From: Thermus oshimai DSM 12092
GTDB lineage: Bacteria; Deinococcota; Deinococci; Deinococcales; Thermaceae
Direction: 5' to 3'
Length of the DNA: 47,232 nucleotides
Assembly: GCF_000373145.1 (NCBI RefSeq)
Contig: NZ_KB890625.1
Span: forward strand, 1-47,232
Below are positions 1-47,232 of the stretch, piece by piece (the stretch's first letter is position 1; the number at the start of each line of letters is the position of its first letter). Below the pieces are notes generated by a model. The model saw nothing but the letters and a program-made list of their open reading frames with translations, did not search any database and was not told the origin of the DNA. The translations under genes and the position numbers were made by a program.

Positions 1-258
1 CGTTGGGTCCAGGGAGTCAAGACACCACCCTATCGGGTCAGGGGAGGAAGGGTGGTGGAGACGGGGTGGAGAGGGTGGATGGGAAGGGTACGGAACTGGA
101 TAGAGACCCGCTTCAGCGTGATGGTGCGGTCTTTGGGGCTTCATCGGATAGAGGCCCGGTCCTACTGGGGGCTGGTGGCCCGGGTGAACCTCATCCTGCT
201 TGTTCACAACCTCATACGTAGCCGGGTGCTTCTCAGGATGGCCGGGGTGGAGCTATGA
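1..258 (+). mobile_element. C-terminal fragment of an IS transposase
   Basis: The frame is open from the first base of the window and ends in TGA at 256-258, so this is the 3' end of a gene that starts outside. The last 85 residues contain WIETRFSVMVRSLGLHRIEA followed by a hydrophobic stretch ending HNLIRSR. An R-x-x-IET-x-FS motif near the C-terminus, carrying the third acidic residue, is typical of DDE transposases of the IS4/IS5/IS982 kind. I cannot tell whether the element is intact upstream and could not identify its terminal inverted repeat; the right end should lie between the stop codon and base 290. Confidence 0.7.
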
Positions 259-276
259 GGTAGCACACGAAGGAAT

Positions 277-282
277 TAGAAT
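277..282 (+). promoter_or_regulatory. -10 box TAGAAT for the ABC transporter operon
   Basis: TAGAAT lies 7 nt before the ATG at 290, so transcription would begin at or next to the start codon and give a leaderless mRNA. There is no convincing Shine-Dalgarno sequence. The -35 position (254-259, TATGAG) is poor. The box lies just downstream of the IS remnant, so the element's end may supply part of the promoter. Confidence 0.45.
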
Positions 283-289
283 TAGGTAG

Positions 290-1195
290 ATGGAAACCCC
301 CTACCTGGTGGCCCAGGACCTCTGGAAGCGCTTTGGAGGGCTGGAGGCGGTCCGGGGGGTGAGCCTGGTTTTGCGGCCGGGGGAGGTCCTGGCCTTTCTG
401 GGCCCCAACGGGGCGGGCAAGACCACCACGGTGAAGATGGCCGCAAGCCTCCTCCTCCCCGACCGGGGGGAGGTGCGCCTTTTGGGCCAAGACCCCTTCA
501 AGAACCCCTGGGCCCTCCGCCACCTGGGGGCGGTCCTGGAGGGGAACCGCAACACCTACTGGCGCCTGACCCCGCTGGAAAACCTCCTCTACTTCGGGGT
601 GGCCCGGGGCCTAAGGCTTGGGGTGGCCAGGCGGCGGGCCCTGGCCCTTTTGGAGGAGTACGGCCTTTTGGAGAAGGCCCACGTGGAGGTGCGCCACCTC
701 TCCCGGGGGATGCAGCAGAAGCTGGCCCTTCTCCAAGCCCTGGTGCACGACCCGGAAGTGCTCCTCCTGGACGAACCCACCTTAGGTCTAGACGTGGAGA
801 CGGCGCTTCTGGTGCAGGAAAAGATCCGCGCCCTGGCCCAGGCGGGCAAGGCCATCCTCCTCACCACCCACCAGCTGGAGGTGGCGGAGGCCCTGGCCCA
901 CCGGGTGGCCATCGTGCACAAGGGGCGCCTGGTCCTGGAGGGGGAGAAGGCGGGGATCCTCAGGCGCTTCGCCGGGGACCACTACGTGATCGAGCCGGAA
1001 GGCCCCCTGCCGGCGGAGGTCTTGGCCCGGCTTAGGGCGCTCGGGGTGGAGGGGGAGGGGCCCTTCCTCTACCGGGGGGACGGGGCGGGGCTTTGGCGGG
1101 TCCTCGAGGCCCTGAAGCCCCACCCCCTGAGGCGGGTGGCCCGGGCGGAGACGGGGCTTCTGGAGGTGTTCTTGGAGGTGGTGGGGCGTGCTTGA
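290..1195 (+). CDS. ABC transporter ATP-binding protein (ABC-2 exporter)
   Basis: A 301-residue ATPase subunit of an ABC exporter. It has Walker A GPNGAGKTTT (about residues 39-48), a signature motif LSRGMQQK, Walker B LLLDEPTLGLD and a switch His in LLTTHQ. The 70-odd residues after the ATPase core form the accessory region usual in DrrA/CcmA-type ATPases. The next gene overlaps it by 8 bp and encodes an ABC-2 permease, so the two should assemble as a 2+2 exporter in the cytoplasmic membrane. The substrate cannot be read from sequence. The ATG at 290 fits a -10 box 7 nt upstream. Confidence 0.9.
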   Translation: METPYLVAQDLWKRFGGLEAVRGVSLVLRPGEVLAFLGPNGAGKTTTVKMAASLLLPDRGEVRLLGQDPFKNPWALRHLGAVLEGNRNTYWRLTPLENLLYFGVARGLRLGVARRRALALLEEYGLLEKAHVEVRHLSRGMQQKLALLQALVHDPEVLLLDEPTLGLDVETALLVQEKIRALAQAGKAILLTTHQLEVAEALAHRVAIVHKGRLVLEGEKAGILRRFAGDHYVIEPEGPLPAEVLARLRALGVEGEGPFLYRGDGAGLWRVLEALKPHPLRRVARAETGLLEVFLEVVGRA

Positions 1196-1940
1196 CCTCT
1201 TTTTGGCCGAGCTCTACCGGAGCTTCCTCGGGCTCCGCCGCTACCCCCTGGACTTCCTGGGGGGGCTTGTGACCCTAAGCCTCATCTTCTACCTCCTCTT
1301 CGCTGGGGCGAGGCTCCTGGCGGGGCCTGGGGTGGAGTTCGGGGCGAGGCTGGAGGGGGTTTTGGTGGGGTACCTCCTCTGGACCTTCACCCTCTCCGCC
1401 TACAACGGCCTGAGCTTCGTCCTCATGGAGGAGGCCCGCACGGGCACCCTGGAGCAGCTCTTCCTCACCCCCTACGGCCCCACCCGCCTCCTCCTCCTGC
1501 GCCAGGCGGCGGACCTCTTCGGCCAGGGGGTCTTCGTCCTCACCCTGGGCCTCGTCCTGGCCCTCCTCACCGGGGCCCGCCCGGCCCTGACCCCTGGGGT
1601 TTTGCTCCCGGCTTTGGCCGTCCTCCTTGGGGGGTACGGCCTGGGGCTCCTCATGGGGAGCCTGGCCCTGCTTTTTAAGCGGGTAGAGCAGCTTCTGGGC
1701 CTTTCCCAGTTCCTCCTCCTCATCCCCCTCCAGGCCCCGGGGGAGGGGGTTTGGGCCCTTCTCCCCTTGGCCCCGGGGGCCGCCTTGGTGCGGGGGATGA
1801 TGGCCCACGGAACCCCCTTGGAGCCCCTGCCCCTCCTCCTCGCCTGGGCCAACGGCCTGGCCTACCTTCTCCTCGGGCTTGGGGCCTTCCGCAGGGCGGT
1901 CCGGCGGGCCAAGGCGCGGGGGCTCCTCCATGGGTACTAG
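1188..1940 (+). CDS. ABC-2 type transporter permease
   Basis: A 250-residue polytopic membrane protein starting with GTG at 1188, inside the end of the ATPase gene (8-bp overlap, translational coupling). About six hydrophobic segments are visible, and the motif EEARTGTLEQLFLTPYG near residue 85 is the typical ABC-2 family cytoplasmic loop that contacts the ATPase. It is the membrane partner of the preceding ATP-binding protein; the substrate is unknown. Confidence 0.88.
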   Translation: MLDLFLAELYRSFLGLRRYPLDFLGGLVTLSLIFYLLFAGARLLAGPGVEFGARLEGVLVGYLLWTFTLSAYNGLSFVLMEEARTGTLEQLFLTPYGPTRLLLLRQAADLFGQGVFVLTLGLVLALLTGARPALTPGVLLPALAVLLGGYGLGLLMGSLALLFKRVEQLLGLSQFLLLIPLQAPGEGVWALLPLAPGAALVRGMMAHGTPLEPLPLLLAWANGLAYLLLGLGAFRRAVRRAKARGLLHGY

Positions 1941-3003
1941 GGGGCTTTTCCTCCTCCTAGGGCCGGCTTCCGCCTTGGGGGTGGGCCGGTTCGCCTACGC
2001 CCTGGCCCTTCCCCTAATGCAGGGGGCCTGGGGGCTTTCCTACGCCCAAGGGGGGCTTTTGGGGAGCGCCAACACCCTGGGCTACCTCCTGGGGGCCCTT
2101 CTAAGCCACCACCTCCTTGGGCGCCTGGGCTACCGGAAGGGGTTCTTCCTGGCCCTTTTCCTGCAGGCCCTGGCCGTGGGCCTCACCGGGGCCTTCGGCT
2201 TCCCCCTGGCCTTCCTTTTGCGGCTCCTCCAGGGCTTTTTGGGGGCCCTGGTCTTCGTGGGCGGGGCGGCCCTCCTCATGGCCTCCGGGGGCTCGGGCCG
2301 GGTCCTGGGGCTCTACTACGGCGGGGTGGGCCTGGGCCTCCTCCTCAGCCCCCTGGCCCTAAGGGAAGGCCTCTCCCCCCTCGAGGCCTGGGGGCGGCTG
2401 GGGCTTACGGCCCTTCTCCTGGCCCTTCCCGCCCTGCGGGCCCTTCCGGCCCTAAGGGAGCCGCCCCCGCCCGCCCGGGGGGAAGGGGGCCTTGGCCCCA
2501 TCCTTCCCCTCCTTCTGGCCTACGGGCTTTACGGGGCGGGGTACATCGGGTACATGACCTTCGTGGCCGCCGCCCTAGGCCAGGGGGCGCTCCTCTTCGT
2601 CTCTCTAGGCCTGGGAGCGCTCCTCACGGGGTTCCTGTGGGGCCCCTGGGTGGAGCGGGTGGGGGGGTGGCGGGGGCTCTTCCACGTCCTTTTGGTGCTC
2701 TTTCTGGCCAGCCTCCCGCCTTTAGCCCAGGCCTTCCCCGCCCTCAGCGCCTTCCTCTTTGGGCTTTCCTTCCTGGGGGTGATCACCGCCCTCACCCAGG
2801 CCTTCCGCGCCCTCCTGCCCCCTTCCGCCTGGCCTAGGGCCATGGGGCTTTCCACCGCGGCCTTCGCCCTGGGCCAGGCCCTGGGCCCCGCGGCCACCGG
2901 CCTCTTCGCCGAGGCGATGGGGCGGGCGGAAGGGGCGCTTTGGGCGGCCTCCTTCCTCCTCCTCCTGGCCCTCCTTCCCGCCCGGCCCCTTACCCGGCCC
3001 TAA
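1930..3003 (+). CDS. MFS transporter, YbfB/YjiJ type
   Basis: A 357-residue major facilitator protein. I start it at the ATG at 1930, which overlaps the permease stop by 11 bp; the reading frame is open further upstream, but the residues encoded there are not membrane-like. It begins GLFLLLGPASALGVGRFAYA, characteristic of the YbfB/YjiJ group, and shows about 12 hydrophobic segments and an LGRLGYRKG motif A after the second. Its job is unknown; overlap with the ABC exporter suggests co-transcription. Its 3' end overlaps the converging FUN14 gene by 14 bp. Confidence 0.8.
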   Translation: MGTRGLFLLLGPASALGVGRFAYALALPLMQGAWGLSYAQGGLLGSANTLGYLLGALLSHHLLGRLGYRKGFFLALFLQALAVGLTGAFGFPLAFLLRLLQGFLGALVFVGGAALLMASGGSGRVLGLYYGGVGLGLLLSPLALREGLSPLEAWGRLGLTALLLALPALRALPALREPPPPARGEGGLGPILPLLLAYGLYGAGYIGYMTFVAAALGQGALLFVSLGLGALLTGFLWGPWVERVGGWRGLFHVLLVLFLASLPPLAQAFPALSAFLFGLSFLGVITALTQAFRALLPPSAWPRAMGLSTAAFALGQALGPAATGLFAEAMGRAEGALWAASFLLLLALLPARPLTRP

Positions 3004-3310
3004 GACCTAAAAGAAGCCCCCCCACGAAGCTCGCCCCAAAGGGGAGGTTGTAGGTGAGGGTGGAAAGAAGCCTCTCCCAGAGGCTCTTAAGGCCGGGCTG
3101 GTCCAAGAGGGGCTCCATGTCCTTCTGGATGCGGGTCCAGTCCACCTGGACGTACCCCGCCTGGGCCAGAAGCTGGAGGGCGATGAAGAGGAGGCCGAGG
3201 CCAACGGCCAGCAGGCGGCCGATCTTCTTCAAGGCGTAGCCCACCGCGTAGCCCGCCAGGCCCCCGAAGGTGATCTGGCCCAGGTAGGGGGTGAGGTCGG
3301 GAAGGTTCAT
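2990..3310 (-). CDS. FUN14 family membrane protein
   Basis: A small membrane protein of 106 residues starting at MNLPDLTP (ATG at 3310, AGGGGG immediately before it). The glycine-rich N-terminal helix with GGLAGYAVGYALKK, a second hydrophobic helix and a C-terminal GASFVGGLLLGLRAG match the bacterial FUN14 family, relatives of the mitochondrial receptor FUNDC1. The role in bacteria is unknown. An in-frame GTG at 3319 would add three residues. It follows the HD-domain gene on the same strand by 42 bp and may be co-transcribed with it. Confidence 0.75.
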   Translation of the reverse strand: MNLPDLTPYLGQITFGGLAGYAVGYALKKIGRLLAVGLGLLFIALQLLAQAGYVQVDWTRIQKDMEPLLDQPGLKSLWERLLSTLTYNLPFGASFVGGLLLGLRAG

Positions 3311-3352
3311 CCCCCTCACCCTAGCCAGGATGGCGCCCCTTCGGCAAGGGGG

Positions 3353-3904
3353 CTATTTGAGCCCGAGGAGGTCCGCCTCGGCCTTCATGGCCTCCAGGAC
3401 GAAGGCCAGGTGCTCGTCCAGGGAGAGGCCCAAGGCCTCCGCCCCCTCCCGGATCTCCTCCCGGTTCACCCCCTTGGCGAAGGCCTTGTCCTTGAACTTC
3501 TTCTTGAGGCTCGGGAGCTCGAGGCCCAGGATGGACCGGTCGGGGCGCACGTAGACCGCGGCGGCGATGAGCCCGGTGAGCTCGTCCACCGCGAAGAGGG
3601 CCTTGCTCATGAGGGTCCTCCGGGGCACCCCGGTGTAGCTGGCGTGGGCCAGGATGGCCTCCAGAACCTCCTCCGGGTAGCCCAGGCGCCTAAGCTCCTC
3701 CACCCCCCGGTAGGGGTGCTCCGCGGGGTATTTCTCGTAGTCCATGTCGTGGAGAACCCCCGCCATGGCCCAAAGCTCCTCGTCCTCGCGGAAGCGGCGG
3801 GCGTAGGCCCGCATGGCCACCTCCACCGCCCGCATGTGCCGCCTTAGGGACTCGCTTTCCGTCCACGCCTCCATGAGGGCCAGGGCCTCTGCAAAGCTCG
3901 GCAT
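3353..3904 (-). CDS. HD domain phosphohydrolase
   Basis: A 183-residue HDIG-type metal-dependent phosphohydrolase. The visible ligands are His23, the His52-Asp53 pair (GVLHDMDY), His63 in AEHPYRG and His87 in ILAHAS. The C-terminal third resembles the helical tail found in Thermus/Deinococcus HD proteins of this size. The likely substrate is a nucleotide or phosphomonoester, but it cannot be assigned. The ATG at 3902-3904 sits 7 nt after a TATACT box, so a leaderless transcript is likely; the gene is divergent from ispF. Confidence 0.8.
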   Translation of the reverse strand: MPSFAEALALMEAWTESESLRRHMRAVEVAMRAYARRFREDEELWAMAGVLHDMDYEKYPAEHPYRGVEELRRLGYPEEVLEAILAHASYTGVPRRTLMSKALFAVDELTGLIAAAVYVRPDRSILGLELPSLKKKFKDKAFAKGVNREEIREGAEALGLSLDEHLAFVLEAMKAEADLLGLK

Positions 3905-3911
3905 GCCCTAA

Positions 3912-3917
3912 AGTATA
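3912..3917 (-). promoter_or_regulatory. -10 box TATACT for the HD-domain gene
   Basis: On the minus strand TATACT ends 7 nt before the ATG at 3904, in the 16-bp gap between two divergent genes. This arrangement predicts a leaderless mRNA for the HD protein. No clear -35 box is visible; any would lie inside ispF. Confidence 0.5.
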
Positions 3918-3920
3918 GCC

Positions 3921-4379
3921 ATGCGCCTGGGCTACGGAGAGGACAGCCACCGCCTCGGGGAGGGCAGGCCCCTCTACCTCTTTGGCCTCGAGGTCCCAAG
4001 CCCCTTAGGCCCCTTGGCCCACTCCGACGGGGACGCCCCCCTCCACGCCCTCACGGACGCCCTCCTTTCCGCCTACGCCCTGGGGGACATCGGCCTCCTT
4101 TTCCCCGACACCGACCCCCGCTGGCAAGGCGCAAGGAGCGAGGTCTTCCTTCGGGAGGCCCTAAGGCGGGTGGAGGCCCTGGGGGGAAGGCTTCTCCAGG
4201 TGAGCGTGGTTGTAGTCCTGGACCGGCCCAAGCTTGGGCCCTTCCGGGAGGCCTTCAGGGAGAACCTGGCCCGCCTCCTTGGCCTCCCCCAGGACCGCAT
4301 CGGCCTCACCTTCAAGACCTCCGAGGGGCTCGCCCCGGAGCACGTGCAGGCCCGGGCGGTGGTCCTCCTCCATGATTGA
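3921..4379 (+). CDS. ispF: 2-C-methyl-D-erythritol 2,4-cyclodiphosphate synthase
   Basis: The cyclase of the MEP isoprenoid pathway, converting 4-diphosphocytidyl-methylerythritol 2-phosphate to methylerythritol 2,4-cyclodiphosphate with release of CMP. The 152-residue length is normal. Metal ligands Asp8, His10 (GEDSHRL) and His42 are present, as are the HSDGDAPLHALTDA helix and the FKTSEGLAP nucleotide-binding loop. It functions as a homotrimer in the cytoplasm. The last 8 bp overlap the next gene (TRIC-like channel). No other MEP gene is nearby, though uppS, which uses the pathway's products, is in this window. Confidence 0.95.
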   Translation: MRLGYGEDSHRLGEGRPLYLFGLEVPSPLGPLAHSDGDAPLHALTDALLSAYALGDIGLLFPDTDPRWQGARSEVFLREALRRVEALGGRLLQVSVVVVLDRPKLGPFREAFRENLARLLGLPQDRIGLTFKTSEGLAPEHVQARAVVLLHD

Positions 4380-4968
4380 GCTCCTCGCCTGGCTCGGCAC
4401 CCTGGTCTTTGCCGCCGCGGGGGCCCTTAAGGGGGTGGAGAAGGGGTTTGACCTCCTCGGGGTCCTGGTCCTGGCCCTGGTGACCGCGGTGGGGGGCGGG
4501 TCCATCCGGGACGTTCTGGTGGGCGTCCTCCCCCCTTCCGCCCTAAGGGACGAGGGCCTACTCCTCTCCACCCTTGTGGTGGGGCTTCTCGTCTTCCGCT
4601 TCCACCGGAGGGCCCTAAGGCTTTCCCGCCTCCTCTACTACCTGGACACCTTAGGCCTCGGCCTCTTCGCCGCCCTGGGCGCGGAAAAGGCCCTCTCCGC
4701 CGGGCTTGGCCCCTTGGGGGTGGGGATCGCGGGGGCCCTTTCCGGGGTGGGGGGCGGGGTGCTCCGGGACGTGCTCTCGGGGGAGGTGCCGGGCATCCTC
4801 TACCGGGCGGGGGACCTCTACGCCTCCGCGGCCTTCTTGGGGGCCCTCCTCTTCTACGCCCTCCACGGGCTCTACCCCGAGGGGGCCCTGGTCCTGGGGG
4901 CCGCGGCCACCTTCCTCCTTCGGGTCTTCGGGCGGAGGCTTGGCCTGAGCCTCCCCACCCCCCGGTAA
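4372..4968 (+). CDS. TRIC/UPF0126 family cation channel-like membrane protein
   Basis: A 198-residue protein with about seven hydrophobic helices in two repeated halves. Each half carries the family's glycine motif: GGGSIRDVLVG in the first and GGGVLRDVLSGEVPGIL in the second. This is the YadS/UPF0126 family, prokaryotic relatives of TRIC potassium channels. The ATG at 4372 lies within the end of ispF (8-bp overlap), so it is translationally coupled. Specificity cannot be read from sequence. Confidence 0.85.
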   Translation: MIELLAWLGTLVFAAAGALKGVEKGFDLLGVLVLALVTAVGGGSIRDVLVGVLPPSALRDEGLLLSTLVVGLLVFRFHRRALRLSRLLYYLDTLGLGLFAALGAEKALSAGLGPLGVGIAGALSGVGGGVLRDVLSGEVPGILYRAGDLYASAAFLGALLFYALHGLYPEGALVLGAAATFLLRVFGRRLGLSLPTPR

Positions 4969-4977
4969 ACTCAGGGC

Positions 4978-5460
4978 ATGGACCTCACCCACTTCAAGGA
5001 CGGCCGCCCCCACATGGTGGACGTGACGGAAAAGGAGAAGACCTTCCGCACCGCCACCGCCGAGGCCTACGTGGAGCTCACGGAGGAGGCCCTCCTGGCC
5101 CTGGAAGGGGGGGGCGTGGGCAAGGGGGACCCCCTGCAGGTGGCCCAGCTTGCGGGGATCCTGGGGGCCAAGAGGACCGCGGACCTCATCCCCCTCTGCC
5201 ACCCCCTGCCCCTTACGGGGATCGAGGTGCGGGTGGAACTGGAAAAGGAGGCCCGGCGGGTGCGCATAGAGGCCACGGTGCGCACCAAGGCGGAAACGGG
5301 GGTGGAGATGGAGGCCCTCACCGCCTGCGCGGTGGCCGCCCTCACGGTGTACGACATGCTGAAGGCGGCCTCCAAAGGGCTCGTCATCTCCAAGGTGCAG
5401 CTTCTGGAGAAGACCGGAGGCAAAAGCGGCCCCTGGCGCCGGGATAGGGGGGAGGGGTAA
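4978..5460 (+). CDS. moaC: Cyclic pyranopterin monophosphate synthase MoaC
   Basis: Molybdenum cofactor biosynthesis: MoaC converts the MoaA product 3',8-cyclo-GTP to cyclic pyranopterin monophosphate. The 160-residue length is normal, and the diagnostic stretches [30 protein letters not shown] and [18 protein letters not shown] are all present. It starts 9 bp after the channel gene and is followed at 9 bp by a NifX/NifB-like protein. No other moa gene is in the window. Confidence 0.95.
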
Positions 5461-5469
5461 TATAGACCC

Positions 5470-5793
5470 ATGCGCATCGCCATCGCTCTAACCAAGGGGG
5501 AAGACCGCGTGTACCCAGGTCCCTTCGGCCACGCCCCCCGCTTCGCCATCTACCAGGTGGAGGGGGAAGAGGCCCGGCTTCTGGAGATCCGCCCGAACCC
5601 CTACGCGGCCCTCCACGGGGAGGGCAAGCACGAGAAGATGCGGGAGCTCCTGAAGGACGTGGACCTCAAGGTGGGGGCCCGCTTCGGGCACGGGGGAGGG
5701 CTTGGGGCCTTCCCCGTGGCGGGGCGGCGGGAGGTGCCCCCGGTGGGGCTTAAGGAGGTCCTGGCCCTCCTCCTGGCCCAAAGTACCGCCTGA
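5470..5793 (+). CDS. Dinitrogenase iron-molybdenum cofactor (NifX/NifB-like) domain protein
   Basis: A 107-residue single-domain protein beginning MRIAIALTKGEDRVYPGPFGHAPRFAIYQ, an RNase H-like fold seen in NifX, NafY and the C-terminus of NifB. No nitrogenase genes are near; such stand-alone proteins are common in non-fixing bacteria and their role is unknown, though adjacency to moaC hints at metal-cofactor handling. Its last 44 bp overlap the converging membrane protein gene. Confidence 0.75.
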   Translation: MRIAIALTKGEDRVYPGPFGHAPRFAIYQVEGEEARLLEIRPNPYAALHGEGKHEKMRELLKDVDLKVGARFGHGGGLGAFPVAGRREVPPVGLKEVLALLLAQSTA

Positions 5794-6715
5794 GAAGCTC
5801 CCGGGCCTCCGGGGGGAGGGGGGTCCTTTCCAGGTAGACCTCCACCCCCCGCTGGACTCGCCCTGGGGGCCTCCCCTCCGGCCAGGGGCTCGGCAGGGGG
5901 GCTTCCCCTGGCCCCTCGCCGGGCGAGAGGAGGCCCGCCCCCGGGCCCTCGGGGGTGGGGCCTGGGGTTTGGGCCTCCCGGAGGGCTGGGGAAGCGCCCC
6001 CTGGGCCCGCCTGGCCTTGCCCTCCCCCGTCTTCGGAAGGGGTCCCTGGCCCCCTGGCCCCCCCTTGCTCCCCCTCCCGGCCCGGTTGGGCGGGGGTCCC
6101 CCGGGGTTCCGCCGTGCCCCCATCCCCTGACCCCCTGCCCCCCGCCCCTTCCGGGGGCCTCGAGGCGCCCCCCCCATCCTGCCCCCTTTCCCCTGTGGAG
6201 CCCTCTTGTGCGGTGGGCGTTTTGGGAGCGCCCTCTTGCCCTTCCTGGCCAGCTGGCCGGCCCTCCTGGGCGGGAGGGCTCCCTCCCTCCTGTGGGCGCC
6301 CCTCCCCCGATCCCCGGGGCTCGGAGGGAGGGGCGCCCACCTGGGGGGCCTGGGGCAGGAAGGGCACCCCCCCTTCCCCCGGGGCCAAAGGCCTCCAGAG
6401 GGCCAGGAAAAGGGCCAGGAGGTAGAGGAGGAAAAGCCCATAGGGGAAGGGGGGAAGGGGCACTGTCACCCTCTTCGCCTCCCGCCAGAGCCGCTCCTCC
6501 CCGTAGCGGAGGGCGGTGGGGTAGGCCAGGCTCACCCGGGCGATGGCCCTTAGGGCCTCCCCCGCCCAAAGCCGGGCCGGGAGGAGGAGGGCCAGGGGGG
6601 AAAGGAGGGCCAAGGGGGGAAAGAGGAGGCCCGAGAGGGCGAGGAGGAGGGCGAGAAGGAGGCGGTACCGCCAGGCCAGGCGGTGGGCGTAGCGCAGGTG
6701 AAACCCGGGCTCCAC
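5750..6715 (-). CDS. Membrane protein with a long Gly/Pro/Glu-rich low-complexity region
   Basis: I do not recognise this family. The start is GTG at 6715, 10 bp after the stop of the preceding gene. Of 321 residues, about 1-108 form a basic N-terminus (RYAHRLAWRYR), a hydrophobic hairpin (about 18-50) and another membrane helix (about 90-106). Residues about 110-280 are almost only G, P, E, A, Q, S, R and T. The last 35 (VEVYLERTPLPPEARELLRRYF and a GPGGGPGPP tail) look ordered again. It ends the rtcB operon and overlaps the converging NifX-like gene by 44 bp. Competing plus-strand frames here lack membrane segments. Confidence 0.6.
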   Translation of the reverse strand: MEPGFHLRYAHRLAWRYRLLLALLLALSGLLFPPLALLSPLALLLPARLWAGEALRAIARVSLAYPTALRYGEERLWREAKRVTVPLPPFPYGLFLLYLLALFLALWRPLAPGEGGVPFLPQAPQVGAPPSEPRGSGEGRPQEGGSPPAQEGRPAGQEGQEGAPKTPTAQEGSTGERGQDGGGASRPPEGAGGRGSGDGGTAEPRGTPAQPGREGEQGGARGPGTPSEDGGGQGQAGPGGASPALREAQTPGPTPEGPGAGLLSPGEGPGEAPLPSPWPEGRPPGRVQRGVEVYLERTPLPPEARELLRRYFGPGGGPGPP

Positions 6716-6725
6716 TCTACCCCCA

Positions 6726-8174
6726 TTATGGGGTGTAGAGGGCCAGGGCGCTCACCACCGGCCGGGGGGTACCGGCGTAGGGGTTTTTGAGCCTCCCCCG
6801 CACCCAAAGCTGGGCCGAGCCCCCCCCGTCCATCCGTAGGGCGTTCCAGGCCCCAAGCTCCAGGAGGGCCTGGGCCAGGCGGTCGGGGGTGGTGGCCTCG
6901 GAGACGAGGAGCCAAAGCCGCCCCTCCCGTGTCCAGGCCACCGCGGCCTGGGGCGCCACCGCCTGAAGGGGCCTTGGGTCCTTGAAGTTCTCCTCCTCCG
7001 GCCGGAAGGCGTACCGCCCCTCCTGGAGGAGAAGGGGGCCGGCCTCGAGGGCGTAGCGGAAGGGGGGGTCCAGCCGGCCGTAGAGGCTAAGCCGGTCCCC
7101 CACGGCCAAGGGGAAGGGAGGCGCCCCTTGGGGAAAGGCCAGGGCCCAGGCTCCCCCAGGAAGCTCAAAGGGCGCGGGGAAGATCCCCTCCACCCTCTCC
7201 CCCCGCACCAGGGCCACCTCCTCCCCCGCCCGGCCCACGGGCCCCGGCACGGTGTGGGCGGTGTAGCGGGCGGGGAGGGCGTTCAGCCCCACCCGCACCC
7301 TTTCCCCCTTAGGGCCCGCCACCACCGCCTCAAAGCGGGGCCTGCCCAGGAAGAAATCCCACCCGTTCCAGAGGAGGGCGGTGCGGCCGAAGGGGTGGCT
7401 CACCGTGACCCCGTCCTGGACCCAAAGCCCGATGGGGGTCCCCGTCTTGGGGTCAAAGTACCCCCCGTTGAGGGCGGCCAGGGCCCCCGGGGCCAGGTCC
7501 TTGGGGAGGGCCCGCTTGCCGGGAATCCCCACAGGAAGGAGCCTCCCCCTTTCCGCCTCCACCAGGTAAAGCCTTAGGGGCTCCGGGGTGAAGGCCCAGA
7601 CCTCGCGGTAGCGCACCCCCGGGGCCAGGGGCTCCTCCACCTCGGAGGGCAAAGCGTAGAGGTCCAGCACCAGGCGGGGAGGGTGCTCCAGGGGGAAGAG
7701 GCGGTGGTAAAGCCGCCCCTGGGCCTCCAGGGAAAGCTCCGTCCCCTCCGGGAGGAGCCGCACCCGAAGGGATAGGCCCGGCGGGGGCTTTAGGGCTAAA
7801 AGCCCCGGGGCCAAATAGGGCAGGAGGAAGCGGGCCCGGTCCCACCCCTGGGACCTTTCCCCAGGGAAGGCCCCGGGCAGGTCCAGGACGATGCGGAAGC
7901 CCCGCCCTTGGGGCCCCGCGCGCACCCCGGCCTCGGGAACGCGGAAGTACCCCAGGGCCTTCAGGGCATCCAGGGGCACCCTCTCCCTTTCCGGAGGGGG
8001 AAGGTCCAAGGGAGGCTCGGCCCAGCCCACCCCCGGGACGTAGACCAGCCGCACCCCCTGCCCCTCGTACACCCAGGCCCCGCCCTCCTCGCGGAAAGCG
8101 AGGCCGAAGGTTTCCGCCGGAACGCTTTGGGCCAAGGTGAGGCCCAGGAAGAGAAGAAGGCCAAGCCGCCTCAT
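6726..8174 (-). CDS. Secreted phosphodiester glycosidase family (NAGPA/DUF2233) protein
   Basis: A 482-residue protein with a signal peptide (MRRLGLLLFLGLTLAQSVPA), so it is exported. I start it at the ATG at 8174; the frame is open upstream but the residues there are rtcB antisense-like junk. The C-terminal half is the NAGPA/DUF2233 domain: ALNGGYFDPKTGTPIGL near the middle and ALRMDGGGSAQLWVRG near the end. The N-terminal half resembles a copper-amine-oxidase-N/AMIN-like wall-associated region but I cannot assign it. It starts 34 bp after rtcB on the same strand. The substrate is probably a cell-envelope sugar phosphodiester. Confidence 0.75.
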   Translation of the reverse strand: MRRLGLLLFLGLTLAQSVPAETFGLAFREEGGAWVYEGQGVRLVYVPGVGWAEPPLDLPPPERERVPLDALKALGYFRVPEAGVRAGPQGRGFRIVLDLPGAFPGERSQGWDRARFLLPYLAPGLLALKPPPGLSLRVRLLPEGTELSLEAQGRLYHRLFPLEHPPRLVLDLYALPSEVEEPLAPGVRYREVWAFTPEPLRLYLVEAERGRLLPVGIPGKRALPKDLAPGALAALNGGYFDPKTGTPIGLWVQDGVTVSHPFGRTALLWNGWDFFLGRPRFEAVVAGPKGERVRVGLNALPARYTAHTVPGPVGRAGEEVALVRGERVEGIFPAPFELPGGAWALAFPQGAPPFPLAVGDRLSLYGRLDPPFRYALEAGPLLLQEGRYAFRPEEENFKDPRPLQAVAPQAAVAWTREGRLWLLVSEATTPDRLAQALLELGAWNALRMDGGGSAQLWVRGRLKNPYAGTPRPVVSALALYTP

Positions 8175-8208
8175 CCCCCCATTGAAGGGGGTTTGGATGA
8201 GAAAGGGC

Positions 8209-11088
8209 TTACCCCTTGACCACGATGAGGGGCCGCAGGCGGGCCACCTTCCTGCCGATGCCCGCCCCCTGCACCGCCTCCACCACCACGGAAACGTCCT
8301 TGTAGGCCTCGGGCATCTCCTCGTCCACCGTGGCCCGGGTGGCGGCCCGCACCAGGATGCCCCTTTCCGCAAGCTCCTTCACCAGGTTGCGCTCGCGGGC
8401 GGCCTTCTTGGCCTGGTGGCGGCTCATCTTCCGCCCTGCCCCGTGGCAGCTGCTGCCGAAGGAAACCGCCATGGCCTTCTCTGTGCCCGCCAGGACGTAG
8501 GAGTAGCGGCCCATGTCCCCCGGCACCAGGACGGGCTGGCCCACCTTCCGGTACTCGGGGGGGATCTCCGGGTGGCCGGGGCCAAAGGCCCGGGTGGCCC
8601 CCTTGCGGTGGACCAGGACCCGGCGGCCAAAGTGCTCCTCAAACTTGGCGTTGTTGTGGGCCAGGTCGTAAAGGACCCTTAGGCCGTGGTCCCTCGGGGC
8701 AAACCCCACCGCCTCAAAGGCCTCCCGCACGAAGTGGGCGATGAGCTGGCGGTTGGCGAAGGCGAAGTTGGCCGCGGCGGCCATGGCCTGGAGGTAGGCC
8801 TCCCCCTCGGGGCTCTTGATGGGGGCCGCGGCCAGCTGCTTGTCCACCAGCTCAATCCCGTACCGGGGGGCAACTTTTAGGAAGCGCTCCACGTAGTCCT
8901 GGCAGACTTGGTGGCCGAGGCCCCGGCTTCCGGTATGGATGAGGACCGTGACCTGATTGGGGAAAAGGCCGTAAGCCTCCGCGGCCTCCGGGTCGTAGAT
9001 CTCGTCCACGTACTGGACCTCGAGGAAGTGGTTCCCGCTCCCCAGGGTGCCGATCTGGGGGGCCCCCCGCTCAAAGGCCCGCTCGGAGACCTGGTCGGGA
9101 TTGGCCCAGGGGAGGCGGCCTTCGGACTCAATGAAGCGGAGGTCCTCCGGGTAGCCGAAGCCCCTCCGGATGAGAAACCCCGCCCCCTCCTTCAGGATCT
9201 CCCTTAGCTCCCGCTTGGAGAAGCGCACGTCCTTCCGCTCGCTCCCCACCCCCGAGGGGACCAGGCGGTAGAGGGCGTCCGCCAGCGCCCGCTGGCGGGG
9301 GAGGAGGTCCTCCAGGGTGAGGTGGGAGGTGAGGAGGCGTACGCCGCAGTTGGACACCACGAAGCCCTCGGCAATGAAGTTGTGGTCTGGATGGGCCATG
9401 GTGAGGTCGTAGACCCGTCCCCCGTAGGGCACCCGCTCCACGGCTACCACCTCGTCCATGGGCATGGCCCCCGCCCCCTCCAGGTATTCGGGGAAGGTGG
9501 GGAAGGCCCAGGGCCGGAAGGAACCCCGCTCCCCGTACACGCTCCGCTCCACAAAGCGGCGGGAAACGCCCAGGGCCTCGGCTACCCTTTCCGGGCTCCT
9601 AAAGTCCCGGTGGAGGGCCTGGGCCAAGGCAGCCTTCTCCGCCCGCTCGGCGAGGTGGGCCTCCTTAAGGCGGAGGTACAAAGCGGCGTGGAGGGCAAGC
9701 CGGGCCTTCCTAGGGCTATAGGCGTAGCCCACCTCCTCGTAAAGCCGAAGAAGGTTCTCTGGGGTGGCCCTAAGGACGAGCTTTAGGCGGTGGGAGGTGT
9801 CCCCGTCAGGGGCCTGCCAGTCCTTCTCTTGGTAGAGCCCCTGGACCTCGAGGCCCATCCCCTCCAGGAGGCGGGCCAGATCCTCCAGGAAGAGGCGGCC
9901 CGCTTGGAGCCAGGCCTGGCGCTTGGACTGGCTGAGGACCGGGGCCTGAAGGTTGTAGCCGTGGCCGGGCACTGGGGCAGGGGCCGATAGCTCCGCTCCG
10001 AAGAGGCCTGCCAGAAAGTTGGCCCTAAGCCAAGGGGGCAGCGCAAAGAGCCAAGCGGGCAGGGGGAAACCCTGCTTGGCCTTGGGCCCCAGGGGCAGGC
10101 CCAAGGCGTGGAGGAGGGCCAAAAGGCCCCGGGAGGAAGCCTTAAGGCTAGCCTCCGCTGCCTCAAAGACGCGCCCGCGGAAGGCGTGGCGGCGCCGCCT
10201 GAGGTAGGGCCCACCCGCCCGGAACCCCAAGCGGGCGAGATCCCTTTGGGCCTCGAGGAGGCCCTCGGGCTCGCCGTAGAGGATCAGGTAGGCCCGCCCC
10301 CCGCTCCGGTAAAGGGTCCCGTCCCCCAGGGCGTACCCGAGGAGGCGGAGGAGGGCGGGCAGGTGGGGGTGGGAGGCCTTAAGGGGAAGGAGGCCCCGCC
10401 CCTTGAGCTCCTGCCAAGCCTGGGGAAAACCCAGGGCCTGGCTTAGGGCCTTGGCCTCCTCCTCGGAGAGGAGCACGGTCTCGGGTGGGGGTTCGTAGGG
10501 CAGGCCCCGGAAAGGGTGGACGGCCACCCGGTCCCCGGGGGCCAGATGGCCTATGGGGCGCATCCCCTCAGGGGTGTAGACGGGGTGGTCCGAGGTGGCC
10601 TCCAGGACCCACCCACCCCGGGTGCGAAGGCGCACCAAAGCCTCCCCCTCCCGGGAGAGGAGGAAGGCCGCCCGCCCCTCTTCGGGCCTTTCCCCAAGCC
10701 GCCAGCACCAGAGATGAGGGTCTTCCTCCCCCGCGAGCTCTTCTATGGGCCGGGTGTATCCATCCCGGAAAAGCACCCGAGTGCCCGGGGGGAGGCAGTT
10801 GATGTCAAACCCCACCCCGCCCGGGCTCACCACCCCGCCCGCCTCGGGGTCAAAGGCCGCCACCCCCCCGATGGGGAAGCCGTAACCCCAGTGGATGTCC
10901 GGCATGGCCAGGGCGGGCTCCACGATGCCGGGCAGGGTGGCCACGTTCATGAGCTGCTGGAGCGAGGCGTAGCCCTCGGCCTCGAGGTCCTTTAGGATCT
11001 CCTCCGAGGCAAAGAAGACCGCGTCCACCCGCATCTTCCCCTGCCGGGGGATGCGGTAGGTGTAGGGGCCCACCTTCTGGAAAACCAT
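8209..11088 (-). CDS. rtcB: RNA ligase RtcB, interrupted by an intein
   Basis: A GTP- and Mn-dependent RNA ligase joining 2',3'-cyclic phosphate or 3'-phosphate to 5'-OH ends, used in RNA repair. I start at MVFQKVGPYT (ATG 11088, GGGAGG upstream). The 959-residue product is N-extein 97, intein 483 and C-extein 379, leaving a normal 476-residue RtcB. Seen in the exteins: GVGFDIN|CGVRLL split by the intein at the metal-ligand Cys, GSGNHFLEVQ, HTGSRGLGHQV, NNAKFEEHFGRRVLVHRKGATRAF (in part the guanylylation region) and GSSCHGAGRKMSRH containing the His that becomes guanylylated. It has its own promoter (11140-11168) and heads a three-gene operon. No archease gene is seen. Confidence 0.95.
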   Translation of the reverse strand: MVFQKVGPYTYRIPRQGKMRVDAVFFASEEILKDLEAEGYASLQQLMNVATLPGIVEPALAMPDIHWGYGFPIGGVAAFDPEAGGVVSPGGVGFDINCLPPGTRVLFRDGYTRPIEELAGEEDPHLWCWRLGERPEEGRAAFLLSREGEALVRLRTRGGWVLEATSDHPVYTPEGMRPIGHLAPGDRVAVHPFRGLPYEPPPETVLLSEEEAKALSQALGFPQAWQELKGRGLLPLKASHPHLPALLRLLGYALGDGTLYRSGGRAYLILYGEPEGLLEAQRDLARLGFRAGGPYLRRRRHAFRGRVFEAAEASLKASSRGLLALLHALGLPLGPKAKQGFPLPAWLFALPPWLRANFLAGLFGAELSAPAPVPGHGYNLQAPVLSQSKRQAWLQAGRLFLEDLARLLEGMGLEVQGLYQEKDWQAPDGDTSHRLKLVLRATPENLLRLYEEVGYAYSPRKARLALHAALYLRLKEAHLAERAEKAALAQALHRDFRSPERVAEALGVSRRFVERSVYGERGSFRPWAFPTFPEYLEGAGAMPMDEVVAVERVPYGGRVYDLTMAHPDHNFIAEGFVVSNCGVRLLTSHLTLEDLLPRQRALADALYRLVPSGVGSERKDVRFSKRELREILKEGAGFLIRRGFGYPEDLRFIESEGRLPWANPDQVSERAFERGAPQIGTLGSGNHFLEVQYVDEIYDPEAAEAYGLFPNQVTVLIHTGSRGLGHQVCQDYVERFLKVAPRYGIELVDKQLAAAPIKSPEGEAYLQAMAAAANFAFANRQLIAHFVREAFEAVGFAPRDHGLRVLYDLAHNNAKFEEHFGRRVLVHRKGATRAFGPGHPEIPPEYRKVGQPVLVPGDMGRYSYVLAGTEKAMAVSFGSSCHGAGRKMSRHQAKKAARERNLVKELAERGILVRAATRATVDEEMPEAYKDVSVVVEAVQGAGIGRKVARLRPLIVVKG
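9349..10797 (-). other. Intein (483 aa) with LAGLIDADG homing endonuclease inside rtcB
   Basis: The intein starts at Cys1 (CLPPGTRVLFRDGYT, block A) and ends ...FVVSN before the +1 Cys of CGVRLL. Block B is visible as TSDHPVY (residues 68-74) and block F as RVYDLTMAHPDHNFIAEG. A LAGLIDADG endonuclease is inserted: first motif LLGYALGDG (152-160, Asp present), second LAGLFGAEL (262-270, Glu in the acidic position, final Gly lost). VAEALGVSRRFVER (405-418) looks like a helix-turn-helix. The penultimate residue is Ser482, not the usual His. Removal restores an uninterrupted RtcB motif. Inteins at this same site are known in archaeal RtcB proteins. Confidence 0.95.
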
Positions 11089-11111
11089 GGCGCCCTCCCA
11101 AAACAAAACCA

Positions 11112-11129
11112 CCGGGCTTTTCCGCCCGG
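11112..11129 (-). promoter_or_regulatory. Terminator-like hairpin in the rtcB leader
   Basis: In the rtcB transcript a 6-bp GC stem (CCGGGC/GCCCGG, loop GGAAAA) is followed by TGGTTTTGTTTT and then the GGGAGG ribosome-binding site. It lies between the promoter and the start codon, so it could act as an attenuator or control access to the ribosome-binding site. No alternative antiterminator pairing is obvious by eye. Confidence 0.5.
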
Positions 11130-11139
11130 CCTTACCTTC

Positions 11140-11168
11140 ACCCTACCGCCTTATGCGCTATGCGTCAA
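11140..11168 (-). promoter_or_regulatory. Promoter for rtcB (TTGACG-17-TAGGGT)
   Basis: On the minus strand TTGACG (11168-11163) and TAGGGT (11145-11140) are separated by 17 bp, giving a predicted start near 11133 and a leader of about 45 nt that contains the hairpin at 11112-11129. Confidence 0.55.
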
Positions 11169-11179
11169 GGGTATGCGCC

Positions 11180-11434
11180 CTAGGCCTGGAGCCCCGGGGG
11201 CTCGGGGGCCTCCCAGGCGAGCTCGAGGAGCCCGATGAGGTCCTCCACCGGCACCCCATAGTCCCGGGCCAGGCGGGCCACCTCGTGCCCCAGGCGGCGG
11301 AGATGGGCCAGGTGGCTTGGGTCCACCTCTTCCGCCAGGTCCCTAAGCCAGGAGAGAAGGGCCTGGGCCTCCTCGTCCGTTAGGCCGTCCGTGAGGGCCT
11401 CGTCCTCCATCAAGTAGGCTAGGTCTTCCCTCAT
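11180..11434 (-). CDS. Hypothetical protein, 84 aa, acidic
   Basis: Not recognised. It is a short, acidic, probably all-helical protein (MREDLAYLMEDEALTDGLTD at the N-terminus, then leucine- and acid-rich helices with LRRLGHEVARLARDYGVP). It has no membrane segment or cysteine. Its start overlaps the end of the FtsB/DivIC-like gene by 4 bp, so it is probably its translationally coupled partner. Codon bias fits a real Thermus gene. Confidence 0.6.
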   Translation of the reverse strand: MREDLAYLMEDEALTDGLTDEEAQALLSWLRDLAEEVDPSHLAHLRRLGHEVARLARDYGVPVEDLIGLLELAWEAPEPPGLQA

Positions 11435-11694
11435 CGCCGCTTCAGCTCCTCCTCCTTCCCCACCCAGCCCGCCCGGCGGGCCAGGGCCTCAAGGTGCTGG
11501 GGGTCCCCCAGGGCCTCGGCCTCCATCCTAAGCCGGGCCACCCGGGCCTCCAAGAGGGCCAGCTCCCCTTCCAGCCGCCTGGCCTCCTGGGCCAGGGCGT
11601 GGGCCCGCACCCCCTCCTGCAGGAAGAGGAACAGGGCATGGGCAAGCCCCAGGGCGAACACCAGGTGGAGAAGGCGGTGAACAGGCCGGTCCAA
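11431..11694 (-). CDS. FtsB/DivIC-like septum-formation small membrane protein
   Basis: A short protein with one N-terminal membrane helix (HLVFALGLAHALFLFLQEG) followed by a heptad-type coiled coil (EARRLEGELALLEARVARLR) and a short tail (HLEALARRAGWVGKEEE). This topology and the R-x-x-GW-V tail match FtsB/DivIC proteins, which join FtsL and FtsQ/DivIB in the divisome. The start is uncertain. I place it at TTG 11694 because a TATAAT box sits just before it; an ATG further upstream (11778) would run through the divergent fur promoter. No other division gene is adjacent. Confidence 0.6.
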   Translation of the reverse strand: MDRPVHRLLHLVFALGLAHALFLFLQEGVRAHALAQEARRLEGELALLEARVARLRMEAEALGDPQHLEALARRAGWVGKEEELKRR

Positions 11695-11703
11695 AGCGGG
11701 TTC

Positions 11704-11709
11704 ATTATA
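11704..11709 (-). promoter_or_regulatory. -10 box TATAAT for the FtsB/DivIC-like gene
   Basis: A perfect TATAAT on the minus strand ends 9 nt before the TTG at 11694, again suggesting a very short or absent leader. The -35 region is not convincing. This box and the fur promoter lie back to back within about 100 bp. Confidence 0.5.
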
Positions 11710-11766
11710 CCAGGCTGGGAGAGGGGGGCATGGAGGGCCTTCTAACAGACCACCTTTTCCAGGGTG

Positions 11767-11794
11767 TTGCATTTGCACAGGATAGGTGTATACT
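11767..11794 (+). promoter_or_regulatory. Promoter of the fur/perR-like gene (TTGCAT-16-TATACT)
   Basis: TTGCAT at 11767-11772 and TATACT at 11789-11794 are 16 bp apart. The predicted start is near 11801, with an AAGGAAGGAGG ribosome-binding site directly before the ATG at 11818. The A/T-rich stretch is the most likely place for autoregulation, but I see no clear Fur or PerR box. Confidence 0.6.
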
Positions 11795-11817
11795 GGAATC
11801 GTAAGGAAGGAGGAGCC

Positions 11818-12261
11818 ATGCCAAGGACTAGGGAAAAAGAAAACTATCGGGCGCGGCTAAAGGCGGTGGGCCTCCGGCACACCCTACCTCGGGAGCGCAT
11901 TTTGAGCTTCCTGGACCGCAAAAACGTCCACCCCACCCCTGAAGAGCTCTACCAGGGTCTGAAGAAGCGGGGGTACGACATCGGCCTCTCCACCGTCTAC
12001 CTGAACCTCCACGTCCTCCGGGAGCACGGCCTCATCTACGAGTTCAAGGACCCCAAGGGCAACACCCGCTACGACGGCTACAACGAGCCCCACGTGCACC
12101 TGGCCTGCCAGGAGTGCGGAAGGGTGGAGGACCTCCTCCTGAAAAACCTCCCCGAGCTGGACCTAGGCCCCGCCCTCCAGGCCGCGGCCGAGCGCTCGGG
12201 CTGGGACCTAGAGAGGGCCCGGGTGGAGTTCAGGGGCAAGTGCCCAGACTGCAAGGCCTAA
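11818..12261 (+). CDS. Fur family transcriptional regulator (Fur/PerR type)
   Basis: A 147-residue metal-responsive repressor. The N-terminal winged helix (about 1-85) has the family signature HPTPEELYQGLKKRG...STVYLNLHVLREHGLI. The dimerisation half has the regulatory His segment EPHVHLACQECG and two Cys pairs (CQEC and the C-terminal CPDC) that form the structural zinc site, as in PerR and Zur/Fur proteins with four cysteines. The start is the ATG after a strong AAGGAAGGAGG. Which metal or peroxide it senses cannot be decided. It is monocistronic with its own terminator. Confidence 0.9.
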   Translation: MPRTREKENYRARLKAVGLRHTLPRERILSFLDRKNVHPTPEELYQGLKKRGYDIGLSTVYLNLHVLREHGLIYEFKDPKGNTRYDGYNEPHVHLACQECGRVEDLLLKNLPELDLGPALQAAAERSGWDLERARVEFRGKCPDCKA

Positions 12262-12275
12262 AGGCCCCGTAAGGG

Positions 12276-12303
12276 AAGGCCCCCGTTTCCGGGGGCCTTC
12301 TTT
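12276..12303 (+). terminator. Intrinsic terminator after the fur-like gene
   Basis: A 9-bp stem AAGGCCCCC/GGGGGCCTT with loop GTTTCC is followed by CTTT. It lies 14 bp after the fur stop, in the gap before the converging aminopeptidase gene. Confidence 0.85.
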
Positions 12304-12333
12304 ACGTACCCCAAACGAAGGGTGCCCTAGGCG

Positions 12334-13731
12334 TTACAAGGCCTGGGCCAGCTCTAAGATGGTGCGCACCCCAAAGCCCGTCCCCCCTTCCGGCCCCAGG
12401 GCGTGGGCCTTGCGGGCAAAGGCCGGCCCGGCGATGTCCAGGTGGACCAGGGGCACCCTCACGAACTCCGCCAGGAAAAGCGCGGCCACGATGGCCCCAC
12501 CGTAGCGGTCCCCCACGTTCTTCAGGTCGGCCACGGGGCTTTTCAGCTTCTCCCGGTAGCTCCCCTCGAGGGGCAGGGGCCAGACCTTCTCCCCCGCCCT
12601 TTCTGCCGCCTTTTGCACCCTCTCCCCAAAGGCCTCCTCCGTGGCGAAAAGGGCCGCCACCTCCTCCCCCAGGGCCACGGTGGCCGCCCCCGTGAGGGTG
12701 GAAAGCTCCAGGATCCGCTCCGCCCCCTCCCGCTCCGCGTAGGCCAGGGCGTCCGCCAGGGTGAGGCGCCCTTCCGCGTCGGTGTTCATCACCTCCACGG
12801 TCTTGCCGGAAAGGGTCTTCAGAACGTCCCCGAGCTTGTAGGCGTGGCCCGAAACCAGGTTCTCGCAGGCGGCGATGTAGCCCCGAAGCTCTACGGGAAG
12901 GCCGAGCTCCGCCGCGGAAAGGAAGGCCCCCAGCACGGCCGCCGCCCCCGCCATGTCCCCCTTCATGGTGGCCATGCTCTCCGTGGGCTTCAGGGAGTAG
13001 CCCCCCGAGTCAAAGGTGATCCCCTTGCCCACCAGGTCCAGCCGCGCCCGGGCCCCTTCTGGGCGGTAGCGGAGGACGATGAAGCGGGGGGGCTCGTCCG
13101 AGCCCTGGGCCACCGCCAGGAAGGCCCCCATCCCCAGGGCCCGGATGGCCTCCTCGTCCAGCACCTCCACCTCCACCCCATACGCCCTAAGGCCAAGGGC
13201 GGCCTCCGCCAGGACGCGGGGGGTGAGGGCGTTTGGGGGCTCGTTCACCAGGTCCCGGGCCCAGGCCACCCCCTGGGCCACCTTCCGGGCCCGCTCCAGC
13301 ACCCCTTCCTCCACCCCGGAAAGGGTCAGGGTGAGGTCTTTTTCCTCCTTCTTCCCCTTGTAGCGGTCAAAGCGGTAGCTCCCCAGAAGAAGCCCCTCCA
13401 CGAAGGGGTAGGCCTCCCCGTAGGGCTCGGCCACGGCCTCCCGGAAGCCCGTCTTCAGGAGGGCCTGGGCCAGCCTCCCCCCAAGGGCCCGGCCGTCCCC
13501 TTCCCGCCCCGTGCCGAAGAGGAGGGCGTACCCCTCGGGAAGGGCCAGGAGGAGGCTTTCCCCAGCCTCCCCTTTGAGCCCGGCCTCCTCCACCGCCCGC
13601 CTTAGGCGCCCCCCTAAGGCCTCGTCCAGGACCTTCCCACCGCCCAAAAGGCCCTCCGGACCGAAGAAGACCACCTTCAAGGGCGCCTTGGCCTCCAAAA
13701 CCCCGGCTTCGGTTCGCTGAAGCGCAAGCAC
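12334..13731 (-). CDS. pepA: Leucyl aminopeptidase (M17 family)
   Basis: A cytosolic two-metal aminopeptidase of about 465 residues that releases N-terminal residues from peptides. The M17 metal-binding motifs are clear: VGKGITFDSGGYSLKP and the signature NTDAEGRLTLADAL, with the catalytic Lys and Arg in them. The N-terminal macro-like domain (about 1-160) is normal. The frame is open further upstream, but I start at GTG 13731, which sits 6 nt after a TATAAC -10 box; the upstream region belongs to the divergent gene. M17 enzymes form hexamers. Confidence 0.9.
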   Translation of the reverse strand: MLALQRTEAGVLEAKAPLKVVFFGPEGLLGGGKVLDEALGGRLRRAVEEAGLKGEAGESLLLALPEGYALLFGTGREGDGRALGGRLAQALLKTGFREAVAEPYGEAYPFVEGLLLGSYRFDRYKGKKEEKDLTLTLSGVEEGVLERARKVAQGVAWARDLVNEPPNALTPRVLAEAALGLRAYGVEVEVLDEEAIRALGMGAFLAVAQGSDEPPRFIVLRYRPEGARARLDLVGKGITFDSGGYSLKPTESMATMKGDMAGAAAVLGAFLSAAELGLPVELRGYIAACENLVSGHAYKLGDVLKTLSGKTVEVMNTDAEGRLTLADALAYAEREGAERILELSTLTGAATVALGEEVAALFATEEAFGERVQKAAERAGEKVWPLPLEGSYREKLKSPVADLKNVGDRYGGAIVAALFLAEFVRVPLVHLDIAGPAFARKAHALGPEGGTGFGVRTILELAQAL

Positions 13732-13737
13732 GCTTGG

Positions 13738-13743
13738 GTTATA
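13738..13743 (-). promoter_or_regulatory. -10 box TATAAC for leucyl aminopeptidase
   Basis: TATAAC on the minus strand lies 6 nt before the GTG at 13731 and implies a leaderless message. Read on the plus strand the same bases give TATACC, a possible -10 for the divergent DUF1385 gene starting at 13759, so the 27-bp gap may be a shared promoter. Confidence 0.45.
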
Positions 13744-13758
13744 CCACGGTGTGCCAAA

Positions 13759-14646
13759 ATGGGAAGGATGCTTCGGACCCTCCTTACCCAAGCCGCTTTG
13801 GGCGGGGCCGCGGCCATGGAGGGGGTCATGATGAAAGCCCCCTGGGCCTGGGCCCTGGCCGTCCGCCTCAAGAACGGGGAGATCCACGTGGAGCGCCACG
13901 AGGAGCCCGCCCTAAGCCAGCGCTACCCCTGGGCCCGCCTCCCCTTCCTCCGGGGGGTGGTGGCCCTGTGGGATGCCCTTTCCGTGAGCTACCGGGCGCT
14001 CATGCGGAGCGCGGAGCTCGCCGGGGAAGAGGAAATGCCCAAGGGGGCCCTTTGGGCCACGGTGGCGGTGAGCCTCCTCCTTGGGATTGGGCTCTTCATC
14101 GTCCTGCCCGGGGGGCTTGCGGGGCTTTTTGTGGACCCCGCCCGCCACCCCATCCTCCACAACCTCCTGGCGGGGGGGCTCAAGGTGAGCCTTTTGGTGG
14201 GCTACCTCCTCTTCATCGGCCGCATGCCGGAGATCCGCCGCTTCTTCATGTACCACGGGGCGGAGCACAAGGCCATCCACGCCTACGAAAAGGGGCTTCC
14301 CCTCACGGTGGAGAACGTCCTGGCCCAGCCCCGCTTCCACCCCCGGTGCGGAACCACCTTTTTGGTCTTTGTGGTCCTGGTCTCGGTGCTGGTCTACAGC
14401 CTCATCCCCGCCCCGGAGGTCCTGTGGTGGCGGCTCCTGGCCCGGGTCCTCTTCCTGCCCCTGGTGGCCGCCCTGGCCTTTGAGCTCCTCTACTTCTCCG
14501 CCCGCCATGAGGACCCCTTTTCCAAGGCCCTTAGGGCCCTGGGCTTCCGCTTCCAGGCCCTCACCGTGGCCGAGCCCACCCCGGACATGGTGGAGGTGGC
14601 CATCAAGAGCACGGAGGCCGCCCTGAGGCGGGAGGTGGTGGCGTGA
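13759..14646 (+). CDS. DUF1385 family membrane protein (YqhQ-like)
   Basis: A 295-residue protein of the DUF1385/YqhQ family. The conserved N-terminus GGAAAMEGVMMK, the central FFMYHGAEHKAIHAYEKG and RFHPRCGTTFLVFV motif are all present; the conserved His, Glu and Cys suggest metal binding. Membrane segments are near residues 95-115, 135-155, 205-225 and 232-250. The function is unknown. The start could also be the ATG at 13768. Its last 4 bp overlap mnmA (GTGA), so the two are coupled. Confidence 0.85.
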   Translation: MGRMLRTLLTQAALGGAAAMEGVMMKAPWAWALAVRLKNGEIHVERHEEPALSQRYPWARLPFLRGVVALWDALSVSYRALMRSAELAGEEEMPKGALWATVAVSLLLGIGLFIVLPGGLAGLFVDPARHPILHNLLAGGLKVSLLVGYLLFIGRMPEIRRFFMYHGAEHKAIHAYEKGLPLTVENVLAQPRFHPRCGTTFLVFVVLVSVLVYSLIPAPEVLWWRLLARVLFLPLVAALAFELLYFSARHEDPFSKALRALGFRFQALTVAEPTPDMVEVAIKSTEAALRREVVA

Positions 14647-15740
14647 AGCCCTCCGTCCTGGTGGCCCTCTCGGGGGGGGTGGACTCCTCCGTCTCCGCCC
14701 TCCTCCTGAAGGAGGCGGGCTACCAGGTGGTGGGGGCCATGATGCGCTTCTGGCCGGACTGGAAGGAGTTCCACACCGAGGTGGAGGAGGGGGCCTGGGA
14801 GAGCTGCTGCACCCCCGACGCGGCCTACGAGGCCCGGCGGGTGGCGGAGATGCTGGACATCCCCTTCTACCTCCTGGACTACCGGGAGGTCTTTGAGGAG
14901 CGGATCATCGGCCCCTTCCTCCAGGGCTACGCCGAGGGGAAGACCCCAAACCCCTGCGTCTTCTGCAACACCGACGTGAAGTTCGGGGCCCTCCTAAAGC
15001 ACGCCAAAAGGCTCGGCCTGGACTACGTGGCCACGGGCCACTACGTGCGCCGGGAAGGGGAGGCCCTCCTCCGGGGCCTGGACCCGGAGAAGGACCAGAG
15101 CTACTTCCTCTGGGGCACCCCCAAGGAGGCCCTCCCCCACCTCCTCTTCCCGGTGGGCCACCTCACCAAGAAGGAGGTGCGGGCCCTGGCGGAGAGGGCA
15201 GGCCTCCCCACCGCCCGGAAGCCCGAAAGCCAGAACCTCTGCTTCGTGGCGGGGGACCTAAGGGGGTTCCTGCAGGAACGGCTCAAGACCCGGCCGGGCC
15301 CCATCGTGGACGCCCTCACGGGGGAGGTGGTGGGGGAGCACCAGGGGGCCAGCCTCTACACCATCGGCCAGCGGAAGGGGCTTGGCCTTTTCAAGAGCCA
15401 CCTGGAGCGGTACGTGGTGGGGGTGGACCCCAAGGCCAACGTGGTCTACGTGGGGCCGAGGGAGGCGGCGCTTTGGGAGGGCCTCGAGGCCCACGGGGTC
15501 AACCTCCTCGCCGAGCTCCCCGAGGCGGTGGAGGTCCAGGTGCGCTACCGCACCCCCCCCGTGCGGGCCAAGGTGGAAAGCCTTGCCCCCTTGCGCCTCC
15601 GCTTTGAGAAGCCCCTCTTCGCGGTGGCCCCGGGGCAGAGCGCCGTCTTCTACCGGGGGGAGCGGCTTCTTGGGGGCGGGGTGATCCGCCGGGGGGTCTA
15701 CAACCTGGCCGGTCTTGACCTTCTCCTGACAAAGGCCTGA
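14643..15740 (+). CDS. mnmA: tRNA-specific 2-thiouridylase MnmA
   Basis: Installs sulfur at C2 of U34 in tRNA-Lys, -Glu and -Gln using ATP and a persulfide relay. The 365-residue protein starts at GTG 14643, overlapping the upstream stop. Seen: PP-loop LSGGVDSSVSALLL (9-22), the catalytic Cys in NPCVFC (Cys105, with Cys108), and the second active Cys200 in ESQNLCFV. The C-terminal beta-barrel tRNA-binding region is complete. Confidence 0.95.
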   Translation: MKPSVLVALSGGVDSSVSALLLKEAGYQVVGAMMRFWPDWKEFHTEVEEGAWESCCTPDAAYEARRVAEMLDIPFYLLDYREVFEERIIGPFLQGYAEGKTPNPCVFCNTDVKFGALLKHAKRLGLDYVATGHYVRREGEALLRGLDPEKDQSYFLWGTPKEALPHLLFPVGHLTKKEVRALAERAGLPTARKPESQNLCFVAGDLRGFLQERLKTRPGPIVDALTGEVVGEHQGASLYTIGQRKGLGLFKSHLERYVVGVDPKANVVYVGPREAALWEGLEAHGVNLLAELPEAVEVQVRYRTPPVRAKVESLAPLRLRFEKPLFAVAPGQSAVFYRGERLLGGGVIRRGVYNLAGLDLLLTKA

Positions 15741-15766
15741 GACAGTAGGGGAGGGAGGTTTTAGGT

Positions 15767-16741
15767 ATGGCGAAGAAAGCGATCGGCCTGGTCTTGGCGG
15801 CGGCTCTCCTAGGGGTGGCCTCGGCCCAGCAGATCCGGGCGGACGGGTCCTCCACCGTCTACCCCATCACCCAGGCGGTGGCGGAGGAGTTCACCGCCCG
15901 CAACCCCAACGTAAAGGTGACCGTGGCCTTCTCCGGGACGGGGGGCGGGTTCAAGAAGTTCTGCCGCGGGGAGACGGACATCCAAGACGCCAGCCGCCCC
16001 ATCAAGAAGGAGGAGCTGGAGGAGTGCACCAAAAACGGGATCCGCTTCCTTGAACTCCCTGTGGCCTACGATGCCCTCACCCTCATCATCCACCCCCAAA
16101 ACACCTTCGCGGCTTGCATGAAGACGAGCGAGATCAAGGCCATCTGGGAGCCCAACAGCCGGGTGCGCACCTGGAGGGATGTCCGCCCCACGTGGCCCAA
16201 CGAGCGCATCCAGCTCTTCGGGGCGGGGACGGACTCCGGCACCTTTGACTACTTCACCGAGGCCATCATGGGCAAGGCGGGGGCCATCCGCACGGACTAC
16301 CAGCCCACGGAGGACGACAACGTCACCATCCGGGGGGTGGCGGGGAACCGCTACGCCCTGGGCTTCCTGGGGGTGGCCTACTACGAGGAGAACAAGGACA
16401 AGGTGAAGGCGGTGGCGGTGGACAACGGCAAAGGCTGCGTCCTGCCCACCCGGGAAAACGTCCTGAACGGCACCTACCAGCCCCTCTCCCGGCCCCTTTT
16501 CATCTACGTGAGCCTGAAGAGCCTGGAGCGCAAGGAGGTCCAGGACTTCGTGGAGTTCTACCTCTCCGCCCAGGCCCGCCGGGCCATCCGGAGCACGGGG
16601 TACATTGAGCTCCCCAGCGATGCCTACCAGGTGGTACAGGAGATCCTGAAGCGGCGCAAGACGGGGACCTTCTTCATGGACCTCCCCCCGGGCACGCCCC
16701 TCTCCAAGTTCGTGGAGGAGCTGAAGAAGGAGTTCAAGTAA
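15767..16741 (+). CDS. pstS: Phosphate ABC transporter substrate-binding protein PstS
   Basis: A 324-residue exported phosphate-binding protein. It has a cleavable signal peptide (MAKKAIGLVLAAALLGVASA) with no lipobox Cys at the cleavage site. Phosphate-binding loops are visible: ADGSSTVYPITQAVAEEF near the N-terminus, the SGTGGGFKKF loop and GAGTDSGTFDYFTEAI. A GGGAGG ribosome-binding site precedes the ATG at 15767. It heads pstSCAB and is separated from pstC by a strong hairpin. No phoU or phoBR is found in the window. Confidence 0.95.
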   Translation: MAKKAIGLVLAAALLGVASAQQIRADGSSTVYPITQAVAEEFTARNPNVKVTVAFSGTGGGFKKFCRGETDIQDASRPIKKEELEECTKNGIRFLELPVAYDALTLIIHPQNTFAACMKTSEIKAIWEPNSRVRTWRDVRPTWPNERIQLFGAGTDSGTFDYFTEAIMGKAGAIRTDYQPTEDDNVTIRGVAGNRYALGFLGVAYYEENKDKVKAVAVDNGKGCVLPTRENVLNGTYQPLSRPLFIYVSLKSLERKEVQDFVEFYLSAQARRAIRSTGYIELPSDAYQVVQEILKRRKTGTFFMDLPPGTPLSKFVEELKKEFK

Positions 16742-16756
16742 GCTAGGCCCAGGAGT

Positions 16757-16783
16757 GGGGTGGGGGGCACCCCCCACCCCTTT
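16757..16783 (+). terminator. Strong hairpin between pstS and pstC
   Basis: An 11-bp perfect inverted repeat (GGGGTGGGGGG/CCCCCCACCCC, 2-nt centre, about 10 bp when folded) is followed by TTTAG. It is likely to act as a leaky terminator or as a 3' stabiliser that raises pstS expression above that of the permease genes, a common arrangement for binding-protein genes. Confidence 0.7.
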
Positions 16784-16786
16784 AGA

Positions 16787-17701
16787 ATGGACAGAGGCAT
16801 GGACCTTCTCCGCCAGAAGCCCTCGCGAAACCCCAAGGAGATCCTCACCTACCTCCTCCTCCTCCTCCTCTCCTCCGTCACCCTCCTCACCACCTTGGGC
16901 GTGGTGGTGACCCTCCTTCTGGACGTGGCGGAGTTCTTCCGCCGGGTGCCCCTCTTAGAGTTCCTCTTCGCCCCCGAGTGGACCCCCCTTTTCGCCGAGC
17001 CCCGCTACGGCATCGCCCCCCTCCTGGCGGGCACCTTCCTGGTCACGGCCATCGCCCTCCTGGTGGCCGTACCCCTGGGGCTTATGCTGGCCATCTACAT
17101 CTCGGAGTACGCCCCCCACCGGGTACGGGCCCGCATCATGGGGACGCTGGAACTCTTTGAGGGCATCCCCACCGTGGTCTTCGGCTACTTTGCCCTCCTC
17201 TTCGTGACCCCGCTTCTCCAGCGCTTCATCCCCGGGCTCAGCATCTTCAACCCCCTCTCCGCGGGGCTGGTGATGGGCTTCGCCATCGTCCCCTACGTCT
17301 CCAACGTGGCCGCGGACGCCATGCAGGCCGTGCCCCGCTCCATCCGGGAAGCGGCCTACGCCCTGGGGGCTAGGCCCTACGAGGTGGCCCTCAAGGTGGT
17401 CTTCCCCGCGGCCATCTCGGGGATCGTGGCGGCCATCATCCTGGCCACCAGCCGGGCCATCGGGGAGACCATGATCGTGGCCATCGCCGCGGGGCAGCGG
17501 CCCACCCTCACCCTGGACCCCCGGGAGACCATCGCCACCATGACCAGCTACATCGTCCAGGCGGCCACCGGGGACCAGCCCGCGGGCTCCACGGCCTCCT
17601 TGGCCCTTTTCGCTGTGGGGTTCACCCTCTTCCTCCTCACCCTCCTCCTCAACATCCTGGCCCAGTACGTGGTGGAACGGTATCGGGAGCGTTATGAATA
17701 G
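16787..17701 (+). CDS. pstC: Phosphate ABC transporter permease PstC
   Basis: A 304-residue inner-membrane permease. It has six hydrophobic segments; the first (about residues 20-48) is followed by an extracytoplasmic loop, and the ABC-permease EAA loop is visible as EAAYALGARPYEVALKVV, which contacts PstB. The start is uncertain between the ATGs at 16787 and 16799; neither has a well-spaced ribosome-binding site. Its end overlaps pstA by 8 bp. Confidence 0.92.
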   Translation: MDRGMDLLRQKPSRNPKEILTYLLLLLLSSVTLLTTLGVVVTLLLDVAEFFRRVPLLEFLFAPEWTPLFAEPRYGIAPLLAGTFLVTAIALLVAVPLGLMLAIYISEYAPHRVRARIMGTLELFEGIPTVVFGYFALLFVTPLLQRFIPGLSIFNPLSAGLVMGFAIVPYVSNVAADAMQAVPRSIREAAYALGARPYEVALKVVFPAAISGIVAAIILATSRAIGETMIVAIAAGQRPTLTLDPRETIATMTSYIVQAATGDQPAGSTASLALFAVGFTLFLLTLLLNILAQYVVERYRERYE

Positions 17702-18881
17702 GGCGTTCGGCCAAGACCCTTGGAAAGCGCGCATAGACCGCACCTTCGCCCGGGCCCTGGTCCTGCCCCTCCTCTTGGCCTTTCTGCTCCTCGCCACCCT
17801 CCTGGGGGACACCCTCTACCGGAGCTTCTCCGTCCAGGTGGTAGGGGGGGAGGGGGCCGGGCGCACCTACCCCTTGGGGACCCCCTGGGAGACCCTGGTG
17901 AAGGAGCGCCTCCTGGCCGAGGGGTACCTGGAGGAGGAGGTCCAGGAGCTCCTCCAAGACCCAAAGGAGCGCCGGGCCCTTTGGCTCCAGAACCGGGTGG
18001 AGCTCATGCCCCTGACCCACGAAGGCCCCTTCCGTCTGGTCCTCACGGGCCTCTACGACGAGCGGCTTGGGGACTATAGCCTCCTCCAGGGCCTCCGGCG
18101 CTGGGAGGAGCTTAAGGCCTCCTTGGGGGAAGGGGAGCGGCTGGTCCTGAACCCCTGGCTGGACGCCTCCTTCCTCACCCGCTACCCCTCCCGGAGCCCC
18201 CTTCTCGCAGGGATCGCCCCGGCCATCGTGGGCACCCTATGGGTCCTGGGCCTGGCCCTCCTCATCGCCATCCCCGTGGGGGTGGGCACGGCCATCCTCC
18301 TGGAGGAGTACCTGCGCCAGGGGCGCCTGAGCCGCATCCTCGAGGTGAACCTGAGGAACCTGGCCGGGGTGCCCTCCATCGTCTACGGCCTCCTCGGCCT
18401 GGCCCTCTTCGTGCGGGGCTTTGGCTTCGGCCCCACGGTGCTGGCCGCAAGCTTTACCTTGGCCCTTCTCGGCATCCCGGTCATCGTGGTCACCTCCCGG
18501 GAGGCCCTAAGGAGCGTGCCCGACTCCATCCGCCAGGCGGCCTTCGCCCTGGGGGCCACCCGGCGCCAGGTGGTCTTCCGCACCGTGGTCCCCGCCGCCT
18601 TGCCCGGGATGGTCACGGGGGTCATCCTCTCCGCCGCCCGGCTCATCGGGGAGGCGGCCCCCCTCCTCCTGGTGGGGGCGGCGGCCTACGTGCCCTACAT
18701 TCCCTCCGGGCCCCTCTCGGAGTACACGGTGATCCCGGTGCAGATCTACCTCTGGGTCAGCCAGAACCAGCCCGAGTTCGCCCGGGTGGCCGCGGCGGGC
18801 ATCCTGGTGATGCTCATGGTGCTTTCCGTCCTCTACCTGGCCGCCCTTTACCTTAGGAACCGCTTCAGGAGGGAATGGTGA
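17694..18881 (+). CDS. pstA: Phosphate ABC transporter permease PstA, with an inserted domain
   Basis: The second permease of the Pst importer, at 395 residues about 100 longer than a typical PstA. The first membrane helix (about 20-42) is followed by some 125 mostly hydrophilic residues (about 45-170) before the usual core. The core has the EAA loop [20 protein letters not shown] and five further helices. The inserted part should face outward and includes [23 protein letters not shown] 17694 overlaps pstC by 8 bp; the 3' end overlaps pstB by 7 bp. Confidence 0.92.
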
Positions 18882-19690
18882 GCCTAGAAATGCTCAAGGA
18901 CCACGAGACGGTGCGCACCGCGCCCGTCTCCGAGGCCGAGGCCCTGGTGGACGTGCGGAACCTCAGCCTCTGGTACGGCCCCAAGCAGGCCCTTTACGGG
19001 ATCAGCGTGCGCTTCCCCAAGAACCAGGTCACGGCCATCATCGGCCCCTCGGGGTGCGGGAAGAGCACCCTCTTGCGCTCCCTAAACCGCATGAACGACC
19101 TGGTCCCTGGGGTGCGGGTGGAGGGGGAGGTCCTCTACGAAGGGGTGAACATCTACGACCCCCGGGTGGACCCCGTGGCCGTAAGGCGGCACATCGGCAT
19201 GGTCTTCCAGAAGCCCAACCCCTTCCCCAAGACCATCTTTGAGAACGTGGCCTTTGGCCTCCGGCTTCTTGGGGTGAAGGGAAGCGAGCTGGAGGACCGG
19301 GTGGTGGAGGCCCTGAAGCGGGCCGCCCTCTGGGAGGAGGTGAAGGACCGCTTCAAGAAGGAAAGCGGCCTGAGGCTTTCGGGAGGCCAGCAGCAGCGCC
19401 TTTGCATCGCCCGGGCCATCGCCGTGGAACCCCCCCTCCTCCTCATGGACGAGCCCACGAGCGCCCTGGACCCCATCGCCACCCAGGCCATAGAGGACCT
19501 GATCCTGGAGCTCAAGAGCCGCTACACCGTGGTCATCGTCACCCACAACATGCAGCAGGCGGCCCGGGTCTCCGACCGGACCCTTTTCATGCACCTAGGG
19601 GTCCTGGTGGAGGAAGGCCCCACGGAGGAGCTCTTCACCAAGCCCAAGCACCCCTACACGGAGGCCTACATCACGGGGCGGTTCGGCTAA
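18875..19690 (+). CDS. pstB: Phosphate ABC transporter ATP-binding protein PstB
   Basis: A 271-residue ATPase that drives phosphate import with PstSCA. Walker [10 protein letters not shown], signature [14 protein letters not shown], Walker [14 protein letters not shown] and switch VTHNMQQA are all intact. PstB-specific features such as [17 protein letters not shown] and [18 protein letters not shown] are present. It starts inside the end of pstA and has GGAGGGA upstream. An N-terminal extension of about 20 residues precedes the usual start of the domain. Confidence 0.96.
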
Positions 19691-19700
19691 ACTCTAGGGC

Positions 19701-20867
19701 ATGCCGCCCCTTGCCCTCCTCTTCCTCACCCTCTTCAACAGCATCCTAGGGCTTTCCATCCTCTTCCCCATCCTGGGGCCCTTGGGCCGGGCCCTGGGGC
19801 TATCCGAGCCTCAGGTGGGGGCCTTCTCCACCGCCTACGCCCTTTTGCAGTTCCTCCTCGCCCCTTACTGGGGCCGGCGGAGCGAAGGGGGGCGCAAGCC
19901 CGTCCTCCTCGTGGGGATCTTGGGCTTCGCCCTAAGCTTTTTCCTCTTTGGGCTCTTCGCCTTTTTGGGCTTCAAGGGGGTGCTCACGGGGTGGGGGCTT
20001 TTCCTGGCCCTTCTCCTCGCCCGCCTCCTTGGGGGGGCCTTCTCCTCCGCCACCCTGCCCACGGCCCAGGCCTACGTGGCGGACGTTACGGGAAGGGAGG
20101 AGCGCACCGGGGGGATGGCCCTTTTGGGGGCGGCCTTCGGGCTTGGGGTCATCCTGGGGCCCGCCTTGGGAGCCGGGCTCGCCTCCCTCTTCGGCCTCCT
20201 CGCCCCCGTGTTCTTCTCCGCGGGGCTCGCCCTCTTGAACGCCCTCTTCGTCCATCTGGCCCTGCCGGAGTCCCGGGGCAAGGTGACAAGGGAGCCGGCC
20301 CGGCTTTCCCCCTGGGACCGCCGGGTCTTCCCCCTCCTCCTCCTGGGCTTCGCCCTGAACCTCTCCAGTGTGGCCCTGGAGCAGACGGTGGCCTTCCACT
20401 TCCAGGACCGCCTGGGCCTGGACGCTCTAAAGACCGCGCAACGGGTGGGCCTCGCCCTCTTCTTCTACGGGCTGGTGGCCGTTTTCATCCAGGGCTTCCT
20501 GGTGCGGGCCCTGCGCCCACCCCCGAGGGTGCTCCTCCTCCTGGGCCTACCCGTGGGGGCCTTAGGCTTCCTGGTCCTGGCCTTTGGGCAGGGGTTCTGG
20601 GCCCTGGCCTTGGGCCTGGTCCTCCAGGGGGCGGGGCAGGCCCTGGCCGCCCCGGGGGTCACCGCCGCCCTTTCCCTAGCCGTGGGGGAGGAGGAGCAAG
20701 GGGCGGTGGCGGGGCTCAGCAGCGCCGCCCAGGCCCTGGGGCGGATGCTCGGGCCCCTTCTCGGCACGGGGCTTTACCAACTCTTTCCCGAGGGGCCCTA
20801 CCTCCTGGGGGCCTTTTTGCTCCTCCTGGCCCTCCTCGGCCTTAGGGCCCTTAAGGGGCGCCCTTAG
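19701..20867 (+). CDS. MFS transporter, TetA-like
   Basis: A 388-residue 12-helix major facilitator protein. Motif A appears as GRRSEGGRKPVLL after helix 2, and LAQAYVADVTGREERTGGMAL-type residues after helix 4 resemble drug/H+ antiporters of the TetA group. It starts 10 bp after pstB and runs into recF after a 2-bp gap, so it may share transcripts with both. The substrate is unknown; resistance should not be assumed. Confidence 0.8.
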   Translation: MPPLALLFLTLFNSILGLSILFPILGPLGRALGLSEPQVGAFSTAYALLQFLLAPYWGRRSEGGRKPVLLVGILGFALSFFLFGLFAFLGFKGVLTGWGLFLALLLARLLGGAFSSATLPTAQAYVADVTGREERTGGMALLGAAFGLGVILGPALGAGLASLFGLLAPVFFSAGLALLNALFVHLALPESRGKVTREPARLSPWDRRVFPLLLLGFALNLSSVALEQTVAFHFQDRLGLDALKTAQRVGLALFFYGLVAVFIQGFLVRALRPPPRVLLLLGLPVGALGFLVLAFGQGFWALALGLVLQGAGQALAAPGVTAALSLAVGEEEQGAVAGLSSAAQALGRMLGPLLGTGLYQLFPEGPYLLGAFLLLLALLGLRALKGRP

Positions 20868-20869
20868 CC

Positions 20870-21901
20870 ATGCGGCTTCTCCTCTTCCGGCAACGGAACT
20901 TCCGCAACCTGGCCCTTACGGCCTACCGCCCCCCCGAGGGGCTTTCCGCGGTGGTGGGGGGGAACGCCCAGGGCAAGACCAACCTCCTAAGGGGGATCCA
21001 CCTCCTCCTCACGGGGGAGATGGAGGGAGGCCTCCAGGACCAGATCCGCTTCGGGGAAGGGGAGGCCTGGCTGTGGGGCGAGGTGGAGACCGCCTTAGGG
21101 GTCTTCCGCCTCGAGGCCACCCTCACCCTCGAGGGGCGCACCTTCCGGATCAACGAGAAGCCCACGGGGCTTAAAGGGCTCCTGGAGCTTCCGGGCTCCG
21201 TCCTCCTTTCCCCGGAGGACGTGGAGGTGGTCCTGGGCAGCCGGGAGGCCCGGCGGGGCTTTCTGGACCGGCTGATCGCCCGCTTCTCCGCCCGGTATGG
21301 GGGGCTCCTTTCCGCCTACGAGAAGGTCCTAAGGCAACGGAACGCCCTCCTGCGCCAGGGGGGAAACGGCCTTTCCGCCTGGGACCAGGCCCTGGCCCGC
21401 TACGGGGAGGAGATCATGGCCTATAGGAGGCGCTTCCTCGCCCGCTTCCTGCCCATCCTGGAGGAGGTCCACGCCGCCTTGGGGGGAAAAGGGGTGGGGG
21501 TGGACCTGGAAGAGACCGCAGGCCAGGGGCTTCTGGAAGCCCTGAAGGCCACGGCCAAGGAGGAGCGGGAGCGGGGCCAGACCCTGGTGGGGCCGCATCG
21601 GGACGACCTCCTTTTCCTCCTTGCGGGCCGGCCCGCCCATCGCTTCGCAAGCCGCGGCGAGGCCAAAACCCTGGCCCTCGCCTTAAGGCTTGCGGAGCAC
21701 CGCCTCCTCTGGCAACACCACGAGGAGCCCCCTCTCCTCCTCCTGGACGAGTGGAGCGAGGAGCTGGACGAGGCCCGGCAAAAGGCCCTTTTGGCCTACG
21801 CTCGAGGCCTCCCCCAGGCCATCCTGGCGGGGCTCAGCGCCCCAGAGGGGGTGCCGGTATGCTGGATGGAGGGGGGGGTGGTGCTGTGCCCTGGCGGCTG
21901 A
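20870..21901 (+). CDS. recF: DNA replication and repair protein RecF
   Basis: A 343-residue SMC-like ATPase that helps RecO and RecR load RecA at gaps. Walker A is GGNAQGKTN (30-38), the ABC-like signature region is [23 protein letters not shown], and Walker B is [16 protein letters not shown]. It lies 2 bp after an MFS gene instead of in the usual dnaA-dnaN-recF group, and the following DciA-like gene starts within its last codons. Confidence 0.93.
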
Positions 21902-22644
21902 AGGAGGCGGTGCCCCTGGCCCTAGGCCAGGCGGGAAGCCGGGCCAGGCTGGAGCGGGCCCTCGTCCTCGCCTACTGGAAGGAGGCGGTGGGGAAGGAGC
22001 TCGCCCAGCTCACCGAGGCCGTGGCCTTAGAGGATGGGGTCCTCACCGTGCTGGTGGGGGATGCGGTCTTGGCCCACCAGCTCACCTACCGCCGGCTGGA
22101 TCTTCTCCAGCGCTTTTCCGCCCGCTTTCCCGGGAAGGTGCGGGAGATCCGCTTCCGGGTGGGGCCCCTGGAGGCCCCTCCGCCGGAGGAAAGCCCCCAG
22201 GAAGAGCCCCTCACCCCCGCCCTTTTGCAAAAGGCCCGGGCCCTGGCCGAGGCCGCGCCCCCAGAGCTTCGGGAAAAGGCGGAGCGGGCCGCCCTGGCCC
22301 TCTTGAAAAGGCAGCGGGGAAACCCCTGCCCCATCTGCCAGACCCCAAGCGAGAAGAGCCCTTGCCCCACCTGCCGCCGCCACCTGCAAAGCCCCCTGGT
22401 GGCCAAGGAGGCCGAGAGGCTCGCCCGGGGAAAGCCCCCCAGGCTTTCCGGCGAGGCCCTCCTGGCCGCCCGGCACCTGGCCCGGGAAAAGCTTCTCTCC
22501 GAACTTCGGGGCCTCTACCCCGTGGCCCTGAAGGAGCCCGAGTTCTGGCCACTTCTCAAGGACCTAGCCCGGCGCTTCCAGGCCCTCTTTCCCGAAGAAG
22601 CCCTGCCCGATGGGGTGCAAAGCCTCCTCAAGCGGATAGAATAG
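21886..22644 (+). CDS. DciA-like (DUF721) protein with a C-terminal zinc module
   Basis: About 252 residues. I choose GTG 21886 because a GGAGGGG sequence lies about 10 nt upstream; it overlaps recF by 16 bp. The N-terminal part (about 1-95) resembles DUF721/Dci[37 protein letters not shown], the fold used by DciA, the ancestral loader of the DnaB helicase. A linker leads to a four-Cys zinc site (Cys148, 151, 160, 163: CPIC, CPTC) and a helical tail of about 85 residues. The RecF neighbour supports a replication or repair role. Confidence 0.7.
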
Positions 22645-22649
22645 GACCA

Positions 22650-23426
22650 ATGCGCCTCCTCCTACCTTTCCTCTTGGGCCTGGCCCTGGCTCAGGGGGAG
22701 CTCACCCACGTGGTGGCCCCGGGGGAAACCCTCTTTTCCATCGCCCGGCGCTACGGGACCACGGTGGAGGAGCTCCAAAGGCTAAACGGGCTTTCGGACT
22801 TCCTCATCCGGCCTGGGCAGGTCCTCAAGGTGGGCCCAGCGCAGGCCCCCACCCATGTGGTGGCCGCCGGGGAGACCCTCTTCTCCATCGCCCGGCGCTA
22901 CGGGACCACGGTGGAGGCCCTAAAGGCCCTGAACGGCCTACAGGACGAAACCCTAAAGGTGGGCCAGGTCCTCCGCCTACCCTCTACCGCACCCGAGCCT
23001 CCGGGCGCCCCCTCTGGGGCCCCCCTAGAAGAAGAAGAGGCCCTGGACCCCGAAAGCCCCCTCCTCCGGGCCGTGCTCCGCTATTTGGGCGTGCCCTACA
23101 GGTACGGGGCCAACTCCCCCCTGGCCCTGGACTGCTCCGCCTTCGTGGCCCAGGTCTACGCGGAGCTCGGGGTGGGCCTGCCCCGCACCACCAAGGAGCA
23201 GTGGAACGCCCTGCCCCAGGCGGAGGGCCTAAAGCCCGGGGACCTGGTCTTCTTCAGCTTCGGCGGGCGGGAGGTGGACCACGTGGGGGTGTACCTGGGC
23301 CGGGGGGTCTTCGCCCACGCCAGCAGCTACGGGAGCCGGGTGGTCATCGAGAGCCTCGAGGCCCCCTTTTACCAGAAGGCCTACCGGGGGGCCCGGAGGC
23401 CCCCCCTCCCCGAGGCAACCCGCTAA
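22650..23426 (+). CDS. Secreted peptidoglycan hydrolase: two LysM domains and NlpC/P60
   Basis: A 258-residue exported cell-wall hydrolase. It has a signal peptide (about 1-16), LysM domains at about 18-62 and 67-111, a Pro/Glu linker (112-135) and an NlpC/P60 domain (about 137-250). The catalytic triad is visible: Cys162 in [11 protein letters not shown], His211 in DHVGVYLG and His223 in FAHASSYG. Such enzymes cleave the D-Glu-to-diamino-acid bond in stem peptides. The ATG at 22650 follows the preceding stop by 5 bp. The two LysM copies are nearly identical at the DNA level. Confidence 0.92.
22704..22917 (+). repeat. Two near-identical LysM-coding direct repeats
   Basis: Bases 22704-22770 and 22851-22917 (67 bp each) are nearly the same, including an almost unchanged run coding for [13 protein letters not shown]. 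Both start the LysM domain. The near-identity suggests recent duplication or gene conversion between the copies. Confidence 0.8.
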
Positions 23427-24343
23427 GGCCAGGAAGGCTTCCGCCCCCGGGCCTTTTCCAGGGCCTCCCAAAGGGCCTCCCCCGGGGCGCCTTCCCCGCG
23501 GAAGGCCTCGGTTTCCCGTTCCACCCAGGCCTCCCCCTTTCGGAAGAGCACCCCCCGGGCCTCCGCCAAGGCCTCCCCGATGAGGGCCCCCAGGGAGTAG
23601 GCCCGGGCCCCTTGGGGCAGGTCGGGGTCCAGGCCCTGGCGCACCAGGGCGCGGCCGTAGGGGGCCTCCCGCTCGGCCATGGTCCCTCCCTGGGCGAAGT
23701 AGCGCCGGAGGACCCGGCCCCAGTCCCCCACCCGGCTGTAGGGGGCCATGGCCCCGTAGGCGGCCTCGAGGTCCTCCGAGGTATAGGGGCGGTAGCGGTT
23801 CTCGTGGACCACCAGGGCCCGGGGGAGCCTGGGCCTGGGGGGGCCCTCCTCGTCGGGCACGCCCACCGCCAGCCCCACCGCGGGGAGGACCCCCGGGGGA
23901 AGGGCGAGAAGGTCCACCAGGGCCTCCACCCCACCCAGCACCCCCCCGATGAAGCAAACCCCATACCCCAGGCTCTCCGCGGTAAGGGCCAGGTAGGCGG
24001 CGGCCAGGGCCGCGTCCATGAGGGCGAAGTGGAGGGCGGTGCGGGGCCAGAAGGCCATGGCCTCGCCCCGGTGGGCGAGGAGCCGCTCCAGCCGGTGAAT
24101 GTCCGCCAGGAAAACGAAAAACTCCGCCGCTTGGCGGATGTGCTCCTGCTCCCCGGAAAGCCGGGCCACCTCCCTTCGCAGCTCGGGGTCCGTGATTCGG
24201 ATAACGGAGTAGAGCTGGGCGCTGGCGTCCGTGGGGGCGCGCTGCAGGGCAAAGAGGAGCTTCTCCAGGTCCTCTTCAGGGAGGGGCACCGGCTTGAACC
24301 GGCGCACGCTCCGCCTGCGCTTCAGGGCTTCCAACACCTCCAC
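23423..24343 (-). CDS. Nitroreductase family protein (NfsA-like) with C-terminal extension
   Basis: A 306-residue FMN-dependent oxidoreductase. The first 200 residues match NfsA/Frp-type nitroreductases: [21 protein letters not shown] at the start, a [17 protein letters not shown]-binding region and [12 protein letters not shown], with LAVGVPDE near the phosphate site. The remaining ~100 residues after [14 protein letters not shown] include a basic, Glu-rich tail that I cannot assign. The real substrate is unknown. It converges on the NlpC gene with a 4-bp overlap. Confidence 0.82.
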
Positions 24344-24348
24344 GCCCC

Positions 24349-25485
24349 CTAGCTTACGCCGAGGTGGGCCAGGTAGGCCCGCACCAGGGCCTCCCCATAG
24401 AAGAAGGCCACCACCCCCCCCAGGGCCAGGTGGGGCCCGAAGGGAAGGGTGCGCTTCCTAAGGAGAAGGCCAAAGAGGGCCCCGGAAAAGACCCCAAGGA
24501 ACAGGGCGAGGAGGGCGTAGGGCCCAAGCCAGGCCCCCAGGGCCCCCATGAGCTTCACGTCCCCGTAGCCCATGGCGATGGGCTCTTCTTCCCCTTCCGT
24601 TTCCCCGGGACCCCCCCTAAAGGCCCAGTAGAGCCCCCCCGCCAGGGCCAGCCCCCCGGCGGCGATGAGCCCCCCCTTCAGGGCGGCCAGGGCGGCAAGC
24701 CCCTCCCACCCTTCTCCCCAGAGGTTCCCCAGGGGCGGGAAGAGAAGGGGGGCCAGGGGGATCAAGGGGAAAAGGGGAAGGGTAAGCCGGTCGGGGAGGA
24801 CCACCGGCCTCCCGGTGCGGGCGGAAAGAGCCCAGGAGAGGAAGGCCAAGGCCATCCCCACCCCCGGGCCCAAGAGGGCCCCCAAGAGGGCCGCCATGTG
24901 CACCTGGTGGGGCCCTACGGGCACCTCCGGCCTCCCCTCCCCAAAGCGCCTCAGGAAAAAGGCCCCGTACCCCGCGATGAGGGCCATAAGGCCCGCGGAG
25001 AGAAGCGCCCCGTCCAGGGCCCCAAGGTTAGCCCCTTCGGGCTGAAAGGGAAGGGGAAAGCGGAAGGCCCAGGCCCCCACGAGGCCCAGGAGGAGAAGGC
25101 CGTAGGTCAGAGGGTCGGGGAGCTCGTAGGTGTCCAGGTCTATGAAGGCCAGGGCCACCAGGAAGGACAGGAACAGGAAGGTGAAGAGGGCCTCGAGGCT
25201 GGGAGGAAAGCGGAGGGCGGTGAGGAGGAAAAGCCCCCCGGTGAGCCCCTCCACCAGGGGGTAGCGGGGGGAGATGGGCCCCTGGCAGTAGCGGCACCGC
25301 CCCCTCAAGGCGAGGTAGGAGAAGACGGGAAGGAGGTCCAGGGGGGAAAGCGTACGCCTGCAATGGGGGCAGCGGCTCCGCCCGCCCAAGGTCTCCCCTT
25401 TGGGAAGGCGGTGGATCACCACATTGAGGAAGGAACCCACGGCAAGGCCCAGGAGGAAGGCCAAAAGGGGCCACATGGGGGCCAT
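24349..25485 (-). CDS. pilD: Type IV prepilin peptidase, enlarged
   Basis: Cleaves and N-methylates type IV prepilins and pseudopilins, needed for pili and DNA uptake. The N-terminal zinc motif has Cys39, Cys42, Cys64 and Cys67. The catalytic Asp of [13 protein letters not shown] (about 115-127) and the second catalytic Asp in [16 protein letters not shown] near residue 310 are present. At 378 residues it is about 100 longer than usual; the extra middle part contains [18 protein letters not shown], which looks like a decayed copy of the second catalytic segment. The start may be the ATG at 25476. Confidence 0.9.
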
Positions 25486-25514
25486 TTTACGGGAAGGGGT
25501 CCGCCTCCCCTACC

Positions 25515-25531
25515 TGTGACGGATTTTCACA
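25515..25531 (+). promoter_or_regulatory. TGTGA-N7-TCACA inverted repeat, possible CRP/FNR-family site
   Basis: TGTGA and TCACA flank seven bases. The centre lies about 40 bp before the predicted transcription start of the acyl-CoA dehydrogenase, where class II activators of the CRP/SdrP family bind. The spacer is one base longer than the CRP consensus. There is no good -35 box, which fits an activator-dependent promoter. Confidence 0.4.
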
Positions 25532-25550
25532 TTTAGGTGCTAAACAGTCA

Positions 25551-25556
25551 TATAAT
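25551..25556 (+). promoter_or_regulatory. -10 box TATAAT of the acyl-CoA dehydrogenase
   Basis: A perfect TATAAT lies 6 nt before the ATG at 25563, with no Shine-Dalgarno sequence between. The transcript is probably leaderless. Confidence 0.65.
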
Positions 25557-25562
25557 GTCCCC

Positions 25563-26723
25563 ATGGCCCTGTGGTTTGAAGAGAGCCAGGAAGAGCGGCA
25601 GGTGCTCGGGCCTTTCCGCGAGTTCTTGAAGGCCGAGGTGGCAGAAGGGGCGGCGGAGCGGGACCGCACGGGGGCCTTCCCCTGGGAGCTGGTGCGGAAG
25701 CTTTCCGAGTTCGGGGTCTTCGGGGCCACGGTCCCTGAGGCCTACGGGGGGGCAGGGCTTTCCACCCGGCTTTTCGCCCGCATGGTGGAGGAGATCGCCT
25801 ACGTGGACGGGGCCTTGGCCCTCACCGTGGCCAGCCACAACTCCCTGGCCACGGGGCACATCCTCCTGGCGGGGAACGAGCGGCAGAAGGCCCTTTTCCT
25901 CCCCAAGCTGGCCTCGGGGGAGGCCCTCGGGGCCTGGGGCCTCACCGAGCCGGGGGCGGGTTCGGACGCGGCGGGCCTCAAGACCCGGGCCGAGCCCGTG
26001 GCCGGGGGGTTTATCCTAAACGGCACCAAGCAGTTCATCACCCAGGGGAGCGTGGCCGGGGTCTACGTGATCATGGCCCGCACCGACCCGCCTGTGGGGG
26101 AGAAGCGGCACCTGGGGATCTCCGCCTTCGCCTTCTTCCGCCCCGAAAAGGGCCTAAAGGTGGGGCGGAAGGAGGAAAAGCTTGGGCTTAACGCCTCCGA
26201 CACCGCCCAGCTCCTCCTGGAAGACCTCTTCCTACCGGAGGAGGCCCTCCTTGGGGAGCGGGGCAAGGCCTTCTACGATGTCTTAAGGGTGCTGGATGGG
26301 GGCCGCATCGGCATCGCCGCCATGGCCGTGGGCCTGGGGCGGGCCGCCTTGGACTACGCCCTCCGCTACGCCAAGGAGCGGGAGGCCTTCGGCAGGCCCA
26401 TCGCCGAGTTCCAGGGGGTTTCCTTTAAGCTGGCCGAGATGGCCACGGAGCTGGAGGCCGCAAGGCTCCTCTACCTGAAGGCGGCGGAGCTCAAGGACGC
26501 GGGGCGGCCCTTCGCCCTCGAGGCCGCCCAGGCCAAGCTCTTCGCCAGCGAGGTGGCGGTGAAGGCCTGCGACGAGGCCATCCAGATCCTGGGGGGCTAC
26601 GGGTACATCAAGGACTACCCCGTGGAGCGCTACTGGCGGGACGCCCGCCTCACCCGCATCGGGGAGGGGACGAGCGAAGTTCTAAAGGTGGTCATCGCCC
26701 GGCGTCTTCTGGAAGGGGTTTAA
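25563..26723 (+). CDS. Acyl-CoA dehydrogenase
   Basis: A 386-residue FAD enzyme of fatty or branched-chain acyl-CoA oxidation. Seen: the [15 protein letters not shown] flavin/substrate signature, the second signature [22 protein letters not shown], and GEGTSEVLK with the catalytic-type Glu near the C-terminus. The chain-length preference cannot be decided. It is the first gene on its strand, with a TATAAT box and a possible CRP-like site. Its 3' end overlaps the converging rlmN by 32 bp. Confidence 0.9.
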
Positions 26724-27783
26724 AGGTTAGGGCCTGGGGGGTCCTAAGGGCCAGCTGGCCGCAGGCCGCCCCCACGTCCTGCCCCCGGCTGAAGCGGATG
26801 GAGGTGGGGATGCCCTGTCGCTTAAGCTCCTCCGCGAAGGCCAGGATGCCCGCTTTGGGGGTGCCCTTCACCGGGGCGCCGGGCCAGGGGTTGAAGGGGA
26901 TGAGGTTCACGTGGGCGCTTAGCCCCTTTAAGAGCCTGGAGAGAAGCCGGGCCTGCCAGGGGTGGTCGTTGAGCCCCTGGAGGAGGGTGTACTCAAAGGT
27001 CACCCGGCGCTTGGTCTTGGCGTAGTAGGCCCGCACCGCTTCCATGATCTCGGCGATGGGGTAGCGGTGGGCGGTGGGGATGATCTTCTTCCGGGTCTCG
27101 TCGTCGGGGGCGTGGAGGGAGAGGGCGAGGCGGATCCCCAAGTCCTCCTCGGCCAAGCGGTAGATCCCCCGGGGGATGCCCACGGTGGAGAGGGTGATGC
27201 GCCGGGGGCTCATGGCCAGGCCCTTGGGGTGGAGCATGGTGCGCACCGCCTTGAGGACGTTGGTGAGGTTTAGGAGGGGCTCCCCCATGCCCATGAGGAC
27301 CACGTTGCGGATCTCCCGGGGGGAGATCCCCTGGTGGTAGGCGATGGCTAGGAGCTGGTCCAGGATCTCCGCCGCGGTGAGGTTGCGGCCGAAGCCCAAG
27401 GCCCCCGTGGCGCAGAAGGTGCACCCCGCGGGGCAGCCCACCATGCTGGAGAGGCAGACCGTCTTGCGGTTCTCGTAGGGCATGTAGACGGCCTCGGTCT
27501 TCTTTCCGTCCAGAAGGGTGAAGAGGTACTTGACGCTCCCATCCCGGCTCGGGTAGGCCTCCACCAGGGCGAACTCGGAGATGCGCCACTCCTGGGCTAG
27601 GGCCTCCCGGAGCCCTCTAGGGAGGTCGGTCATCTCGGAAAACTCCCGCACCCCCCGGGCGTAGAGCCAGTGGGCGATCTGGGCCTTGCGGTAGCCCTCG
27701 CCCGGGAGCTCCTCGGGGGTAAGTTCCAGGATGGGCTTCATGGGTAGGGCCTCAGGCCGAAAGGGGCGCGCGTCGTCGGCCAT
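26692..27783 (-). CDS. rlmN: Dual-specificity RNA methyltransferase RlmN
   Basis: A radical-SAM enzyme making 2-methyladenosine in 23S rRNA and in some tRNAs. The CxxxCxxC cluster site is [29 protein letters not shown] and [15 protein letters not shown] are typical, and the C-terminal [10 protein letters not shown] carries the methyl-accepting Cys. The ATG at 27783 sits 6 nt after TAGAAT and would be leaderless (363 residues); a second ATG at 27741 gives the start [12 protein letters not shown], also plausible. Confidence 0.95.
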
Positions 27784-27789
27784 CCCCCT

Positions 27790-27795
27790 ATTCTA
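27790..27795 (-). promoter_or_regulatory. -10 box TAGAAT for rlmN
   Basis: TAGAAT on the minus strand ends 6 nt before the ATG at 27783, which supports that start and a leaderless mRNA. Confidence 0.5.
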
Positions 27796-27828
27796 GGGGG
27801 GAAAGAGGCAAGGGCGCAACCGCCCCCC

Positions 27829-27857
27829 TTGGCCTAATCGGGGGGATGTGCTAGAAT
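27829..27857 (+). promoter_or_regulatory. Promoter of tRNA-Trp (TTGGCC-17-TAGAAT)
   Basis: TTGGCC at 27829-27834 and TAGAAT at 27852-27857 are 17 bp apart, with a predicted start near 27864, about 5 nt before the mature tRNA 5' end. Confidence 0.7.
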
Positions 27858-27868
27858 CCCCTAGGCGG

Positions 27869-27944
27869 GGGCCGTTAGCTCAACTGGCAGAGCACCGGTC
27901 TCCAAAACCGGGGGTTGGAGGTTCGAGTCCTTCACGGCCCGCCA
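27869..27944 (+). tRNA. tRNA-Trp (anticodon CCA)
   Basis: A 76-nt cloverleaf with acceptor stem GGGCCGT/ACGGCCC, a D-arm with GCTC...AGC, anticodon stem CCGGT/ACCGG around the loop CTCCAAA (anticodon CCA) and a T-arm with TTCGAGT. Discriminator G is followed by an encoded CCA. It has its own promoter and a short terminator-like hairpin after it. Confidence 0.97.
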
Positions 27945-27948
27945 CATC

Positions 27949-27968
27949 GCCCCTCCGGGGGCCTTTTT
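27949..27968 (+). terminator. Short intrinsic terminator after tRNA-Trp
   Basis: A 5-bp stem GCCCC/GGGGC closed by a TCCG tetraloop is followed by CTTTTT. The stem is short, so readthrough into the flavoprotein gene starting at 27972 is possible. Confidence 0.5.
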
Positions 27969-27971
27969 GTT

Positions 27972-28673
27972 ATGGGGAACTACCAGGTGCTCATCGTGGG
28001 GGCGGGCTTCGCGGGGAGCGAGGCCGCCCACCGGCTGGCCGGGCGGGGGGTGCGGGTGGGCCTCCTCACCCAGAGCCTGGACTCGGTGATGATGCCCTTC
28101 CTCCCCCCGCGCCCGCCTTTTCCCAAGGGGAGCCTCCTGGAAGCGGCCTACGACCCGGAGGACCCCCGGGTCTGGGCCTTCCACGCCCGGGCCAAGGCCC
28201 GCCTCGAGGCCCAGGCCCCCCACCTCCACCTCTTCCAGGCCACGGCCACGGGCCTCCTCCTGGAAGGGAACAAGGTGGTGGGGGTGAGGACCTGGGAGGG
28301 GCCGGTGGCGCGGGGGGAACGGGTGGTCCTGGCGGTGGGGAGCTTTCTTGGGGCGAGGCTCCGGATGGGGGAGGTGGAGGAGGAGGCGGGGCGGCTTTCC
28401 GAGGCCAGCTACCCCGACCTTTACGAAGACCTCCTCCGCCTGGGCTTCCGCTTCGTGGAACGGGAGGGGGCGGTGCCCGACACCCCCACCACCCCGGGCT
28501 ACCGGGTGCGCTACCGGGCCTTCCACCCCGAGGAGTGGGAGGAGGCCACCTTCCGCCTCAGGCGCCTAGCGAACCTCTACGGGGTGGGCCTATGCGTCCT
28601 GGAAGGGGACTACGCCCGCATGAGCGAGGAAGGCCTCCGCCTGGCGGAGCACCTTCTCCGTGAGCTTGGGTAG
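27972..28673 (+). CDS. Small GidA-like FAD-binding protein
   Basis: A 233-residue flavoprotein resembling only the FAD-binding domain of GidA/MnmG and TrmFO. The N-terminus is a classic dinucleotide fold, VLIVGAGFAGSEAAHRLAGRG, followed by GLLTQSLDSVMMPFLPP, which is GidA-like. The helical tRNA-interacting C-terminus of MnmG is missing. I recall a T. thermophilus structure described as GidA-related that matches this size, but the function is not known to me. It starts 28 bp after tRNA-Trp. Its last 84 bp overlap mutY on the other strand. Confidence 0.8.
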   Translation: MGNYQVLIVGAGFAGSEAAHRLAGRGVRVGLLTQSLDSVMMPFLPPRPPFPKGSLLEAAYDPEDPRVWAFHARAKARLEAQAPHLHLFQATATGLLLEGNKVVGVRTWEGPVARGERVVLAVGSFLGARLRMGEVEEEAGRLSEASYPDLYEDLLRLGFRFVEREGAVPDTPTTPGYRVRYRAFHPEEWEEATFRLRRLANLYGVGLCVLEGDYARMSEEGLRLAEHLLRELG

Positions 28674-29603
28674 GGGCTTGGCCCTGGGGTCCGCCCCTTC
28701 CCCCTCCCAAAGGGCGGCGTAGACCCTAAGGAAGAGGCGGCGGTGGGTGAGTTCGTGGCGCACCTCCCCCACGTACGAAGGCTCCACGCCGAAGGCCCTG
28801 GCCCTTGCCCCAAGCTCCTCCTCCGGGAAGGTGGGAACCCCGTAGAGCCCCCGGAAGCGGCCCTTCTGGGGTTCCAAATAGACCCCCTTCCGCCCCCAGA
28901 GGACGAGGGCGGCCAGGCGCTCCTCCCGCTTGGCCCTGGCCCTCGCCTTGGGGTAGCGCTGGGGAGCCTTTTGCCCTTGGCAGAAGGCCCCCAAGGGGCA
29001 GGCGGGGCAAAGAGGGCGTTTAGGGCGGCAGACCGTGGCCCCAAGCTCCATGAGGGCCTGGTTCCACACCCCGGGGTCCCCCTCCTCGGGCAGGAGGGCC
29101 TGGGCCAGGGCCTGGAGGGCCTTGGGGGTGGGGGACTCCAGGGCGAAGAGCCGGGCCAACACGCGGCGCACGTTCCCGTCCACCGCGGCCACCCGTTCCC
29201 CAAAACCCATGGAGGCCACCGCGGCCGCGGTGTAGGGGCCGAGGCCGGGGAGTTCCTTAAGCTCCTCGTAGCTTCGGGGCAGGGCCTCCGCCGCCTGGCT
29301 CACGCGGTGGAGGTGCTCCGCCCGGCGGTAGTACCCCACCCCGGCCCACACCCTTAAGACCTCCTCCAGGGGGGCCTCCCGAAGGGCCTTCAGGGTGGGA
29401 AAGCGCTCCAGGAAGCGGCGGTAGTAGGGTATGGCCTGCTCCACCCGGGTCTGCTGGAGGAGGACCTCGGAGAGGAGGATGCGGTAGGGGTCCTTCTCCC
29501 CCCGCCAGGGGAGGGGACGCTTCGCCCCCTCGTACCAGGCGAGGAGGGCCTCCTGGAGCGCCCTCAGGTCCCCAAGAGGCGCCTGTGCTCCACCATCAGG
29601 CAT
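28590..29603 (-). CDS. mutY: A/G-specific adenine DNA glycosylase MutY
   Basis: Removes adenine mispaired with 8-oxoguanine. A 337-residue protein with the catalytic Glu in LLSEVLLQQTRVEQ, helix-hairpin-helix ELPGLGPYTAAAV, the conserved Asp in AAVDGNVRRVLARLF, and a [4Fe-4S] motif of C-x6-C-x2-C-x5-C (CRPKRPLCPACPLGAFC). The C-terminal NUDIX-like domain that recognises 8-oxoG is present (YLEPQKGRFRGLYGVPTFPEEEL). The start at 29603 overlaps the upstream CoA-binding gene by 40 bp; no better start was found downstream. The 3' end overlaps the GidA-like gene. Confidence 0.95.
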   Translation of the reverse strand: MPDGGAQAPLGDLRALQEALLAWYEGAKRPLPWRGEKDPYRILLSEVLLQQTRVEQAIPYYRRFLERFPTLKALREAPLEEVLRVWAGVGYYRRAEHLHRVSQAAEALPRSYEELKELPGLGPYTAAAVASMGFGERVAAVDGNVRRVLARLFALESPTPKALQALAQALLPEEGDPGVWNQALMELGATVCRPKRPLCPACPLGAFCQGQKAPQRYPKARARAKREERLAALVLWGRKGVYLEPQKGRFRGLYGVPTFPEEELGARARAFGVEPSYVGEVRHELTHRRLFLRVYAALWEGEGADPRAKPLPKLTEKVLRQAEAFLAHAGVVPFQDA

Positions 29604-29974
29604 CGGTCCACCACCAGGGGGATACCCGCCCCTAGGAGGGCCTCCTCCACCGTAGGGTTCCGGATCCCCACCTGGAGCCAGACCAGGCCCGGCCTCAGGG
29701 CCAGGATCTCGGGGAGGTGGGCGGGAAGGGCCTCCCCGGGGCGGAAGACGTCCAGGATGTCCACGGGCTCCTGGATTTCCTGGAGGTTCCCCAAAACCCT
29801 CTCCCCAAAAAGCTCCTCCCCCGCAAAGCGAGGGTTCACGGGCAGGATGCGGTAGCCCGCCTGGAAGAGGTACCGGGGCACGTAGAAGGCGGGGCGGGCA
29901 GGGTCCTTGTGGGCCCCTAGGACGGCCACCGTGCGGGCTTTGCGCAAGCGCTCCTTCAAAAGGGTTTCCTCCAT
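29564..29974 (-). CDS. CoA-binding domain protein (YccU/COG1832)
   Basis: A 136-residue Rossmann-fold protein of the YccU-like CoA-binding family. Seen: RTVAVLGAHKDPARPAFYVPRYL, VNPRFAGEELFGERVLGNL and the C-terminal PLVVDRCLMVEHRRLL, a His near the end being characteristic. Thermus homologues have been structurally studied, but the cellular role is unknown. It starts 1 bp after the NERD gene and runs into mutY. Confidence 0.85.
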   Translation of the reverse strand: MEETLLKERLRKARTVAVLGAHKDPARPAFYVPRYLFQAGYRILPVNPRFAGEELFGERVLGNLQEIQEPVDILDVFRPGEALPAHLPEILALRPGLVWLQVGIRNPTVEEALLGAGIPLVVDRCLMVEHRRLLGT

Positions 29975-29975
29975 C

Positions 29976-30626
29976 TCAGCGCACCCGTTCCCTCAGGACC
30001 TCCGCCGCCCGCCTGGCCTCGGCAAAGGTCAGGCGGGGAGGAAGGGTTTTTAGGTAGGCCACCAGGTCTTCCGTCCGCAAAACCGGCAGGCGCCCCACCT
30101 GTCCCCCTTCCACCTCTTCCCCGAGGAAAACCAAGAGGGGCTGGACCTCGAGGCCTAAAAGCTCCCTAAGCTTGTGGGCTTGGCGCCACGCCTGGCGGAC
30201 GATCTCATCCCGGCGCTTTCCCCGGATCCAGAGGCCATCGGGGCGGGCGAGGACAGGGCCGCGATGGTTCTTCACCTCTACGTTGAACACCCCGGGCGGC
30301 CCCACCACCACGTGGTCGGCGTTCTCCCCGCCCAGGTCCACGTCGTGGAAAACCTGCCAGGTGGAAGGCAACTCGGCCAGCACCCGGCCCACCTGGGCCT
30401 CGCCCACATACCCCTTGACGTGGGCCACCAGGGTTCGCTCCATCTCCTTCTCTTGAAGCAGGCGCACCACGAGCAAAAGGGCTACCGGTAGGGCCAAGGC
30501 GCTGAGCCAAGGGACAAAAAGCTTAAAGAGAAGCCAGACCACCAGGCCAAAGCCTAGGAGAACCCCAGCGATGCGCAGAAGCTTTTTGGAAAGCGTCCCT
30601 CCGGCCTTGCCGACAGACCTAGCCAC
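29976..30626 (-). CDS. NERD domain (nuclease-related) membrane-anchored protein
   Basis: A 216-residue protein. Two membrane helices lie at about 18-40 and 42-60; then a NERD domain follows: GYVGEAQVGRVLAELPSTW, HDVDLGGENADHVVVGPPGV and NVEVKNHRGPV. The acidic residues and Lys of the PD-(D/E)xK-like core (Asp in NADHV, E-x-K in VEVKNH) are present, so nuclease activity is possible. It lies 9 bp after nadE. The role is unknown. Confidence 0.8.
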   Translation of the reverse strand: MARSVGKAGGTLSKKLLRIAGVLLGFGLVVWLLFKLFVPWLSALALPVALLLVVRLLQEKEMERTLVAHVKGYVGEAQVGRVLAELPSTWQVFHDVDLGGENADHVVVGPPGVFNVEVKNHRGPVLARPDGLWIRGKRRDEIVRQAWRQAHKLRELLGLEVQPLLVFLGEEVEGGQVGRLPVLRTEDLVAYLKTLPPRLTFAEARRAAEVLRERVR

Positions 30627-30635
30627 GACCTCCTC

Positions 30636-31481
30636 CTACACCCGGTAGTCCAAAGGCCTCAGGTAAAACTCCCCGATGGCCGTGGGGGAAAGGAGGGCCA
30701 CGGTGGGCAGGGCCCGCTTCCAGTGGGTGCGGTTCACCCGCTCCTTCACCCGCCTGAGCTCCTCCTCCGTGAACCCCAGGCCCAGGATGTACTCGTCGGG
30801 GTAACCCTTAAGGTAATGCTCCAGGATCACGTCCGCCCGGAGGTAGCGCACGCCCAGGTCGGCCTCGTCCGTCTGCCCGGGCTCGAGGTCCGCGGTGGGG
30901 GCCTTCTCCACGATGGCCTCCGGCACCCCCAGGTGGCGGGCCAGGGCCCAGACCTGGGTCTTGTAGAGGTCCCCCAAGGGGTTGATGGGCGGGGAATCGT
31001 CCCCGTGCCAGGTGTAGTAGCCAAAGAGGCGCTCCGTCTTGTTCCCCGTGCCCAGGGGCAGGGCCCGGTAGGCTTCGGACTTGTCAAAGAGGACGATCAT
31101 CCGCGCCCGGGCCATGACGTTCCCCTTGCGGCGGGGGGTGAGGTCTGGGGTCTTTTCCGCGTACCCCTCCACCATGGGGGTGATGTCCACCACCTCCAGC
31201 TCCACCCCGAAGGTCTTTGCCGCCAGGCGGGCGTGCTCCAGGGAAAGGGGGCTGGAGTCCCGGTGGGGCAGGGCCAGGGCGTGGACGTTTGCCGGCCCTA
31301 AGGCCCGCACCGCCAGGGCCAGGGTGGTGGCGGAGTCCACCCCCCCGGAGACGGCCACGATGGCCTTCTGGTAGCCGCGCCAGGCCAGCTCCTCCCGGAT
31401 GAAGCGGGTGAGGAAGTCCGCCACCAGGGGCAGGTTGAGGTCCAGGCTTTCCCGAAGGGGGGGGGCCTCGAGAATCCTCAT
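30636..31481 (-). CDS. nadE: NAD+ synthase NadE (synthetase domain)
   Basis: Converts nicotinic acid adenine dinucleotide to NAD+ with ATP. The 281-residue protein has the ATP pyrophosphatase P-loop AVSGGVDSATTLAL, the GTGNKTERLFGYYTWHGDDS binding region and INPLGDLYKTQVWALA. It lacks the N-terminal glutaminase domain of long NadE enzymes; a separate nitrilase-fold gene overlaps its start by 4 bp and probably supplies ammonia from glutamine. Confidence 0.93.
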   Translation of the reverse strand: MRILEAPPLRESLDLNLPLVADFLTRFIREELAWRGYQKAIVAVSGGVDSATTLALAVRALGPANVHALALPHRDSSPLSLEHARLAAKTFGVELEVVDITPMVEGYAEKTPDLTPRRKGNVMARARMIVLFDKSEAYRALPLGTGNKTERLFGYYTWHGDDSPPINPLGDLYKTQVWALARHLGVPEAIVEKAPTADLEPGQTDEADLGVRYLRADVILEHYLKGYPDEYILGLGFTEEELRRVKERVNRTHWKRALPTVALLSPTAIGEFYLRPLDYRV

Positions 31482-32341
31482 GCTCGCCTCCCTAAAACCC
31501 GTGTGAGGTCGTCCAGCAGGAGGGGAAGGCCGGCCTCGAGGTCGGAGAGGAGGGGGTTGTCGTAGCGCACCGGCGGGATGCGCGCCGGGTCCAGGCCGAA
31601 GAGGAGGGCCGCCTCCTCAAAGAGGGGGGCCTCCCCCAGGATCCGCCCGTCCGGCCCCACCGCCAGGCTCCCCCCGCTCATCCCCTTCCCCCCCTCAAAC
31701 CCCACCAGGCTGGAAAGGACCACGTAAAGCCCGTGCTCCGCGGCCACCGCCTGGGCCAGGATGCGCCAGCGCTCCACGTTCCAGGGCCTCTCCCCCTGGA
31801 AGCCCCTCGCCGGGCTTGCCGCGGGGACGTAGAGGACCTGGGCCCCGTCCAAGGCGGCGATGGTGGCGGTCACGGAGTGCCAGAAGTCCTCGCAGATGAG
31901 AAGGGCCGCCCGGCCAAAGCGGGTGTCAAAGGCCGCCACCCTCTGCCCCCGGGCAAGGTACCGCTCCTCGTCAAAAACCCCGTAGGTGGGCAGGAAGACC
32001 TTGCGGTGCACGTGGACCACCCGGTGGGGAAGCTCTAGGTAGGCGGCGCTGTTGTAGAAGGCCCCCCCGTCCCGCTCGTAGAAGCCCACCACCAGGTCCA
32101 GCATCCCCTCGTACCCCGCCCTTCGGTGGACCTCGGAAAGGAGCTCCAAAAGCTCGTGGCGGGTGAGGGCGAGCTCCCTAACCCCTCCCTGGAGGAAGTA
32201 GCCCGTAAGGGCCGCCTCGGGCAGGACCACCACCTCCGGGGCGTGGGGCAGGAGGGCCTTAAGGTGCTCCGTAAGGCGCGCCAGGTTGGCCTGGATCTGC
32301 CCCTTTTCGGGGCGGAACTGGAGGACGGCGTGCCGGATCAT
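31478..32341 (-). CDS. Carbon-nitrogen hydrolase, probable glutaminase partner of NadE
   Basis: A 287-residue nitrilase-superfamily amidase. The Glu-Lys-Cys triad is visible: Glu42 in [10 protein letters not shown], Lys114 in [10 protein letters not shown] and Cys150 in [10 protein letters not shown]. Its 4-bp overlap with nadE, and the ICEDFW sequence found in the glutaminase domain of fused NAD synthetases, suggest that the two form a two-subunit glutamine-dependent enzyme. Annotation as a generic omega-amidase or nitrilase cannot be excluded. Confidence 0.85.
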
Positions 32342-33888
32342 AGGTAAAGCCTCGGGTCCGCGTCGGGGAAGGGGTTGTCCAGCTCCTCTAAGGCCTTTAG
32401 CTCCTCCTCGGAAACCCCCCTAAGAAGGCGGAAAAACCGCTCCCCGTGGGCCTGGTAGCGCTCCTTGGCGTACTCCGCCGCCTGGCCGGTGTCCATGAGG
32501 AAAGGCCAGTCGGAGGCCTCGAGGAGGAGAAGCTCCCGCATGGCCTGCCGGAGGACCCCAGGGGGGAGGATGCCCTGCCTTGCCGCCTCCCGCATGGCCC
32601 CTTCCGCCCGGTACACCAGCCGCCAGTAGTCCAGGGTCTTGGGGTTGAGCCACACCTCGTGCCCCCCACCCCGGCCCCAGGAACCCTCGGGCAAGGCGGT
32701 GCGCACCGCCGGCCCCTGCACCGCCTCCTTGGCCGTCACCGCCTCCACCCCTTCCGCCCGGGGGAGGAGGCGGAGGACCTCCTCCAAAAAGGCCACCCCC
32801 TCGTACCACCAGTGGCCGAAAAGCTCGGCGTCGTAGGGCGCCAGGATGACCCCTTGGGGGTGGCGGGCGGCGAGGCCTTCCACAAGCCCCACGAAGTGGG
32901 CCGCGTGCTCCTTGGCCTTGGCGAAGGCCAGCTCGGGGTCGTACGGGGCCTTGGCGGAGAGGTCCGCCTTGCGGTGGGTCACCCGCCAGTGGTGGAGGCC
33001 GGAAAGGGGGTCTTTGCGGTGGAACTCCCGGTAAAGCCCCTCCCCAGGGTAGCCGTAGTCCGCGCTCCAGACCTGGAGGGCGGTCTCCTGGTTGCGGGCC
33101 AGGACCCTTAGGCCGCTTGGGAGCTCGTGGACGTAGAAGGTGGCCTCACCGCTCTCCACAGGGCCCAGGTGGGCCTCCCCATAGGGGCTTAGGGGCGTTC
33201 CCCCCTGGACCAGATGGGCGTCCACGAAGGTGTAGCGCACCCCCGCGCGCATGAGGAGCTCGTCCACCCCTGCCCGCATCCCCTCCGGCGCCCCCTCCAC
33301 GGGGGGCTTCCAAACCCCCTTGGGCCGGTAGGCCATCTCGGGCAGCCAGTAGCCCGTGGCGTCCTTGGCGAAGTGGCGGCGGTAGGTGGCAAGGCCCGTC
33401 TTGATCTGGGCCGAAAGGGCCTCGTCGTAGCCCAAAAGGGGGCTATAGCCGTGGGTGGCGTGGGAGGCGATGAGCTCCACCTGCCCCCGTTCCTGGGCCC
33501 GGCGGAAGGCGGAGGGGAGATCCTCCCCAAGCCCGTGGAAGTGGTCCAGGGTGAGCTCCCAGAAGGCCACCTGGTGGCGGGCGCTTCCCTCCAGCTCCGT
33601 CCCCCGGTAGCGCAGGTAATCCCCTTGGGCCCGCTCCAGGCGGTCCTTGGCGTAGGCCCGGAAGCCCTCTTTCACCTTGGGGTCAGAAAGCTGCTCCGCC
33701 AGGATGGGGGTGATCCCCAGGGTGAACCGCGCCCCCACCCCCTCCTGCCAGAGCCGGTCCAGGGCCCGGAGGAGGGGGAGGTAGGTCTCGGCCATGGCCT
33801 CGTAGAGGGTTTCCTCCCCGAAGGGCCACATCCCGTGGGCCCGCACGTAGGGCAGGTGGGCGTGGAGGACCAGGGCGAGGCGCGCCAT
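32338..33888 (-). CDS. 1,4-alpha-glucan branching enzyme, GH57
   Basis: Makes alpha-1,6 branches in glycogen-type glucans. The 516-residue GH57 enzyme begins [19 protein letters not shown]. The nucleophile Glu184 lies in [10 protein letters not shown] and the acid Asp353 in [13 protein letters not shown], the positions I recall for the T. thermophilus enzyme. The C-terminal alpha-helical domain is complete. It is unrelated to GH13 GlgB. It sits 4 bp after lysZ in the same run of genes, and overlaps the nitrilase gene by 4 bp; no other glycogen gene is in the window. Confidence 0.93.
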
Positions 33889-33892
33889 GGCC

Positions 33893-34702
33893 CTAGCGTA
33901 CCACGGTGCCTTCTCCCGAAAGGGCGCGGCGGATGGGGGTTTTCACCCTTCCGTCCGCGAAGACCACCCGCCCCACCCCGCCCCGCACCGCCTCCACCGC
34001 CCCCATGACCTTGCGCTTCATCCGCCCTTGGGCCAGGGCCAGGTACTCGGGGTCCTCGAGGCGGGCGATGGGGATCTCCCGGACCAGGCTACCCTCGTCC
34101 GGGTAGCGGGCGAGGAGGCCGGGCACGTTGGAGAGGAAGACCAAGGCCTCGGCCCCGTAGGTGACAGCAAGAAGGGCCGCGATGCTGTCCCCGTCGGTGT
34201 TGATGGCCTCGCTCTCGTAGCTGATGGCCGGGGGGGTGAGGACGGGGAGGTACCCCGCGGAAAGGAGGAGGTCCAAAAGGGCCTTGTTCACCCGCTCCAC
34301 CGTGCCCGTGTAGTCCCCCCGGTGGATCTTCACCTTGCCGTCTTCCACGTACTTCACCGCGGTCTTGCGGCGGCCTTCCAGAAGCCTCCCATCCAGCCCG
34401 GAAAGGCCAACCGCGTTGGCCCCAAAGCGCTGGAGGTGCTCCACCAGGCGCTTGTTGACCAGGCCGCAGTAGACCATCTCAAAGATCTCCAGGGTCTTCC
34501 GGTCCGTGAGGCGGCTCACCTGCCCCCCGGGGTGGGTGAGGAACCGGGGGGGGTGGCCCAGGGCCTCGGCGATGCGGTTGGTCTCGCTGCTTCCCCCATG
34601 GACCAGGATGAGCCTCTGGCCTTCCCGCCAAAGGGAGGCCGCGTCCTCGGCCACGGCCTCGTAGTCTATGCCCTCCGCGCCGCCCACCTTCACGACGATC
34701 AC
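33893..34702 (-). CDS. lysZ: [LysW]-aminoadipate kinase LysZ
   Basis: Phosphorylates the side-chain carboxylate of alpha-aminoadipate attached to LysW. This 269-residue ArgB-type kinase has VVKVGGAEG and [17 protein letters not shown] at the N-terminus, the [21 protein letters not shown] segment, [14 protein letters not shown] and [16 protein letters not shown] near the C-terminus. I start at GTG 34702 (MIVVKVGG), 5-6 nt after GGGGGTGG; a GTG two codons upstream at 34708 is possible. It follows lysY by 9 bp. Confidence 0.95.
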
Positions 34703-34711
34703 GGCCACCCC

Positions 34712-36584
<1,873 letters not shown>

Positions 36585-36590
36585 GGGGAT

Positions 36591-36755
36591 CTACTCGCCC
36601 CAGTCCTCCGCCTCCTCGGGGGCGGGCTCCAGGCGCAAGGGGTCTAGGGAGACCACCTCCAGCTCCGCCCCGCAGTCCTCGCAGACCAAAAGCTCGCCCA
36701 GCTCAGGGTTCTCCAGCCTAAGTTCCGCACCGCACTCCGGACAGGTGGCTACCAT
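36591..36755 (-). CDS. lysW: Amino-group carrier protein LysW
   Basis: A 54-residue acidic carrier protein too short to be found by length filters. It has one zinc ribbon (Cys5, Cys8, Cys25, Cys28: CPEC and CEDC) and an acidic C-terminus ending EDWGE. The last Glu accepts alpha-aminoadipate through its gamma-carboxyl. The start (ATG 36755) overlaps the upstream tandem-ribbon gene by 7 bp. The EVVSLDPLRLE segment is shared almost exactly with that neighbour. Confidence 0.97.
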   Translation of the reverse strand: MVATCPECGAELRLENPELGELLVCEDCGAELEVVSLDPLRLEPAPEEAEDWGE

Positions 36756-37066
36756 TCCTCGTCCTCCTCTTCCACTTCGCTCCAGTCGGGCACAAAGCTA
36801 AAGCCGCACTCGGGGCAGGAGACGGCCTGCCCCTCTTCCTCCTCGGAAACCTCAAAGGTGTAGCCGCACCGGGGGCAGTCCACGAAGAAGCCCTCCAGGC
36901 CCCCCTCGGTCACCTCCAGCTCCAAGGGGTCCAGGGACACCACCTCCAAAAACGCCCCGCAGGCCTCGCACTCCAGGACGTCCCCGGCCTCGAGGCCCTC
37001 CAGATCCTCGGCCAGCACCACGCTGACCTCGCCGCACACCGGACAGGTGATCTCCAGGTCCTCCAT
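36749..37066 (-). CDS. Tandem zinc-ribbon LysW-like protein
   Basis: A 105-residue acidic protein not otherwise recognised. Its first ribbon (Cys8, Cys11, Cys33, Cys36) is followed by EVVSLDPLELE, nearly the same as in LysW next door. A second ribbon has Cys64, Cys67, Cys84 and Cys87 (CPRC, CPEC). The tail is acidic and ends DEEW, so the terminal Glu that LysW uses to hold aminoadipate is missing. It is coupled to lysW (7-bp overlap) and follows lysU by 9 bp. It may be a chaperone, scaffold or regulator for LysX/Y/Z; this is inference. Confidence 0.8.
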   Translation of the reverse strand: MEDLEITCPVCGEVSVVLAEDLEGLEAGDVLECEACGAFLEVVSLDPLELEVTEGGLEGFFVDCPRCGYTFEVSEEEEGQAVSCPECGFSFVPDWSEVEEEDEEW

Positions 37067-37075
37067 GACCCAAGT

Positions 37076-37567
37076 CTACTCCCCCGGGAAGCGCCCGTGC
37101 TTCTTGTAGTACTCCAGGAGGGACCCCTCCTTGAGCGCCTCCAGGAGGAAGGGGGGCGGGGGGCGGAGCTGAAACCGCTCCCCTCCCCGCTGGAGGACCC
37201 CCCGCTCCAGGTCCAGCTCCACCAGGTCGCCGTCTTCTAACGCATCCACCACCTCCTCCGATTCAAAGGGGACGATCCCCAGGTTCACCAGGTTGCGGAA
37301 GAAGATGCGGGCGTAGCTCTTGGCGATGACCACCCGGATCCCCAGCTTTTTCAGGGCCTCGGGGGCGTACTCGCGGCTGGAGCCCAGGCCCGTGTTCCGG
37401 CCGAAGACCAGGATGTCCCCGGGCCTGACCTCCTCCGCAAACCCCGGCCGCAGGTGGGCGAAGGCGTAGAGGTGAAACCGGTCCTCCCCCACCATGAAGG
37501 GGGCGTACTTGCCGGGCAGGATATCGTCGGTGTTGATCTGGTCGCCGAACTTAAAGACCCTAGGCAT
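37076..37567 (-). CDS. lysU: Homoaconitase small subunit LysU
   Basis: The swivel-domain subunit of homoaconitase, 163 residues, converting homocitrate to homoisocitrate with LysT. It starts [21 protein letters not shown] and has [21 protein letters not shown], the LeuD-like substrate-specificity loop. ATG 37567 overlaps the lysT end by 8 bp. Confidence 0.93.
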
Positions 37568-38810
37568 GGGCTTCCTCCAGTTCCTCCGGGGTGGTGAGGT
37601 AGCCGGCCACCGCGCTGGCCGCGGCCACCCGGGGGCTCGCCAGGTAGATCTCCGCGTCCGGGGCCCCCATCCGGCCGCGGAAGTTGCGGTTGGAGGTGGA
37701 GACGCACACCTCCCCCGGGGCCAACACCCCCATGTGCCGCCCCATGCAGGGGCCGCACCCCGGGGTGCCGATGGTGGCCCCGGCCTCGAGGAGGGTGAGG
37801 AGGGTGCCGTCCCTGGCCGCCTCCTCCAGGACCTGGCTGGAGGCGGGGATGACGAGGAGGCGCACCCCGGGGGCCACCTTCCTCCCCCTTAGGACCTCCG
37901 CCGCGGCCCTTAAGTCCTCTATGCGCCCGTTGGTGCAGGTGCCGATGAAGACCTGGTCCACCCGCTTCCCCTTCACCGCCGTCACCTCGTGGACGTTGTC
38001 CACATAGAAGGGCACGGAAACCCTGGGGGTGAGGGCGGAAAGGTCTATCTCCAGGGTCTTGGCGTAGCGGGCCTCAGGGTCCGGGAAGAGCCAAGGGGGC
38101 ACTTCGTAGCGCGCTAAGACCTCCCCGGAGGGCACCACCAGCCCCGCCTTGGCCCCGGCCTCCACGGTGAGGTTGGCCAGGGTCATCCGCTCCCCCAAGG
38201 TAAGCCCCTCCGCCCCCTCCAGGAGGTGGATCTCCACCGCCATGTAGGTGGCCCCGTCCGCCCCGAGAAGGCGCACCATCTCTAAGGCGGCGTCCTTGGC
38301 GGTGACCCCTTTGGGAAGCCTCCCCCGGAAGACCACCTTCACCGTCTCCGGCACCCTTAGCCAGGTGCGGCCGCTGGCCGCGGCCAGGGCCACGTCCGTG
38401 GCCCCCATCCCCGTGCCGAAGGCGGCCACCGCCCCGTAGGTGGTGGAGTGGCTGTCCGAGCCCACCACAATCCAGCCGGGCTGGGCCAGGCCCTCCTCCA
38501 TGAGGACCTGGTGGCACACCCCCCGGCCCACGTCAAACACCCTAACCCCGTGCCTCCCCGCCCATTCCCGGATCTCCTTCTGGGCCTTGGCCACCTCCAG
38601 GTTGGCCGCGGGGGCCACGTGGTCGATGACGATGGAGACCCGCTCGGGGTAACGGGGGCTCGCCTCCAGGTACTCCAGGCGGCGGATGAAGCTCCCCGCG
38701 ATGGAGTCCACCACCATGACCTGGTCCACCTCCACCACCACGAGCTCCCCCGCCTCCACCCTTCGCCCGGCCTTCTGGGAAAGGATCTTCTCCGCTAAAG
38801 TCTGGCCCAT
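37560..38810 (-). CDS. lysT: Homoaconitase large subunit LysT
   Basis: The [4Fe-4S] subunit of homoaconitase in the alpha-aminoadipate route to lysine. It is 416 residues long. Cluster ligands are visible in VFIGTCTNGRIEDL and GTPGCGPCMGRH; the substrate-side GSDSHSTTYGAVAAFGTGMG is present. LeuC-like proteins are close relatives, but the lys gene neighbours decide the call. The ATG at 38810 follows GGAGGGCGGC. The hicB gene diverges 14 bp upstream. Confidence 0.93.
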   Translation of the reverse strand: MGQTLAEKILSQKAGRRVEAGELVVVEVDQVMVVDSIAGSFIRRLEYLEASPRYPERVSIVIDHVAPAANLEVAKAQKEIREWAGRHGVRVFDVGRGVCHQVLMEEGLAQPGWIVVGSDSHSTTYGAVAAFGTGMGATDVALAAASGRTWLRVPETVKVVFRGRLPKGVTAKDAALEMVRLLGADGATYMAVEIHLLEGAEGLTLGERMTLANLTVEAGAKAGLVVPSGEVLARYEVPPWLFPDPEARYAKTLEIDLSALTPRVSVPFYVDNVHEVTAVKGKRVDQVFIGTCTNGRIEDLRAAAEVLRGRKVAPGVRLLVIPASSQVLEEAARDGTLLTLLEAGATIGTPGCGPCMGRHMGVLAPGEVCVSTSNRNFRGRMGAPDAEIYLASPRVAAASAVAGYLTTPEELEEAHA

Positions 38811-38824
38811 GCCGCCCTCCTATA

Positions 38825-39058
38825 ATGAAACCGCTGCCTCGCTACACCGCCATCCTCTACGAGGACCCGGACACCCCCGGGGTCTGGATCGCGGAGTTCC
38901 CCGCCCTCCCCCAGGCCCACTCCTTTGGGCGGACCCCAGAGGAAGCTCTAGCCCACGCCAAAGAAGCCCTGGAGCTGGTTCTGGCCTACCTTCGGGAGGA
39001 AGGTCTCCCCCACCCCCCCGACATCCGGACCGCCGAGGTCGGGGTGGATGCCGCCTAG
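38825..39058 (+). CDS. hicB: HicB family antitoxin
   Basis: A 77-residue HicB-fold protein: [20 protein letters not shown], then [28 protein letters not shown]. This is the partial RNase H-like domain that masks HicA. There is no clear DNA-binding helix at the C-terminus, so self-repression would need another protein or may be absent. A TATAAT sequence overlaps its ATG. hicA follows with an 11-bp overlap. The pair lies between and opposite to lysine genes. Confidence 0.85.
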
Positions 39059-39245
39059 ACCCGAGGAGGTGGCCCGCAAGCTTTGGCGCCTGGGGCTCGA
39101 GGAACGGGCGGGGCACCGGCTCTTCACCCACCCCGACGGACGGGTGGGGGTGATCCCCTTCCCTAGCGGCGAGCTGCCCCAGGGCACCTTCAAAAAAATC
39201 CTTAAGGCAGCGGGCCTGACGGAAGAGGAGTACCGCGCCCTCTAG
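39048..39245 (+). CDS. hicA: HicA family toxin (mRNA interferase)
   Basis: A 65-residue double-stranded-RNA-binding-fold toxin. HicA hallmarks are [27 protein letters not shown], with the catalytic-type His in AGHR, and [18 protein letters not shown]. It is expected to cut mRNA unless bound by HicB. ATG 39048 lies inside hicB. The stop at 39243-39245 is 2 bp from the converging lysS stop. Confidence 0.85.
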
Positions 39246-39247
39246 CC

Positions 39248-40441
<1,194 letters not shown>

Positions 40442-40458
<17 letters not shown>

Positions 40459-40486
40459 GGCCGAGTTTTTTCTCGCGGGCCAGCAT
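40442..40486 (-). CDS. Lysine leader peptide (14 aa)
   Basis: The reading frame is MLAREKKLGRRGVG followed by TAG. Codons 6 and 7 are AAA AAA (40471-40466), two adjacent lysines that sense charged tRNA-Lys. The ATG is about 5 nt from the predicted transcription start, so the message is nearly leaderless. Leader-peptide attenuation of the lysine cluster has been reported in T. thermophilus; this sequence shows the same design. Confidence 0.9.
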
Positions 40487-40496
40487 CTTGGGCGTA

Positions 40497-40525
40497 AGAA
40501 TATACGAAAAAGCCCGGTTTGTCAA
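40497..40525 (-). promoter_or_regulatory. Promoter of the lysS transcript (TTGACA, TATTCT)
   Basis: A consensus TTGACA (40525-40520) is followed after 17 bp by TATTCT (40502-40497); the alternative TATATT gives a 15-bp spacer. The -35 box overlaps the last codons of uppS. The predicted start is near 40491. Confidence 0.8.
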
Positions 40526-41313
40526 CGGCCAAACCGGCGCTCCCGGGCCTGGTAGCTCCTCAGGGCGCGGAGAAAGTCTATCTTTCTGAACTCGGGCCAG
40601 AGCACGTCGGCGAAGTAGAATTCGGAGTAGGCGGACTGCCAGAGCAAAAAGCCGGAAAGGCGGATCTCCCCCGAGGTGCGGACGATGAAGTCCGGATCGG
40701 GAAGGCCCGCGGTGTAGAGCCTTTCTGCGATGGCCTCGGGGGTGAGGGTCTCGGCCACCTCCTTAGGGGAAAGGCCCTTCTCGTGGGCCTCCAAGAGAAG
40801 CCTCTTCACCGCATCCACGATCTCCTCCCGGCCCCCGTAGCCCATGGCGATGTTCAGCACCATCCCCTGGTGGTGCCGGGTGCGGGACTCCAGCCGCTCC
40901 AGGGCCTCCAACACCTCCTGCGAAAACCCCTCCCGCCGGCCGATGACCCGCACCTGGACCTGGTGGCGGTGGATGCGGTGGTCCTCGGCCATCCTCGAGG
41001 CCTCCTGGACGAAGAGGCGCATGAGCTCCTCCACCTCCTCGGGGCTCCGACGGAAGTTGTCCGTGGAGAAGACCCAGACCGTGACCGTGCGGATCCCCAG
41101 CTCCAAGCACCACTCCAGCACCTCGTAGGCCTTCTTCACCCCAAACTCGTGCCCCTTGGTGGGGGCCAGGCCCAGCATGCGGGCGTAGCGCCGGTTCCCG
41201 TCCAGGATGAGGCCCAGGTGGCGGGGCATGGGCCCCCCCTTCACCTCCTTCAGGAGGCGGCGCTCGTAGTACCAGTAAAGGGGCCGGGAAAGGGCAAGGA
41301 GGCGGCGCACCAC
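40522..41313 (-). CDS. uppS: Isoprenyl (undecaprenyl) diphosphate synthase
   Basis: The cis-prenyltransferase that makes the undecaprenyl carrier for cell-wall synthesis. It has 263 residues. Seen: LGLILDGNRRYARMLGLAPTKGHEFG with the catalytic Asp, TVWVFSTDNFRRSPEEV, and DFIVRTSGEIRLSGFLLWQSAYSEFYF near the C-terminus. The first 28 residues before MPRHLG are a basic, aromatic extension (YWYYERRLLKEVKGG). Its stop overlaps the lysS -35 box. Confidence 0.93.
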   Translation of the reverse strand: MVRRLLALSRPLYWYYERRLLKEVKGGPMPRHLGLILDGNRRYARMLGLAPTKGHEFGVKKAYEVLEWCLELGIRTVTVWVFSTDNFRRSPEEVEELMRLFVQEASRMAEDHRIHRHQVQVRVIGRREGFSQEVLEALERLESRTRHHQGMVLNIAMGYGGREEIVDAVKRLLLEAHEKGLSPKEVAETLTPEAIAERLYTAGLPDPDFIVRTSGEIRLSGFLLWQSAYSEFYFADVLWPEFRKIDFLRALRSYQARERRFGR

Positions 41314-41347
41314 GCCCTTTACCTTACCCTCTTCCGGTGAGAAAACC

Positions 41348-42469
41348 CTAGGAGCGGTAGAGCTCCCGGGCGATCACGTAGCGCTGGATCTCCGAGGTCC
41401 CCTCGTAGATCTCCGTGACCTTGGCGTCCCGGTAGTAGCGCTCCACCCGGTAGTCGCGGTGGTACCCGTACCCCCCCAGGACCTGGACCGCCTCCCGGGT
41501 CACCTCCACCGCCACCCCGCTGGCGAAGAGCTTGGCCGCGCTGGCCTCGAGGGTAAACCGCTCCCCCCGGTCCTTCTTCTCCGCGGCCTTCAGGGTGAGG
41601 GCCCGGGCCGCCTCCACCTTGGTGTACATGTCCGAAAGCTTAAAGGCGATGGCCTGGTGCTCCCGGAGCTTCTTCCCAAACTGCACCCGTTCGTCCGCGT
41701 AGGCCTTGGCCAGCTCAAAGGCCGCCCGGGCGATGCCCACCGCCTGGGCCGCCACCCCGATGCGCCCCGAGTCCAGCCCCGCCAGGGCGTAGGAAAGCCC
41801 CCGCCCCTCCTCCCCCAGGCGGTTCTCCTCGGGGACGAAGACGCCCTCCAGGCGCACCTCCGCGGTGTGGGCCGCGTGCAGGCCCATCTTCTCCTCGGGC
41901 TTGCCAAAGGAAAGCCCCTTGGCCCCCGCCTCCACCAAAAAGGCGCTGATCCCCGCCTCCGTGCGGGCCATGACCACGTAGAGCTGGGCCTGGCCCGCGG
42001 AGGTGATCCAGCTCTTCACCCCCCAAAGCTCGTACCCCCCCGGGACCCGCCGGGCCTCCGTGCGGATGGAGGCCGCGTCCGAGCCCGCGTGGGGCTCCGT
42101 GAGGCAGAAGGCCCCGATCCACTCCCCCCGGGCCAGGGGGACCAGGTAGCGCCTCCTCTGCGCCTCGGTGCCGAAGCGGAGGAGCATGTACTGGGGCAGG
42201 CCCGAGGTGACGGAGACGATGACCGCCACGCTGGGGTCCGCCCAGGCCATCTCCTCCAGGGCCAGGGCCCAGGTGACGGAGTCCAGCCCCACGCCCCCGT
42301 AGGCCTCGGGGGTGGTCATGCCGAGGAAGCCCAGCTCCGCCAGGGCCTTGAGCTGGGGCCAGGGGTACTTGCCCTCCCGGTCGTACTCCGGGGCCAGGGG
42401 CCAGAGGACCTCCCGGGCCACCCTGCGCACCGTGTCCAGAACCAGCCGCTGTTCGGACGATAGGGTCAT
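41348..42469 (-). CDS. Acyl-CoA dehydrogenase
   Basis: A 373-residue FAD-dependent dehydrogenase, paralogous to the one at 25563. The FCLTEPHAGSDAASI signature, QVLGGYGYHRDYRVERYYRDAK and the IYEGTSEIQRYVIARELY tail with the catalytic Glu match short/branched-chain and butyryl-CoA dehydrogenases more closely than the first copy. GGGAGG immediately precedes the ATG, and a TACGAT box lies 7 nt upstream. It follows ubiX by 37 bp. Confidence 0.9.
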   Translation of the reverse strand: MTLSSEQRLVLDTVRRVAREVLWPLAPEYDREGKYPWPQLKALAELGFLGMTTPEAYGGVGLDSVTWALALEEMAWADPSVAVIVSVTSGLPQYMLLRFGTEAQRRRYLVPLARGEWIGAFCLTEPHAGSDAASIRTEARRVPGGYELWGVKSWITSAGQAQLYVVMARTEAGISAFLVEAGAKGLSFGKPEEKMGLHAAHTAEVRLEGVFVPEENRLGEEGRGLSYALAGLDSGRIGVAAQAVGIARAAFELAKAYADERVQFGKKLREHQAIAFKLSDMYTKVEAARALTLKAAEKKDRGERFTLEASAAKLFASGVAVEVTREAVQVLGGYGYHRDYRVERYYRDAKVTEIYEGTSEIQRYVIARELYRS

Positions 42470-42506
42470 CCTCCCTATCGTATCAGAGCAAACCGGTAAA
42501 AAAGCG

Positions 42507-43067
42507 TCACTCGCCCCACCGGGGGGCCCGCTCCGCCCTTAGGCCCAGGTGGTCCAGGACCCGCTGGGTGATGAAGGCCAGGAGGTCTTCTATGGACCTG
42601 GGCCGGTGGTAGAAGCCCGGGCTTGCGGGGAGGACCACCGCCCCCGCCTCCGCCGCCTGGACCATGGCCCGGAGGGTGGGGAGGGGCAGGGGGGTTTCCC
42701 GGGGCACCAGGATGAGGGGCCGCCTTTCCTTAAGGTGCACGAAGGCCGCCCGGGTGAGGAGGGTGTCCGCCAGGCCGTGGGCCACCTTGGCCAGGGTGGT
42801 AGCCGAGCAGGGGATGACCACCATGCCCCGGGTGGGGAAGGAACCCGAGGCGATGGGGGCCCCCAGGTCCCCGTCCTTGTAGACCCGGAAGGCCAAGGGG
42901 TAGAGGTCCTTGGGGCTTAGGCCCATCTCCTCCCAAAGGACCCGCTTGGCCCCCTGGGAGAGGACGAGGTGCACCTCGGCCAGGCCCTGAAGGGTCTTTA
43001 GAAGATCCAGGGCGTAGGGCATGCCGCTGGCCCCCGAAAGCCCCACCACCACGCGGGGAAGGTCCAT
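42507..43067 (-). CDS. ubiX: Flavin prenyltransferase UbiX
   Basis: Makes prenylated FMN, the cofactor of UbiD-type decarboxylases. It has 186 residues starting MDLPRVVVGLSGASGMPYAL, the FMN-binding SGASG loop; IPCSATTLAKVAHGLADTLLTRAA and PRETPLPLPTLRAM follow, with AAEAGAVVLPASPGFYHRP near the end. The frame is open upstream, but the ATG at 43067 sits 6 nt after a TACCAT box. No ubiD is in the window. Confidence 0.93.
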   Translation of the reverse strand: MDLPRVVVGLSGASGMPYALDLLKTLQGLAEVHLVLSQGAKRVLWEEMGLSPKDLYPLAFRVYKDGDLGAPIASGSFPTRGMVVIPCSATTLAKVAHGLADTLLTRAAFVHLKERRPLILVPRETPLPLPTLRAMVQAAEAGAVVLPASPGFYHRPRSIEDLLAFITQRVLDHLGLRAERAPRWGE

Positions 43068-43073
43068 GCCCCT

Positions 43074-43079
43074 ATGGTA
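43074..43079 (-). promoter_or_regulatory. -10-like box TACCAT for ubiX
   Basis: TACCAT ends 6 nt before the ATG at 43067. It is a weaker match than the other boxes, but the spacing is the same as in the other probable leaderless genes. Confidence 0.35.
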
Positions 43080-43130
43080 CCGGGGCCCCACCCTAAGCTT
43101 GGTTGCCTTCCCCTTTGGGGCCCAGGGCAT

Positions 43131-43160
43131 ATAAAAACCCCGGGCCCTTGGGGCCCGGGG
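43131..43160 (-). terminator. Intrinsic terminator after rplJ-rplL
   Basis: On the minus strand a 10-bp stem CCCCGGGCCC/GGGCCCGGGG with a 3-nt loop is followed by TTTTTATAT. It is 21 bp after the rplL stop and marks the end of the ribosomal protein transcript. Confidence 0.95.
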
Positions 43161-43180
43161 GGCACCCCATGGGCGGGGGG

Positions 43181-43558
43181 TTACTTCAGCTCCACCACCG
43201 CGCCCACGGCCTCGAGCTTCTTCTTGATCTCCTCGGCCTCGGCCTTGGGGATGCCCTCCTTGATGGGGCCGCCCTTTTCGGCCAGGTCCTTGGCCTCCTT
43301 GAGGCCGAGCCCAGTGATGGCCCTAAGCTCCTTGATGACCTCGAGCTTCTTGGCCCCCGCGTCCTTGAGGATCACGTCAAACTCGGTCTTCTCCTCCACA
43401 GGGGCCGCGGCGGCCGCCGCCGCAGGGGCCGCGGCCACGGCCACGGGGGCCGCGGCGGTCACACCCCACGCCTCCTTGAGGACATCAATGAGCTGCTTGA
43501 GTTCCAAAACCGTAGCCTGGGAAAGCTCTTCCTTGATCCGTTCGATGTCCAGCGCCAT
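43181..43558 (-). CDS. rplL: 50S ribosomal protein L7/L12
   Basis: The stalk protein that recruits and stimulates translation GTPases, 125 residues. The N-terminal dimerisation helix ([25 protein letters not shown]), an Ala/Pro-rich hinge (about 35-55) and the C-terminal factor-binding domain ([20 protein letters not shown] to the end) are complete. It lies 10 bp after rplJ. Confidence 0.97.
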
Positions 43559-43568
43559 CTCCTACCTC

Positions 43569-44090
43569 CTACGCCGCCTTCTTCTCCGCGTACGCTTCCA
43601 AGATGCCTACCAGCTCGCGGGCCACGCCGCCCAGAACGCCCACCAGCTCCGCCATGGGGGCCTGGAGCACGCCCACCAGCTCCGCCCGGAGCTCGTCCAT
43701 GGTGGGCAGCTCCGCCAGGGCCACCACGTCCTTGGCGGAGAGGGGCTGGCCCTGCAAAAGCCCGCCCTTGGCCTCGGGGATGCCCTTGGGGTTCTTCTTG
43801 GCGAACTCCTGAAGGGCCTTGGCCGCCGCCACCGGGTCCTGGTAGAAGACCAGGGCGCTGGGGCCCTGCAGGCCGTCCAGCTCGGGCAGGCCAAGCTCCT
43901 TGAGGGCCAGCCGGATCAGGGTGTTCTTGGCCACGAAAAGCCGGGCCCCCTTCTCCCGCAGGCCCCTGCGCAGGGCGTAGATCTCCTGGGCCGAGAGCCC
44001 CTGGTAGTTCACCAGGAAGAAGGAGCCACTGGCCGCCTGCAGGTTCTCCTTCAGGGCAGCCAAAAGCTCAACGTTGCGCTTGCTCGGCAC
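43569..44090 (-). CDS. rplJ: 50S ribosomal protein L10
   Basis: A 173-residue stalk-base protein that binds 23S rRNA and three L7/L12 dimers in thermophiles. The N-terminal rRNA domain ([27 protein letters not shown]) and the C-terminal L12-binding helix ([24 protein letters not shown]) are clear. The start is GTG 44090 after GGAGGAAGGC. It is preceded by a leader of about 150 nt with its own promoter. Confidence 0.97.
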
Positions 44091-44239
44091 GCCTTCCTCC
44101 CTTAGCGGGGCAGGGGAACCCCTCTTGGATTTTTCCGGGTTTACGAAACGCTCCCCCTCAAGCGCCTCGGCGGGATGTTTAAGGCCTTAAGCCCCCCGCT
44201 TTCTCTGGCCTTGGGCGCAAGGACGCGCCCGGGGTGCCA
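44091..44239 (-). promoter_or_regulatory. rplJ-rplL leader, probable L10-binding region
   Basis: About 150 nt lie between the predicted start (near 44239) and the rplJ GTG. The stretch contains several short inverted repeats, e.g. AGGGG-TTCCCCT close to the ribosome-binding site. In many bacteria the L10-L12 complex binds this leader and represses the operon; I infer the same here, but I did not derive a full consensus fold. Confidence 0.45.
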
Positions 44240-44245
44240 TAGGGG

Positions 44246-44274
44246 AGTATAGGCCCCGCCGGGGTAAAGGTCAA
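44246..44274 (-). promoter_or_regulatory. Promoter of rplJ-rplL (TTGACC-17-TATACT)
   Basis: A near-consensus TTGACC (44274-44269) and TATACT (44251-44246) with a 17-bp spacer lie in the 228-bp gap after rplA, so the stalk genes can be transcribed separately from nusG-rplK-rplA. Confidence 0.85.
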
Positions 44275-44318
44275 GGGGGCCTGGGGCGTTCTCCCAGACC
44301 CCCCTAAACCCCAAGGCT

Positions 44319-45000
44319 TTAGGACTGGGGGTTGATGCGGATGGAGGGGCCCATGGTGCTGGTCACGTAGACCGAGCGGAGGAAGGTCCCCTTGGCGGCC
44401 TCGGGCTTGCTGGCCTCCAGGGCCTTGATGAAGGCCCGGATGTTGTCCGCCAGCTTCTCAGCGGGGAAGCTCGCCTTGCCCACGGGGGCGTGGATGGCCC
44501 CGGTCTTGTCGTTGCGGAACTCAATCCGTCCCGCCTTGATCTCCCGGATGATCTCCCCGATGTTGAAGCCCACCGTGCCCGCCTTGGGGTTGGGGAGGAG
44601 GCCCCTCGGGCCCAGGATGCGGCCCAGCTTGGAACCCACCGCGCCCATCACGTCCGGGGTGGCCACCACCGCGTCAAAGTCCATCCAGCCGTCCAGGATC
44701 TTCTGGATGATCTCCTCGCCCCCCACGTAGTCGGCCCCGGCCTCCTCGGCCTCCTTGATCTTCTCGCCCTTGGCGATGGCCAAAACCCGCACCTGCTTGC
44801 CCAGGCCGTGGGGCAGGGAGACCGTGCCGCGCACGTTCTGGTCGGACTTGCGGGGGTCAATGCCCAGCTTGGCGTGGACCTCCACGGTCTCGTCAAACTT
44901 GGCGGTGGCCAGCTCCTTCACCAGGCGGGCCGCCTCGTCAATGGTGTAGACCTTGCTGGGGTCCACCTTTTCCAGAAGGGCGCGGTAGCGCTTGCCGTGC

Positions 45001-45008
<8 letters not shown>
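44319..45008 (-). CDS. rplA: 50S ribosomal protein L1
   Basis: A 229-residue protein of the mobile L1 stalk, involved in E-site tRNA release and, in many bacteria, in repressing its own operon. It begins [21 protein letters not shown] and has the two-domain L1 pattern with [20 protein letters not shown]. Its start overlaps the rplK end by 8 bp. Confidence 0.98.
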
Positions 45009-45444
<436 letters not shown>

Positions 45445-45488
45445 TTATCCCTCCTAGGCTCCCCCCAAGTTGGGGGTGCAGACGCCTT

Positions 45489-46043
45489 TTAGGCCTTGAC
45501 CACCTGGGAGAAGTCCAGCTCCACAGGGGTCTCGCGCCCGAAGATGGTGACCATGACCTTGACCTTGCCCCGCTCGGGGTTGATCTCGGTCACGGTGCCG
45601 GTAAAGTCCGCGAAGGGGCCCGAAACCACCCGGACCTGGTCCCCCTCCCGGAAGGCCACCTGGGCCTTGGGGGCCTCCTTCTTGCCGAGAAGCCCCGAGA
45701 CCTCGAGGATGTGCCGCACCTCGTCGGGGGAAAGGGGCACCGGGCGCATCCCCGCCCCCACGAAGCCGGTGATGCCCGGGGTCCCCCGGACCACCTCCCA
45801 GGCCTCGTTGGGCTCCTCCTCGTCCCCCAGGTCCATCTGGATGAAGAGGTAGCCGGGGAAGAGCTTCTTCTTGACGACCTCTTTCTTGCCCCCCTCGCGG
45901 AGCTCCACCACCTCCTCCGTGGGGATCAGGACCTGGAAGATCTTGTCCTGAAGGCCGAAGGCCTGGATGCGCTTCTCCAGGTTGGCCTTGGCCTTCTCCT
46001 CCTGCCCCACGTAGGTGTGGACCGCGTACCATTCGATGCTCAT
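45489..46043 (-). CDS. nusG: Transcription termination/antitermination factor NusG
   Basis: A 184-residue elongation factor. The NGN domain ([23 protein letters not shown] to GVRHILEV-like sequence) binds RNA polymerase; the C-terminal KOW domain has [23 protein letters not shown]. It overlaps secE by 4 bp, the standard secE-nusG arrangement. Confidence 0.97.
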
Positions 46044-46222
46044 CGCAAAAGCCCTATCAGGAAGCGGAAGACCAGATCGTAAAGGCCCAGGATCACCATC
46101 ATGGCCGCGGCGAAGAGCAGCACCGCCTGGGTCCCCTCCACGATCTGCTCCCGGGTGGGCCAGGTGACCCGGGCGAGCTCCGCGCGGGCCTCCTGGAAGT
46201 AGCGGACGATACGGGCGAACAT
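46040..46222 (-). CDS. secE: Preprotein translocase subunit SecE
   Basis: A 60-residue short-form SecE with an amphipathic helix ([30 protein letters not shown]) and a single membrane helix ([25 protein letters not shown]). It clamps SecY in the translocon. Its ATG shares one base with the rpmG stop (TGATG), so it is coupled. Confidence 0.97.
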
Positions 46223-46386
46223 CAGATCTTCACTTCCCGGTGCGGGGTGTGGCGCTTACACCAAGGGCAGTACTTCTTGAGCTCCAGCTTGGAGGTGGTG
46301 TTGCGCTTGTTCTTCTCCGTGGCGTAGTTGCGGCGCTTGCACTCCGTGCACTCCAAGAGGAGCTTGATGCGGACCTCGCTGGCCAT
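46222..46386 (-). CDS. rpmG: 50S ribosomal protein L33
   Basis: A 54-residue zinc-ribbon protein with [20 protein letters not shown] at the N-terminus and [18 protein letters not shown] at the C-terminus; the four Cys (CTEC, CPWC) bind zinc. It lies 43 bp after tuf, beyond a hairpin, and is coupled to secE. Confidence 0.97.
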
Positions 46387-46400
46387 GCTTCACCTCAGGA

Positions 46401-46424
46401 AAGGGGGAGGGGGAACCCTCCCCC
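46401..46424 (-). terminator. Terminator-like hairpin between tuf and rpmG
   Basis: On the minus strand a 9-bp stem GGGGGAGGG/CCCTCCCCC with loop TTCC is followed by TTTCC. It is probably a leaky terminator that lowers expression of rpmG-secE-nusG relative to tuf. I saw no promoter between this hairpin and rpmG. Confidence 0.7.
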
Positions 46425-46429
46425 TGGGG

Positions 46430-47232
46430 TTACTCCAGGATCTTGGTGACCACGCCGGCGCCCACGGTCCGCCCACCCTCCCGGATGGCAAACCGCAAGC
46501 CCTCCTCCAACGCCACCGGCTTGATCAGCTCCACCGTAAACGTCACGTTGTCCCCAGGCATCACCATCTCCACCCCCTGGGGCAACTCCACCACCCCCGT
46601 CACATCCGTCGTCCGAAAGTAAAACTGCGGACGGTACCCCGAAAAAAACCCCGTGTGCCGCCCGCCCTCCTCCTTCTTCAAGATGTACACCGACGCCTCA
46701 AACTTCGTGTGCGGAGTAATGCTCCCAGGCTTCGCCAACACCTGGCCCCGCTCCACCTCCTCCCGGCTTACCCCACGCAACAACAACCCCACATTGTCCC
46801 CAGCCAGCCCCTCCTGCAGCGTCTTACGGTGCATCTCCACCCCAGTCACCACCGTCCTCCGCGTCTCAGGAGCCAGCCCCACAATCTCCACCTCGTCCCC
46901 AACCTTCACCTTCCCCCGCTCAATCCGGCCCGTGGCCACCGTCCCACGACCCGTGATCGTAAATACGTCCTCCACCGGCATCAAGAACGGCTTGTCCACG
47001 TCCCGCACCGGCGTGGGAATGTACTCGTCAATCGCGTCCAACAACTCCCAAATCCGATCCACCCACTCGTTCTCCCCACGCTTCGTCTGGGGGTTCTTGT
47101 GCATCTGCTCCAGCGCTAAAAGCGCACTCCCACGGATCACCGGAACCTCGTCCCCAGGAAACTCGTACTGGTTCAGAAGGTCCCGCACCTCCATCTCCAC
47201 CAGGTCCAAAAGCTCCGGGTCGTCCACCATGT
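46430..47232 (-). CDS. tuf: Elongation factor Tu, C-terminal two-thirds (partial)
   Basis: The gene enters from the right edge, and only the last 267 or so residues of about 406 are in the window. Seen: the end of domain 1 ([21 protein letters not shown]), domain 2 ([25 protein letters not shown]) and domain 3 ([40 protein letters not shown]). EF-Tu carries aminoacyl-tRNA to the ribosome. Most of the visible part uses G- and T-ending codons (ACG, GCG, TTG, ATT), unlike its C-ending neighbours; the last ~20 codons revert. Confidence 0.98.

Follow-up and report, generated by a model that had tools for sequence, protein, structure and literature searches.

What does the long C-terminal extension contribute to the DciA-like protein encoded beside recF in Thermus oshimai DSM 12092? 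Helicase loading by DciA is very widespread among bacteria, its mechanism being known from a few species, and an extra domain that is present across an order and carries invariant cysteines provides a clean handle on the targeting of the loader. We analyzed the gene in its window, the whole stretch of 47,232 nucleotides in which it lies, and compared it with its relatives throughout the order. For this comparison, 82 loci were collected; the window's own copies (L001 and L004) were set aside, as were three loci (L009, L011 and L012) in which the last 150 residues duplicate another locus, leaving 77 relatives and the window protein, that is, 78 distinct rows. Three of the loci (L031, L073 and L074) are incomplete, with the cysteines present. 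The features of the gene pair are collected in Table 1.

Table 1. Features of recF and dciA in the window, with DciA residues counted from ATG 21859.
Feature	Position	Residues	Strand	Basis
recF	20870..21901		+	NF010680 recombination protein F, 464.9 bits (cut-off 386); TIGR00611, 252.1 bits (cut-off 172)
dciA	21859..22644		+	ORF and translation; PF05258, 62.7 bits; start positions in relatives
DUF721 / DciA core, KH-like / DnaA domain I-like fold	21898..22167	14-103	+	PF05258, residues 14-99; match to 7ykm
Proline/glutamate-rich linker	22168..22209	104-117	+	Sequence; pLDDT <50 at residues 105-115
Helix hairpin, putative equivalent of the hairpin at the C terminus of V. cholerae DciA that binds DnaB	22210..22317	118-153	+	Helices 120-130 and 138-151 (AlphaFold2); profile alignment to 8a3v_C
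C4 zinc-knuckle-type module, CPIC-x8-CPTC	22318..22383	154-175	+	Four cysteines aligned in 78/78 rows
C-terminal helical domain	22384..22641	176-261	+	AlphaFold2 pLDDT; one strong match at dciA in 40/41 genomes

The gene and its DciA core

Both in-frame starts of dciA, ATG 21859 (261 aa) and GTG 21886 (252 aa), lie inside recF, which they overlap by 43 nt and 16 nt, respectively. The statement of the preliminary description that translation begins within recF is borne out, with two candidate starts. The gene arrangement of the window recurs in 14 of the 25 Thermus rows and is absent from 8, with the other three (L015, L019 and L031) mixed or unclear. All 14 window-like rows carry ATG or GTG at the position of ATG 21859, and 12 of them have a start codon at that of GTG 21886, the start originally assigned to the gene. 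At the Thermus loci L021-L028, a search of the 120 nt around the stop codon of recF gives starts solely at 14-113 nt past it, and L019 has dciA starts both before and after the stop. Because the start positions differ among the Thermus rows, the overlap of recF and dciA is not fixed even within the genus. On the same strand upstream of recF, an ABC ATPase and an MFS transporter are encoded, and a LysM-NlpC/P60 gene is located downstream of dciA.

The protein is a genuine, well-conserved DciA, as had been proposed from its DUF721 part. The DciA family PF05258 matches residues 14-99 with a score far above the cut-off of 24 bits, the match is the only one in the T. oshimai genome, and all 53 scanned dciA members match the family at E values up to 0.1. 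The solved DUF721 domain of Deinococcus radiodurans DciA (7ykm) was found by profile search with E 5e-32 and superimposes on the model with Z 13.5 and rmsd 2.3 over 79 aligned residues (35% identity), so that fold and sequence are common to the two proteins; domain I of DnaA (4tps_B) matches the DUF721 model with Z 9.4. Because the 105-residue chain of 7ykm is matched up to residue 103 of the Thermus protein, this structure contains neither the hairpin nor the zinc-helical domain. The genome encodes one DnaB (567 bits). A search for DnaC/DnaI with PF01695 returned one match above the cut-off, inside an ORF read as DnaA, and a second match of 20.6 bits, below the cut-off.

Beyond DUF721, the protein was compared with V. 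cholerae DciA in complex with DnaB (8a3v), in which a KH-like domain, a proline-rich linker and a hairpin follow one another in the same order as predicted for the Thermus protein, whereas its 163-residue chain stops at the hairpin and has no counterpart of the zinc-helical part. The superposition of 8a3v_C on the model extends over 131 residues (model residues 17-154, Z 10.8) with an rmsd of 11.1, and the two domains are therefore positioned differently from the model. At the profile level, the family aligns to 8a3v_C through the C-terminal hairpin, reaching its residue 160; the score is 19.6 bits, compared to a mean of 12.8 bits when this C-terminal part is shuffled, with the real score attained by 5 of 500 shuffles. 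When the hairpin part is scored alone against V. cholerae DciA, 18 of 500 shuffles attain the real score, a modest match. Residues 14-153 thus look like a complete, ordinary DciA, to which residues 154-261 appear to have been appended, the hairpin half of this assignment being the more modestly evidenced one.

The zinc module and the helical tail

Taken together, the sequence and the predicted models show a protein composed of a DUF721 domain of KH-like fold, a proline-rich linker, a hairpin and an appended domain in which two CxxC knuckles precede a bundle of helices. The two CxxC pairs that had been noted previously, CPIC and CPTC, are invariant: C157, C160, C169 and C172 are aligned in all 78 distinct rows of the order, and a chance origin of the pattern is excluded because of this complete alignment. 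A zinc site in the C-terminal part of this DciA is therefore likely, judging from the sequence. Among the motifs listed, the two pairs are commonly separated by a loop of 8 residues, which extends to 33-34 residues in four loci (L072, L079, L080 and L082). In the 53 of the 78 rows that were realigned, the invariant positions are W40, G45 and F99 in DUF721, the four cysteines, and A204 and L219 in the tail.

Conservation is not confined to the cysteines. Averaged over the alignment columns, the entropy is 1.58 in DUF721 (residues 14-99), rises to 2.44 in residues 100-127 and 1.98 in residues 128-153, and is 1.67 in the zinc module, 1.85 in residues 176-248 and 1.92 in residues 249-261. Hence the helical tail is kept nearly as well as DUF721 (1.85 vs 1.58). 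The best conserved positions of the tail are mostly hydrophobic, and its net charge is near neutral (median +2, range -5 to +7 in 78 rows).

The AlphaFold2 model of the full-length protein, for which the input comprised only three close Thermus sequences, includes a KH-like DUF721, a disordered linker and the two hairpin helices, followed by predicted helices at residues 170-176, 179-189, 198-225, 227-243 and 251-260. Across residues 171-260, the block pLDDT is 88-94, with the last few residues lower; the placement of the domains in this model is not trusted because its pTM is 0.45. When the part from residue 120 onwards is modelled alone, the mean pLDDT is 87.4 and the pTM 0.70, with values of 91-97 in the tail, again lower in the last few residues. 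The preliminary description had mentioned a helical tail of 85 residues; the predominantly helical character is supported by these models, but the length past the last cysteine is 89 residues. A Foldseek search with the zinc-helical part yielded no confident structural relative (best E 2.7 in the PDB and 0.95 among viral models), which is not proof of a new fold, and in a further structural comparison the best match was AfC3PO (3zc0_A; Z 5.8, rmsd 3.3, 80 aligned residues). An origin of the tail by internal duplication of DUF721 was also considered and rejected (hhalign probability 0.6%).

Spread across the order and the recF neighbourhood

A dciA gene was found in 79 of the 81 genomes of the order and in all 71 good assemblies; the two genomes without a match are 58% and 71% complete. 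A single strong hit (E 4e-28 or better), always at dciA, was obtained in 40 of the 41 genomes searched with a profile of the zinc-helical part built from 21 rows; the best E in the remaining genome, the 58% complete one, was 0.02. Seven weaker matches in all were obtained in the 41 genomes, that genome included, with E values of 0.002-0.07. Searches for DciA relatives in plasmids and in phages found none. The combination of DciA with the zinc-helical domain is thus the standard form for the order and not a local oddity. The earlier characterization of the protein as a fusion is apt insofar as the domain follows an apparently complete DciA, but it describes the normal form in this order, and DciA with a zinc finger has been published already. 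In the accessible text of Brezellec 2016 (PMC5109545), dciA is said to encode in some cases a C-terminal zinc finger, with Cyanobacteria named; these proteins resemble the Thermus DciA in the zinc finger and in the recF/gyrB neighbourhood. According to the same text, 15 of 23 phyla, Thermus-Deinococcus among them, have dciA in a dnaA-dnaN-recF-gyrB-gyrA operon or as a neighbour of recF or gyrB. The protein, the genes around it and the occurrence of DciA with a zinc finger are accordingly known, and novelty in these respects is low.

The proximity of recF had led to the suggestion that the protein couples helicase loading to gap repair by RecF or RecFOR. As in the window, recF is directly upstream of dciA in 49 of the 77 relative loci. 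However, because the recF neighbourhood is so widespread across phyla, it is hardly informative about a special function of this protein, and the domain is kept without an adjacent upstream recF in at least 24 of the 77 loci. In 16 of the 77, recF is on the same strand but more distant, its stop lying 0.9-3.2 kb from the W40 codon, and in 5 it is on the opposite strand. At L035, one of the loci without coupling, recF and dciA are separated by ORFs, including one that is encoded on the opposite strand. The sequence retrieved for 6 loci yielded no recF: three of these (L041, L045 and L047) include about 3.6 kb or more of upstream sequence, and in the other three (L040, L073 and L074) the contig ends too soon for its presence to be judged. 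At the remaining locus, L015, the recF frame is irregular.

The second potential argument for gap repair, a likeness of the zinc module to RecR, reduces to the cysteines. The CxxC-x8-CxxC spacing is the same as that in the Cys4 zinc finger of the RecR encoded by the same genome; the RecR_ZnF family (PF02132) scores 16.1 bits with DciA, below its cut-off of 22, and matches 13 of the 53 dciA members at E values up to 0.1 (best 0.0085). RecR was also retrieved in the PDB profile search with DciA (E 0.004), and the hhalign probability for the zinc module is 91.7% with RecR (88.0% by a second tool). Nevertheless, the probability with ribosomal protein L32 is nearly as high, 86.6%, that with a PP-loop control protein, presumably TtuA-like, is 26.2%, and, once the cysteines are masked, the values become 0.2 for RecR, 0.0 for L32 and 0.1 for the PP-loop protein. 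Furthermore, RecR_ZnF scores 22.4 bits, above its cut-off, in a PP-loop protein of the T. oshimai genome that contains CERC-x8-CSFC (G000:C13:27446-27505), and the model therefore detects cysteine spacing in unrelated proteins. Kinship of the zinc module with RecR is rejected on these grounds, given that only the cysteine pattern is common and the two are otherwise without similarity. With both lines of argument failing, we regard a coupling to gap repair as highly improbable.

Independently of this question, in 10 of the 12 genomes of family f3 (G058, G062, G065, G067, G069, G071, G073, G075, G077 and G079), RecR itself scores above its cut-off, yet RecR_ZnF has no match at E values up to 0.001. 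In these ten genomes, the zinc finger of RecR may have degenerated, whereas the DciA cysteines are kept.

Possible roles of the appended domain

We interpret the protein, with a probability of about 0.78, as the Thermus DciA helicase loader in the form that is standard for the order, with DUF721, linker and hairpin followed by an appended zinc-helical domain that would dock on a replication partner or on DNA. As judged from DciA of other bacteria, the hairpin together with DUF721 would bind at the edge of the DnaB ring, on its linker/docking-helix module, DUF721 would contact single-stranded DNA, and DciA would thereby bring DnaB to unwound DNA. The zinc site is probably structural and would attach the bundle of helices to the hairpin; the bundle itself could offer a docking surface, specific to the lineage, by which the loader is held on DnaB, DnaA, primase, SSB or DNA. 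In V. cholerae, the DciA hairpin is reported to sit on the LH-DH module of DnaB (accessible text of PMC9912922). Caulobacter crescentus DciA, as described in the available part of PMC9825169, has 179 residues and an N-terminal extension; its DUF721 is followed, as in Thermus, by a C-terminal extension, which there binds DnaB through leucines, and the word 'zinc' is absent from the main text of that paper. Mycobacterial DciA is the subject of PMC5720831.

A more specific and tentative proposal, which we consider possible rather than probable, is that the roughly 108 conserved residues of the zinc-helical domain form an undescribed module, with no recognised relative in the collections tried, that provides a second docking site, independent of DnaB, on DnaA, primase, SSB or fork DNA, thereby replacing a targeting function performed otherwise in better-studied bacteria. 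In the accessible portions of open-access main texts, we found no published description of the helical domain; the searchable text of PMC9865707 and PMC12547741 contains neither 'zinc' nor 'Thermus'. Among the open literature on zinc-finger DciA, PMC5109545 alone concerns, by its title, the replication protein, a literature search for COG5512 with a Zn-ribbon found nothing, and no paper on full-length D. radiodurans DciA surfaced in the open literature, although one may exist elsewhere.

Instead of docking on a protein, the zinc-helical domain could mainly bind DNA and keep DciA attached to a single strand or a fork while the helicase is loaded. Zinc knuckles are frequent nucleic acid binders, and five positions of the module and tail (R174, K183, R187, R190 and R205) are occupied by K or R in 76-90% of the rows. 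Furthermore, in Caulobacter DciA, both DUF721 and the N-terminal extension are reported to bind single-stranded DNA (title of PMC12547741). The near neutrality of the tail and the hydrophobic character of its best conserved positions argue against this possibility, as does the position of E199, which is D or E in 94% of the rows, and we consider DNA binding as the main function possible but not probable. Still less credence can be given to a role of the domain merely in adding thermal stability to the loader. Thermus is a thermophile, and the zinc-helical part models as a compact helical unit, in accord with such a role; however, the domain is conserved nearly as strongly as the DUF721 core and is kept by relatives across the order. 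These relatives include L064, the DUF721 of which is identical to the solved D. radiodurans domain at 52 of 84 positions, and which presumably represents a close relative of D. radiodurans, a mesophile. We therefore consider thermal stability an improbable explanation and retain the interpretation of the domain as a putative docking element of the loader.

The DnaB proteins of Thermus and its relatives were compared at 30 loci (L127 from the window genome and L180-L208 from relatives), 8 of which were unreadable. At the position in the DH helix that is Gly in the DnaB of E. coli and Geobacillus, Gly is present in 20 of the 22 readable rows, T. oshimai included, and Ser in the other 2. We take this position to be the published Ser/Gly discriminator between helicases of the DciA type and those of the DnaC/I type; if it is, the aligned sequences suggest that Thermus DnaB mostly breaks the rule, with the Gly of the DnaC/I type, which would count against the assignment of DciA as the loader. 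In the DnaB of several relatives, for example, in G009, G031, G034 and G042, the match stops at query residue 384-385 in frames of 887-892 aa, and the interruption looks like an intein. The DnaB of T. oshimai has a full-length match in a frame of 467 aa.
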